Source: Prochlorothrix hollandica PCC 9006 = CALU 1027
Lineage (GTDB): Bacteria; Cyanobacteriota; Cyanobacteriia; Prochlorotrichales; Prochlorotrichaceae
DNA: 45,391 bases
Reading direction: 5' to 3'
Assembly (NCBI RefSeq): GCF_000332315.1
Contig: NZ_KB235938.1
Coordinates: 24,409 to 69,799, forward strand
Of this stretch, positions 1-45,391 are shown piece after piece. Positions within the stretch are counted from its first letter, which is position 1, and every line of letters starts with the position of its first letter. The position numbers and the translations under genes were made by a program. A model generated the notes under the pieces. It did no database searches. It was not told the origin of the DNA and saw only the letters and a list, made by a program, of their open reading frames with translations.

Positions 1-224
1 GGGATTTAAAGCTAACGCAGTGATGACATCTGGGGTTGCCCCCGTTTCCCTCTGGGGTTGCCCCTCGGATCCGAGGGAGGTTGTCCAGGCTAGAGGCGGG
101 GAGAAACGAGCCTCGATCGACGACTCTGCCGTTGTGGGGAGTAGGAGATTAGACATTATGCCCTTGACTCCCTTGGGTAAATAGCTATAGATATTAACCA
201 AAATCTTTGGATAACCAGCGAAAT

Positions 225-2492
225 ATGCATATCCGTAGCACTAGACTTTGTGGTTCAAATGGGGCGACTCCTTGGCGGCTAGGGAGGTCTGCTGGGTCTA
301 GGTCTGCTGGGTCTAGGTCTGCTGGGTCTCTGGGTCGGGTGGAGATCGCAGTGTTGTCAGTTTGGGGCAGTTGGGGACTCAGTAGCGGGGGAGCCAGTGC
401 TGCGGCCTTCCCACCGGTTGCGGGGGCTGGGGGGGAGGTGCTGGCGGTCTTAGGGGGGGAGCCAGAGGAGGGGGTGATCCTGAATCTAGGGCCAGATCCT
501 GCGGGTTTACTGGGTTTACAAGGTGCGGCGGGTTCACTAGTTGCAGACGAGCGACAGATTGCAGACGAGCTAGGGATTGCAAACGAGCTAGGGATTGCAG
601 ACGAGCTACAAGTTACAGACGATCTACAGGTTGCAGACGAGCTAGGGATTGCAGACGAGCTACCAGTTACAAACGAGCTACAAGTTACAGACGAGCTACA
701 GGTTGCGGCGGGTTCACCCGCTACAGAGGGGCTACAGGTTGCGGAGATCTCTCCAGGCTCAGAGGGAGCCGCAGGCATTGAATTGGCCCAGACCCCCCCG
801 GTGGATCGGGTGCGCGATCGCGTTGATCCCCAACTCTTGCGCGATGCCCAAGATCCCGCCGATCGCCTAGACCCGGTGCCCGATCGCTTCGAGTCCCCCA
901 GGGAGCAACCCGATTCCTTGCCGCCCCCGGAGCAATTGTTGCAACCGGCCAACCCCAGTCCAGGCTTAGGGGATAGGCTGGGGGAACCGGAGACAATTCA
1001 GGTCGATCGCTATGAGGTGCTGGGGAGCACGGTGTTTAGTGCCGAGACCTTGGCCACCGCCACCCAACCCTTTACAGGGCCGTCTGTGTCCTTTGCCCAA
1101 CTACTCCAGGCTCGATCGGCAGTGACCCAGCTTTATGAAGACGGGGGGTATATCTACTCCTTGGCCTTTTTGCCGGAGCAAACCCTGGAGGGGGGGGTGG
1201 TGACCCTGCAAGTCATTGAGACCAGCCTGACGGAGGTGACCGTGGAGGGTCTGGGGCGCTTGCGGGATAGTTACGTCACCAGCCGGGTACGCAAGGCCAC
1301 GGGCACCCCCCTCCAGCGGGATCGGCTGCTCCAGGGTCTGCGGTTGCTCCAGTTGGATCCCCTGCTGCAAACCCTGTCTGCTGAGCTATCCATGGGGTTG
1401 CGTCCGGGGGAAAGTACGCTACACCTGACGGTGACCCAGGCTCCCACCTTCACCATGGGGGCGGGTTTTGATAATGGTCGGGTCCCCAGTGTGGGCAGTT
1501 TCCGCCGTCAGTTTTCGGTGCGGGAAGGGAATTTGTTGGGGTTTGGGGATGGCTTGGGAGTGCGCTACAACAACACCCAGGCTAGCAACTCCGTGGATGT
1601 GGACTATACCCTGCCCATCAATGCCCGCAATGGCACCCTCAGCTTGCTCTATAGTCGCAGTGGCAGTCAGGTCATTGAAGAACCCTTTGATATTTTGGAG
1701 ATTCGATCGGCGGCCCAAACCTGGGATCTGTCCCTGCGCCAACCCCTGTACCAAACCCCGACCCAGGAATTTGCGGTGGGCCTAGGACTGAATCACCGTT
1801 CCACCACCACCTCCCTGGAAGTGGAGGGAACCCGTTTTGATTTTCCCCTGTCCCAGGGGGCTGGGGACGATGGCAGAACCCGCCTTTCGGTGGTCAACAT
1901 TACCCAGGACTGGACGCGGCGGGGGGCTAGCCAAGTGTTGGGGTTCCGCTCCCAGTTCAATCTGGGAACCGACTGGCTTGGTGCCACCCAAAACAGCGAT
2001 CAGCCGGATAGTAGCTTTTTTAGTTGGCAGGGCCAGGGCCAATGGGTGCGGCAGTTTGCCCCCGATACCCTGCTGTTGGTGAAGGGGAATCTGCAACTGG
2101 CCGATCGCCCCCTGTTGTCTTTGGAGCAATTCAGTAATGGGGGCTTTGGCAGTGTCCGGGGCTATCGCCAGGATCAGCTCCTGACGGATAATGGCTTTTT
2201 TGGCTCGATCGAGGCCCGCATCCCCATTTTTCGCATTCGTCAAATCAACAGTGTGGCCCAGGTGACCCCCTTTTTCGACTATGGGGTGGGCTGGAACAGC
2301 GGCGAGGGGGACAATCCTAGCCAACGGCGGTTGGCCTCGGTGGGGGTGGGGTTGCGGTGGGGGTTTGCCGATCGGGTCACTGCCCGCCTCGATTGGGGTC
2401 TGCCCTTGATTAATAACGACGACAATGACTATGGTTCCCTCCAGGAACATGGCTTTTTGTTTTCCATTGAGACTGATCTCTCCCCGTTTTAG
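225..2492 (+). CDS. TpsB-type (ShlB/FhaC) two-partner secretion outer-membrane transporter
   Basis: This is a TpsB transporter of the Omp85 superfamily, which exports a large TpsA partner across the outer membrane. A POTRA_2 domain begins near residue 258 (VDRYEVLGSTVFS) and runs to about 335. A 16-strand-type barrel region follows and fills the remainder to the C-terminus, which ends in alternating residues and a terminal Phe. The VRGYRQ signature of the L6 loop is near residue 642. I chose the ATG at 225; a TTG at 207 is in frame, and neither has a strong ribosome site. Residues ~42-63 resemble a signal peptide ending ASA-AAF. Between signal and POTRA lies an unusual acidic linker built from nine hexapeptides, then a Pro/Asp/Gln-rich stretch. 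No TpsA partner is in the window. The family assignment is firm; the substrate is unknown. Confidence 0.88.
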   Translation: MHIRSTRLCGSNGATPWRLGRSAGSRSAGSRSAGSLGRVEIAVLSVWGSWGLSSGGASAAAFPPVAGAGGEVLAVLGGEPEEGVILNLGPDPAGLLGLQGAAGSLVADERQIADELGIANELGIADELQVTDDLQVADELGIADELPVTNELQVTDELQVAAGSPATEGLQVAEISPGSEGAAGIELAQTPPVDRVRDRVDPQLLRDAQDPADRLDPVPDRFESPREQPDSLPPPEQLLQPANPSPGLGDRLGEPETIQVDRYEVLGSTVFSAETLATATQPFTGPSVSFAQLLQARSAVTQLYEDGGYIYSLAFLPEQTLEGGVVTLQVIETSLTEVTVEGLGRLRDSYVTSRVRKATGTPLQRDRLLQGLRLLQLDPLLQTLSAELSMGLRPGESTLHLTVTQAPTFTMGAGFDNGRVPSVGSFRRQFSVREGNLLGFGDGLGVRYNNTQASNSVDVDYTLPINARNGTLSLLYSRSGSQVIEEPFDILEIRSAAQTWDLSLRQPLYQTPTQEFAVGLGLNHRSTTTSLEVEGTRFDFPLSQGAGDDGRTRLSVVNITQDWTRRGASQVLGFRSQFNLGTDWLGATQNSDQPDSSFFSWQGQGQWVRQFAPDTLLLVKGNLQLADRPLLSLEQFSNGGFGSVRGYRQDQLLTDNGFFGSIEARIPIFRIRQINSVAQVTPFFDYGVGWNSGEGDNPSQRRLASVGVGLRWGFADRVTARLDWGLPLINNDDNDYGSLQEHGFLFSIETDLSPF
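286..330 (+). repeat. 3 x 15-bp in-frame tandem repeat (RSAGS)
   Basis: Three identical copies of GGTCTGCTGGGTCTA encode RSAGS three times in the N-terminal region of the TpsB protein, just before its hydrophobic signal segment. The array adds basic residues to the signal n-region. Confidence 0.9.
540..701 (+). repeat. 9 x 18-bp in-frame tandem repeat (hexapeptide linker)
   Basis: Nine 18-bp units encode hexapeptides of pattern [VI]-[AT]-[DN]-[ED]-[LR]-x (for example IADELG, VTDELQ). They form a strongly acidic linker between the signal peptide and the POTRA domain. Units differ by point changes, so the array is older than the perfect 15-bp array upstream. Confidence 0.92.
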
Positions 2493-2500
2493 GGGCGATC

Positions 2501-2560
2501 GTGTACCCACCAGACTGTGTACCCACCAGACTATGTACCCACCAGACTATGTACCCACGA
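2501..2560. repeat. 16-bp tandem repeat, 3.75 copies
   Basis: The unit GTGTACCCACCAGACT recurs head to tail directly after the TpsB stop codon. It is followed at about 2584-2612 by a single copy of the CCCCTCC-AAGG-AGGGGTTAGGGGTGG element that also forms the array at 13033. No gene is seen between 2493 and 2668. Confidence 0.85.
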
Positions 2561-2668
2561 GGGAGATAATGAATGCGCTCTTGTTCCCCTCCAAGGAGGG
2601 GTTAGGGGTGGTTTTCACCTTGCGATCGCAGCCCATGAGTTGGGTATCAAACGGACCCACTACTTCAG

Positions 2669-4234
2669 TTACCGGCGGGGATGGGGGATGAATTCCACCT
2701 CATCCGATCGAATCAGCATCTCGAAATGTTCAAAGAAGTTTTGCCCCAATAGCCCTTCGGTACTGGTTTCCACAATATTGACCTCCAGATTACGCACCAC
2801 GGCCTCGCCGACAGCGATGGAATCAACACGACTGGTGCCCACTTCAATGACCCGGCCATCGGCCACGCGGGTGTATTGCCGTCCCGTGATCGACAAGCCC
2901 AGGGTGCGAGCCATGGTAGCGGTGAGGGTGGTGGTGGTGCAGCCTGTGTCCAGTACCAGATCCAAGGGGTAGCGCCCCTGGAAGACCACTTCCAGCACGG
3001 GGCTATTGGCTGCTCGATATTTAATGGGAACCCGAATCCGATCGGGGGTCGGAGGCACTTGCAGGGTTTTAATTTTTTGTTGGAGGCGATCGTGGGTGCG
3101 GCGATCGCCCTGACCCAGACTGAGGGAGGCCGCTTGGCGATAGTGGGCAATGGCATCCGTCAGCTTGCCTTGGGCTTCATAGAGATTGCCCCGCCCTTCC
3201 TGGAGGCTGGGGGAGTCGGGTTCCAGGTGCAGCGCCCGATCGTAGTCCGCCAGGGCCGCGTCCCACTGTGCCAACTGGCCCTGGGCCTGTCCCCGCAACA
3301 CCCAAGCCGCCGTTGTTTCTGGGCTGAGATCCAGCCACCGGCTAAAGTCCACCACAGCCCCCTGGGCATCCCCCAGCTTTAGCCGTAAGCGTCCCCGTTC
3401 CCCATAGAGATCACCCCGGTGGGGATTCCCTTGCAAGACCCGCCCTAAATCGACTAAAGCTGCTTCCACCCGTCCCAAACGGCCCAAAATCACGCCCCGC
3501 TGGGCGAGGACTTCCAGATCCTGGGGAGCCACCTGCAACACCCAGTTCACATCCTCCAGTGCCCCTTGGTAGTCCCCTCGATCGATTTTCTGCTGAACGG
3601 TTCTTAAATACTGTTGGGTAATGGGATCGCTGGAGGGGGTTGGCCCGCCCCGCTGACCTTGGCTCTGGCCTGGGGGTTGGGGGGCAGATCTGGGTTTGGG
3701 GGGTGAGGTGCGATCGGTGGTGCCTTGGGCCACCGTTGGCGAGATAACCGGAGATACCCCCAGGGGAGTCACCCTAGGATCGAGGGGGGGGGCGGTCTTG
3801 GGCTGGGCCGGGGTGGATCCCGCCGTTAGGTGTTGCTGCCACTGGGCGATCTGGTGGCGACACTGGTCAATACTGGCTTGATCCTGGGGGGCTTGGTAGT
3901 GGCGAATGGCTTGGCCATAGGCCGCGATCGCGGCGGCCCACTGTCCCTGTTGTCCCTGGGCCTTGCCCAGCAGTCGATGGGCCGCTGGCCATTGGGGTCG
4001 CAACTGGAGGGCTTGGAGGGCATCCAGTTCCGCCAATGCCCCCTGACCCAAGTTGAGATGGGCCATGGCACGGCCATAATAGGCGGCAGCACTGGGGGCG
4101 ATCCTTAAGGCGGCGCTGTAGTCCGTCACGGCCCCCGCAAAGTCTTGGAGTTTCAGGCGCAATTGTCCCTGTTCTAACCAAGTCTCCCCCCCATCCGTAG
4201 CAGGGGACGGGGATTTTTCATCAGCAACACCCAT
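2669..4234 (-). CDS. TPR protein with C-terminal retropepsin-like aspartic protease domain
   Basis: The 521-residue protein has two TPR blocks: residues ~17-115 and ~205-375, the latter with repeats such as ALADYDRALHLEPDSP. A Pro/Ser-rich linker lies between them. The C-terminus (about 405-515) is a clan AA retropepsin-like domain. It has the catalytic motif VLDTGC (DTG, with Cys where Ala is usual) and the family's second landmark GLLGQNFFEHF. Such single-domain proteases act as dimers. TPR-protease fusions of this kind occur in cyanobacteria, where their substrates are unknown. ATG at 4234 is preceded by an AGGA box. No signal peptide or membrane segment is seen, so it is probably cytosolic. 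A MITE separates it from the STAS remnant upstream. Confidence 0.82.
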   Translation of the reverse strand: MGVADEKSPSPATDGGETWLEQGQLRLKLQDFAGAVTDYSAALRIAPSAAAYYGRAMAHLNLGQGALAELDALQALQLRPQWPAAHRLLGKAQGQQGQWAAAIAAYGQAIRHYQAPQDQASIDQCRHQIAQWQQHLTAGSTPAQPKTAPPLDPRVTPLGVSPVISPTVAQGTTDRTSPPKPRSAPQPPGQSQGQRGGPTPSSDPITQQYLRTVQQKIDRGDYQGALEDVNWVLQVAPQDLEVLAQRGVILGRLGRVEAALVDLGRVLQGNPHRGDLYGERGRLRLKLGDAQGAVVDFSRWLDLSPETTAAWVLRGQAQGQLAQWDAALADYDRALHLEPDSPSLQEGRGNLYEAQGKLTDAIAHYRQAASLSLGQGDRRTHDRLQQKIKTLQVPPTPDRIRVPIKYRAANSPVLEVVFQGRYPLDLVLDTGCTTTTLTATMARTLGLSITGRQYTRVADGRVIEVGTSRVDSIAVGEAVVRNLEVNIVETSTEGLLGQNFFEHFEMLIRSDEVEFIPHPRR

Positions 4235-4271
4235 GGCAATTTGTCCTGGAGGAATCTAGTCATGATTGCTA

Positions 4272-4374
4272 TACAGCAGTCCTAAATCAGTTGTAGGCAT
4301 CTCGATGGCTGAAACCCTTAGTGTGGTGTGCCCCCGGAGGGGGCACACCACACGATCCATTTAGGACTGCTGTA
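4272..4374 (-). mobile_element. MITE family A, copy 1 (reverse orientation)
   Basis: A 103-bp element starts TACAGCAGTCCTAAATCAG and ends with the inverted TTTAGGACTGCTGTA. The terminal TA on both sides is consistent with the IS630/Tc1 target duplication. The core holds a near-perfect palindrome, GTGTGGTGTGCCCCC / GGGGGCACACCACAC. Its left end matches the IS630-family element at 44376. Confidence 0.9.
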
Positions 4375-4380
4375 GATTCA

Positions 4381-4680
4381 TTAAGCTGGCTTCTTGGGGG
4401 AACTCGCTGCGTAGGACTTCATAGAAATGGGGGCGATATAGAAATGGGGGCGATCGTTAAACATCTCAAAAACCCCCTCCATTGAGGTCAAGCGCAACAG
4501 GGTCGCCATTTGATTTCTGACACCACAAATCGAGAAGCGAATTCCTCCCCGTTGAGCTTCTTTGGCCACACGAACCAGGGCGGCTAACCCTGCACTGCCC
4601 ACAAAACTAATGCTAGAGCAGTCTAGCAAAACCACTTGAGGACTCGTGCTTTGAATCCGGGCCTGAACCATTTTTGACAT
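4381..4680 (-). pseudogene. STAS-domain anti-sigma factor antagonist, 5'-truncated
   Basis: The 99-residue frame matches the C-terminal two thirds of a STAS (SpoIIAA-type) anti-anti-sigma domain. It has VVLLDCSSISFVGSAGL, where GSAGL occupies the place of the usual DSSGL phosphorylation loop and keeps its Ser. Family-like helices and the block TSMEGVFEMF follow. The ~30 N-terminal residues found in the family (first strands and helix) are missing. The sequence begins exactly at an IS200/IS605-type terminal hairpin, and its ATG (4678-4680) lies inside that hairpin. It could be a dead remnant, or a shortened protein made from the new start. The truncation itself is clear. Confidence 0.75.
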
Positions 4681-4712
4681 GCTCCCCGACCTAAAGGTGT
4701 GGGGAGCATGTC
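4676..4712 (-). mobile_element. IS200/IS605-type end remnant (terminal hairpin)
   Basis: Perfect 12-bp arms GACATGCTCCCC and GGGGAGCATGTC enclose a 13-nt loop. On the minus strand the sequence reads ACCTTTAGGTCGGGGAGCA followed by TGTCAAA. This is the same end that occurs at about 21328-21356. The rest of the element is absent, so this is a scar joined to the STAS gene. Confidence 0.7.
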
Positions 4713-5258
4713 AATGCTGGGGTTTAGTCTTGGAGGCCAGTCTTAGGGGACGTGTCTAGGGCGGGTACTGCTATACAATGCTGGGGTGAATGACGATCGA
4801 CACCCCAGCACCGCTATGATTGGGAGCAGGCCGAAATTTCGTAAATTGACCCTGATTGTTTTCAAGCCTTCCCCCTCACCCGATCTGGGCACGACCCTGT
4901 GTCGCGATCGTCCTGGGCCAGATACAGCAGTCCTCAATGGGTCGTGTGGTGTGCGCCCGGACAGCGACACCACACCAAGGGTTTCAGCCGTCGAGATCCT
5001 TACAACTGATTTAGGGTTGCTGTAGGTCTATGGGATTGCAGAGGTAGTAGGCCGATGTCCCAACCGAATAGAAACATGAATAGTCTGTGGTTATCGTACC
5101 CTAAGGCCGTCCATTGGTGACGATCGTTGTAGTCTGGCTGAATGCTCAAGAGTTTGATGAGTCCAAGGCTTTAGCCTGAGCGATCCCTGTCTTTGCGACT
5201 GAGTTCTTCCGTTTCGATTGATCATTGACACTTAAAAAGAGACACTTAAAAAGATCCC
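4713..5258. other. Gene-free stretch with one MITE
   Basis: No convincing coding region is seen. It contains MITE family A copy 2 (4923-5024) and a diverged duplication of the phrase CAATGCTGGGG (about 4713 and 4777). Just before the next gene is a short tandem repeat of GACACTTAAAAA (about 5227-5250). The region must contain the promoter of the pentapeptide-repeat gene, but no clear -35/-10 pair stands out. Confidence 0.6.
4923..5024 (+). mobile_element. MITE family A, copy 2
   Basis: A 102-bp copy begins TACAGCAGTCCTCAATGGG and ends GATTTAGGGTTGCTGTA. The central palindrome is degraded (GTGCGCCCGGACAGCGACAC), so this is an older or mutated copy. Confidence 0.88.
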
Positions 5259-8200
5259 ATGGAAGTTTCTAAGCTTTTATTGCGTTACCAGGAAGGACAG
5301 CGGGATTTTCGCCAGGTTTCCCTGCGGGCAGCGAACTTAGCCCGAGCGCAATTGGCTTTTGTCAATTTTGATCAAGGGGACTTGCGGGAAGCCAACCTGA
5401 AGGCAGCACAGCTTGCGGGGGCTAACTTGGAGGGGGCCGAACTCACCAACGCCAACTTAGCAGGGGCCAATCTCTTGGGGGCAACGTTGCTGTCGGCCCG
5501 GTTGATTCGGACCAACTTGGAGGGGGCGCTGCTGAGTGGGGCAGATTTGCGGGGTGCCATCTTGAAGCAGGCTAACCTCCGCAATGCGTCCTGTGTGGGC
5601 ATTGATCTCAGTGGGGCAGATTTGCAGGGGGCCAATCTCAAAGACATCAACCTCAAGGATGCGAACCTGAGGGGGGCTAATCTGATGGGTGCCCAGTGGG
5701 ATCGGGCTGATGTGGAAGGGGCGCATTTTGATGGTGCCATCATGCCCAATGGGGAATATGTGGTGCCTGAAGAAATGTCGAATGCCTCCCCTGGGGGAAT
5801 TGACGAGTTTAATTTCCCCACGATCGAAGAACGGATTGATGATCTTAATTTCCCCACCTTGGAGCGATCGTTCTCGGACGAAGACTCTCAGCCCGCCTCA
5901 GCCCCCCTGCCGCAGAACCCCGGATCCGAGGTGGGCACCCTATTATTTGGTGACGTTAGCTTAGATACGGTGGGCAATGTCAATGCCCCTGCTAGCTCGT
6001 CCCCCAGTGGGGTCCAGGGTCGGTTTATGCCCACTGGGATGGCTGGAGCGTCCGATCGAGGGACTCCCCTTGGGGCAGGAACGGGGGGGGATCTACAGGT
6101 CTGGATTCGATCGAAGCTGCAAAAGCAGAATCAATACCAGTTCCGCCGCCTTGTGGCCCAAGCCTACGGCAACCAATGTGCCGTAACCGGCAGTCGTATC
6201 CAACCGGTGCTAAAGGTGGTGAGCATTGCCGAAGGGACTAAGACGGGTCAGGATCATCCCTCCAATGGCATTTTGCTGCGATCGGACTTCGCCATTCTTT
6301 TCCGCGAACATTTGGTTGCCATTGAACCCACCACCGGCACCCTCTTGCTTGCCCCCAGTTTGCGGGAATCAGACTATCAAGTTTGGGAAAATAAACCCCT
6401 CGATTTGCCTGCTAAAGAGTCAGAGAAGCCAGATGTGGTGCTATTGCAACAGCACATCAGTGCCTGTCGCTGGTATCAAGCAGAGCAAAGTGTCCAGCAA
6501 CGGCAACGTGCCACCAAGGTCGCCGGAGCAACCCAGGCTAGGCATCTGTGGCGATCGGCCTTGCAGAACCTCTTGGGGACGAAGAAGCCGGAACCCGATC
6601 CCCCCCTGGAATCCAGTGCCAACCCTGGGGTTGGGGTGGCAGCAACTCCCGCCGCGCCGTTATCCCCCACTGTCCTTCGAGAACCGGAGACCGCCAATGT
6701 TGGGGTTGATGCGGTGCATCGTGATGATGTGCCCACATCTTGGAATCCGACGAGTTCCAGCAGTATTCCTAAGGCGACTTCCCCAGCCGTTCCTGCCCCG
6801 ATCGCGATCCCAGAGACACCACCGGAGGCAGTGCCTGAGGAACAGACAGAGGGGGTGACCGGGATTATAGGCTCCTCGGCTGTCCCAGATCCAGACTCTG
6901 CCATGACGGGGGTGGTTAATCCCGTAGACCTTCCAGAACAGCCAGAGGCCGATCGGTCTGCTGGGTTCAGTCCCGGCGCTGCTTTAGGCTCTGCTCCCGC
7001 CGTTAGTTCTGCCTTACCGGATTGGCAGGTTCCCCCAGAACCGGGCACAGAGTCCGATGATATCCCTTGGGCCGCAGCATTGGCCCAGAATGGGGAGATT
7101 AGTCAGGGTTTCCGGAGTGCTACTCCCGCCTGGGATCGGGACTTGGCGGTTAACCCTTTTGCGGAGGATATTACGCCCTCTGAACCCCTCGATCGGGCTA
7201 ACCCGTTTTTAGACACGGATTCCCCATCGCCCTCCGAGGCGGAGGAGGATGCCAACTGTCAAATCTGGGATTACGATCCCCATCGCCCTAAGGCCGTGGA
7301 TCCTTTTGCCAGTCCATCCCCGTTCCCCCCCAGTAATGACTCTGATTCCTTTCTGCCCGATGACCCATCCCCTGGTCATCCTGCTATTCCGGTCAACGCA
7401 GATGTGGTGAACGCCGACCTAGCAGCCATCATGGGCGCACCGATCGCAGCTTTCCCCAGTAGTTTTGGACAACTGGAGGGGGCTGATACGGCGGGATTGG
7501 GGTTTGCTGCCAGGGTCACCGCCGACCTAGACTCCATGGGCGCACCGATCGCAGCCTTCCCCAGTAGCTTTGGACAACTGGAGGTGGAAGATACGGCGGG
7601 ATTGGGGTTTGCCGCAGCCGTGGTTATGTCATCTGTGACCGAAGATCCGGTCGTCTCTGAGGATCTGGATGGATCTCAAGATGGATCTCAAGATGGATCT
7701 CAAGATGGATCTCAAGGGCTGGTAATACCCGACGGGGCTGTAGACCCAGAAACTGTGGCAGTGACGGACGATCGGTCAGCCCCCGAAGCTATGGCAGACC
7801 CAGACGCTGTAACAGTTCCAGAAGCCGTAGCAAACCCTGAGGCTGTAGTAAATCCAGAAGCTGTAGCAAACCCTGAGGCTATGTCGGTTACAAATGATCG
7901 GTCAGTCCCCGAAGCCGTAGCAGACCCTGAACCGGTGGCATCGCCGCCAACAGACCTGAAAACTGGGGTAGCAGCGGACGATCGTCCAGACTTTGAAGCC
8001 TCTGGATCTCCATCGGAACCCCTAGACCCCGCCCCCCGATCGCGCCCCGTTGTCCTGATCTTGGCCATTGCCCTGGTGGGTTTGGGTATGGTTGCCCTGG
8101 GGTGGCGATTGGGTCTATTTTCCCCTGATTCCCTAGTTCAGACTGCCCCCCCCGCCCTGGGTGATTCCCTGAGATCTCCGCTGCCAGACGAAACCGGTGG

Positions 8201-8777
8201 TGGAGACCCGAATAACGCGACTACTGGCAACGGCACAGGCAATCAAGCCTTGGGTGACGATCGGCCCAACCCGCCCCAACCCGACGACTCCGAGCCGGAC
8301 AGCCTCGATCTCACCGCCATTGACTGGGTTTATCCCCCCGTCGCCGTCGCAGAACTCAAACCCATCTTAGCCAGTGGTGAAGTGCCCCTACGTCCAGAAG
8401 CCACCCAAGCTTTCTGGCGGATGCAGGGGGTGGCCCGGAAAGCGGGAATTCGTCTCTACCCCCTGCTGGGCTATCTCTCTCCTGACGCTGAAGCGGCCTA
8501 CTGGCGCGATCAAGACCCGACTCTAACGGGTGCAACTCTGGCCGATCGCCTGCGCCTGAGCAACTACCACAGTGGCTATGGTCTTAATATTGGTGACTAT
8601 GCAGCCCCCGACAGCGATGGCCAGGTCAGTTTTCAAGACACTGCTGCTTTTGGGTGGCTGATGGCCAATGCCGCCACCTATGGTTTTGAGCGCTGGGATC
8701 GCGATCGCGCTGACCCCAGCCTCGATCGACCTTGGCACTGGCACTATAATCCTGATTTGTCCCCTTCAGCCCAGTAA
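5259..8777 (+). CDS. Giant pentapeptide-repeat protein with HNH-like and M15-peptidase-like domains
   Basis: The protein has 1172 residues. Residues ~15-165 are A(D/N)LxG-type pentapeptide repeats forming a right-handed beta helix. Residues ~280-400 resemble an HNH nuclease fold: QFRRLVAQAYGNQCAVTG, then SNGILLRSDFAILF. The His of the usual AAHI and DLHxLF motifs is replaced (VVSI and DFAILF). A long Pro/Ala/Asp-rich low-complexity region follows (about 430-925) with internal duplications. One hydrophobic segment lies at ~930-954 (VVLILAIALVGLGMVALGW). Residues ~1020-1170 match a VanY/LdcB-like M15 carboxypeptidase, but the zinc/catalytic motif SEHHTGYAxD reads SNYHSGYGLN and EPWHW reads RPWHW. 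Both domains therefore look inactive. Topology suggests a cytoplasmic N-terminus and a periplasmic C-terminus binding peptidoglycan. A role is not known. Confidence 0.8.
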   Translation: MEVSKLLLRYQEGQRDFRQVSLRAANLARAQLAFVNFDQGDLREANLKAAQLAGANLEGAELTNANLAGANLLGATLLSARLIRTNLEGALLSGADLRGAILKQANLRNASCVGIDLSGADLQGANLKDINLKDANLRGANLMGAQWDRADVEGAHFDGAIMPNGEYVVPEEMSNASPGGIDEFNFPTIEERIDDLNFPTLERSFSDEDSQPASAPLPQNPGSEVGTLLFGDVSLDTVGNVNAPASSSPSGVQGRFMPTGMAGASDRGTPLGAGTGGDLQVWIRSKLQKQNQYQFRRLVAQAYGNQCAVTGSRIQPVLKVVSIAEGTKTGQDHPSNGILLRSDFAILFREHLVAIEPTTGTLLLAPSLRESDYQVWENKPLDLPAKESEKPDVVLLQQHISACRWYQAEQSVQQRQRATKVAGATQARHLWRSALQNLLGTKKPEPDPPLESSANPGVGVAATPAAPLSPTVLREPETANVGVDAVHRDDVPTSWNPTSSSSIPKATSPAVPAPIAIPETPPEAVPEEQTEGVTGIIGSSAVPDPDSAMTGVVNPVDLPEQPEADRSAGFSPGAALGSAPAVSSALPDWQVPPEPGTESDDIPWAAALAQNGEISQGFRSATPAWDRDLAVNPFAEDITPSEPLDRANPFLDTDSPSPSEAEEDANCQIWDYDPHRPKAVDPFASPSPFPPSNDSDSFLPDDPSPGHPAIPVNADVVNADLAAIMGAPIAAFPSSFGQLEGADTAGLGFAARVTADLDSMGAPIAAFPSSFGQLEVEDTAGLGFAAAVVMSSVTEDPVVSEDLDGSQDGSQDGSQDGSQGLVIPDGAVDPETVAVTDDRSAPEAMADPDAVTVPEAVANPEAVVNPEAVANPEAMSVTNDRSVPEAVADPEPVASPPTDLKTGVAADDRPDFEASGSPSEPLDPAPRSRPVVLILAIALVGLGMVALGWRLGLFSPDSLVQTAPPALGDSLRSPLPDETGGGDPNNATTGNGTGNQALGDDRPNPPQPDDSEPDSLDLTAIDWVYPPVAVAELKPILASGEVPLRPEATQAFWRMQGVARKAGIRLYPLLGYLSPDAEAAYWRDQDPTLTGATLADRLRLSNYHSGYGLNIGDYAAPDSDGQVSFQDTAAFGWLMANAATYGFERWDRDRADPSLDRPWHWHYNPDLSPSAQ
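7433..7616 (+). repeat. Direct duplication of ~78 bp inside the low-complexity linker
   Basis: The segment encoding GAPIAAFPSSFGQLE...DTAGLGFAA occurs twice (about 7434-7511 and 7539-7616) with few base changes. This is a recent in-frame duplication in the pentapeptide/M15 protein. Confidence 0.88.
7671..7715 (+). repeat. 12-bp in-frame tandem repeat (GSQD)
   Basis: GGATCTCAAGAT is repeated almost four times and encodes GSQDGSQDGSQDGSQ in the linker ahead of the membrane segment. A looser run of PEAVANPEAV-type repeats follows at about 7818-7880. Confidence 0.9.
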
Positions 8778-9216
8778 AGCGAGGGGGGGGCAAGCCCCCT
8801 CAAGAACCCCATAACAGTAGTCTTGGACAGTAGTCTTGGACAGTCGCAGAGGATCCTTCGGCCTAGGGCCAATGGTCCCACCCTATCCAAGGCTGAACTG
8901 CTATCCGTTAACCCCCTAAGTACAGCAGTCCTAAATGGGTCTTGTGGTGTGCCCCCTCCGGAGGCACACCACACAGAGGGTTTCAGCCATCGAGATCCTT
9001 ACAACTGATTTAGGATTGCTGTATCACCTTTGGGTCCGTGCTATCTTGTTCCGCTTGAAGCGGAAACCCAACGTCTCGACAACCTCGATCTCATCTGCGG
9101 AATTTGGTATCAGAGATAACGATTCAGAGACCAGGGTCTCGATCATTCTCCCACAGTTGTTGTTTGCCACTGTATCCTGTTCTTAATTTCCTGCGGTTTG
9201 ATCATGACGTTAACCT
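8778..9216. other. Gene-free stretch with one MITE
   Basis: It contains a 13-bp duplication (AGTCTTGGACAGT, about 8818-8843) and MITE family A copy 3. The ~190 bp after the MITE carry no gene and presumably hold the histidine-kinase promoter; no confident promoter was identified. Confidence 0.6.
8921..9023 (+). mobile_element. MITE family A, copy 3
   Basis: A 103-bp copy starts TACAGCAGTCCTAAATGGG and ends GATTTAGGATTGCTGTA. The central palindrome has the shortened form CCCCCTCCGGAGG. Confidence 0.9.
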
Positions 9217-11088
9217 ATGGCTTTGACCCCTTCCCCCCTCTCCCCGTTTATGGTTCCTTCCCTCAGCTTTATACGCAACCTTAAAACGCGCCATAAAATC
9301 CTGTTAGGTTATGGTCTGACCCTCGGTTTTACAGGTCTGGGGGTTGCTACGGGCATTTTTCTGAGCATGGTGCTCAGCAGTGGCAATGTTAGCCTGCGAC
9401 AAGGTGCCCTGGATCAATATAAGACGACTCATCGCTTATTCAACGAGCTGTCTAGTGTTGAGATCCATCGATCGCAGTTAGTATCCATCATTGATGATCC
9501 TGAGCTTCTACAGGAGCAATATGGTCATTTACAAGAGTCCATTGCTAACTTTGAATCCCATTGGAGCTATTATCAAGACAATTTAGGGAATAGCCTGATC
9601 GACCCAGGCAAGGATTCTAAAGCCGAACAGGAGGCTATTCAGACCTTTGTTGATACCTATAAAGATTTACCGGATCGCTATTTTCAACGGCTAAAACAAC
9701 TGGAATCCCAGTTTGATTTACCTAATGTGCAACCCGATCGACAAGATGATCTACAGCAAGCTCTTACCCAGTTTTCTAAGAGTGACCTGGCTAAGCAGTT
9801 AGAGGTGTTTTTAGACGACTTAGAGCTTCAGTCCGATCGGGCCTATGCTAATTACTTAGTAACAGAGGGTCGTTATAACCGGGTTCAACTGGTGGTTCAA
9901 GGGGTCTTGTTGTTGGGGTTGGGCATTTCTGCGATCGTGGCGTTGATCCTGGCCCGGTATACCAGTCGGATTTTGGCAGAGCCGATCGAAACCGTTACCG
10001 CCTATGTGCAGGAAGCCCTGACCACCTCTAATTTTCAGCTTCAAGTTCCCATCCACAGCCAAGACGAGTTGGGAGCCTTAGTCAACAGCTTTAATGATCT
10101 GCTGCAACAGGTTGCTACCCATACCCAGGAGCTAGAAGTGGCGCAACAAACCTTGGAAGATCGGGTAGCCGATCGTACCCAGGAATTGCAGAAACGGGTC
10201 CAAGAACTGAATCACGCCCAGGCCCAATTAGTCCAAGCAGAAAAAATGTCCAGTTTAGGTCAACTGGTGGCGGGGGTGGCCCATGAAATTAATAACCCCG
10301 TTAACTTTATCCATGGCAATCTCACCTATGTGAAGGAATATAGCGGCGGGTTATTAAAGCTAGTGGATCTGTATCAAACCCAGGGATCTAAAACGAGTCC
10401 TGAAATTGATGCATTAATCGAAGATATTGATCTAGATTTTCTAGAGTCAGACTTACCTAAAATTCTTCAGTCCATGGAAGTGGGGACTAAGCGTATCTGT
10501 GAAATTGTACTGTCCCTGCGCAATTTCTCCCGCTTAGATGAAGCCAACTATAAAGCCGTTAACCTCCATGATGGCATTGATAGTACTCTCTTGATTCTGC
10601 AACATCGCATCAAAGCCAAAGTCGATGTACCTGGCATTGTCATTGTTAAAGACTACGGAGAATTGCCCTTGGTGGACTGTTACCCTGGGCAGTTAAACCA
10701 GGTGTTTATGAATATTTTGTCCAATAGCATTGATGCCTTGGAAAGCCGTGACGGCGATCGCAGTCTCCAGGACATCAAAGCCAACCCCAGTACCATCACC
10801 ATTCGCAGCGAACGCCTCAATGACCATAGCGTTCTCCTCTCCTTTGCGGATAATGGATCTGGCATTCCCCCGGAAGTCCAGACCCATATTTTTGAACCCT
10901 TTTTTACGACAAAACCGATCGGAAAAGGCACGGGATTGGGTCTCTCCATTAGTTACCAAGTGGTGACCGAGAAGCACAAAGGTATTTTATCCTGCTCTTC
11001 AGCCCCAGGGATGGGGACAGAGTTCCGGATCCAATTGCCGATTCATGCCCCCGCGACCTCACCCCCGTCGTTGTTGATCACCACCTAG
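9217..11088 (+). CDS. Membrane sensor histidine kinase (HAMP, HisKA-like, HATPase)
   Basis: The protein has 623 residues. A first membrane segment lies at ~27-55, an extracytoplasmic sensor region of about 165 residues with no recognised domain follows, and a second membrane segment lies at ~226-248. Then come HAMP (~249-301) and a coiled-coil linker (~300-345). The dimerisation/phosphoacceptor box is VAGVAHEINNPVNF (His ~355). An ~65-residue acidic insertion follows. The ATP-binding domain has an N-box NQVFMNILSNSIDALE, a G1 box DNGSGIP, an F box FEPFFTTK and a G2 box GKGTGLGLSIS. All catalytic motifs are intact. There is no receiver domain, and no response regulator lies next to it, so its partner is unknown. 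Confidence 0.92.
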   Translation: MALTPSPLSPFMVPSLSFIRNLKTRHKILLGYGLTLGFTGLGVATGIFLSMVLSSGNVSLRQGALDQYKTTHRLFNELSSVEIHRSQLVSIIDDPELLQEQYGHLQESIANFESHWSYYQDNLGNSLIDPGKDSKAEQEAIQTFVDTYKDLPDRYFQRLKQLESQFDLPNVQPDRQDDLQQALTQFSKSDLAKQLEVFLDDLELQSDRAYANYLVTEGRYNRVQLVVQGVLLLGLGISAIVALILARYTSRILAEPIETVTAYVQEALTTSNFQLQVPIHSQDELGALVNSFNDLLQQVATHTQELEVAQQTLEDRVADRTQELQKRVQELNHAQAQLVQAEKMSSLGQLVAGVAHEINNPVNFIHGNLTYVKEYSGGLLKLVDLYQTQGSKTSPEIDALIEDIDLDFLESDLPKILQSMEVGTKRICEIVLSLRNFSRLDEANYKAVNLHDGIDSTLLILQHRIKAKVDVPGIVIVKDYGELPLVDCYPGQLNQVFMNILSNSIDALESRDGDRSLQDIKANPSTITIRSERLNDHSVLLSFADNGSGIPPEVQTHIFEPFFTTKPIGKGTGLGLSISYQVVTEKHKGILSCSSAPGMGTEFRIQLPIHAPATSPPSLLITT

Positions 11089-11118
11089 AACCCAGATTTA
11101 GGTTCCCTTGGTTTTGCC

Positions 11119-11931
11119 ATGAACTCCGCTCCAGAACCACCTGACTCTGAATCACCTAACCCAGAACCACCTAACCCAGAACCACCTAACCCAGAACCAC
11201 CTGCATCGGTGCCCATCGAGACCCAGTGGCTCGATCGCCCCGTCACGGCGGTTGCTCCAGACCTGGTGGGGTGTATTTTGGTGCGTCGCTGGGCCAATGG
11301 TCGGGTGTTGCGGGGGCAAATTGTGGAAACGGAAGCCTATGGACCCGGGGATCCGGCCTGCCATGGTTTCCGCCGCCAAACCCCCCGCAATGCCGCCATG
11401 TTTGCTGCCGCAGGGATTGCCTATGTCTACCAAATTTATGGTTTATACCATTGCCTGAATGTGGTGACGGGGAAAGCGGGGGAAGCCAGCGCGGTTCTGA
11501 TTCGGGCTGTGGCTTTGGAGCAGTGGCCGGAGGGGGTGATCTCCCCTAAGCCCGCTCCCTTACATCGCCTTGCGGCTGGCCCTGGCAAACTCTGTCGGGT
11601 GTTTGATCTCGATCGTCGCTTTAATGGTTTCCCCCTGATCGCGCCCCATGGTCTCAGTGCGCCCGCTGCCGCTGCCGCCGCTGCCTCTGTTGCTGATTTT
11701 TGTCCCAATTCCTGTCCCGATTCCTGTCCCGATTCCTGTCCCGATTCCTTTACTGATCCCTGTGCCGCCGCCTCGGCCCTGTGGATCGAACACCGTTCCG
11801 CCCGTGGATCCAACGCTGCCCCTGCTGACTCGATCCCCTTAGTCCAAACCACCCGCATCGGCATTGCCCAAGGCCAAGACTTGCCCTGGCGCTGGTATCA
11901 CCGGGACTCCCCAGCCGTCTCCAAGCCGTGA
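11119..11931 (+). CDS. DNA-3-methyladenine glycosylase (AAG/MPG family)
   Basis: This base-excision repair enzyme removes alkylated purines such as 3-methyladenine. Family landmarks are VETEAYGPGDPACHGFRR (with the catalytic-region Glu), RNAAMFAAAGIAYVYQIYG (including the Tyr that intercalates into DNA), LNVVTG and AAGPGKLC. At 270 residues it is longer than usual (~190-210). The extra length comes from an N-terminal repeat tail (PEPPN units) and an insertion near residues 195-215 with CPNS/CPDS repeats. It starts 30 bp after the histidine-kinase stop and may be co-transcribed with it. ATG at 11119 is chosen because the repeat tail is in frame; a later start just before PIETQWLDRP is not excluded but lacks an ATG. 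Confidence 0.88.
   Translation: MNSAPEPPDSESPNPEPPNPEPPNPEPPASVPIETQWLDRPVTAVAPDLVGCILVRRWANGRVLRGQIVETEAYGPGDPACHGFRRQTPRNAAMFAAAGIAYVYQIYGLYHCLNVVTGKAGEASAVLIRAVALEQWPEGVISPKPAPLHRLAAGPGKLCRVFDLDRRFNGFPLIAPHGLSAPAAAAAAASVADFCPNSCPDSCPDSCPDSFTDPCAAASALWIEHRSARGSNAAPADSIPLVQTTRIGIAQGQDLPWRWYHRDSPAVSKP
11150..11205 (+). repeat. 15-bp in-frame tandem repeat (PEPPN)
   Basis: CCTAACCCAGAACCA is repeated three times with diverged flanks, giving a PEPPNPEPPNPEPPNPEPP tail at the start of the DNA glycosylase. Confidence 0.9.
11701..11748 (+). repeat. 12-bp in-frame tandem repeat (CPDS)
   Basis: TGTCCCGATTCC is repeated four times (the first unit diverged) and encodes CPNSCPDSCPDSCPDS. It is an insertion into an otherwise conserved part of the DNA glycosylase and adds four closely spaced cysteines. 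Confidence 0.9.
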
Positions 11932-12236
11932 TGATCCTGCTACAGCCTAGGGAATATTGCGAGGATGTGACGCTATCTATCTGGCTACCCTTCATGATTG
12001 AGATCATTTAGCGCCGATCGTTTTGGACCCTTGTGATTTGAATCCTAGGACAGGGGGCAAGTAATCCGCTATCTTATTCAATAATTAAGGTCGTAATGAG
12101 CACATGGCTTGATTCTAATACGCATTAGGAGAAGCTTAACTGCCATAGACCTGACGGTAATAGATCTCTTACATCGGGATCGTCTGAGGGATCGTCTGGT
12201 GCCAGGGTGCTGGGATGAGACCTCCAAGTTTGGTTG
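11932..12236. other. Gene-free stretch upstream of the Crp/Fnr gene
   Basis: No coding region is seen. A small dyad, CTAAT-acgc-ATTAG (12114-12127), could be an operator but is too short to rely on. AT-rich sequence around 12066-12100 may include the promoter. Confidence 0.4.
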
Positions 12237-13019
12237 ATGTCAAAAGATCGCTTCTATCCCTCCGTTTTGGTTGCAATTCCTATGTATTCCTTGTCTCCTC
12301 CCTCCACGGACGTTTCCCCTGCGCTGCTCCCGTGGCATCAGGTTCTGGATTGGGCACAAGAGCACGATCGCTGTCAAACCCTCCATAAAGATGAGCAGAT
12401 TTTGGTGCGATCGGGTCGTCTCTACCTGGTGCAGTCTGGGGTCGTGCGCCTCAGTGGAAAACCTAAAACCAGTAATCTTTGCCTTGCGTCCGATGGGGTT
12501 CAACCGCCGGGTAACCGCCGATCGCCCCATCCGTCTGGGTCTGCTTCCGCTCGCCAGACCTATGAATCATTTCTAGGGTTTGCCAAGGCTACAGATCCCT
12601 TTGAAATCACGACCCAGTCTTCCTTTCAGCTCAAAGCCCACGCCCACCTCGATCACACCCAGGTGATTTGGATGTATTGGACCGAGTTGGATCGCTGGGC
12701 ACACTGTCGGCAGACGGTGTTGGACGCATTTCGCCATCGCCATAATCGTCAATTGTTATTGCTGGGTGCCCTGGGGCAGCGGCGAGCCTGCGATCGCCTG
12801 ATGGGGTTTTTAGAGGTGCTGATGGAAGAATACGGAGAGCGCTATGACTCTGGCTATTGTTTGCCCTGGCCCGTCACCCAAACCCAAATTGCGGGGGCCA
12901 TTGGAGCAACGCGGGTCACCGTAACCCGTCTCATGGGTCAACTGCGCCATGAAGGGTTGATTGCCTTCCGGGGGGACAATCAAATTTGTTTTCCCTTTAA
13001 CCAGCGTCCGCTGCTCTAG
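12237..13019 (+). CDS. Crp/Fnr-family transcriptional regulator
   Basis: The protein has about 260 residues. The N-terminal part is a divergent cyclic-nucleotide-binding-like beta roll (EQILVRSGRLYLVQSGVVRLSG). A dimerisation helix follows, and the C-terminus is a Crp-type winged helix-turn-helix. The HTH region is TQTQIAGAIGATRVTVTRLM, with the recognition helix RVTVTRLMGQLR typical of the family (NtcA/Fnr-like). A poorly conserved ~35-residue segment rich in Ser/Pro/Arg lies in the middle of the beta roll, and residues for cAMP binding are not recognisable, so the ligand is unknown. ATG at 12237 and ATG at 12282 are both possible; neither has a clear ribosome site. It stands alone, with a tandem-repeat array downstream. 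Confidence 0.82.
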   Translation: MSKDRFYPSVLVAIPMYSLSPPSTDVSPALLPWHQVLDWAQEHDRCQTLHKDEQILVRSGRLYLVQSGVVRLSGKPKTSNLCLASDGVQPPGNRRSPHPSGSASARQTYESFLGFAKATDPFEITTQSSFQLKAHAHLDHTQVIWMYWTELDRWAHCRQTVLDAFRHRHNRQLLLLGALGQRRACDRLMGFLEVLMEEYGERYDSGYCLPWPVTQTQIAGAIGATRVTVTRLMGQLRHEGLIAFRGDNQICFPFNQRPLL

Positions 13020-13032
13020 GGGTGGGTTGTCT

Positions 13033-13180
13033 GGTTCCCCTCCTTGGGAGGGGTTAGGGGTGGGTTTTCTGGTTCCCCTCCTTGGGAGGGGTTAGGGGTG
13101 GGTTTTCTGGTTCCCCTCCTTGGGAGGGGTTAGGGGTGGGTTTTCTGGTTCCCCTCCTTGGGAGGGGTTAGGGGTGGGTT
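13033..13180. repeat. 38-bp tandem repeat, four copies
   Basis: Four nearly identical copies of a 38-bp unit contain the hairpin CCCCTCC-TTGG-GAGGGG followed by TTAGGGGTGGGTTTTCT. A solitary relative is at about 2584. Each unit could form a stem-loop, and the array follows the Crp/Fnr stop codon, so it may act in termination. It has no spacers and is not a CRISPR array. Confidence 0.9.
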
Positions 13181-13230
13181 TGACCTGGCGATCGCCGCAG
13201 AAAACTACCAATACTTCCAGGGATGCGTAC

Positions 13231-13286
13231 AGGGTAGGGGTTCAGGTTAGGGGTACAGGTTAGGGGTACAGGTTAGGGGTTCAGGG
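13231..13286. repeat. Tandem repeat of TTCAGGTTAGGGGTACAG type
   Basis: Short units GGTTAGGGGT(T/A)CA recur four times between the 38-bp array and the next gene. With the 38-bp array they fill the 305-bp gap between the Crp/Fnr gene and the minus-strand gene; nothing else is seen there. Confidence 0.75.
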
Positions 13287-13324
13287 TAGAACCCCTGCTT
13301 GATGAGAGTGGGGCACGATCGCCG

Positions 13325-13888
13325 TTAGTCGTCAGCCGAGGGCAGTTCCAGGGCCGCTTTCGCCACGGCCAAGGTAAGGCGCACCCGATCCACCTCCGAC
13401 AGGTTCTCCCAGTCCCCCTGGGGGGTCAGGTCGGTGGGAGCGCTACGCATGGCATAGGCATAGGGGCGGGCCAAGACATAGAGATCATCGGTGGACCACT
13501 GGGGGAACAGTTGCTGCACACAGGCCACGAGGCGATCGGCGAGGGTGCTGGACTCTGCGGTGAGTTGGACCGCCTGGGTGGCGATGTCAGCCAACAACTG
13601 GCGAGGCACCCCTTGAAACCCCTGGATTAGGGCGGTGAGGCTGGTGCTTTCCAACCCTGGAGAACCATCGATTTGTTGCCACTGGCTATCTAAGTTTTGC
13701 CAGAAACTAGCTCGGCTATCGGCAATAACATCATCCGGCAGATCAGCTTCTAGCGCATCGTAGTAGTCATCCGTGGCTAAGTCTTGGGGTTGCCAGGGGT
13801 AGGGAACCGTCGGGTGAATGAGACGGTGCATCAGATCGGCGGTGGCCTGATGCTGTGTCGGGGATGGTGTGTTTAGTGGATTAGCCAT
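13325..13888 (-). CDS. Hypothetical cyanobacterial protein
   Basis: I do not recognise this family. The protein is 187 residues long from the ATG at 13888 (MANPLNTPSPTQHQ); a longer frame exists upstream, but its extra residues look non-coding. It is soluble, acidic and mostly helical by composition, with no membrane segment, signal or metal motif. The C-terminal half (QLFPQWSTDDLYVLARPYAYAMR) is the most structured-looking part. It is a single gene with no operon partner: 305 bp of repeats lie downstream and 800 bp of gene-free DNA upstream. Confidence 0.6.
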   Translation of the reverse strand: MANPLNTPSPTQHQATADLMHRLIHPTVPYPWQPQDLATDDYYDALEADLPDDVIADSRASFWQNLDSQWQQIDGSPGLESTSLTALIQGFQGVPRQLLADIATQAVQLTAESSTLADRLVACVQQLFPQWSTDDLYVLARPYAYAMRSAPTDLTPQGDWENLSEVDRVRLTLAVAKAALELPSADD

Positions 13889-14689
13889 TGACCCAATTCC
13901 TAGAAAACAGAGCGAAGGTAATAAAATGTCATTCAAAATAGTGAAGGGATTTCCCCTAACCTTTCCCTGTTGATTCCTAGGAAAACGTTGGAGTTATCGT
14001 GTCTTGGCGGGGCACCCGTCACTGGGATGATTGCTCAAGCCTGATCCTGACCTTGGGGTTAGTTCCACCCTGACCTGGGCAATTCCCAGGGGGAAGGGCA
14101 GGTTGGTTCCATTGCGTGAAAAGGCTTGATCTGAGATCGTAAATACCAGGTATGAACCCACTGTAAAGGGCAGAAAGACTCCACAAGTGTTGTTCAGATG
14201 ACTGGATTATTGAACTATGGGTGTCTACACCCCAGCATTGGAGCATTCCGGACCCTATGAAATGATCCTGGTATCAGTTTTATACCGGTGGCCTGGGACT
14301 CATCTGGGTGAAACGGGGCGGGGGGATAGCCAACCGGACCTGGTTTTGTGGTTCACGCTCAGGGTTGGCCTAGGCGGGTAGCCCTAGGAATGGGTTGGGC
14401 TGGTGTGGGGTAACGGGTGTCGTAGCAAGTCTAAATTCAAACCGTTTAGTGGCTAGAAAGCGGGTTTTCCCCTGTAAATCAGATCCTAAGGTCTGGTTCT
14501 GGTTCACTGATACAGCAGTCCTAAATAGGTCGTGTGGTGTGCCCCCGGAGGGGGCACACCACACCAAGGGTTTCAGCCATCGAGGTGCCTACAACTGATT
14601 TAGAGTTGCTGTATGGGACTGATATGGGGCCGATCGTTGTGAATTTAAACTTGCTAATACACGGTTTCAGAGGCGTTCTAGGATCCGTT
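13889..14689. other. Gene-free stretch with one MITE
   Basis: About 800 bp with no supported gene. It holds MITE family A copy 4 (14511-14613). The rest is moderately GC-rich sequence with short frames only and no tRNA-like fold that I could see. Confidence 0.6.
14511..14613 (+). mobile_element. MITE family A, copy 4
   Basis: A 103-bp copy starts TACAGCAGTCCTAAATAGG and ends GATTTAGAGTTGCTGTA. The central palindrome GTGTGGTGTGCCCCC / GGGGGCACACCACAC is intact. Confidence 0.92.
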
Positions 14690-15091
14690 CTACGGTTCAG
14701 GTGGGGTAGACCGGGAAGCACAGGTGGACCAGTAGGTCTGGGAGCGGGATCCAAACCAACTATAGCGGTTATCCCGAATTTGTTCATAGGTGCGATCGCC
14801 CAACCACTTGGCACCGGGCAACAACCGGTAGGCGGCCACAAACCCCGATCCTAGGGGTAGGAGTCGAATAATTTCTTCCGCTGCATCACTGCCCTGCCAG
14901 CGGCGATCGCGGGTCTCATCCACCAGAATCATCCCCAGGGCACAGTCCTCGCCACTGATCCCCCATTGCTCTAGCTGGGTGCGATCCTGCATGGGCACAT
15001 AGTGGAAGAGTTGGCCCTGATCAAAGGTTTCCAGGAGACGGGTAAAGGTGACGCAGAGATTGCAGTTGCCGTCATAGATGAGGTGATACAT
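14690..15091 (-). CDS. DUF393 thiol-disulfide oxidoreductase-like protein
   Basis: This 133-residue protein has the DUF393 hallmark MYHLIYDGNCNLCVTF at its N-terminus: a DGxCxxC thioredoxin-like redox site. Downstream comes the family block SDAAEEIIRLLPLG and the amphipathic stretch AYRLLPGAKWLGDRTYEQIRDNRYSWFG. The ATG at 15091 places the CxxC at the expected N-terminal position; longer frames upstream are Pro-rich and not family-like. It lies 82 bp downstream of the FtsE-like gene on the same strand and is probably in its operon. The redox partner is unknown. Confidence 0.87.
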   Translation of the reverse strand: MYHLIYDGNCNLCVTFTRLLETFDQGQLFHYVPMQDRTQLEQWGISGEDCALGMILVDETRDRRWQGSDAAEEIIRLLPLGSGFVAAYRLLPGAKWLGDRTYEQIRDNRYSWFGSRSQTYWSTCASRSTPPEP

Positions 15092-15173
15092 AGGCCGGGG
15101 GGAGGGGGATAGAGGGGGAGACCGGAGGTCTGGACGGGTTGGGTTTGTTGGTTGGTGGGGCGGTGCTAGAGGC

Positions 15174-15836
15174 TTAGGGGCGTAGGGTTTGGAGGCGGCC
15201 CTGGTGAACTTGCAGGACGGGGTGGTTGAAGCGGTTGACGAGCTGTTCATCATGGGTGGTGATGACGATCGTAATGCCCACGTCCCTGAGTTTGTGCAAA
15301 ATTTCCATGATTTGCAAGGAATTCTCGGTATCTAAGTTGCCGGTGGGTTCATCGGCCAACAGGAGGGGCGGGGTGCTGACGATCGCCCGCGCAATGCTGA
15401 CCCGCTGTTGTTCCCCCCCGGACAGTTGATCGGGGAAACAGTCGGCTTTTTGCTGCAATCCCACTAGCTTGAGGGTGGGGACTAGTCGCCGGTCTACGGC
15501 CTTGCGATCGTGGCCCTGTGCCCACAGGACAAAGGCCACATTTTCGGCGACGGTGCGGTTGGGGATCAGCTTATAGTCCTGGAAAATAACCCCCAATTGG
15601 CGGCGGAACCGGGCCAAGGGATCCCCCCGTAAACTGGCGACAGCATAGCCATTGACCCACAGGGAGCCGGAGGTGGGCCGTTCTGCCCCATACAGGAGCT
15701 TCAGCAGGGTGGTTTTGCCGGAACCTGAGGTTCCGGTCACAAAGACAAATGCCCCCGGATCCAGGCTCCATGTGATGTTCTGCAACCCCTGGCTGGTGTG
15801 GTCATAGGTCTTGCTGACGTTGTCCAGGCGAATCAT
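15174..15836 (-). CDS. ftsE: FtsE-like ABC transporter ATP-binding protein
   Basis: This ABC ATPase has about 220 residues with Walker A GTSGSGKTT, Q-loop IFQDYKLI, signature LSGGEQQR, Walker B LLLADEPTGNLD and switch His in TTHDE. FtsE works with the permease-like FtsX to regulate peptidoglycan hydrolases at division. The pattern FQDYKLIPNRTVAENVAFVL and the length favour FtsE over LolD-type proteins. I chose ATG 15836 (MIRLDNVSKTY), which lines up with known FtsE starts; a GTG at 15866 would add ten residues. No ftsX is adjacent, so the symbol rests on sequence alone. Confidence 0.8.
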   Translation of the reverse strand: MIRLDNVSKTYDHTSQGLQNITWSLDPGAFVFVTGTSGSGKTTLLKLLYGAERPTSGSLWVNGYAVASLRGDPLARFRRQLGVIFQDYKLIPNRTVAENVAFVLWAQGHDRKAVDRRLVPTLKLVGLQQKADCFPDQLSGGEQQRVSIARAIVSTPPLLLADEPTGNLDTENSLQIMEILHKLRDVGITIVITTHDEQLVNRFNHPVLQVHQGRLQTLRP

Positions 15837-15943
15837 GGGGGCTGGGGCAGCAGGGGTAGGATTCACAGGGGCATGGGGGGGCGAAAGGGTGGAGGCGAAA
15901 GGATTGACGCGAGAGGCAGGGGGATGAGGGGTTTTCAGAGGAA

Positions 15944-16203
15944 GACCCTCACCCTAAATCCCTCTCCCAGGACGGGAGAGGGACTTTGACCCTCACCCTA
16001 AATCCCTCTCCCAGAACGGGAGAGGGACTTTGAAGAACTCTTGCTCCCCTTCGCCCCTGGTGGGAGAAGGGGTTGGGGGATGAGGGTTTTTCAGAGGAAG
16101 ACCCTCACCCTAAATCCCTCTCCCAGGACGGGAGAGGGACTTTGAAGAATTCTTGCTCCCCTTCGCCCCTGGTGGGAGAAGGGGTTGGGGGATGAGGGTT
16201 TTA
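15944..16203. repeat. Composite repeat block of two palindromic units
   Basis: Two palindromic modules alternate: CCCTCTCCCAGGACGGGAGA (three copies) and CTTCGCCCCTGGTGGGAGAA (two copies). A unit of ~112 bp (about 15988-16099 and 16100-16203) is duplicated almost exactly. It occupies the gap between ispH and ftsE. Each module can fold into a stem-loop, so the block could terminate ispH transcription from the right. Confidence 0.88.
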
Positions 16204-16230
16204 CGAAGACCGGCACCAATGCCAAGGGGC

Positions 16231-17448
16231 TTAAACCAAGGCGGGGGCGGCTTTGAGGGCGAAGATCTTTTCGATGACCTCTTCCACCACTTTGTCGGGG
16301 GTGGAGGCACCGGAGGTGATGCCGATGGTCAAGGGTCCATCCGGGAGCCACTGCTCGGTGGTCACCAGAGCTTGATCGAGGGGTTTGTGTTCCACCTGGT
16401 TGCCGGGACCAATGCGATCGGCGCAGTCGATGTGGTAGGACCGTAAGCCCCGGTGCATGGAAATTTCCTGGAGATGGGTGGTGTTGGAGGAGTTAAAACC
16501 GCCGATGACTACCATCAGGTCGAGGGGTTCTTCCACGATGTCAAACATGGCATCCTGGCGTTCTTGGGTGGCATCACAAATGGTGTTGAAGGCCAAGAAA
16601 TGGTCATTGAGGGCACCGGTGCCATAGCGTTGCATCATGGTGCGCTCGAAGAGTTTGCCAATGTCTTCCGTTTCGCTTTTGAGCATGGTGGTTTGGTTGG
16701 CCACCCCCACCCGCTCCAGATCCCGATCGGGGTCGAAGCCTTGGGAATAGGCGTTCTGGAATTTGGCTAAAAAGGCGGCGCGATCGCCCCCCTCCAAGAT
16801 GTAATCACAGACATACTGGGCCTCGGCCAGATTTAAGACCACTAGATAAGTATCCGCAAAGGAACTGGTGGCGATGGTTTCTTCGTGTTGATACTTCCCG
16901 TGAATGATGGAGGTGTAGTTGACTTTCTTATGCTTTTCTACGGTGTTCCAAACCTTGGAAACCCAGGGACAGGTGGTGTCCACAATTTGGCACCCCAGAT
17001 CATTGAGTAGCTCCATTTCCTGCACACTCGCCCCAAAGGCGGGCAAAATCACCACATCCCCGGATCCAACCTCTGAGAAGTCCTTTTGGTCCTCTGTGAC
17101 TTCAATGAAGTCCACGTTCATATCCCGCAGATGTTGGTTCACCGAGGGATTGTGGATAATTTCATTGGTGATCCAGATGCGTTCTGCGGGAAACTGTTTG
17201 CGGGTTTCATAGGCCATGGCCACGGCCCGTTCCACTCCCCAGCAGAACCCAAACGCCTCCGCCAGCCGAATGGTGACATTGCCCTGGCGTAGGGTGTGCT
17301 GGTTGTCCCGAATGTGCTGGATTAGATCGCTTTTGTAGGCTGTGTCCAGGGTGCCTGAAACCTCAGCGGCATGACCGAACCCCTTACGGTTGTAGCGATC
17401 GGAGTGGTTGAGCGATCGGCGAAACGCTTTTGTATCCTTGGTATCCAT
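16231..17448 (-). CDS. ispH: 4-hydroxy-3-methylbut-2-enyl diphosphate reductase
   Basis: IspH (LytB) catalyses the last step of the MEP isoprenoid pathway, reducing HMBPP to IPP and DMAPP with a 4Fe-4S cluster. The three cluster cysteines are recognisable in [20 protein letters not shown] and the C-terminal region [10 protein letters not shown]. Further landmarks are [19 protein letters not shown] and [16 protein letters not shown]. At 405 residues it has the long cyanobacterial/plant form (E. coli IspH is ~316). ATG at 17448. The gene is flanked by repeat DNA on both sides and is probably monocistronic. Confidence 0.96.
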
Positions 17449-17744
17449 GGGTTTGAAACGGGTGTTTATGATGACGGTCTGTAGCAGGTGGTCTGTAGCA
17501 GTTGCTCTCTAGCTTACTGAACTTTTGAGAGGTCGGGACGTTGGGTTGTGAATCCAGGGGATTGGCAGACCCTTCCCTAGCCCAGGTTAGGGATCCTGGA
17601 CAATCCCCGGCTGGACTCTGGGGTAAGCTGCCCGATCAGTCCCTGGGCACCGTCCCCGGTACCCTAGCCCCCTCTGCGGGAGACCCCCCTCGATCGCCGC
17701 CATATTATCGCCGCCATATTCTCGCCGCTATATTATCGCCGCGT

Positions 17745-17847
17745 TACAGTAATCCTAAATCAGTGGTAGGCATCTCGATGGCTGAAACCCTTGGTGTGGT
17801 GTGCTTCCGGAGGGGACAGACCACACGACCCATCTCGGACTGCTGTA
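17745..17847 (-). mobile_element. MITE family A, copy 5 (reverse), inside a short tandem repeat
   Basis: A 103-bp copy starts TACAGTAATCCTAAATCAG and ends CTCGGACTGCTGTA. It interrupts a run of TATCGCCGC units, so the empty site can be reconstructed from the flanks. The central palindrome is mutated (CTTCCGGAGGGGACAG). Confidence 0.9.
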
Positions 17848-18175
17848 TCGCCGCATTATCGCCGCTATATTGAGGAGAAATTCAGGGGAATACTTTAGGG
17901 TGTTATGGTACCTGGGATCTGGAGTGAGTTATTTTGGTCCGCGATCTTTTTGAGTCGGTCAGGGTCAGGAATCTTGGTCACTAGCTCAGAATTAATAAAC
18001 CGGGGTGAAGACGACAGCAAGGGGTGAAGACGACAGCAAATTCAGGGTTTCAGCCGTTTCTAGTTCGATTGATTGATCTTGGCCCATGGAGGGATTCGGG
18101 GAGTGATCCAAACGCAGTGAAGTCGTAGCGGTACGACAAGGCTTACGACCTGTTTTTTCACTTCCTAAACAGCAC

Positions 18176-18278
18176 TACAGCAACCCTAAATCAGTTGTAA
18201 GGATCTCGACGGCTGAAACCCTTGGTGTGGTGTGCCCCCGGAGGGGGCACACCACACGACCCATTTCGGACTGCTGTA
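18176..18278 (-). mobile_element. MITE family A, copy 6 (reverse)
   Basis: A 103-bp copy starts TACAGCAACCCTAAATCAG and ends TTTCGGACTGCTGTA, with the intact GTGTGGTGTGCCCCC / GGGGGCACACCACAC palindrome. Confidence 0.92.
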
Positions 18279-18425
18279 CCGGGATTCTACTCGGATGTAC
18301 CCAGTGCCTGCTTGACTGACAGATCTCCTGAAACCGTTGGCATGTCGTTACGAGTTTGCGTCGCTTCAGGGACTGGTGTCAGTCAGTCAGATCCAGTGCT
18401 TTTGTTCCATTAGCGTTGATTGTCT

Positions 18426-19268
18426 ATGGTTCCTGTGGCGGGCCGATCGGCCCAGAAGATTTGTTTTATTGCCGGGGCGGGTCACTCTGGATCCACCCTC
18501 CTGGGGTTAGTGCTGGGGAGTCACTCCCAGGGCTTTTATGGGGGCGAGATGGCCAAAAGTCGCTTTCTCCAGAATCCCCAAAAGGTCTTGCGTAAGCGGG
18601 TTTGCAAATTGTGTGGACCCGACTGCCCGGTGTGGGGAGACTTCCAGGTGCAAGGGCAACCCGATTTGTATGAACAGGTGGCGCGGCGGGTGCATAAGCC
18701 CCTGATCATTGATTCCAGCAAAAACTTGGACTGGCTTGGTCAACAGATGGCCACCTTGGACTCGACGGACGCTGAGATCTTTCTGATTTTTCTGCAACGG
18801 GATGGGCGGGCTGTGGTCAATTCTCGGTTACGGAAATACCCCGATCGCCCCTTGGAGACCCTTGTCCACAATTGGATGACCCAAATTGAGACAACCCAAG
18901 CTTTTTTTGCCGCCGCTCCGGTCAAGAAACGGGTGCTGCGCTATGAGGTTCTCGCCAGTGAACCGGAGGCCACGGTTGCCGAACTCTGTCAATTCTTGGA
19001 CCTTCCTCCAGAGTTGGCCATGGTCAACTATACCCAGGCTGAACACCATGTTTTAGGTGGTAATAATGGCACCCAATTTTTGGTGGCCAAACATCAGGAT
19101 TACGATCATAGTTTTGTGCAACTATCTCAACGCAATAAAACCTATTATCAAAACCATGGTTCCCAGATTCGCCTCGATCGCCGCTGGCAGCAGGAATTAC
19201 CCCCGGCGGCCCTAGACTATTTTACAGAAACGGCTGGATCCCTGAACCAAGCGTTTGCTTGGGATTAG
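18426..19268 (+). CDS. Sulfotransferase-family protein
   Basis: This 280-residue PAPS-dependent sulfotransferase-like enzyme has a 5'-phosphosulfate-binding loop GAGHSGSTLLGLVLGSH near the N-terminus. The 3'-phosphate-binding region is IFLQRDGRAVVNSRLRKY near residue 120. A Cys cluster CKLCGPDCPVW is typical of a bacterial subgroup of this family. The acceptor is unknown; exopolysaccharide or a lipid is plausible. ATG 18426 is preferred over a TTG two codons earlier. The next gene starts 36 bp downstream on the same strand and also carries a sulfotransferase domain, so the two probably act in one pathway. Confidence 0.85.
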   Translation: MVPVAGRSAQKICFIAGAGHSGSTLLGLVLGSHSQGFYGGEMAKSRFLQNPQKVLRKRVCKLCGPDCPVWGDFQVQGQPDLYEQVARRVHKPLIIDSSKNLDWLGQQMATLDSTDAEIFLIFLQRDGRAVVNSRLRKYPDRPLETLVHNWMTQIETTQAFFAAAPVKKRVLRYEVLASEPEATVAELCQFLDLPPELAMVNYTQAEHHVLGGNNGTQFLVAKHQDYDHSFVQLSQRNKTYYQNHGSQIRLDRRWQQELPPAALDYFTETAGSLNQAFAWD

Positions 19269-19304
19269 CACACCCCACACCCACACCCCTAGGAGTCAAC
19301 AAAC

Positions 19305-20747
19305 GTGAAAACGGTGGATTTGGTGTTTAGAACGATCGGAGAACGGACCTCTAATTTAGCCCTAGATTTAGCGATTAAACAGATTCAGCCCCAGAACGTC
19401 CATATATTGGATAATGTGCGTCCTTTCACCCTAGCCGTTGCCAAAATGCTAGACATTCAGTATCAGTGCGATACTGTGGTTTTTATGGATGCAGATTGTT
19501 TAATTATGGAGAATATGCGCCCTTTCCTAGAGCGTAATTCCTATATTTATGTCGATTGCTATGTGATTGATAAGTTTCGCGGCCAGGTGCATCAAGGGGT
19601 TCACATTACCGATATCAAGCTGGTGCGGCAAATGCAAGCCGTGGCTACCCCAGAGGATGATCAAAAGTATGTGTTGCGGCCTGAATCGCGCCTCCGCTCC
19701 CTGGCGTTAACCGAACTCAAAGCCAGTAAGCATTTCAAGCATTTCCGGGTTTTTCATGACTATTTTCAGTATTACAGCGATATTTTTGCCAAGTTTGCCC
19801 TGCGGGAGTTGCGGTGCCGGACTCCCATTAATCGACGGCAACTCCAGGCGGCGGAAGCCCACTGGGGCAAGTATCCTGGGGATTTAGACTTCCAGGTGGC
19901 CCAGGCAGCAGTGGCCTATGCCCGTGCCCAGGTGCCCCAGGATACCTCCAATGCCGACTTGCAAGCTTTCATCGCCAGCCTGCCGGAACGATCCGCCCAG
20001 GAGGTTCCCAAGCTCCAGTTACCGGATCAGGATGCCTTGACCTATGATGAGGTCGATCGGGTGGCCCGCCAGCAGTGGCAATGGCAACTAACCACGCCTC
20101 CCCAGTCCCAACCCCAGCCCACTAAACGCCATGAACCTAAGGTGTTTGGCATTGGACTCAGCCGCACGGGGACTAAAAGCCTGACGGGAGCCTTGCACAC
20201 CTTGGGCATCAATACGATCCACTACCCCGATGACGAAAGCACCCTGCGGGAACTGGTGGAAGGCAACTATGAATTTTCCTTGTTGCAATACTTGGATGGC
20301 ATTACGGATATTACGGTTGCCCCCTTTTATCCCCAGTTGGATCAGCTTTATGCCAACAGCAAATTTATTTTAACCATTCGCAATAAAGAGGAGTGGTTAG
20401 ATGCCCTGCGGAACCACTGGCAGGATCGTCCTGCCTTTGCCGATGCGAATGCTAAACGGGATATCCATATGCATATCCGCCGCCTGTTGCGATCGGCGGT
20501 TTATGGTTGCTATGAGTTTAGTTACGATCGCCTCTCCTATGTCTATGATCTGCACTATGAAACGGTGTTGCGTTATTTCCAAAATCGCCCCGGTCAGCTC
20601 CTGGTGATCAATATTTGTGAGGGGGAAGGTTGGGAAAAAATTTGTCCGTTTTTAGGGAAACCATTGGTTCAACATCCTTTCCCCTTTGTCAAAAAACAAT
20701 CTCTGATTAAAGCACTCCACTTGGCCCAGTTAGAAGCACCGGTTTAA
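19305..20747 (+). CDS. Fusion protein: glycosyltransferase-like N-terminus, sulfotransferase C-terminus
   Basis: The protein has 480 residues. The GTG start at 19305 is supported by an AGGAG box eight bases upstream. The first ~180 residues look like a GT-A nucleotide-sugar-binding fold, with VVFMDADCLIMENM (DxD metal-binding motif) near residue 60. A ~90-residue Gln/Pro-rich linker follows. Residues ~283-475 are a sulfotransferase domain: KVFGIGLSRTGTKSL is the PAPS 5'-loop and ILTIRNKEEWLDALRNHW the 3'-phosphate region. Both halves retain their key motifs. Together with the upstream sulfotransferase this suggests synthesis of a sulfated glycan; the product is inferred, not known. Confidence 0.78.
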   Translation: MKTVDLVFRTIGERTSNLALDLAIKQIQPQNVHILDNVRPFTLAVAKMLDIQYQCDTVVFMDADCLIMENMRPFLERNSYIYVDCYVIDKFRGQVHQGVHITDIKLVRQMQAVATPEDDQKYVLRPESRLRSLALTELKASKHFKHFRVFHDYFQYYSDIFAKFALRELRCRTPINRRQLQAAEAHWGKYPGDLDFQVAQAAVAYARAQVPQDTSNADLQAFIASLPERSAQEVPKLQLPDQDALTYDEVDRVARQQWQWQLTTPPQSQPQPTKRHEPKVFGIGLSRTGTKSLTGALHTLGINTIHYPDDESTLRELVEGNYEFSLLQYLDGITDITVAPFYPQLDQLYANSKFILTIRNKEEWLDALRNHWQDRPAFADANAKRDIHMHIRRLLRSAVYGCYEFSYDRLSYVYDLHYETVLRYFQNRPGQLLVINICEGEGWEKICPFLGKPLVQHPFPFVKKQSLIKALHLAQLEAPV

Positions 20748-20776
20748 GAAGCACCGGTTTAAGAAGCACCGGTTTA
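20732..20776 (+). repeat. 3 x 15-bp tandem repeat over the stop codon
   Basis: AGAAGCACCGGTTTA occurs three times. The first copy contains the end of the fusion gene (EAPV, then stop), so the array begins in coding DNA and continues beyond it. Confidence 0.92.
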
Positions 20777-20783
20777 AGTTGGC

Positions 20784-21062
20784 GTAACTATTCAGGGGGA
20801 AAGTGAGTAGGGTTTCAGCCCCACGATCGCTGGTCAGAGCCGGATCAACGGGGTGCATTTCACCTGGGAACCATCGATCTGGGGTAGGGTTCTTGCCCCC
20901 GTGCCGACCCTCTTGGCGACCCCCAGTCGGGGCAACCACGGGGGGATTGCCCCTACCAAAGTCGGTGAACCCACCCCAGGGAAATGGACCCTCTCCAATT
21001 GCCTAAGGTTTGTTGCCTAGAGCCTGAAACTCTCATTCTCCTGTGGCTCCCTGACTAATTAC
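20784..21062 (+). mobile_element. MITE family B, copy 1 (~279 bp, inverted ends)
   Basis: The element starts GTAACTATTCAGGGGG and ends CTCCCTGACTAATTAC, which is its imperfect inverse. Copy 2 is at 40646-40919 and a left-end fragment at 39355. The interior contains a palindromic GGGGCAACCACGGGGGGATT / GCCCC block and no open frame long enough for a transposase. The transposase family is unknown. Confidence 0.82.
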
Positions 21063-21089
21063 CTTAATGGCTACCGTTTACCTAAAATC

Positions 21090-21356
21090 TGGGTCTAAAG
21101 CCCCGTCCTTCTAGGACGGCTTTTCTTCCTGCAACTGATCTATCCAGCCTTCTCCATCTATGCTATTTTGATTAGCATAAAAGCACGATAAAAGTCTGGG
21201 TTGGAGCTAATCCAAGACTCTAAATGGACAAAGAACGGGCGTAAGACCAGTATTCTGGCAATCCGACTGCTTTGTCTAGCCAGCCGTACAGCGAATAGCT
21301 TGGACTATTCGCCTAGTCGGAGAATCCCCGCACCTTTAGGTCGGGGAGCATGTCAA
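21090..21356 (+). mobile_element. IS200/IS605-type element remnant without transposase
   Basis: The left end carries the hairpin GCCCCGTCC-TTCTA-GGACGGC (21100-21120). The right end carries CCCCGcacctttaggtCGGGG followed by AGCATGTCAA, as in cyanobacterial IS200/IS605 elements. About 200 bp lie between, with no tnpA or tnpB frame. The right-end part might retain the omega-RNA region normally encoded there in TnpB elements; this is inference. The same terminal hairpin truncates the STAS gene at 4676. Confidence 0.65.
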
Positions 21357-21389
21357 ACATAAATTACTCTGAAATTACTCTGATTGACC

Positions 21390-22151
21390 ATGCCCCCCGA
21401 AGCCCATATTCTCGTTGCGGGTGCTAGCCAGGGCATTGGCCTTGGCTTTGTCCGAGCCTTGCTCCAGGATCCCCGCCCCCGCCGCATTGTCGCCCTGTAC
21501 CGCAACCCCGACACCGCCGCTGCCTTGTTGGCCTGCACCGATCCTCGACTGCTGCCCATTGCCGCTGACCTGACCGAGGAAGACTCGATCGCTGCCGCCC
21601 TAGAACAAATGGGTTCGCCGAGGGACCGCCTGCACTGGGTGATCAACTGTGTGGGGGTGTTGCATGGGGTGGATGGCCAGGGTCAGCCCTTCCAGCCGGA
21701 AAAAAGCCTGCGTCATATTAATGGGGCGCAACTGCTCCACTATTTCCAGACCAATAGCATTAGCGGGGTCTTGTTGGCCAAGCACCTCACCCCTTGGCTG
21801 CGGCACCCCGATCCCAGCCTGTTTGCCACTATTTCCGCCAAGGTGGGCAGTATTGGCGATAATCGCCTGGGGGGGTGGTATGGCTATCGGGCTTCTAAGG
21901 CGGCGTTGAATATGTTGATCAAGACGGTGGCGATCGAATACAGCCGCGTCAGTCCCCGGACGATCGTCACGGTGCTCCATCCCGGCACCACTGATACCCG
22001 GTTGTCCCAACCCTTCCAGGGGGGCGTGCCTCCCGAAAAACTCTTTTCCATTGAGCGCACGGTCACCCAGTTGCTGGCCGTGATGGAGGGGTTGACCCTG
22101 GCGGATAGTGGGGAATTTTTCAGTTGGGATGGCACCAAGCTGCCCTGGTAG
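21390..22151 (+). CDS. Short-chain dehydrogenase/reductase (CsgA-like SDR)
   Basis: This 253-residue SDR has a Rossmann fold. The NAD(P)-binding motif is GASQGIGLGF, followed by an acidic stretch AADLTEEDSI and the structural NCVGVLHG (in place of NNAG). A catalytic Ser lies in ATISAKVGSIGDN, and YGYRASKAAL supplies Tyr and Lys (YxxxK). It is closest in pattern to the C-factor/CsgA-like SDRs. The substrate is unknown. ATG 21390 is preferred over TTG 21384. The IS-like remnant ends ~33 bp upstream, so any native promoter has probably been replaced or disrupted. Confidence 0.88.
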   Translation: MPPEAHILVAGASQGIGLGFVRALLQDPRPRRIVALYRNPDTAAALLACTDPRLLPIAADLTEEDSIAAALEQMGSPRDRLHWVINCVGVLHGVDGQGQPFQPEKSLRHINGAQLLHYFQTNSISGVLLAKHLTPWLRHPDPSLFATISAKVGSIGDNRLGGWYGYRASKAALNMLIKTVAIEYSRVSPRTIVTVLHPGTTDTRLSQPFQGGVPPEKLFSIERTVTQLLAVMEGLTLADSGEFFSWDGTKLPW

Positions 22152-22280
22152 CTGCTCCCCGGTTTCCCATGCTCACCGCAGCCGCAGCAAAGCTTTGTTT
22201 TCTCTGAGACCTCTAGCAGAATAAACCAGACCTATAGCAGAATAAAAAGGCTGAACCCTCTCAGAATTTATACTTAGCCC

Positions 22281-24800
22281 ATGGCTCCCCTTGCTCCCCA
22301 GCCCCTGCGGCCCATAGTTCCCGTTTCTGCCCCCCAAACCCTAGCCCTAGAAGTGGACGGCATGAAATGTGCCGGCTGTGTGCGGGCGGTGGAAACGCGC
22401 CTGACCCAACAGCCTGGGGTCCTCAGCGCTTCGGTGAACCTGGTGACCCGCGTGGCCACCGTGGACTATGCTCCCCAGGACACCGACGGGGACACCTTGG
22501 CCCAGGTGCTGACGGCAGTGGGGTTTCCCAGCCAGCGCCGCGATCGCCCCCGCACAGCGGACGAAAGCCTCCGGGAAGCCGACCAAGCCCTCCAGCACCA
22601 AACCCGGAATTTAGCGATCGCCGCCCTGCTGTTGATCCTATCCAGCATCGGCCATCTGGAGCATCTGTTTGGCTGGGTTCTGCCGGGATTCGATGCCATG
22701 GTGGTTCATTGGGGGCTGGCCACCTTAACCCTCGCTTTTCCCGGTCGTCCCCTGTGGGTTAATGGCTTCCAGGGCTTGCGCCATGGCATTCCCACCATGA
22801 ACACCCTGGTGGGGCTGGGAGCCTGGAGCGCTTACTTGGCCAGTTGCGTGGCCTTGGTCTTGCCCTCTTTGGGCTGGGAATGCTTTTTTGATGAACCGGT
22901 GATGCTGCTGGGGTTTATTTTGCTGGGGCGCACCCTGGAGCAGCGGGCACGGCACCGGGCGGGGGCATCTCTGCGCACCTTGTTGGCCTTGCAGCCCACC
23001 CTGGCCCGGTTGATTGCGGAGGGGGGACTGGGGGACAGGGAAGCCTGGGATCCCCGCCAGTTGCTCAATGCCAAGGTGGTGGAGGTGGCCACCGATCGCC
23101 TGCGGGTGGGGGAACTGTTGCGGGTGTTGCCGGGGGAGAAATTTCCCGTGGATGGTGCAGTGGTGGCGGGGCAGGGCACCGTGGATGAGTCCATGTTGAC
23201 GGGGGAATCCTTGCCGGTGCTGAAGCAGGCGGGTTCAGGGGTCAGTGCCGGTAGCTTGAACCTGTCGGGGGTGTTGGTGGTGGAGGCTACCCAGGTGGGC
23301 CAAGACACGACCCTGGCCCAGATTATTCAGTTGGTGGAAACGGCCCAAGGTCGCAAAGCCCCCATTCAGCGCCTTGCGGACACCGTGGCCGGTTATTTCA
23401 CCTATGGGGTGATGGCGATCGCCGCCCTGACCTTTGGCTTTTGGGCACTGGTGGGCACCCGGATCTGGCCCTCGGTGCTGACGGATCATGGGGTCTGGCT
23501 GATGGGCATGGATCACGCCCTGGATCACGCCCTGAATCACGCCTTGGATCACGCTTTAGATCCTGCCCTAGGTCAGGCCATGGATTCCGCCATGGCCATG
23601 GCTACCCCTGCCGAGGCGCTCACCTCCCCTCTGTTGCTGAGCTTGAAATTGGCCATCGCTGTGTTGGTCATTGCCTGCCCCTGTGCCCTGGGCCTTGCTA
23701 CCCCCACGGCCCTCTTGGTGGGTTCCGGGTTAGGGGCCGAAAAAGGTCTGTTAATTCGGGGGGGGGATGCTTTGGAACACCTCGATCGCCTCACCACCCT
23801 GGTGTTCGACAAAACGGGCACCTTGACCACGGGCAAACCCCAGGTGACGGACTGCCGGGTGAATGGCGACGTGACTCAACCCTCTGGGGCTGAGGGAGAC
23901 GGGTCCGTGGTGGGGGGCGATCGCCTGCTGCAACTGGCCGCGAGCTTGGAGGTGGGCACCCGCCATCCCCTCGCCCGTGCCATCCAACAAGCCGCCCAGG
24001 ATCAAGGCTTGCCCCTCCTCAGGGCCGATCAGTTCCACACGGAACCGGGCTTTGGGGTGTCGGCCCAGGTGGAGGGAGTCCCCACGGTGTTGGGTAATCG
24101 TTCCTGGCTTTTGGATCATGGCATGGCGGTGCCGCCCCCCTTGGAAGCCCAGGCCGAGACCTTAGCCGCCACGGGGAAAACGGTGATTTATCTGGGTCAA
24201 GGCTCCCAGACTCTGGGGCTGATTGCGGTGCAGGATCCCCTGCGGCCCGATGCCCTGGAAACCCTTAATCAGATCAAAGCCTGGGGGCTGGAGGTGTTGA
24301 TGGTGACGGGCGATCGCCCAGCTACGGCCCTGGCCATTGCCCAAGCCCTCCACCTGGATCCGTCCCAAGTGCGGGCCGAGGTGCGCCCCGATCAAAAGGC
24401 GGTGGTGATTCGCCAGTTGCAAAGCCAAGGCCAGCAGGTGGCCATGGTGGGGGATGGCATTAACGACGCGCCAGCCCTGGCCCAGGCGGAGGTGGGCATT
24501 GCTCTCCATGGGGGCACGGAGGTGGCGGCGGAAACGGCCCACATTGTCTTGATGGGCGATCGCTTGGGCCAAGTGCCGGAAGCCCTAGCCTTGGGCAAGG
24601 CCACCCTCAGCAAAATTCGCCAAAATCTCTTTTGGGCTTTGGCCTACAACAGTCTGGGGATTCCCGTGGCCGCTGGCCTTCTCTTGCCCCACTGGGGCTT
24701 TGCCCTCAGTCCCGCTGTGGCCGGTGCTTTCATGGCCTTTAGTTCTATTTCGGTGGTCAGCAATTCCCTGTTATTGCGCTGGGGCCGATCGCCGGAGTAA
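22281..24800 (+). CDS. ctaA: Copper-transporting P1B-type ATPase (CtaA/PacS family)
   Basis: The protein has 839 residues. The N-terminal heavy-metal-associated domain has GMKCAGC (written VDGMKCAGCVRAVE; residues ~30-95). Membrane segments follow. The actuator motif is TGES (MLTGESLPVL) and the ion-binding site is CPC (VIACPCALGLATP). The phosphorylation site is DKTGTLT, the SxHP-equivalent is GTRHPLARAI, and the hinge is GDGINDAPAL. Together these define a monovalent-copper P1B-1 ATPase. MKCAGCVRAVE is more like cyanobacterial CtaA (copper import towards thylakoid cuproproteins) than PacS, so the symbol is tentative. A His/Met-rich repeat has expanded one extramembrane loop near residues 408-440. 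Confidence 0.85.
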   Translation: MAPLAPQPLRPIVPVSAPQTLALEVDGMKCAGCVRAVETRLTQQPGVLSASVNLVTRVATVDYAPQDTDGDTLAQVLTAVGFPSQRRDRPRTADESLREADQALQHQTRNLAIAALLLILSSIGHLEHLFGWVLPGFDAMVVHWGLATLTLAFPGRPLWVNGFQGLRHGIPTMNTLVGLGAWSAYLASCVALVLPSLGWECFFDEPVMLLGFILLGRTLEQRARHRAGASLRTLLALQPTLARLIAEGGLGDREAWDPRQLLNAKVVEVATDRLRVGELLRVLPGEKFPVDGAVVAGQGTVDESMLTGESLPVLKQAGSGVSAGSLNLSGVLVVEATQVGQDTTLAQIIQLVETAQGRKAPIQRLADTVAGYFTYGVMAIAALTFGFWALVGTRIWPSVLTDHGVWLMGMDHALDHALNHALDHALDPALGQAMDSAMAMATPAEALTSPLLLSLKLAIAVLVIACPCALGLATPTALLVGSGLGAEKGLLIRGGDALEHLDRLTTLVFDKTGTLTTGKPQVTDCRVNGDVTQPSGAEGDGSVVGGDRLLQLAASLEVGTRHPLARAIQQAAQDQGLPLLRADQFHTEPGFGVSAQVEGVPTVLGNRSWLLDHGMAVPPPLEAQAETLAATGKTVIYLGQGSQTLGLIAVQDPLRPDALETLNQIKAWGLEVLMVTGDRPATALAIAQALHLDPSQVRAEVRPDQKAVVIRQLQSQGQQVAMVGDGINDAPALAQAEVGIALHGGTEVAAETAHIVLMGDRLGQVPEALALGKATLSKIRQNLFWALAYNSLGIPVAAGLLLPHWGFALSPAVAGAFMAFSSISVVSNSLLLRWGRSPE
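23510..23569 (+). repeat. 12-bp in-frame tandem repeat (DHAL) in the copper ATPase
   Basis: Units of GATCACGCCCTG encode DHALDHALNHALDHALDPAL and then GQAMDSAMAMA. They insert five His (including that of MDHG upstream) and several Met residues into the loop between the membrane segments that precede the CPC helix. Such residues can bind copper, though the repeat may simply be neutral slippage. Confidence 0.9.
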
Positions 24801-24804
24801 CCCC

Positions 24805-26175
24805 TTAACCAGAGGGATAAACCCAGGGATCTAACTCGCGGTAATCGGGCAGGGTGGTGTCGATCGCCCGTCCCCGCCGCAACACCACCCGATCGCCCTG
24901 GGGTCGGGACAATAATTCACTGAACCCCCGCCCCCGAAATAGCACCAGATCCGCCGTCGCCCCCACTCGAATTTGGCCGAGGTGGGGCAGTCCCATCATC
25001 TGGGCCGGGGTGATCGTCAGGGCTTGGGTCCAATCCCCATAGGGGCGATCGAGGTGGGCAATGCGCACCGACTCCCGGAACACCTCCAGGCCGTCATGAT
25101 CCCCAAAGCCATAGAAGGGATCGCGGCAGTTGTCGCTGGCCAGGGCCACGGCAATCCCCGCCGATCGCAGTTCCTGGAGCGCTGTGACCCCCCGCCACCG
25201 GGGCGTGCGCTGGGGCTGACGATCCTGCAAATACAAATTACAGAGGGGCAAACTGACCACCCCCAGGGCCGCGATCGCCACGGCTTCTAGGGTTTCCGCC
25301 ACGATCGCCGGGGGTTGCACACTGAGGCTGCAACAGTGGCCACAGGTGATCTGGCCGGGGAACTGATGGCGCTGTTGGGCCAGGGCCACCCGATGGAGGG
25401 CACGATCGTCGGGGTTGCCGCTTTCATCGGTGTGGAAGTCCAGATCCAAGCCCCGCTCTTGGGCCAAGGCCAGGATGCGATCCAGATGCTGATCCAAGGC
25501 GGGATGGTTAAACAGCACCGCCCCCAATAGCCCCCCCGCCGCCGCCACCCGATCGGCCAAGGCCACCCCCTCCGGCGTTAAGTAATAGTCCCCCGGCACC
25601 AGGGAAACCCCTTGGAGGATCAGGCGATCGCTCCAGTCTCGTCGCAGTTGCTGAAACACCTCCCAGACTTTGGGGGCCAAGGCACCGCCGCAGTCCAGAT
25701 GGGTGCGCAGGGCTTGGCTGCCGTGGCTGTAGCTACAGCGCAAGCCAAAGTCCATGCGGGCATAGAGATCCCCTTGGCTCCAATGGTGCTGGGCATCCCT
25801 GGCCACTGCCGCCAGTGCCCCCTGGAAGCTGCCGTCGGGGTTGGGCGATCGCTCCCAACTGTGGCCTTTGTCCAAATGGGTATGGATATCGACAAAACAG
25901 GGCCAAATCTGTCCCCTATCCCAGTCTACGGTGGGCCAGGGCGGGGTATCGTCTCCAGGCTCCCCCAAGGCTGGCTCTGGTTCCCCGGCTCTGCGGATCC
26001 CGATCTGGGTAATGACCCCCGATCGCACCACCAGATCCACGGGCACCAAGTCGTCCCCCTGGGGTTGGGCCGGCCACTGGGCTGCTACTGCCGGATCCAA
26101 CAAGCTGCGGTGTATCTGTGCCCGCCGAATCCCATAGCCCCGATCGGGGTTGCAGGCGGGGTGCCACGGCTCCAC
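24805..26175 (-). CDS. Amidohydrolase-family protein (cytosine deaminase-like)
   Basis: The protein has 456 residues of the metal-dependent hydrolase superfamily, closest to CodA-type cytosine deaminases. Metal ligands and catalytic residues are recognisable as DIHTHLDK (first His pair), LDFHTDESGN (His and the following Glu), GHCCSLS (second His) and ASDNCRDPFYGFGDHD (Asp). The C-terminal IRVGATADLVLFRGRGF strand is typical of the family's small beta domain. The substrate is not certain; other cyclic amides or pterins are possible. It uses a GTG start at 26175, one base after the stop codon of the DUF4359 gene, so the two are translationally linked. Confidence 0.8.
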   Translation of the reverse strand: MEPWHPACNPDRGYGIRRAQIHRSLLDPAVAAQWPAQPQGDDLVPVDLVVRSGVITQIGIRRAGEPEPALGEPGDDTPPWPTVDWDRGQIWPCFVDIHTHLDKGHSWERSPNPDGSFQGALAAVARDAQHHWSQGDLYARMDFGLRCSYSHGSQALRTHLDCGGALAPKVWEVFQQLRRDWSDRLILQGVSLVPGDYYLTPEGVALADRVAAAGGLLGAVLFNHPALDQHLDRILALAQERGLDLDFHTDESGNPDDRALHRVALAQQRHQFPGQITCGHCCSLSVQPPAIVAETLEAVAIAALGVVSLPLCNLYLQDRQPQRTPRWRGVTALQELRSAGIAVALASDNCRDPFYGFGDHDGLEVFRESVRIAHLDRPYGDWTQALTITPAQMMGLPHLGQIRVGATADLVLFRGRGFSELLSRPQGDRVVLRRGRAIDTTLPDYRELDPWVYPSG

Positions 26176-26176
26176 C

Positions 26177-26581
26177 CTATTGCTCCCCGGCGTTGTAGAC
26201 CTTAAACAAGGTCAGTGCCCCCACGCTTTCCACATAGTAGACGGGCACCATACTGCTGGGGATGGGCAACAGATCCTCTACGGACAGTTCACTTTTATAG
26301 AGACTAAACAGGATGTAGTTTTGCCGTTGGGTATTGTCGATCAAGGCTTGGCGGATGCGGGTTTGGGCGGCTTCGGTATCCACGGCTTGGATGCACTCGT
26401 CTTTGAGGGAGTCCCCAATGAGGGGCAGTTTTGCGGTGCAGGCTTCGGTTTTCAGGTACTCGTTGCCCTGAACCATGGCAAAGTCAATGTAGGCTTCGGG
26501 TTTGGGGTTGGTTAACCCCAGGGCGACCCCCAACCCGACGATCGTGCCACCAACACCATACAAAAGGGATTGCCAGTTCAT
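26177..26581 (-). CDS. DUF4359 protein with N-terminal membrane anchor
   Basis: This 134-residue protein is of the cyanobacterial DUF4359 type. A hydrophobic N-terminal segment (LLYGVGGTIVGLGVALGLT) is followed by a compact extracytoplasmic domain. The domain has two Cys (TEACTAK and KDECIQA) that could form a disulfide, and the conserved NTQRQNYILFSLYKSEL. The ATG at 26581 gives a normal anchor; a longer frame adds six residues. It heads a two-gene operon with the amidohydrolase. Function unknown. Confidence 0.78.
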   Translation of the reverse strand: MNWQSLLYGVGGTIVGLGVALGLTNPKPEAYIDFAMVQGNEYLKTEACTAKLPLIGDSLKDECIQAVDTEAAQTRIRQALIDNTQRQNYILFSLYKSELSVEDLLPIPSSMVPVYYVESVGALTLFKVYNAGEQ

Positions 26582-26917
26582 AGCCCTAAATGTCCTCAAT
26601 AAATGCGTGCCTGGTCTGGAAATGCTGAGCTTGTCAGTCTGTCAGTCTGTAGGGGGTTATCAGCCCGTGTCCCTAGGATACCGCGATCGCCCTGAACCCT
26701 AGGAAGCCCCCGCCCTAACCCGAAAAAAAATGCGCCAGCCCCTAGGGATGACGCAATCTATTCCATACAAAGCTTGTTTTGTTCGATGCTGAAGTCCTGG
26801 TAGACATTCCGCTCTAGGTCTCTGTGCCCCGAAATGAGGGGGACTTTGCCCATGATTGATGATGGAACGGGGGGTTACTGTCCCCCCAAGGTGAGCCAAC
26901 GCTTGAATTCAATGGCC
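26582..26917. other. Gene-free stretch
   Basis: No gene is seen. It lies between the PEP-CTERM gene and the DUF4359 operon, both on the minus strand. It contains a CAGTCTGT duplication (about 26634-26650) and an oligo-A tract (26722-26730). No confident terminator or promoter was found. Confidence 0.5.
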
Positions 26918-27583
26918 TTAGGCTTCTTGGTTCCGACGACGCATCGTGGCACCCAGACCCAGGGCAGCAAGGCTACCGAGAATGGTCAGAGGCTCAGGAG
27001 CGGGAGTGGGGGGAGGGGTTGGGACTCCATTAACATAGCTATCACTTGCGCCAGCCGCCAAGCTGCCAACGTGGATACCCAGTCGCAAGTTTCCAGTGTT
27101 GAGGGCTGCCAGAACATTACTATAGTTGGCATTAAATTTGAAGGTTACAAACTCTCCTGATTGAACAGAGTTTCTATTGCCCCCATCTGTTTTGCCCCCA
27201 AAGTCTTCTCCAAACCATGCGCTCCCTAAATTATTAGTCTGGGAGAGGTTCTGGGTGCTGGACTCAAAATCAACACCGGAGGAGTTAATCACTTGAATAC
27301 TGGATAAAAGCGATCCTACAATGGCTTCATTGACACTAAATGCAACTTGCTTAATTGCAGCGCCGCTGGAAGAGCTAGAGCCAGGGACAGTGTTGGAAAC
27401 CTTAAAATCAACTTTGCCAGAACCAGCATCTGTTACGTCAAAGGAAAAGTAAGAATTAAGTCCATCGCCAACGGTATCACCCCCTGAAATGTTGCTGAAG
27501 CCGAAGGTTGCTGCCTGGGCAGGAGCAGTTAGAGCAAACGCGGCCAGGGCGGAGCCAGCGAGAAGGGTTGCAAAATTTTTCAT
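26918..27583 (-). CDS. Secreted PEP-CTERM protein
   Basis: The protein has 221 residues. The N-terminal signal peptide is MKNFATLLAGSALAAFALTA ending PAQA-ATF. The Ser/Gly/Asn-rich mature domain has no recognised fold. At the C-terminus is a Pro/Thr spacer, then the PEP-CTERM sorting signal PEPLTILGSLAALGLGATMR followed by RRN. Exosortase-type processing normally removes this tail and delivers the protein to the cell surface or extracellular matrix. No exosortase gene is in the window. Its base composition is more AT-rich than its neighbours. Confidence 0.92.
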   Translation of the reverse strand: MKNFATLLAGSALAAFALTAPAQAATFGFSNISGGDTVGDGLNSYFSFDVTDAGSGKVDFKVSNTVPGSSSSSGAAIKQVAFSVNEAIVGSLLSSIQVINSSGVDFESSTQNLSQTNNLGSAWFGEDFGGKTDGGNRNSVQSGEFVTFKFNANYSNVLAALNTGNLRLGIHVGSLAAGASDSYVNGVPTPPPTPAPEPLTILGSLAALGLGATMRRRNQEA

Positions 27584-28276
27584 GGGGTAGTGACTCCTAG
27601 AGGGTTGTTGAAGGGTTATTTATAGGACAAACAAGTTTTTTGTAGGGAGGAACGAAGCGGGCGGCGTTGGCTCACCGGCAAAGCTGAATTCCTGGTATGG
27701 AGTGGGTTGCGGGGTGCGTTGCCTTCCATGTCCTTAGGAATATCACCCCCTCCCTGGCTCTGTCTACGGGCAAATGTCAACTTCATCAACTCTTTAAAAA
27801 ACTAGTTTTCTTCATGATTGGCTTTTAAGGGCTAGAAACCTTGTGGGGAAAGGGATTGACGGTTTTCTGTTCCTGGAATTTCAGGGTAGCCGTTCCCAGT
27901 AATATCAAGGCGATATGAAGTCTAGGCTACCGTTTAGAGCCAGGGGAGAGCGATCGAAATGGGTCATGGAGCCGCCCATGGGGTCTCGATCCTTGGGATC
28001 CCTGGCTACCGAGACCTTGAGATCATCAGCTAATCCTCGTGTAGATTCAGTGCTATCTCTTAGGTTTTGAAGGTTCCTAGACACGGATAGGGGGCAGGGT
28101 GGAGGCAGTTCCCAGGGTCTCCGTGCCAGATATTTGTGCCAGATATTCGTGCCAGATATTTGTGCCAGATATTCGTGCTAGATATTTGTGCTAGATCATG
28201 GGGCGATCGCGGCCCTCTCTGCGGCCCAAGGGGTTTGGTATTCTGGAAACCGATGGACCCTCGCCCCGGAACCTTT
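27584..28276. other. Gene-free stretch with a 13-bp tandem repeat
   Basis: About 690 bp between the divergent PEP-CTERM gene and hisB. No coding region is supported; the frame running into hisB from the left is repeat-derived. AT-rich sequence at about 27780-27830 probably serves the PEP-CTERM promoter. Confidence 0.6.
28123..28197 (+). repeat. 13-bp tandem repeat, about six copies
   Basis: GTGCCAGATATT(T/C) is repeated about six times, with alternating T and C endings and two later GTGCTAGATATTT variants. It ends ~80 bp upstream of hisB. The alternation suggests a 26-bp higher-order unit. Confidence 0.92.
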
Positions 28277-28921
28277 ATGCAAACCCTCGATCGCCCCCCC
28301 GTCCCCAGCAACGCTGCTCCTGATGCCCGCCCCGATCGCATCGCCACCGTCCACCGGGTCACCGGGGAAACCGATGTGCTAGTGCGCCTCAATGTCGATG
28401 GCAGCGGCCAATGCACCGTTAATACGGGGGTGCCCTTTCTGGACCACATGCTGCACCAGATCAGCTCCCATGGTCTCTTTGACCTGGAGATCACCGCCAC
28501 TGGCGATATTCACATCGACGATCACCACACCAACGAAGATGTGGGCATCACCCTGGGCCAAGCTCTGGGGCAAGCGTTGGGCGATCGCAAGGGCATTGTC
28601 CGTTTTGGCCATTTCATTGCTCCCCTGGATGAAGCCCTGGTGCAGGTGGCGTTGGACTTTTCCGGACGGCCCCACCTCACCTATGGCCTGGAGATCCCCA
28701 CTCAGCGGGTGGGCACCTATGACACCCAACTGGTGCGGGAGTTTTTTGTGGCGGTGGTCAACCATAGCCACATGACTCTCCACCTGCGGCAACTGGACGG
28801 CATCAATTCCCACCATATTATTGAGGCTACGTTCAAAGCCTTCGCCCGCGCCCTGCGCATGGCCACAGAACCCGACCCCCGCCGGGGGGGCACCATCCCC
28901 AGTTCCAAAGGGGTGTTGTAA
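28277..28921 (+). CDS. hisB: Imidazoleglycerol-phosphate dehydratase
   Basis: HisB carries out the sixth step of histidine synthesis, dehydrating imidazoleglycerol phosphate. The 214-residue monofunctional form has all family landmarks. The Mn-binding HxxxH/DHHxxED-type motifs are [27 protein letters not shown] and [21 protein letters not shown]. The substrate-region STKG equivalent is IPSSKGVL at the C-terminus. ATG 28277 is chosen because family similarity starts within the next 20 residues; upstream in-frame sequence is repeat-derived. Not in a his operon here, as is usual in cyanobacteria. Confidence 0.96.
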
Positions 28922-28953
28922 CTAAGCTTCCATAAGGTATCCTAGCCAGGATC

Positions 28954-28983
28954 TTGATTAGTCTGGGCTTGGTGTGGAATAAT
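28954..28983 (+). promoter_or_regulatory. Candidate promoter for rpmG-rpsR
   Basis: TTGATT (28954-28959) and AATAAT (28978-28983) are separated by 18 bp, about 180 bp upstream of rpmG. The fit to the sigma-70-type consensus is good but unproven. The leader between them and rpmG contains a duplicated AGTTGTCTCCA (about 29001-29022). Confidence 0.35.
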
Positions 28984-29163
28984 AGCTATTTGCGTCTAAA
29001 AGTTGTCTCCAAGTTGTCTCCAAACATCATCCCTGGGATCGCGTCAGCCTCGATCGTGTGATCCACCGATCTGGATCTTCTCTGGATCACCGGATTAGCC
29101 GAACCCCCGGCTGGCAGTTTTCAGCGCGACCTACCCCACTAGAACCCATCTGTTGCTAGACCT

Positions 29164-29358
29164 ATGGCCAAGAATAAGGGCGTTCGCATTATCATTACCC
29201 TGGAATGCACGGAATGCCGCACCAATCTCAATAAGCGTTCCCCAGGCGTTTCTCGGTATACCACGATGAAAAACCGCCGGAACACCACGGGACGCATGGA
29301 GCTGAAAAAGTTCTGTCCCCACTGCAATAAGCATACTGTCCACAAGGAGATCAAGTAG
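29164..29358 (+). CDS. rpmG: 50S ribosomal protein L33
   Basis: L33, 64 residues, with two zinc-ribbon CxxC pairs (LECTECRTN and FCPHCNKH). ATG 29164 begins [15 protein letters not shown], as in cyanobacterial and plastid L33. It is followed 14 bp later by rpsR, the conserved cyanobacterial/plastid pair. Confidence 0.97.
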
Positions 29359-29372
29359 ATCTAAGCTTAACT

Positions 29373-29588
29373 ATGTCTTATTTTCGTCGTCGCCTTTCCC
29401 CCATCAAGCCTTCCGATCCCATCGATTACAAGGATGTGGATCTACTGCGTAAGTTTGTGACCGAACGCGGCAAAATTTTGCCCCGGCGCATCACGGGCCT
29501 CACCGCCCAGCAACAGCGGGATTTGACCATTGCCATTAAGCGGGCACGCATTGTGGCGCTGCTTCCCTATATCAACCGGGAAGGTTAA
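29373..29588 (+). CDS. rpsR: 30S ribosomal protein S18
   Basis: S18, 71 residues. The family core is [20 protein letters not shown], then [20 protein letters not shown]. Co-transcribed with rpmG. A weak hairpin GAGG-TTCGG-CCTC follows the stop codon (about 29592-29604) but lacks a strong T tract. Confidence 0.97.
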
Positions 29589-30036
29589 ACCGAGGTTCGG
29601 CCTCAAAGACTAGGGTTGTGTGGGCGTAGGCCGCGATCGCCCCCCGTCTAGTTCTGCACCGAGGGGCTATTCCCCGGTGAGGGCAACCCGCCTGTTGAAC
29701 CAATCTTTGGGCAAGCTATGAAGAATAAAGGGCAATCTCAACCCTATCCACTGCTATCCCTTAATGCCAACGGCGCACAGATTCCTGAATTTCAGGGCGA
29801 TCGGTGCGCCGTTATTATTTGGGTCGGGCACTGGCAATCAGGGTAGGGTTCCGGGTCTATGGAGCATCCGCCAGGGGGTTGTCTGTGCAGTCTGTCCGGT
29901 TCCCCAGGCTTCCCGTCGGAAACCAGTAGGCACCCCCTGGGGCAATGGCCACAGGATCGATCCAGAGATGGCTCCAGAAATGGATCCAGAGAAGACGGCC
30001 ACAGGTTTTGCACAAGTTTTGCACTGGTTTTGCACT
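29589..30036. other. Gene-free stretch
   Basis: The frame of the next gene is open through much of this stretch, but the residues it would encode show no family pattern. I take this as non-coding leader. It contains the near-repeats TTTTGCACAAGTTTTGCACTG just before the chosen start at 30037. Confidence 0.5.
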
Positions 30037-31569
30037 ATGGAACTCACCTACAGCGGGCGACCCATTACCCTTTATCCCCAGCGGCGGATCTTGTCCCCCG
30101 CAGAATTGCGGCAGAAACACGATCGCCCCCGATCCTTGCCCCTGTTGTTGGCCCTCTCCACCGTGGCCCAGGGCATTCCGTTTCTGTGGTCGGTAGTTCA
30201 AGAGCATCCCGGCGTGGATCCCAGTCTGGATCCGGTTCAGCCCGATCGGCCCGTCGATTGGGTCAACCTGGAAATCCTGCCCCCGGTGACGGCGGTGAAA
30301 CCCGTGGCTGCGCCAGAGATGCAGGGGATGGAACGGGCGATCGAGCCAGCGATCGCCCCCCGCAATGCTGCCTCTTCTACCTCCGAGGGCAGTATGTCTC
30401 GGCCCAGTGTCCCCAATAGTGCCCCCAGTAGTGCCCCCAGTGCCCCTGGCTCTAGGGCTTCAGCGACTGCGCCATCGCTTTCGGCCACAGCGGACTCGGT
30501 GACCGTAGCGGACTCCCAGCCGATCGTGAACCCCCCGATCCAGAACCCTACGTCCCCAGGGGGCCGATCGACTCCCCGATCCCAGTCCCCTGTTGCCACT
30601 CCCCAGACCGATCGCGCCTCTGCCCTAGCTAACTCTGGGTCCACCGCCGCCGCCAAGGGTACTCCGGGATCCGGATCTGCTTCGCTGGGATCATCAGGGA
30701 CTCAGAGCGTCATGGGTTCGGGCGATCGAGGCGGGAGCGGGGGCAATGGCGGAACGGGAACGGGATCGGGATCCCGATCGGGCACCAGACCCCTCAGCCC
30801 CTCGGCTCCCCCAGAGTCCGTGATGCCCCAACAACCCTGGCCCTTTGCCCCAGCGGTCAGCACCACCGCCGCCGCGCCGTCCCGATCCCTGCCTGCCCCG
30901 GAGCGGTTTGCGCCCAGTGCCGCTACTCCTAGTGCCGCTACTCCTAGTGCCGCTACTTCTAGTGCCGCTACTTCTAGTGCCGCTACTTCTAGTGTCGGTA
31001 CCCCTAGTACAGGGCCAAAGTCCACCGGCACTCCGAAGGCCAGCGCAACGGGATCCGTGGGATCGGTTGCAGCGGGATCGGTTGCAGCGGGTTCTGGCCT
31101 AGCGGGGTCTGGCCTAGGGGGATCGGCAACAGGGGCAACGGCGATCGCCTCCGGTGCCCGCCCCAGTTCGGGATCCAGTGGTTCCGCCGCCGCCACCGGA
31201 CCGTCCCCAGCCGCTCCCAGGGCCACCGCTGCCCCCACCGCTGGCACCCCCACCAGCAGCACCTCAAGGGCCAAACCAGCCCAAACGACCAGCACCGTCG
31301 ATCTGCGCCCTTATCTACAACAGGTGAAACGCCAGGTGGATCAGCGCTGGGTTTCGAGGGATCAGGGTAACTCCCAGGTCATGGTGCAATTTCGCATTGG
31401 GCGATCGGGGGACCTCCAGGCGGTATCCCTAGCCCGACCGTCCGGCAATGCCCAAGCTGATGCCGCAGCCCTCATCGCCGTGCGCACCGCTGCTCCCTAC
31501 TTTGGACCCTTACCCCAGGGCTATGGCAACGACAGTATTAGGGTGGAGCTAACCCTGATTCAGGATTAG
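30037..31569 (+). CDS. TonB-like periplasm-spanning protein
   Basis: The protein has about 510 residues. A short cytoplasmic N-terminus is followed by one membrane segment (SLPLLLALSTVAQGIPFLW, residues ~34-52). A ~370-residue Ser/Thr/Pro/Ala/Gly-rich spacer then leads to a C-terminal TonB/TolA-type domain (about 420-510). That domain has VKRQVDQRWVSRDQGNSQVM, then FRIGRSGDLQAVSLARPSGNAQADAAAL. This is the layout of TonB energy transducers, although the spacer is not the usual Pro-Lys type and no exbB/exbD is nearby. ATG 30037 is chosen because it places the anchor near the N-terminus. The spacer contains several young in-frame repeats. Confidence 0.75.
   Translation: MELTYSGRPITLYPQRRILSPAELRQKHDRPRSLPLLLALSTVAQGIPFLWSVVQEHPGVDPSLDPVQPDRPVDWVNLEILPPVTAVKPVAAPEMQGMERAIEPAIAPRNAASSTSEGSMSRPSVPNSAPSSAPSAPGSRASATAPSLSATADSVTVADSQPIVNPPIQNPTSPGGRSTPRSQSPVATPQTDRASALANSGSTAAAKGTPGSGSASLGSSGTQSVMGSGDRGGSGGNGGTGTGSGSRSGTRPLSPSAPPESVMPQQPWPFAPAVSTTAAAPSRSLPAPERFAPSAATPSAATPSAATSSAATSSAATSSVGTPSTGPKSTGTPKASATGSVGSVAAGSVAAGSGLAGSGLGGSATGATAIASGARPSSGSSGSAAATGPSPAAPRATAAPTAGTPTSSTSRAKPAQTTSTVDLRPYLQQVKRQVDQRWVSRDQGNSQVMVQFRIGRSGDLQAVSLARPSGNAQADAAALIAVRTAAPYFGPLPQGYGNDSIRVELTLIQD
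30916..31005 (+). repeat. 15-bp in-frame tandem repeat (SAATP/SAATS)
   Basis: AGTGCCGCTACTCCT and AGTGCCGCTACTTCT units recur five times, followed by a diverged sixth, in the TonB-like spacer. Short GGATCGGTTGCAGC and GGCCTAG repeats follow at about 31065-31125. Confidence 0.9.
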
Positions 31570-31649
31570 ACCCCCTTAAACCAGGTTGACTGACAAAAGA
31601 CTCTGACAAAAGACTCTGACAAAAAACACTGAACAAAAGACTCTGCATT

Positions 31650-31668
31650 GGGCGGGAAAACCCCGCCC
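31650..31668. terminator. Candidate hairpin terminator / palindromic repeat
   Basis: GGGCGGG-AAAAC-CCCGCCC is a perfect 7-bp stem 80 bp after the TonB-like stop codon. It lacks a following T run. The same kind of palindrome is a common dispersed repeat in cyanobacteria, so terminator function is uncertain. Confidence 0.35.
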
Positions 31669-31838
31669 CTACGGGATTGGGTTCTTTGACACCTCTGAAG
31701 ATACAAGGGGTCAGGTTTCCTGACCCTCCTGCGCGGTTCCCCTCTGGTTGCTGTGTGGACTGCCCCTGAAAGCAGGGCCAGATGAACGGGACAGTACCCA
31801 TTGTCCCGGCTTAAGGTGATAGCTGTCGGTTGAACCCA

Positions 31839-31941
31839 TGCAGCAGTCCTAAATGGGTCGTGTGGTGTGCCCCCGGAGGGGGCACACCACACCAAGGGTT
31901 TCAGCCGTCGCGATCCTTACAACTGATTTGGGATTGCTGTG
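31839..31941 (+). mobile_element. MITE family A, copy 7 (both terminal TA mutated to TG)
   Basis: The 103-bp copy begins TGCAGCAGTCCTAAATGGG and ends GATTTGGGATTGCTGTG. The internal palindrome is intact. Both outer TA dinucleotides read TG, so this copy may be immobile. Confidence 0.88.
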
Positions 31942-31960
31942 CCACTATCGAGGTTTCAAA

Positions 31961-32008
31961 GAACCCGGTTAAAAGAACCCGGTTAAAAGAACCCGGTTAA
32001 AAGAACTT
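31961..32008. repeat. 14-bp tandem repeat, 3.5 copies
   Basis: GAACCCGGTTAAAA repeats head to tail upstream of the zinc-ribbon membrane protein gene. The unit contains the small dyad AACCCGGTT. Confidence 0.9.
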
Positions 32009-32078
32009 GCTTAAACCTGGAACCGTTGACAATAATCGGGTAACCGTAGTCCTACGATCCTTGGGAGGAAAGGTCTCG

Positions 32079-33101
32079 ATGCAGGTTTGGAAACGCCTTC
32101 GATCGCCCTACCATCGCTGTCCGGCCTGTGATTATTGGCTCACCGCCACCGATATTTATTGCCCCAACTGCCACACCCTCCCCCGCCCCCACCAGGCTTT
32201 TTTGCCCCGGAAGCTGGTGCTGTTTACCGCTAGCGTTGTGGCCATTCATGGCATCTGCCAGGGGATTGCCCAAGCCACCAACCCCGCCGCTACCCTAGGC
32301 TGGGAACTGGTCTGGCGGCAGGTCTTGCTGGGGGCGGGCACTTGGGGGGCAGTGGTGCTGGGGAGTCGCTGGCTGCTCAAACAGAGCTTAAACCTGGAGA
32401 TTTTCCCCCCCCCACCCAGCCCCTCCCTCCAGGATGACGAGGACAAAATTAGCCAACGCCTGGGGGACTTGGCGGAACGGGCCAAGCCAATTTTGGTGGT
32501 GCAGGAGCGGGCGCGGAAGATTACGAATACGGGCCAACGCACCACCATTGAGGGCACCCTGGACCGCGCCATGGGGATTTTGGTGTCCCACCGCGATCGC
32601 TACCGCACGAAACTCTGGGAAATTGACCTAATCCGCTGGCACAATGCCCTGAAGCCCCTGATCGATCGCTGGCCGAGCCAACTGCAACAAAATTCTGAAG
32701 GGCTGTACCACCTGTTGGATACGGTGCGCGATCGCGGGGAAGCTCTCCTCCATGATTGGGAACAGACGGATTTAACCACCACGGCGGAGGGCAGCAAACA
32801 TTTGGAACGGCTGCGGGCGGCTCTGGTGAGCTGCGATCGTATGTACCAGGATTTAATTGCCCGACAGGCGGCGGAAGCAGTGCAGGGCATCAGCCACTTT
32901 GAGGTGGAACCCCAGTTCAGTTACAACACCCAGGAAGCGGCGCGGCAGTTGGATGTGTTTGAGGCGCTGCCGACGGTGGTGGATTTTGCCTCTGGCCTGG
33001 AGGATCTGGAAGATGAATACCACCGCTTGCTCACGGAACAGGATCTGGCCCACCCCACCCCGGATCGCCTTGCTGATTCCGAATTCGATCGCCTCTCCTG
33101 A
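32079..33101 (+). CDS. Zinc-ribbon membrane protein of unknown function
   Basis: The protein has 340 residues. ATG 32079 is preceded by a good ribosome site GGAGGAAAGG. The N-terminus holds a zinc ribbon, CPACDYW...YCPNC (CxxC pairs at about residues 12-31). Two hydrophobic segments follow (LVLFTASVVAIHGICQGIAQ and VLLGAGTWGAVVLGSRWLL). The remaining ~220 residues are charged, largely helical and probably coiled-coil, ending in an acidic tail. I do not recognise a named family; similar zinc-ribbon/coiled-coil membrane proteins occur in cyanobacteria. It is the last host-like gene before the accessory region. Confidence 0.72.
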   Translation: MQVWKRLRSPYHRCPACDYWLTATDIYCPNCHTLPRPHQAFLPRKLVLFTASVVAIHGICQGIAQATNPAATLGWELVWRQVLLGAGTWGAVVLGSRWLLKQSLNLEIFPPPPSPSLQDDEDKISQRLGDLAERAKPILVVQERARKITNTGQRTTIEGTLDRAMGILVSHRDRYRTKLWEIDLIRWHNALKPLIDRWPSQLQQNSEGLYHLLDTVRDRGEALLHDWEQTDLTTTAEGSKHLERLRAALVSCDRMYQDLIARQAAEAVQGISHFEVEPQFSYNTQEAARQLDVFEALPTVVDFASGLEDLEDEYHRLLTEQDLAHPTPDRLADSEFDRLS

Positions 33102-33432
33102 GGCTTGGGCGTAAATTCTAGGTTGCCACACAGTCTTAGCGGGTGGATTCATCCCACTTTAGACGGGCCAGAGGCTCCACGGGGAAGACATTACGCCCCG
33201 GATCTAGTCTTAAGAGCTAGGGGACAGGCTTACTCCCTAACGGTGAAGTTGTGCGGCGGCAAATAAGCTTGAATACCAACCGATAACCTCTGTACCGTCC
33301 GCACCAACGCAGTGTTAGCTCGCTGACTGCTACATCAAGGTCGAGGATTGAAAATAAAGTGCGTCTGACTAGATACAAATTATCTAAGATAGTATAAAAT
33401 CTGTAATAGGTACGAATTAGAATGAGATTCCC
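33102..33432. other. Gene-free junction between host DNA and accessory module
   Basis: Base composition drops from GC-rich to AT-rich here. It contains an attC-like site (33235-33320). Between that site and the methyltransferase gene are AT-rich sequences with weak promoter elements: TTGAAA at 33348 with poor partners, and TATAAA at 33393. No gene is seen. Confidence 0.65.
33235..33320 (-). other. Integron attC-like recombination site 0
   Basis: On the plus strand the site has CCCTAAC, five bases, AGTTGTGCGG, a ~42-nt centre, CCGCACCAAC, five bases, and GTTAGCT. The two arms pair over about 20 positions (CTAAC...GTTG-TGCGG against its inverse with GTTGGTGCGG). In known attC sites the extra unpaired base lies in the L'' arm. 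Here it lies in the plus-strand right arm, so the site points along the minus strand. Size 86 bp. No integrase is seen. Confidence 0.68.
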
Positions 33433-35850
33433 ATGTCACGTAGTTTGGAGATCAACTCGCTTGAGTCCTGGAAGCTAGAACTTGGCTTGCTTCCAGTACC
33501 TTTGTTTAGTTGTGAAAATCAAAATGACAAAGTAATTCTCCTTAATGGTAGAGTGGGAAACTTTTGCTTGGACTTAAGTACTGAATCAAATGATAAAGAT
33601 CCACGTAATTTAGCATGGTCTTCAGATGTCGGGCATTATGTCAAGCTCTCGAATAATACTGTAGAAGTTTACAGATGGGATAGTAAACCATCTTCTTTAG
33701 AGCGATACACAAAGAAAAGCGTTGAAGATAATCTAGAGAAGTTTTATACCTATCTGCAAAAGGATCAGCCTTCAAGACATCTATCTATTATTTCTTTTGC
33801 AATCAAAACTTTTAGAACTCTTAGAAGTGTATTAGGGAGTGATTTTGACGGTCAGCAGTCTCTAAAGGCTTTTCTTTACCTATTAGCCTGTGTAGCAGAT
33901 AATGTTAACCGCAATAAATTGAACATAGATAAGTGGGGACTGGCTTCTGACATTCAATCATCCATCGCTTCAGTTAATGATTCCAATTGGGAATCGCTAA
34001 TAGATAGCTTAAAAGCTGGAACTAGCTTTTATGGCTTAAGACCTAATATTTCTCTACTACTTCGTCATGCTTCAGGTACGCTTTTTCAAGAAGCGCACTA
34101 TGAAGCTTATACATTTAATCAAAGTAAACTACCCCTGCCTCTGCCAGGTTTATTGCCTGATCCTGTAACAGTTAAGAAAGAAACTAACTTTGCCGGCATA
34201 TACTATATACCACCGTCAATAGCGCGAACATTAGTTGAGGAAGCTTTGAATGCGGTAGGTGAGTTGCCGCCTACCTTAAATGTGTTTGATCCTGCTTGTG
34301 GCTCTGGAGTTTTCCTTAAGGAAGTTTTAAGGCAACTGTCTCTGAAAAATTATCAGGGAAAAGTAAGGCTTGAGGGTTGGGATATTTCACCAGCAGCCAT
34401 CGACATGGCGAGATTTATTCTTTTGTATGAAAAGGATCAAATTAGTAGCAAATTCTCAATAGATGTTGAGATATGCCACCGAGATTCTTTGGATAGAACC
34501 CACCAGTGGAGCAATGATGTAGATATCATTCTGATGAATCCTCCTTTCCTATCTTGGAACCATATGAATAAAAAGCAGAGAGAACTAGTGAAGGAATCAC
34601 TAGGTGACTTAATGCAGAAAACTCCAGATCTTTCGAGTGTTTTTCTATGGAAAGGAGTAAAAAGTATTTCCTCAAAGGGTGTTATCGCTTGTATTTTACC
34701 CACTTCTATTTTAGATGCTCAGTCACATCTCAAAATCAGAGAATCAATTCTTGCGCAGATCGATCTTTATCTAGTTGGCAAGTTGGGAAATGATCTTCTT
34801 TTTTCAAATGCTGAAATATATACTACAATTTTGGTTGCTCAGTCTCCAAAAAACAATAAGTTTGCGCTCTCACTATGGGCTGATCATAAATTAGAATCGT
34901 CTTCTGCTGTTTTACGCGCTTTGCGAAGATATAACTATTATGGAAGAGATCCATTCAACGTAGTAGATCAAAATGGCTTTAGTATTTATGAGAATCCATC
35001 TTTGAATGATAATCTTATCAGTTGGTCACCTCGTTCTTATAAAGCTTTCAATTTACTAAGGCAATTGGAGAAATTCTCGAAAGTAAAAGATATTTTCAAG
35101 ATCAGGCAAGGAGTTCTGACAGGTTTTAAGGCTGCTTTTCTATTGAGCAAAGAAACTATAGAAGCATTACCAAAGAAAGAGAGAAAATTTTTTAGACCTG
35201 CAATAGTAACTGAGTCAATAAGCAACAGTCATCTGTTGGACGTATCTTATGTCTTTTATCCTAATAGTAAAGACTTACCAAAAATTGATTCAGAAAATGA
35301 TCTTGATAAGTATGTAGAAGCCTATTATCAGACTTATCTATTGCCAAACAAATCAAAACTTATATCCAGGTCACGAAAAAGTGAAAACACTTGGTGGACG
35401 CTCAACGAGTATAGAGCTTGGCAAGTTGACAGAAAACCAAAGTTAGTTTCCACGTGCTTTGGAAAAGCTGGTTCTTTCGCCTGGGATGGATCGGGTGATT
35501 ATGTTGCTGTTCAAGGATATGCTTGGTTCTTGAAGAAGTCGAATATTTTTTCTGAGAAGCTTGGATTAGCTTATACTGCAATACTATCTTGTCCTTTTAT
35601 AAATAATTTATTGGCTTCTGTCTCTAATCATGTAGGTAGAGGTCAGTTGGACTTGTCAATTCGATATATTGAAAATATGCCAATCCCTGATTTGACCGCC
35701 AGTAATTTGGATTTGGACACTCTCGAATCCTTGTATAAAATTGGTGGTTTAATTAGTTCTGGCGAAGATTTTGATGACAGAGCTTTAAATGAGTTGGTTC
35801 TGTCTTTATATCAGTTGCAGAGCAATACTATTTCACTCTTAGAGCTTTAA
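33433..35850 (+). CDS. Adenine-specific (N6) DNA methyltransferase
   Basis: The protein has 805 residues. Residues ~1-240 are an uncharacterised N-terminal region. The catalytic domain follows, with an AdoMet-binding motif FDPACGSGVFLKE (about residue 285) and the N6-adenine motif IV NPPF in DIILMNPPFLSW (about 368). The C-terminal ~270 residues (from FKIRQGVLTGFKAAF) resemble the target-recognition half of type IIG/Eco57I-like or PglX-like enzymes. I see no PD-(D/E)XK motif, so it may be methylation-only or a IIG enzyme with an unrecognised nuclease. The AT-rich composition contrasts with host genes. The next gene starts 2 bp after the stop, making one transcription unit. It lies between two attC-like sites. 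Confidence 0.85.
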   Translation: MSRSLEINSLESWKLELGLLPVPLFSCENQNDKVILLNGRVGNFCLDLSTESNDKDPRNLAWSSDVGHYVKLSNNTVEVYRWDSKPSSLERYTKKSVEDNLEKFYTYLQKDQPSRHLSIISFAIKTFRTLRSVLGSDFDGQQSLKAFLYLLACVADNVNRNKLNIDKWGLASDIQSSIASVNDSNWESLIDSLKAGTSFYGLRPNISLLLRHASGTLFQEAHYEAYTFNQSKLPLPLPGLLPDPVTVKKETNFAGIYYIPPSIARTLVEEALNAVGELPPTLNVFDPACGSGVFLKEVLRQLSLKNYQGKVRLEGWDISPAAIDMARFILLYEKDQISSKFSIDVEICHRDSLDRTHQWSNDVDIILMNPPFLSWNHMNKKQRELVKESLGDLMQKTPDLSSVFLWKGVKSISSKGVIACILPTSILDAQSHLKIRESILAQIDLYLVGKLGNDLLFSNAEIYTTILVAQSPKNNKFALSLWADHKLESSSAVLRALRRYNYYGRDPFNVVDQNGFSIYENPSLNDNLISWSPRSYKAFNLLRQLEKFSKVKDIFKIRQGVLTGFKAAFLLSKETIEALPKKERKFFRPAIVTESISNSHLLDVSYVFYPNSKDLPKIDSENDLDKYVEAYYQTYLLPNKSKLISRSRKSENTWWTLNEYRAWQVDRKPKLVSTCFGKAGSFAWDGSGDYVAVQGYAWFLKKSNIFSEKLGLAYTAILSCPFINNLLASVSNHVGRGQLDLSIRYIENMPIPDLTASNLDLDTLESLYKIGGLISSGEDFDDRALNELVLSLYQLQSNTISLLEL

Positions 35851-35852
35851 GT

Positions 35853-36662
35853 ATGGGTAAAACTTCTCGTCAAAAACCTGTACAGTTCCCAGTTGGTGAT
35901 ACTAGTAAGATTTTGCAATCTTGTAAAAATAAACTCAAGCCTCTACTGGATAAACGCGAGTTAAATTTCATTCCATTACAGCAAGATTCGCAGCGCCATA
36001 TTTTTGCTCTTATTGCTAAGGATTCAAGCAATCTGATCACAACTGACGATAGAAGTAATAGACATCATATAGTTCCTCTGCTTTCAACTATATCTGGCAC
36101 TTATTGGCTCAATATATCTTTAACGTTTTTACCTATGTTTAGCCAATCTAAGCAAAAAACTGCTCCTCAAAGCTTTCAATTCTCAGGAGTTAGCATAAGA
36201 GTTTTTAAGGGATTAGCTACTGAAAATAAGAAAGAACCATTACTTCGGGCGGAATGGGACATTCTAAAAGATAATAATAATCACGCACAACCTCATTGGC
36301 ACGTCTATAAATCGTTTCAAATTAGAAACTTAAATGCTACAGCATCAGATTTTGAATCTCTGATTGAAGCCGATGAGGTACAAGATTTTGGAACTTGTGC
36401 AGAGAAGTTTAATTCTGGTGAAAGAGAGAATGATTTTCAAGAGGACTTAGGACAGAACAACACAGAAAATGAGCAGGCAAGTCTAAAAGAAAACGATTGG
36501 GACTTTGAAACTAAATTTCATTTTGCTATGGCATCTCAGTGGCATGTTAATGGAGGAACCCATAGGATTGTTATTGATCAAGAAGCTCTGCTGTATTCTT
36601 GGCTGGCGGGATGTGTTCAGTACATTAAGGAACAACTGCTATATGTTTCTGGTGGCCGATAA
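35853..36662 (+). CDS. Unknown protein coupled to the DNA methyltransferase
   Basis: I do not recognise this 269-residue protein. ATG 35853 is two bases after the methyltransferase stop, implying translational coupling. Distinct segments are HHIVPLLSTISGTYWLNISL (about residues 70-90), then EPLLRAEWDILKDNNNHAQP followed by HWHVYKSF (about 130-155). After an acidic stretch, FHFAMASQWHVNGGTHRIVI appears near 225. The clustered His/Trp/Glu/Asp residues (AEWD, QPHWHVY, QWHVNGG) could form a metal or active site, but no known nuclease motif is present. As partner of a methyltransferase it could be a nuclease, a specificity factor or a regulator; this is inference. Confidence 0.72.
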   Translation: MGKTSRQKPVQFPVGDTSKILQSCKNKLKPLLDKRELNFIPLQQDSQRHIFALIAKDSSNLITTDDRSNRHHIVPLLSTISGTYWLNISLTFLPMFSQSKQKTAPQSFQFSGVSIRVFKGLATENKKEPLLRAEWDILKDNNNHAQPHWHVYKSFQIRNLNATASDFESLIEADEVQDFGTCAEKFNSGERENDFQEDLGQNNTENEQASLKENDWDFETKFHFAMASQWHVNGGTHRIVIDQEALLYSWLAGCVQYIKEQLLYVSGGR

Positions 36663-36770
36663 GTTATGAAGAATGTTCTCAAGTAACCTTAAATGCTTGT
36701 CCCAACCAAGGACTTAAGCGAGCTAACTATTAAGAATGAAATCAGCAACCTCAACAGACTTTTTGGTTCG

Positions 36771-36857
36771 GTATAACGCTCCCCTTTAGCGGCTGCAAGT
36801 AACCTTTGCATCACCATCAGTAGCTTTCGGCAGTGCGCTGCAAGGGGTTTGTTATGT
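36771..36857 (-). other. Integron attC-like recombination site 1 (VCR-like ends)
   Basis: The outer boxes are GTATAAC and GTTATGT. The arms pair as AACGCTCCCCTTTAGCGGCT against AACAAACCCCTTGCAGCGCA. On the minus strand it begins ATAACAAACCCC and ends GGGGAGCGTTATAC, closely resembling the Vibrio cholerae repeat ends. Extra bases in the minus-strand left arm give minus polarity. It starts only 6 bp after the stop codon of the DUF1348 gene, the usual place for a cassette's attC. Size 87 bp. Confidence 0.62.
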
Positions 36858-36862
36858 GGCGA

Positions 36863-37288
36863 TCAGTGGCGTTCCCAACGAAACTTGCGTTCAGACTCTT
36901 GAATGGGGACATCATTAATGCTGGCAAATCGACGCATCATTAAACCATTGTCAGCAAATTCCCAGTTTTCATTGCCATAGGCACGATACCAAGAACCTGC
37001 GTCATCATGCCACTCATACTCGAATCGCACGGCAATGCGATTATCCATAAAACACCAGAGTTCCTTCTGCAAACGGTAATCGAGTTCCTTGGCCCATTTG
37101 CGTTTGAGAAATGCTTTGATGGCCGTTCGTCCGCTAAAAAATTCAGCCCGATTGCGCCACTCAGAGTCTTCGGTGTAGGCAAGAGCGACTCGCTCCGGAT
37201 CTCGGGTATTCCAGGCATCTTCAGCCGCCTGCACTTTGATCTTGGCAGTTTCTAGCGTAAATGGAGGCAGCGGTGGTTTGGTTTCCAT
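36863..37288 (-). CDS. DUF1348 (NTF2/SnoaL-like) protein
   Basis: This 141-residue NTF2-like alpha+beta-barrel protein of the DUF1348 group has family landmarks [35 protein letters not shown] and [19 protein letters not shown], plus the [10 protein letters not shown] tail. Function is unknown; SnoaL-like relatives bind or convert small organic molecules. ATG 37288. Its stop codon lies 6 bp from an attC-like site, the arrangement of an integron gene cassette. The next genes upstream (PNPOx, ADH fragment, GST) are on the same strand and may be co-transcribed. Confidence 0.85.
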
Positions 37289-37342
37289 TGTCAGAATCCT
37301 ATGATGAATATCCTATGGGGAATTGAGTTGGAGGTAACGGAG

Positions 37343-38338
37343 TCAGGCAATTACCAAGCCCCTGTGCGATGCTCTTTCAGAGCGGTTTAGCCAGCGAGAA
37401 ACGGTGAGAACTCTGGTTCTGACCAGCGCAGGAGGTAGGCTAGCTTCCACCCGATAGCCGCCTTTGAGATGAAAGCGAAATAACCGCTCTGCTCCGGCAT
37501 AGGTCAGAATTTCAGTTCCTTCCCAAATGACTTCAGCAGTGCCGGTCAAATAGAGCAAATTGCCTTCAGTAAAATCGATAAACAATAGCCCAGCATGGGG
37601 ATTTAACTCCAGGTTGCCGAAGGTATTAAAGTGACAATTACCGGAGAAATCAGGAATTGTCAGAGTGCCGTGATCATCAATCCTGACAAACCCTGATTTG
37701 CCGCCCCGATGGGACACATCAACGCCACTGGCAGCGCCCGCTGATTCAGCTTGATAGGCTGTGGCAATAAAGAAGGTGTCAGCCGTTGCGATGATGGCTT
37801 GCTCTGTCTCTCCTAATTGTTCTAACTGATGCACAGGTTTGGCTGCTGTTGGATCGAATTCGTGCCCCTCAGATCGGCGGGCTTGGATGTACTGGGGGCA
37901 ATTGCCAAAGCTTTGCCGAACCTGTACTGCAAAGCCATTGGCATGAGTTGCGGTGACGATTCCATTCATTCGGTTGCGGCGGCGAGTCGGTAGTTCAATG
38001 CCCAGGAAGCCAATGTCGATGCCCTCTGCCAGATTCGTGGTTAAAGGGTCACCAAATAGGGGCTGGGTGGCAACTTGTAAGGTGCGATCGCTGGGAGAGG
38101 AAAGAAAGCCGGGATTCCCCACCAGAATAGAAGCCCAGGGATGTCCTGTTGGGTCTACCGTGCCCACAATCACATAGGGCAGTTGGGCAAAGAACTGCCG
38201 AAACTGATCCGGCAAGTATTCGCGGATTACCCGTCGTCCTTGCTTGTCCATCCGCGCCTGTGATCCCATCCGAGAGTGAATGGCGAGTTCACCTGCATGA
38301 AAGGGCGATTCGGTTCGTGTCCAGCCTGGGTTTGCCAT
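37343..38338 (-). CDS. Pyridoxamine 5'-phosphate oxidase-family (FMN-binding split barrel) protein
   Basis: The protein has about 331 residues from the ATG at 38338 (MANPGWTRTESPFHAGE). It contains two halves of split-barrel type: YVIVGTVDPTGHPWASILVG near residue 55 and FVRIDDHGTLTIPDFSGNCH near 225, with GNLELNPHAGLLFIDF following. These match the PNPOx-like flavin reductases often found next to ferredoxin or xenobiotic genes, not the PLP-synthesis enzyme. The substrate is unknown. The start lies directly beside the end of the truncated dehydrogenase gene. It belongs to a minus-strand cluster divergent from a LysR gene. Confidence 0.82.
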   Translation of the reverse strand: MANPGWTRTESPFHAGELAIHSRMGSQARMDKQGRRVIREYLPDQFRQFFAQLPYVIVGTVDPTGHPWASILVGNPGFLSSPSDRTLQVATQPLFGDPLTTNLAEGIDIGFLGIELPTRRRNRMNGIVTATHANGFAVQVRQSFGNCPQYIQARRSEGHEFDPTAAKPVHQLEQLGETEQAIIATADTFFIATAYQAESAGAASGVDVSHRGGKSGFVRIDDHGTLTIPDFSGNCHFNTFGNLELNPHAGLLFIDFTEGNLLYLTGTAEVIWEGTEILTYAGAERLFRFHLKGGYRVEASLPPALVRTRVLTVSRWLNRSERASHRGLVIA

Positions 38339-38339
38339 G

Positions 38340-38585
38340 TCATTTCTCCAGAAAAATGGTTTGAGATTCAATTTCCACAATCCCAGATGCATCCCATCCT
38401 GAAATCTTGGAAGGATGCTGCATTGGCAGGGATGCGCGTACTTTATAATCCACAGGATTCACGGAAATCGCTTTAACCTGAACCAGCAGGTCTCTGGTAG
38501 AAGGTGTTGGTATCTCAATCTCTGTTTCAGTAAACCATTCCGAGGGATTAATCGATTGAGATAAATTCAGGGCGATCGCTTTCAT
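38340..38585 (-). pseudogene. Zinc-type alcohol dehydrogenase / quinone oxidoreductase, N-terminal fragment
   Basis: About 81 residues match the start of a MDR-family reductase: MKAIALN, then LLVQVKAISVNPVDYKVRA and SGWDASGIVE (the GxDxxGxV region). The normal length is ~330 residues. The rest, including the whole NADPH-binding domain, is missing, and the frame ends IESQTIFLEK one base from the PNPOx start. A deletion fused the two genes. It is probably non-functional. Confidence 0.78.
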
Positions 38586-38691
38586 ACTGTTCACTCCAAT
38601 GGTTCAACCCAATCATCACAGAATGCACAGACTCTCTCCGGCGATCGCCGCAGCCCTATCATCAGAGGCATAGCTGTGGCGATCGCACAGT

Positions 38692-39291
38692 CTAGATGCC
38701 TGCCATGGGCACATAGCCGGGGAGTTGCTTGACGCGATCGATCCATGCCAATAGGTTGGGATAGGCATCCAAATCGACTTTGCCATCCCGCGCCAGGGCG
38801 ACGTAGGGGAAAACGGCGATGTCGGCGATCGTCGGTCTCTCAAACTCCAGCCAGGTATGGGTACTCAAATGCTGATCCAGTTGGGTTAGAATATGTTCTG
38901 CTTTTTGATGGGCACGCTCAATATTGATGGCGGTGGACCCAAACAAATAGTGCAGCCGCGCATTTTCTGGTCCCTGACGAATTTCTCCCGCAGTTGTGGA
39001 GAGCCAACGAACGACTTGAGCCAGGGGTAGAGCCTCCAATGGCAGCCACGAGTCGCCGCCATACTGCCGTGCCAGATAAACCAAAATCGCCTGAGCATCG
39101 GCCAGTTTAGTCCCCCCATCAATCAACAGGGGCACCTGCCCAAAGGGATTGAGAGCCAGGTATTCTGGCGATTTGTGCTCACCTGTCATCAGATCAATTT
39201 TAATCCATTCGTACTCGATTTTCAGCAGTTCTAGTAACAGGCGGGCTTTGTAGCTGTTGCCAGACATTTCGTGACCGTAAAGCTTAATCAT
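38692..39291 (-). CDS. Glutathione S-transferase family protein
   Basis: The protein has 199 residues. The N-terminal thioredoxin fold starts MIKLYGHEMSGNSYKARLLL, with the cis-Pro segment FGQVPLLIDG and the glutathione-contacting LADAQAILVYLARQYG. The C-terminal helical domain has PTIADIAVFPYVALARDGKV (the N-capping box region). It probably conjugates or reduces electrophiles with glutathione. ATG 39291 is chosen; a longer frame adds twelve unlikely residues. Divergent from the LysR gene, which may control it. Confidence 0.9.
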   Translation of the reverse strand: MIKLYGHEMSGNSYKARLLLELLKIEYEWIKIDLMTGEHKSPEYLALNPFGQVPLLIDGGTKLADAQAILVYLARQYGGDSWLPLEALPLAQVVRWLSTTAGEIRQGPENARLHYLFGSTAINIERAHQKAEHILTQLDQHLSTHTWLEFERPTIADIAVFPYVALARDGKVDLDAYPNLLAWIDRVKQLPGYVPMAGI

Positions 39292-39354
39292 GATGGGTTT
39301 CCTACTGTGTAAAGGGATGGTTGGCAAAAATCTCTTGGACGTAATTCAAAACGG

Positions 39355-39439
39355 GTAACTATTCAGGGGGGAATGAAGTTAGGAGGGTTTCAGACCGACG
39401 ATCGCCGGTCAGAGCGGGATCAAAGGGGTGCATTTCACT
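39355..39439 (+). mobile_element. MITE family B, left-end fragment
   Basis: The sequence starts GTAACTATTCAGGGGG and follows copy 1 through GGGGTGCATTTCAC, then similarity stops. The right two thirds and the right inverted end are missing. Confidence 0.78.
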
Positions 39440-39600
39440 GTTGTTATCTGCATCATGTGCGATGCCTGCAAAGTTGTCCAAGACTTGTTTTGTGGTAATC
39501 TGATACTCAAAAGGTATCAGCGGTGAATCCGATTTTCAAACGCCCTGGCTTCTCGTTACATCAAGCCGAGTCATTGCCAATGAGGAATTTATCCGAAGGA

Positions 39601-39703
39601 TACAGCAGTCCTAAATGGGTCGTGTGGTGCGCCCCCGGAGGGGGCACACCACACCAAGGGTTTCAGCCATCGAGATGCCTACAACTGATTTAGGGTTGCT
39701 GTA
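39601..39703 (+). mobile_element. MITE family A, copy 8
   Basis: A 103-bp copy starts TACAGCAGTCCTAAATGGG and ends GATTTAGGGTTGCTGTA. Its end is 3 bp before the LysR ATG, so it supplies the whole immediate leader of that gene. Confidence 0.92.
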
Positions 39704-39706
39704 ATT

Positions 39707-40612
39707 ATGGAACTTCGTCACCTCAAATACTTTATTGCCGTGGCTGAGGAGCTAAATTTTCGTAAGGCTGCCGCGCGGCTGCACATGGAACAACCACCCC
39801 TCAGCCGCCAAATTCACCAGTTAGAGGCAGAGTTGAGTGTAGAACTCTTTACCCGCGATAAACGGGGCGTTTCGTTAACCGAAGCCGGAGAAGCGTTCCT
39901 CGGTGAAGCCCGGTTAACGATCGCCCAGGCCGATCGCACTGCACGGATTGCCCAGCAATTCAATGGGACGCAACCCAAACGATTGACGATCGGGTATTTG
40001 ATTTGTGCCTTCGATCGCCTGCTTTCCCAAATGATCCAAACTTTTCGTCAAACATCCCCAGGGGTGGAGATCGTTTTGAAGGGAATGCATACGGCCCCCC
40101 AAATTGAGGCGTTGTTTGCAGGCGAAATTGATGTCGGGTTTGTCTACTTTCCGGTGAATCAGCCAGAGCTTTTAACCCAACTGGTGCTGCGTGAGCCGTT
40201 GGTTCTCGTGTTGCCCAAAACCCATCCCCTCGCTCTGTTACCCACGATTCCCCTCGCGGTTTTGGCCAGTGAGCCGATGCTAATTTATCCCCGCTTTGTG
40301 AAGCCTGATTGTTACGATCTGATCATCACGTTGTGTCATGAGGCGGGTTTCCAACCTCGGATTGTGCAAGAAGCAACACCACCGGAATTACTCGTTAGCC
40401 TGGTGGAAGCAGGTGTTGGCTTGGCGCTAGTGGAAGCTAGTGTGGAGAGTCGTCACGATCAGGGTGTGGTCTATCGACCCATTGCTGAATCGACCCCTTA
40501 TTTAGACATGGGAGCAGTGTGGCACAAGGGGCGATCGGGGGCGATCGTCAATCAATTTATCAGTGTTGTCAGGCAGTCCATCAATTTTGAGGAACACCAT
40601 CAGGGCAAATAG
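39707..40612 (+). CDS. LysR-family transcriptional regulator
   Basis: The protein has 301 residues. The N-terminal winged HTH is MELRHLKYFIAVAEELNFRK followed by AAARLHMEQPPLSRQIHQLE. A linker helix and a C-terminal periplasmic-binding-like effector domain follow (RLTIGYLICAFDRLL, HTAPQIEALFAGEIDVGFVY, EPLVLVLPKTHPLA). It is divergent from the GST/ADH-fragment/PNPOx/DUF1348 cluster, the classic arrangement for a LysR activator of adjacent genes; the effector is unknown. A MITE ends three bases before the ATG, so the native promoter and any operator overlapping the start have been displaced by ~103 bp and the ribosome site is MITE-derived. Confidence 0.92.
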   Translation: MELRHLKYFIAVAEELNFRKAAARLHMEQPPLSRQIHQLEAELSVELFTRDKRGVSLTEAGEAFLGEARLTIAQADRTARIAQQFNGTQPKRLTIGYLICAFDRLLSQMIQTFRQTSPGVEIVLKGMHTAPQIEALFAGEIDVGFVYFPVNQPELLTQLVLREPLVLVLPKTHPLALLPTIPLAVLASEPMLIYPRFVKPDCYDLIITLCHEAGFQPRIVQEATPPELLVSLVEAGVGLALVEASVESRHDQGVVYRPIAESTPYLDMGAVWHKGRSGAIVNQFISVVRQSINFEEHHQGK

Positions 40613-40645
40613 TTGCGTCCAGGGGTTCCAAAAGGTGTGAGCCAC

Positions 40646-40919
40646 GTAACCATTCAGGGGGGTACGAAGTTAGTGCGTTTCAGCCCTTCGATCGAGGGTT
40701 ACAATGGCCCGAAATGGTAACTGGGGAACCCTCGACTTCGGGTAGGTTTCTCACTCCGGTGCCGACCCTCTGACCGCCAACCACCGGGGCAACCACGGGG
40801 GGATTGCCCCTACCAAAATCGGGGAATCTGCCAAGGTGAAATAGACCCTCTCCAATCGCCTAAGGTCTTTTGTCTAGAGCCTGAAACTCTCATTCCCCTG
40901 TGGATCCCTGAATAATTAC
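40646..40919 (+). mobile_element. MITE family B, copy 2 (~274 bp)
   Basis: The element starts GTAACCATTCAGGGGGG and ends ATCCCTGAATAATTAC, its inverse. It is similar to copy 1 along nearly the whole length. The right end overlaps the last nine codons and stop of the NUDIX gene. Confidence 0.85.
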
Positions 40920-41354
40920 TTTTTCTATTAGCTCTGTTAAACCATTGGGCACGAGTCGCATATCGCGTTCTTGTATTTCATCTAAGCTCAACCATTTGGC
41001 CTTGAAGTGAGTACTCGTTTCGTGTTCGTAACCACTAATCTCCTCAGAATTATATATTGCTTTATCTACAAACTCTCCATCATAAACAAAAACAATCTCG
41101 TGCCCCTGATTGCCTTCATATACAAAGATGTTCTCCAGAACGCTGACTAGATTCAGATTCTCGACTTCTAAACTAATTTCCTCGGAGATCTCCCGCAGCA
41201 TGGCTTCTTGACTACTTTCCCAAAACTCTATGCCTCCACCTAAAGGGCGACAGAAGTAGTTCTGTTTAACTGAGTCAAAATCCCCACACACCAAAATGCG
41301 GTTGCCATTGCGAAACAAGCAAATCGAAATGGGGCGAATTCTCTGATTATTCAT
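40890..41354 (-). CDS. NUDIX hydrolase
   Basis: This 154-residue NUDIX protein begins NNQRIRPISICLFRNGNRIL. The NUDIX box reads GGGIEFWESSQEAMLREISEEISLEV, matching Gx5Ex7REUxEExGU except for Ser/Gln changes. It is of the type common in integron cassettes (ENIFVYEGNQGHEIVFVYDG). It would hydrolyse a nucleoside-diphosphate-linked substrate, not identified. The last nine residues (VIIQGSTGE) and the stop are encoded by the end of MITE B copy 2, so the native C-terminus and any attC beyond it are lost. The catalytic core is intact, so it may still work. Confidence 0.85.
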   Translation of the reverse strand: MNNQRIRPISICLFRNGNRILVCGDFDSVKQNYFCRPLGGGIEFWESSQEAMLREISEEISLEVENLNLVSVLENIFVYEGNQGHEIVFVYDGEFVDKAIYNSEEISGYEHETSTHFKAKWLSLDEIQERDMRLVPNGLTELIEKVIIQGSTGE

Positions 41355-41357
41355 ATG

Positions 41358-41405
41358 ATTCAAATTCTACTACTTCTTTCGATTCAAATTCTACCACTTC
41401 TTTTG
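41358..41405. repeat. Tandem duplication of ~25 bp upstream of the NUDIX gene
   Basis: GATTCAAATTCTACTACTTCTTTC is followed by a near copy with ACCACTTC. The pair lies directly upstream of the NUDIX start and so could affect its promoter or ribosome site. Confidence 0.75.
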
Positions 41406-41430
41406 CACACAATCAGAGCTGCGCACGACG

Positions 41431-41516
41431 GCACAACGGTCTAGTTGAGCCGCTACAGTCAATCTTTGGCTTTTAAAGATTGCTTTTGAGAGGTCGGCTC
41501 TAACGCAGGGTTAGAC
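41431..41516 (-). other. Integron attC-like recombination site 2
   Basis: On the plus strand it reads GCACAAC, six bases, GTTGAGCCG, centre, CGGCTCTAAC, five bases, and GTTAGAC, which matches the GTTRRRY core consensus exactly. The GCCG/CGGC arms are those of many classical attC sites. The centre forms its own hairpin CAATCTTT/AAAGATTG. The extra base lies in the plus right arm (GTTAGAGCCG versus GTTGAGCCG), giving minus polarity with R'' = GTCTAAC. Size 86 bp. It lies 69 bp after the DUF1016 stop codon. Confidence 0.75.
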
Positions 41517-41585
41517 GGAGCCTCACGAGTGAACTTTATCAAATAAAAATTAGGAGTGAAATACTTTTGCATTTCAGCCTTAGAA

Positions 41586-42581
41586 TTATTGCTCATCTTT
41601 GCTTGCAAGTAATTCATAAAACTCATTCAGTTTTCTTCTCAAAAGGTCTTTCGGGATGAGTTTGATTTCGTATTCCGCAACAACCGTAGGACTGATTGAT
41701 CGGCTGAGAGCGTATTCGACCACTTCATCATCTTTGTCTCGGCAGAGTAGAACGCCGATACTAGGATTTTCGTGAGCTTTTCTGATGTCACGATCAAGAG
41801 CTTCGAGATAGAATTCAAGTTGTCCAAGATATTCGGGTCTAAATTTATCGATTTTGAGTTCAAAGGCAACGAGGCTCTGGAGTTCGCGGTGGTAGAAAAG
41901 GAGGTCGATGAAAAAGTCACTATTACCAACTTGGAGGCGATATTCTTCTCCAAGAAAAGTAAAGTCTCGACCAAGCTCTAGGATAAATTTTTGGAGGCAA
42001 GAGACAAGTGCTGTTTTTAGATCGTTTTCGGAGTGTTTGGAAGGCAAATTGAGAAAATCGAGGACGTAACTATCTCGAAAGATTCCAGCGAGTGGTTGAG
42101 GGTGGGTAGTTGGTGAAAGTCTAGCATCGGCGAGACGGGTACGCTCGAAGATCCCGCTATTGATTTGGCGATCAAGTTCACGGGTACTGTAGCGTTCGGT
42201 AGCAGCGAGATCAAGATAAAAAAGCCGCTCGGATTCAGTTTTACATCGCGACATGATGATGCGATGGTGAGTCCAACTCAATTGCGTCCGCAGTGCGGTC
42301 GTAATTTGTGAATCGGGATAGATTTCGTAAAATTGACGCATTCTTTCGAGGTTGCGCTTTTCAAATCCTTTCAGTCCAGGTTCTTGGGTTTGGATGAAAG
42401 CTGCAAGTTGCTCGATTGTTTTTTGCCCCCATTCACTTGTGGCTAGGCGATCGCTGATGTATTTACCGATGTTCCAGTAAAGTTTGATCAGTTCTTGGTT
42501 GGCAGAAGCGATGACCTTTTGCTGAGCAGTTTTGATGAGGGTGAGTACTTCAGTAAATTGAGGTTGCAAAGATTCTGACAT
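41586..42581 (-). CDS. DUF1016 (YhcG-like) PDDEXK nuclease-family protein
   Basis: The protein has 331 residues. The N-terminal DUF1016 helical domain (LIKTAQQKVIASANQELIKL, WNIGKYI, GLKGFEKRNLERMRQFYEIY) is followed by a C-terminal PDDEXK nuclease fold. The fold has FFIDLLFYHRELQSLVAFEL (D, then ExK completed by ELKIDKF). Landmarks FTFLGEEYRLQVGNSDFFID and GVLLCRDKDDEVVEYAL agree. The family is linked to restriction-modification and defence or mobile contexts; its precise role is unsettled. It is AT-rich relative to host genes. An attC-like site follows its 3' end, so it may be a cassette gene. Confidence 0.9.
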   Translation of the reverse strand: MSESLQPQFTEVLTLIKTAQQKVIASANQELIKLYWNIGKYISDRLATSEWGQKTIEQLAAFIQTQEPGLKGFEKRNLERMRQFYEIYPDSQITTALRTQLSWTHHRIIMSRCKTESERLFYLDLAATERYSTRELDRQINSGIFERTRLADARLSPTTHPQPLAGIFRDSYVLDFLNLPSKHSENDLKTALVSCLQKFILELGRDFTFLGEEYRLQVGNSDFFIDLLFYHRELQSLVAFELKIDKFRPEYLGQLEFYLEALDRDIRKAHENPSIGVLLCRDKDDEVVEYALSRSISPTVVAEYEIKLIPKDLLRRKLNEFYELLASKDEQ

Positions 42582-42668
42582 TAGGTGACTTTACTGAAAA
42601 CCTTACTATTTAATGGTCTTTACTATTTAATAGTATCGTACAAACCATCTCAAATTGTATAAAAGCAA

Positions 42669-42698
42669 GGCGCACTACATTTCATTAACGCACCTTAC
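42669..42698. repeat. REP palindrome, copy 1
   Basis: GGCGCACTACATTTCATTAA then CGCACCTTAC: inverted arms GTGCGTTA/TAACGCAC around a short AT centre, here with mutations. The stop codon of the DUF433 remnant is inside it. Confidence 0.85.
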
Positions 42699-42868
42699 AA
42701 GATTGAATACTGAATAGCGATTTCTTCAAGAGTAGAACCATTGTGGTATATAGCAAGGAGACTATCTAGAGTCACTCGGCTTGAACCTATACGGATACCC
42801 CCCGCTTCATCCCAACGTAGAGGTGGAGAGGTTGCTTGAAATTTGGCTGGGGCGCTCATTAGGGACAT
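42695..42868 (-). pseudogene. DUF433 antitoxin-type protein, 3'-truncated
   Basis: 57 residues match the first two thirds of a DUF433 protein: PPLRWDEAGGIRIGSSRVTL, then DSLLAIYHNGSTLEEIAIQY. DUF433 proteins are small HTH-like proteins, often antitoxin partners of PIN-like toxins, and usually continue ~20 residues (PTLSLxDVY...). Here the sequence changes to SIL and stops exactly where the REP palindrome begins. It is probably a broken gene; no toxin gene is adjacent. Confidence 0.72.
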
Positions 42869-42960
42869 ATCGTACCGGATTTGAACTGTACAAAAATATT
42901 GTAGCAAGAAGCATAATGCTTTGTCTTGCAGCTACTGTGTTCAACTCCCAAAACAAACAT

Positions 42961-42990
42961 GGTGCGTTACATTTCATTAACGCACCCTAC
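42961..42990. repeat. REP palindrome, copy 2
   Basis: GGTGCGTTACATTTCATTAA then CGCACCCTAC: perfect GGTGCGTTA / TAACGCACC arms. A repeat of this type is widespread in cyanobacterial genomes. Confidence 0.88.
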
Positions 42991-43026
42991 AAGATCAGCT
43001 TCAAAACTTAAGTTTAGCATCAAAAA

Positions 43027-43056
43027 GGTGCGTTACATTGCATTAACGCACCCTAC
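43027..43056. repeat. REP palindrome, copy 3
   Basis: GGTGCGTTACATTGCATTAA then CGCACCCTAC: the same palindrome, with one base changed in the loop, 36 bp from copy 2. Confidence 0.88.
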
Positions 43057-43106
43057 GATCTGGATAATTAACGAAAAAAACTGTGAAGATCGCCCGTACG
43101 TCTGGT

Positions 43107-43123
43107 GCGGCGAACTGTTAGGT
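43107..43123 (-). other. Possible attC half-site 3
   Basis: On the minus strand the sequence reads ACCTAAC AGTTCGCCGC: an exact RYYYAAC core box followed by an L''-like arm, 44 bp after the stop codon of the reverse-transcriptase gene. No convincing partner arm is found towards lower coordinates, where REP copies have accumulated. It may be a disrupted site or chance. Confidence 0.3.
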
Positions 43124-43166
43124 AGATCAGGCACAGTATTTATGAAAAACTTAAGCTAGGACAATT

Positions 43167-44375
43167 TTAATAAAGATCTACACCATCTCCGGGTAAAACT
43201 TTCACCACAGTAGATTTCTTAGCAGATGGCTTCAACTCTTCGTTAGTTTCATACGGCTTATTGTCTTCATGTGCAATTTCTTTACTAAGCTGAATTATTT
43301 CAAGTTGATTGCTTGAAATATAAAACTCAACATCATTTTCGTACAGCAAGTTAAAGTAAGCGTTGGAAGTGAGTAAATTTGCGTTAATTGGCTTTAACCA
43401 CCCCTTCTTTACCGATTCATAGGTTAGAAGCCATTTTTCATCGAACAATTCAATGCTAGTTAACTCAGATTCTAATCCAGAAACATCTAAATAACCAGCG
43501 ATTAAACCGCTATCTCTCATGTCCAGGAGTATTAAAATAGAAATTGAATCGCCAAGTAAAACAATTTTTTCAGCCACTTGAACATCAATAGCTATCTTTA
43601 AACTCTTTAGGAGCCAAAGTGACCAAAAAACTTCAAATAGATGACCTTTAAAGCAATGAATTGATATAATTTCTTTCGCCAATACTCCAACTTTTTCTTT
43701 GGAAACTAGAGATTCATTACTTATAAGAATTCTAGTGACTTCTGGAAGAGTAGAGGGTTCACTAAGAGCAGACTTTAAAAGTAAAGACTCAAATGTATCC
43801 CAGTTTTCAGGTAGTATCTCTAAATATTCTAGCCGTTTAACAGCATATCTTAACACCGTATCTCTAGGATACTTTTGAGCATATTCGAAAGCCAAGCTAA
43901 AATAGCGGTATAAATCTGTTCTCTGACTAGTCTTGCCAGTTCTAAATTCAAATCTGCTGAGAAATATAGACCAAAAGCTTTCAAACGGAACTGGAAAACA
44001 TTCTATAACTGTTTTTTCCGCATTAATGTCAAGATGGTAGAAAGTAAGTAATGATTGCAAGCACTTTAATGTTTTTTCTGCATTAGTGGAATCTGAAAAG
44101 AATAAAAAATAATCGTCATAATACCTTGCACCGTTTGAATCACCAATTTTGCTTACCAATTCCTGATCAATTTTGCATGCAATTATTTCCGAAATAATGA
44201 GTGATGTATCGGGACCAGTTGGAATCCCTATTGTTTGCCCTGATTGAGTATTTCGCACATCTCGATCTAAGATATTGCCCAAAAGAGAATAGTCATCCCT
44301 CTTTTCCTTGGCTATAGGTTTAGTATGAATTGCCCATGGAATAATGTGAGTATAAATAGTTGAATAATATCTAGA
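43167..44375 (-). pseudogene. Abi/UG-type (defence) reverse transcriptase, 5' part removed by IS630 insertion
   Basis: The open frame encodes RT motifs. SRYYSTIYTHIIPWAIHTK is the segment just after the first catalytic Asp. RNTQSGQTIGIPTGPDTSLI and the catalytic YYDD box ARYYDDYFLFF follow, then LDINAEKTVIE. About 260 residues of helical repeat-like sequence come next, as in Abi and UG (unknown group) defence RTs. No methionine start is needed upstream: the frame stays open to the IS630 end at 44376, where the gene is cut just after the first catalytic Asp codon. The missing N-terminus should lie beyond the IS, outside the window. The exact RT group is not assigned. Confidence 0.85.
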
Positions 44376-45391
44376 TACAGCAGTCCCAAATGGGTCGTAT
44401 TTATTTTATAATAGAAACCCAAGGTATTTCATTGGACAAGTGTATGCAAATGATTTCAACTTCTGAAGAATCCAGTGATTTAAAAGACCTTGAGGATTTT
44501 ATCCGAAGTAATCCACATCCTCAAGAACTTAAACGTGGTTTGGTCATTCAGATGTTGTCGGAACAGATCCCGATAAGTAAGATCATGAAAATATTAGGAG
44601 TGTCTGAGTCATTTGTACTTAAGTGGAAAAATATATTTGCTCTAGATGGAGTAGAAGCATTGAAACTTCAATATGCCGGTTCGGAAGGATATTTATCTCA
44701 GAAACAGCAAGAAGAAATACATCAATTCCTACAATCTAAGAGTGCATGGACTTTGGATGAGCTAAAATATCATGTTTTAGTAACTTATGACGTTATTTAT
44801 CAATCGGATCAAAGTTACCATAATATGTTTCATGAAGCTAAAATTAGTTGGAAGAAAACTCAAAAAAGAACCCCAAAAAGGATCCAGAGAAAGTTGAGGA
44901 ACGGCGTGTTGAAATCAAAGATTTATTGGAGAAATGTACAGATAGCATAATGCCTGAAAAGCTTGTGGTGTGGTTTGTTGACGAATGTCATCTGTTGTGG
45001 GGAGATGTCTTAGGCTATGTTTGGGGTAAGCAGAGTGAACGACTGGAAGTACCCATAACTAATGAGAGAGAAAGAGTAACATATTATGGAGCATTGAATT
45101 ATTTGACTGGTAAATTTGTTGTTCAACAATATGATGCTGGAAATTCAGCTAATACAGTGGAGTTTGTTAAATATTTAAGAAGCTTGTTCCTCGAATCAAG
45201 ACATTTAATAATTTGGGATGGAGCTAGTTATCATAAATATAAGGAAATGGCAGATTACCTCAAAGATATCAATCAAGGTATTGAGAAGGAAAACTGGCCA
45301 GTAACTTGTGAATTATTTGCGCCTCACGATCCAGACCAGAACCCAGTAGAAGATGTTTGGCTCAAGGCCAAGAGCTTTGTAAGAGAATATT
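44376..45391 (+). mobile_element. IS630-family insertion sequence, right end outside window
   Basis: The element begins at a TA with TACAGCAGTCCCAAATGGG, which is the left end of the MITE A family. It carries a DDE transposase. It is AT-rich and has inserted into the reverse-transcriptase gene. The window stops inside it, so the right end and TA duplication cannot be seen. Confidence 0.88.
44444..45391 (+). CDS. IS630-family transposase, two frames joined by a probable -1 frameshift, partial
   Basis: Frame 1 (to the stop at 44950) encodes the N-terminal helix-turn-helix domains: FIRSNPHPQELKRGLVIQML, ISKIMKILGVSESFVLKWKN and WTLDELKYHVLV. At 44862-44868 lies A AAA AAG, where tRNA-Lys can slip back one base; from 44866 frame -1 continues NPKKDPEKVEERRVEIKDLL. 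That frame contains the DDE catalytic core: VVWFVDECHLLWGD (first Asp), LIIWDGASYHK (second Asp) and HDPDQNPVEDVWL (Glu in the NPxE motif). The frame remains open to the end of the window. Either programmed frameshifting or a mutation explains the split; the A6G run favours the former, as in several IS630 groups. ATG 44444 is the likely start. Confidence 0.8.

Follow-up and report, generated by a model that had tools for sequence, protein, structure and literature searches.

The window analyzed here, a 45,391-nt stretch of Prochlorothrix hollandica PCC 9006 (contig NZ_KB235938.1, positions 24,409 to 69,799), contains two adjacent ORFs on the plus strand. The first (33433-35850) encodes an 805-aa protein predicted to be a gamma-class N6-adenine DNA methyltransferase (MTase), and the second (35853-36662) encodes a 269-aa orphan partner protein, p2, with a gap of 2 bp between them. 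The two ORFs, their sizes, spacing, and direction are those given in the original prediction, which had also described a composition unlike that of the host. The GC content is 37% in the MTase-p2 module and 54% in the remaining window. The pair is compact, with two genes in 3.2 kb.

The pair is flanked by two attC sites on the minus strand that are 3.46 kb apart: site 0 (33237-33318), the left boundary of the cassette, and site 1 (36774-36857), the right boundary, which is part of an adjoining cassette. The adjoining cassette is an ordinary one in array orientation and carries a DUF1348 (SnoaL-like) gene (36863-37288, minus strand; Pfam DUF1348, 8.8e-67), the stop codon of which adjoins site 1. 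Site 0 agrees at 77 of 82 positions with a site that neighbors the integron integrase of contig C7 in the same genome, and its family occupies about ten places across the genome, several of them clustered on C12. Seven copies keep the stem of site 0, 3 of its 20 pairs having both members altered; the stem of site 1 likewise persists in relatives on C9, C1, C12, and C4, in which both partners of 5 of 25 pairs have changed. Folded singly, the sites show no convincing excess over shuffled sequences (z from -0.3 to -1.9); we accept them as attC sites because their families repeat in the genome and their stems covary, not because of single-sequence folding. Complete integron integrases scoring over the TIGR02249 cut-off are encoded on C5 and C7, and partial integrase matches are found on C10 and on C6, 2.1 kb right of the window end, the latter being the match near the cassette. 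The proposal that attC-like sites bound the pair is thus upheld, as both sites belong to repeated families in a genome with intact integrases, and the pair has the makeup of an integron gene cassette.

An attI-like sequence lies right of the cassette, upstream of the integrase remnant on C6, and the array should therefore run leftwards, on the minus strand. This layout suggests that the MTase-p2 pair is antisense to the cassette array, in agreement with the earlier claim that its direction is opposite to the attC polarity. No sigma-70-like promoter was found on the plus strand of the leader (33319-33432). Beside site 1, a sequence of about 44 bp ending in GGTTCGGTATAAC (window 36734-36777) shows 86-96% identity to the attI-side sequence at three integrase loci (C6:71358-71402, C10:6743-6787, and C7:355218-355259).

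Further copies of the site 0 family are present elsewhere in the genome at C12:207162-235744 and 81952, C9:1294425, C7:346476, C1:413938, and C4:347929, including five copies within 29 kb on C12. These copies, on C12 and elsewhere, probably mark additional cassette arrays, or clusters of attC sites that have no integrase close by. The 56 bp left of site 0 (33181-33236) recur together with attC on C12 (five copies) and C9 (one copy), and the repeat unit is therefore longer than attC alone.

The MTase matches the Pfam families N6_Mtase (2.6e-17) and Eco57I (1.5e-9) above the cut-off. Its nearest solved relative by sequence in the PDB is CamA, and Foldseek ranks CamA and M.BseCI first for its structural model, with BpuSI among the matches; this model is of low confidence (pLDDT 54) and served for overall kinship only. 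Motif I (DPACGSG, residues 286-292, 34288-34308) and the N6-adenine-type motif IV (NPPF, residues 369-372, 34537-34548) are invariant or nearly so at the nine loci compared, with D286, A288-S291, and N369-P371 strictly invariant, which together with a presumed recognition region places the enzyme in the gamma class. The target-recognition region presumably spans residues 476-705 or so (34858-35547), as suggested by its location past motif IV and by a weak Methylase_S match (E = 0.017) that falls under the Pfam cut-off. Residues 1-240, approximately (33433-34152), form a domain that is conserved in the alignments and gives no notable match in PADLOC, Pfam, or the PDB. Judged by its sequence, the MTase core is of the ordinary kind, with an N-terminal domain matching no family.

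Compared with the type II gamma-class N6-adenine MTases M.BseCI and CamA, the latter an orphan enzyme of C. difficile, which give the best sequence and fold matches, the MTase shows the same motif order, NPPF motif, and C-terminal recognition region, but it is longer by the conserved N-terminal domain (some 240 aa) and comes with an obligate partner gene. It also shares the Eco57I-type core with the type IIG enzymes (Eco57I, BpuSI, and MmeI), whereas its N-terminal domain lacks the invariant Lys of a PD-(D/E)XK-like nuclease and its partner gene is separate. A hidden type IIG nuclease in residues 1-240 is unlikely, as no invariant Lys and no family match are found there. Similarity to BREX PglX and MADS MAD2 is weak and lies in the MTase core. 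The MTase scores 49.6 bits against the PglX NCBIfam cut-off of 500, with no PglZ, BrxC, or other BREX genes among the neighbors examined, and 26.8 bits against the MAD2 cut-off of 720, with the other mad genes absent beside the pair, so membership in BREX or MADS was rejected. The pair does not correspond to any listed or candidate system in PADLOC-DB 2.0.0, in which the MTase gives generic MTase-type matches only and p2 gives none.

Searches of Pfam, PADLOC, NCBIfam, and PHROGs with p2 returned no match, and no match in the PDB was significant; scans with eight members of the p2 family also gave no family match. A PDB match of the p2 profile to 4tyz (E = 0.016) covers the single PHW stretch and was judged to be due to chance. 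On the sequence comparisons made here, p2 represents an unnamed protein family with no relative in the family libraries searched. Twelve positions of p2 are invariant across the nine loci (W85, R132, E134, W135, P147, H148, W149, H223, A225, W230, W250, and Y257), and the set was unchanged by the addition of the viral-contig member, which had been found by its MTase alone. Three short segments stand out: R132-A-E134-W135 (36246-36257), three of whose four residues are invariant; P147-H148-W149 (36291-36299), invariant throughout; and H223-F-A225 (36519-36527), in which H and A are invariant. Two of the three conserved-looking patches of the original prediction are borne out, AEWD with the core RxEW and QPHWHVY with the core PHW, while in QWHVNGG W230 is the one invariant residue and the rest varies.

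In the p2 model (pLDDT 67.7, pTM 0.68), one helix and another at the C-terminus accompany a long antiparallel sheet. E134 closes one strand, H148 opens the following one, and a third strand, past a low-confidence insert, bears H223. We would venture as a guess from this model that these three residues form an E-H-H metal site. Foldseek finds no significant neighbor of the fold in the PDB or BFVD. A PD-(D/E)XK nuclease is not supported, as no Asp or Lys is invariant among the nine sequences, the alignment of which is weak outside the core, and inspection by eye revealed no conserved HNH, GIY-YIG, or HKD pattern. Family searches and residue conservation both argue against p2 being a known nuclease. 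The earlier statement that p2 carries no known nuclease motif accordingly stands, none being indicated by family searches, Foldseek, or residue conservation.

We compared nine divergent loci, drawn from Cyanobacteria, Alpha- and Betaproteobacteria, an Acidobacterium, two plasmids, and one IMG/VR viral contig, and p2 lies behind the same type of MTase at all nine, whichever protein was used for the search. A p2-led scan of one genome per species gave four further loci (Pseudanabaena, Aphanizomenon, Sulfuritalea, and an Acidobacterium), each with a same-type MTase directly upstream of p2. Genome G103, which has the same arrangement, was excluded as an independent locus since its copy is close to that of Aphanizomenon, and the Sulfuritalea genome carries a second, diverged copy of the operon. 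In the MTase-led plasmid search, two full-length relatives were found, in Sinorhizobium mexicanum and Sphingomonas sp. NY01, each followed by a 'hypothetical protein' with about 20% identity to p2 and the core residues kept. The MTase profile gave one full-length relative on viral contigs, L070, in which p2 follows 12 bp after the MTase and carries RAEWD, GQPHWH, and MHLAM; the other viral-contig matches cover part of the query only, mostly the general MTase core. When p2 was the query, viral contigs and phage records gave nothing, and plasmids gave the two known loci only. An early MTase-led viral scan had been empty before a broader profile found L070, and empty pattern scans are therefore not taken as absence.

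Every full-length MTase of this type that turned up was accompanied by p2. The original prediction depended on a conserved association of p2 with the MTase and on p2 not belonging to a known non-defense family; the association holds at every full-length locus, and p2 has no family match. The intergenic gaps between the two genes range from -29 to +22 bp. A MerR-like gene lies upstream of the MTase in four Proteobacterial operons, its Pfam match being weak or absent in some, and the Proteobacterial non-viral loci are those with this added gene. Two other MTase-partner arrangements were noted. At L009:4583-7831 (G253), a different Eco57I-like MTase of 883 aa is followed by an orphan 195-aa protein with a D..H.H..HxAL pattern that resembles p2 by eye; hhalign gives 0.3% probability for a remote p2, no relatives were found, and a distant kinship with p2 is at most a possibility. 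On a Roseibium algicola plasmid (L018:4143-7712), a 950-aa N6 MTase has immediately behind it a 238-aa protein that carries an IECKR motif; this partner differs from p2 and is, by eye, a PD-(D/E)XK-like candidate.

Purifying selection acts on both genes (omega 0.11-0.38; dS is saturated for distant pairs), the resolved groups of the p2 and MTase trees agree, and p2 diverges faster than the MTase. An MTase that adjoins a partner gene as a conserved unit, at nine loci and in both search directions, is the arrangement of a type II restriction-modification (R-M) system. We tentatively favor, at a little short of an even chance, the reading that the pair is a two-gene R-M-like self/non-self DNA system on an integron cassette, with p2 as its restriction or effector component. 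The MTase, from its motifs and homology, would methylate adenine in the host DNA at a specific site by means of its own target-recognition region. The product of the second gene of the operon, p2, would in this role act on incoming DNA that is unmethylated, probably relying on the MTase for DNA recognition, and may work through the conserved R132/E134/H148/H223 cluster.

We assign this role to p2 because the whole has the anatomy of type II R-M: a site-specific MTase is joined by an obligate partner that evolves faster, and the pair is often mobile, lies in one case within a defense island, and sometimes has a small regulator. The reciprocal searches, in which p2 always led to the MTase and the MTase always led to p2, point the same way, as do the intact and invariant catalytic motifs of the MTase and the shared purifying selection and compatible trees of the two genes. 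Restriction enzymes usually diverge faster than their MTases, and controller genes precede some R-M systems; the faster divergence of p2 and the MerR-like gene before the four Proteobacterial operons are consistent with this pattern. Like two-gene type II R-M systems, the pair forms one operon, is mobile and patchy, and sometimes has a small DNA-binding-like regulator upstream. It differs from them in that p2, a putative restriction component, has no known nuclease signature or fold. The lack of a nuclease signature and of a significant structural neighbor counts against the R-M-like reading, and fast divergence is also expected of any fast-evolving accessory protein.

The main alternative, ahead of addiction and then of modification only, is that p2 is an obligatory accessory subunit of the MTase with a DNA-binding, folding, or allosteric role, in a complex that itself fixes an epigenetic state or keeps foreign DNA out. 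Strict pairing and co-inheritance fit a subunit, as does a p2 without nuclease motif whose conserved aromatic residues may suit binding. BREX PglX, which may act in this manner within BREX, offers a loose parallel, but no other BREX gene is conserved beside the pair. Against it, the MTase already has a catalytic and a presumed recognition region, and a core subunit would be less expected to outpace the MTase in divergence, as p2 does; we consider this alternative unlikely.

The family is rare and patchy, being found in 2 of 386 cyanobacterial species; the pair was absent from 29 of the nearest relatives of the window's genome, and 398 Pseudomonadota and 199 Acidobacteriota gave no further genome beyond the query centers themselves. 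Its addresses are often mobile, among them the integron cassette in the window, two plasmids, and the viral contig, which carries integrase-like and lysozyme-like ORFs (by eye). The surroundings of the Acidobacterium pair, with genes for relaxase and type IV secretion, belong here too, as do the PDDEXK_2 genes next to the pair in G103. In Sinorhizobium, the pair is part of a defense island with PDC-S36, a RelE/ParE toxin, PDC-S28, and an nSTAND3 protein. This rare, patchy, and mobile distribution and the Sinorhizobium island argue for the R-M-like reading; against it, most loci are outside recognized defense islands, and the PDC families are candidate defense systems only. The original prediction of a defense pair fits the mobile contexts and the one clear island, whereas its BREX-like variant is not supported, with scores well under the cut-offs and no further BREX genes alongside.

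Mobile addresses, together with the fact that p2 is never met without the MTase, would also suit an addiction module: p2 would be toxic, through the cell's own DNA when unmethylated or through some other target, the MTase would protect against it, and the main effect of the pair would be its own retention on plasmids, phages, and cassettes. Addiction modules are common cargo of integron cassettes. We regard this as distinctly improbable, as an MTase of 805 aa is a costly antitoxin; the mechanism, moreover, overlaps with that of R-M, which may be addictive too. A role in modification only, with the pair marking or shielding the DNA of a mobile element against host restriction, or regulating genes, with no attack, seems more doubtful still. 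The orphan MTase CamA being the closest solved relative would agree with it, as would an ORF near the viral-contig copy that is ArdC-like by eye, but it leaves the constant presence of p2 unexplained, and the pair is found on chromosomes too and is kept under selection.

Distant bacteria, plasmids, and one viral contig all carry this pair, and on that ground it is probably a compact defense system that tells self from non-self DNA and in which p2 falls outside the described protein families. As a strictly co-inherited MTase partner for which the searched family libraries contain no detectable relative, p2 is a promising place to look for restriction or effector chemistry of a new kind, and there is a fair chance that it has such chemistry. 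A bolder version, which we rate as rather unlikely, is that p2 defines a new family of effectors or nucleases whose active site is R-E-H-H in an undescribed fold. With the MTase, and with the MerR-like regulator in Proteobacteria, it would then make up a very compact defense system of a new, modification-dependent type, for which phages, plasmids, and integron cassettes are the vehicles. We found no description of the MTase-p2 pair in the literature searched, a search that most subscription journals lay outside. Defense cassettes of integrons are reportedly the subject of work by Darracq et al. (doi 10.1126/science.ads0768) and Kieffer et al. (doi 10.1126/science.ads0915). The present case resembles such cassettes in being a defense-like module with attC, but differs in its cyanobacterial host, its long 3.46-kb two-gene cassette, and its orientation antisense to the array. 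The reference list of PMC13092281 indicates that integron defense cassettes have already been reported; a modification-type module placed antisense in the integron cassette of a cyanobacterium widens the view of integrons as repositories of defense genes.

Other genes and repeats were observed around the loci. Upstream of the pair in G103 (L006:2006-6204) there are four near-identical tandem PDDEXK_2 (Rpn-like transposase) genes, and the Aphanizomenon locus (L011) has one copy at the same place. The window also contains a DUF1016_N and YhcG_C PD-(D/E)XK nuclease gene (41586-42581, minus strand), a partial reverse-transcriptase match (43167-44282, minus strand), and a winged-helix transposase-like gene (44390-44950, plus strand), the last two at about 34% GC. 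A 103-bp direct repeat with 92% identity is present at 31838-31940 and 39600-39702, and it contains a perfect-looking GTGTGGTG..CACCACAC hairpin.
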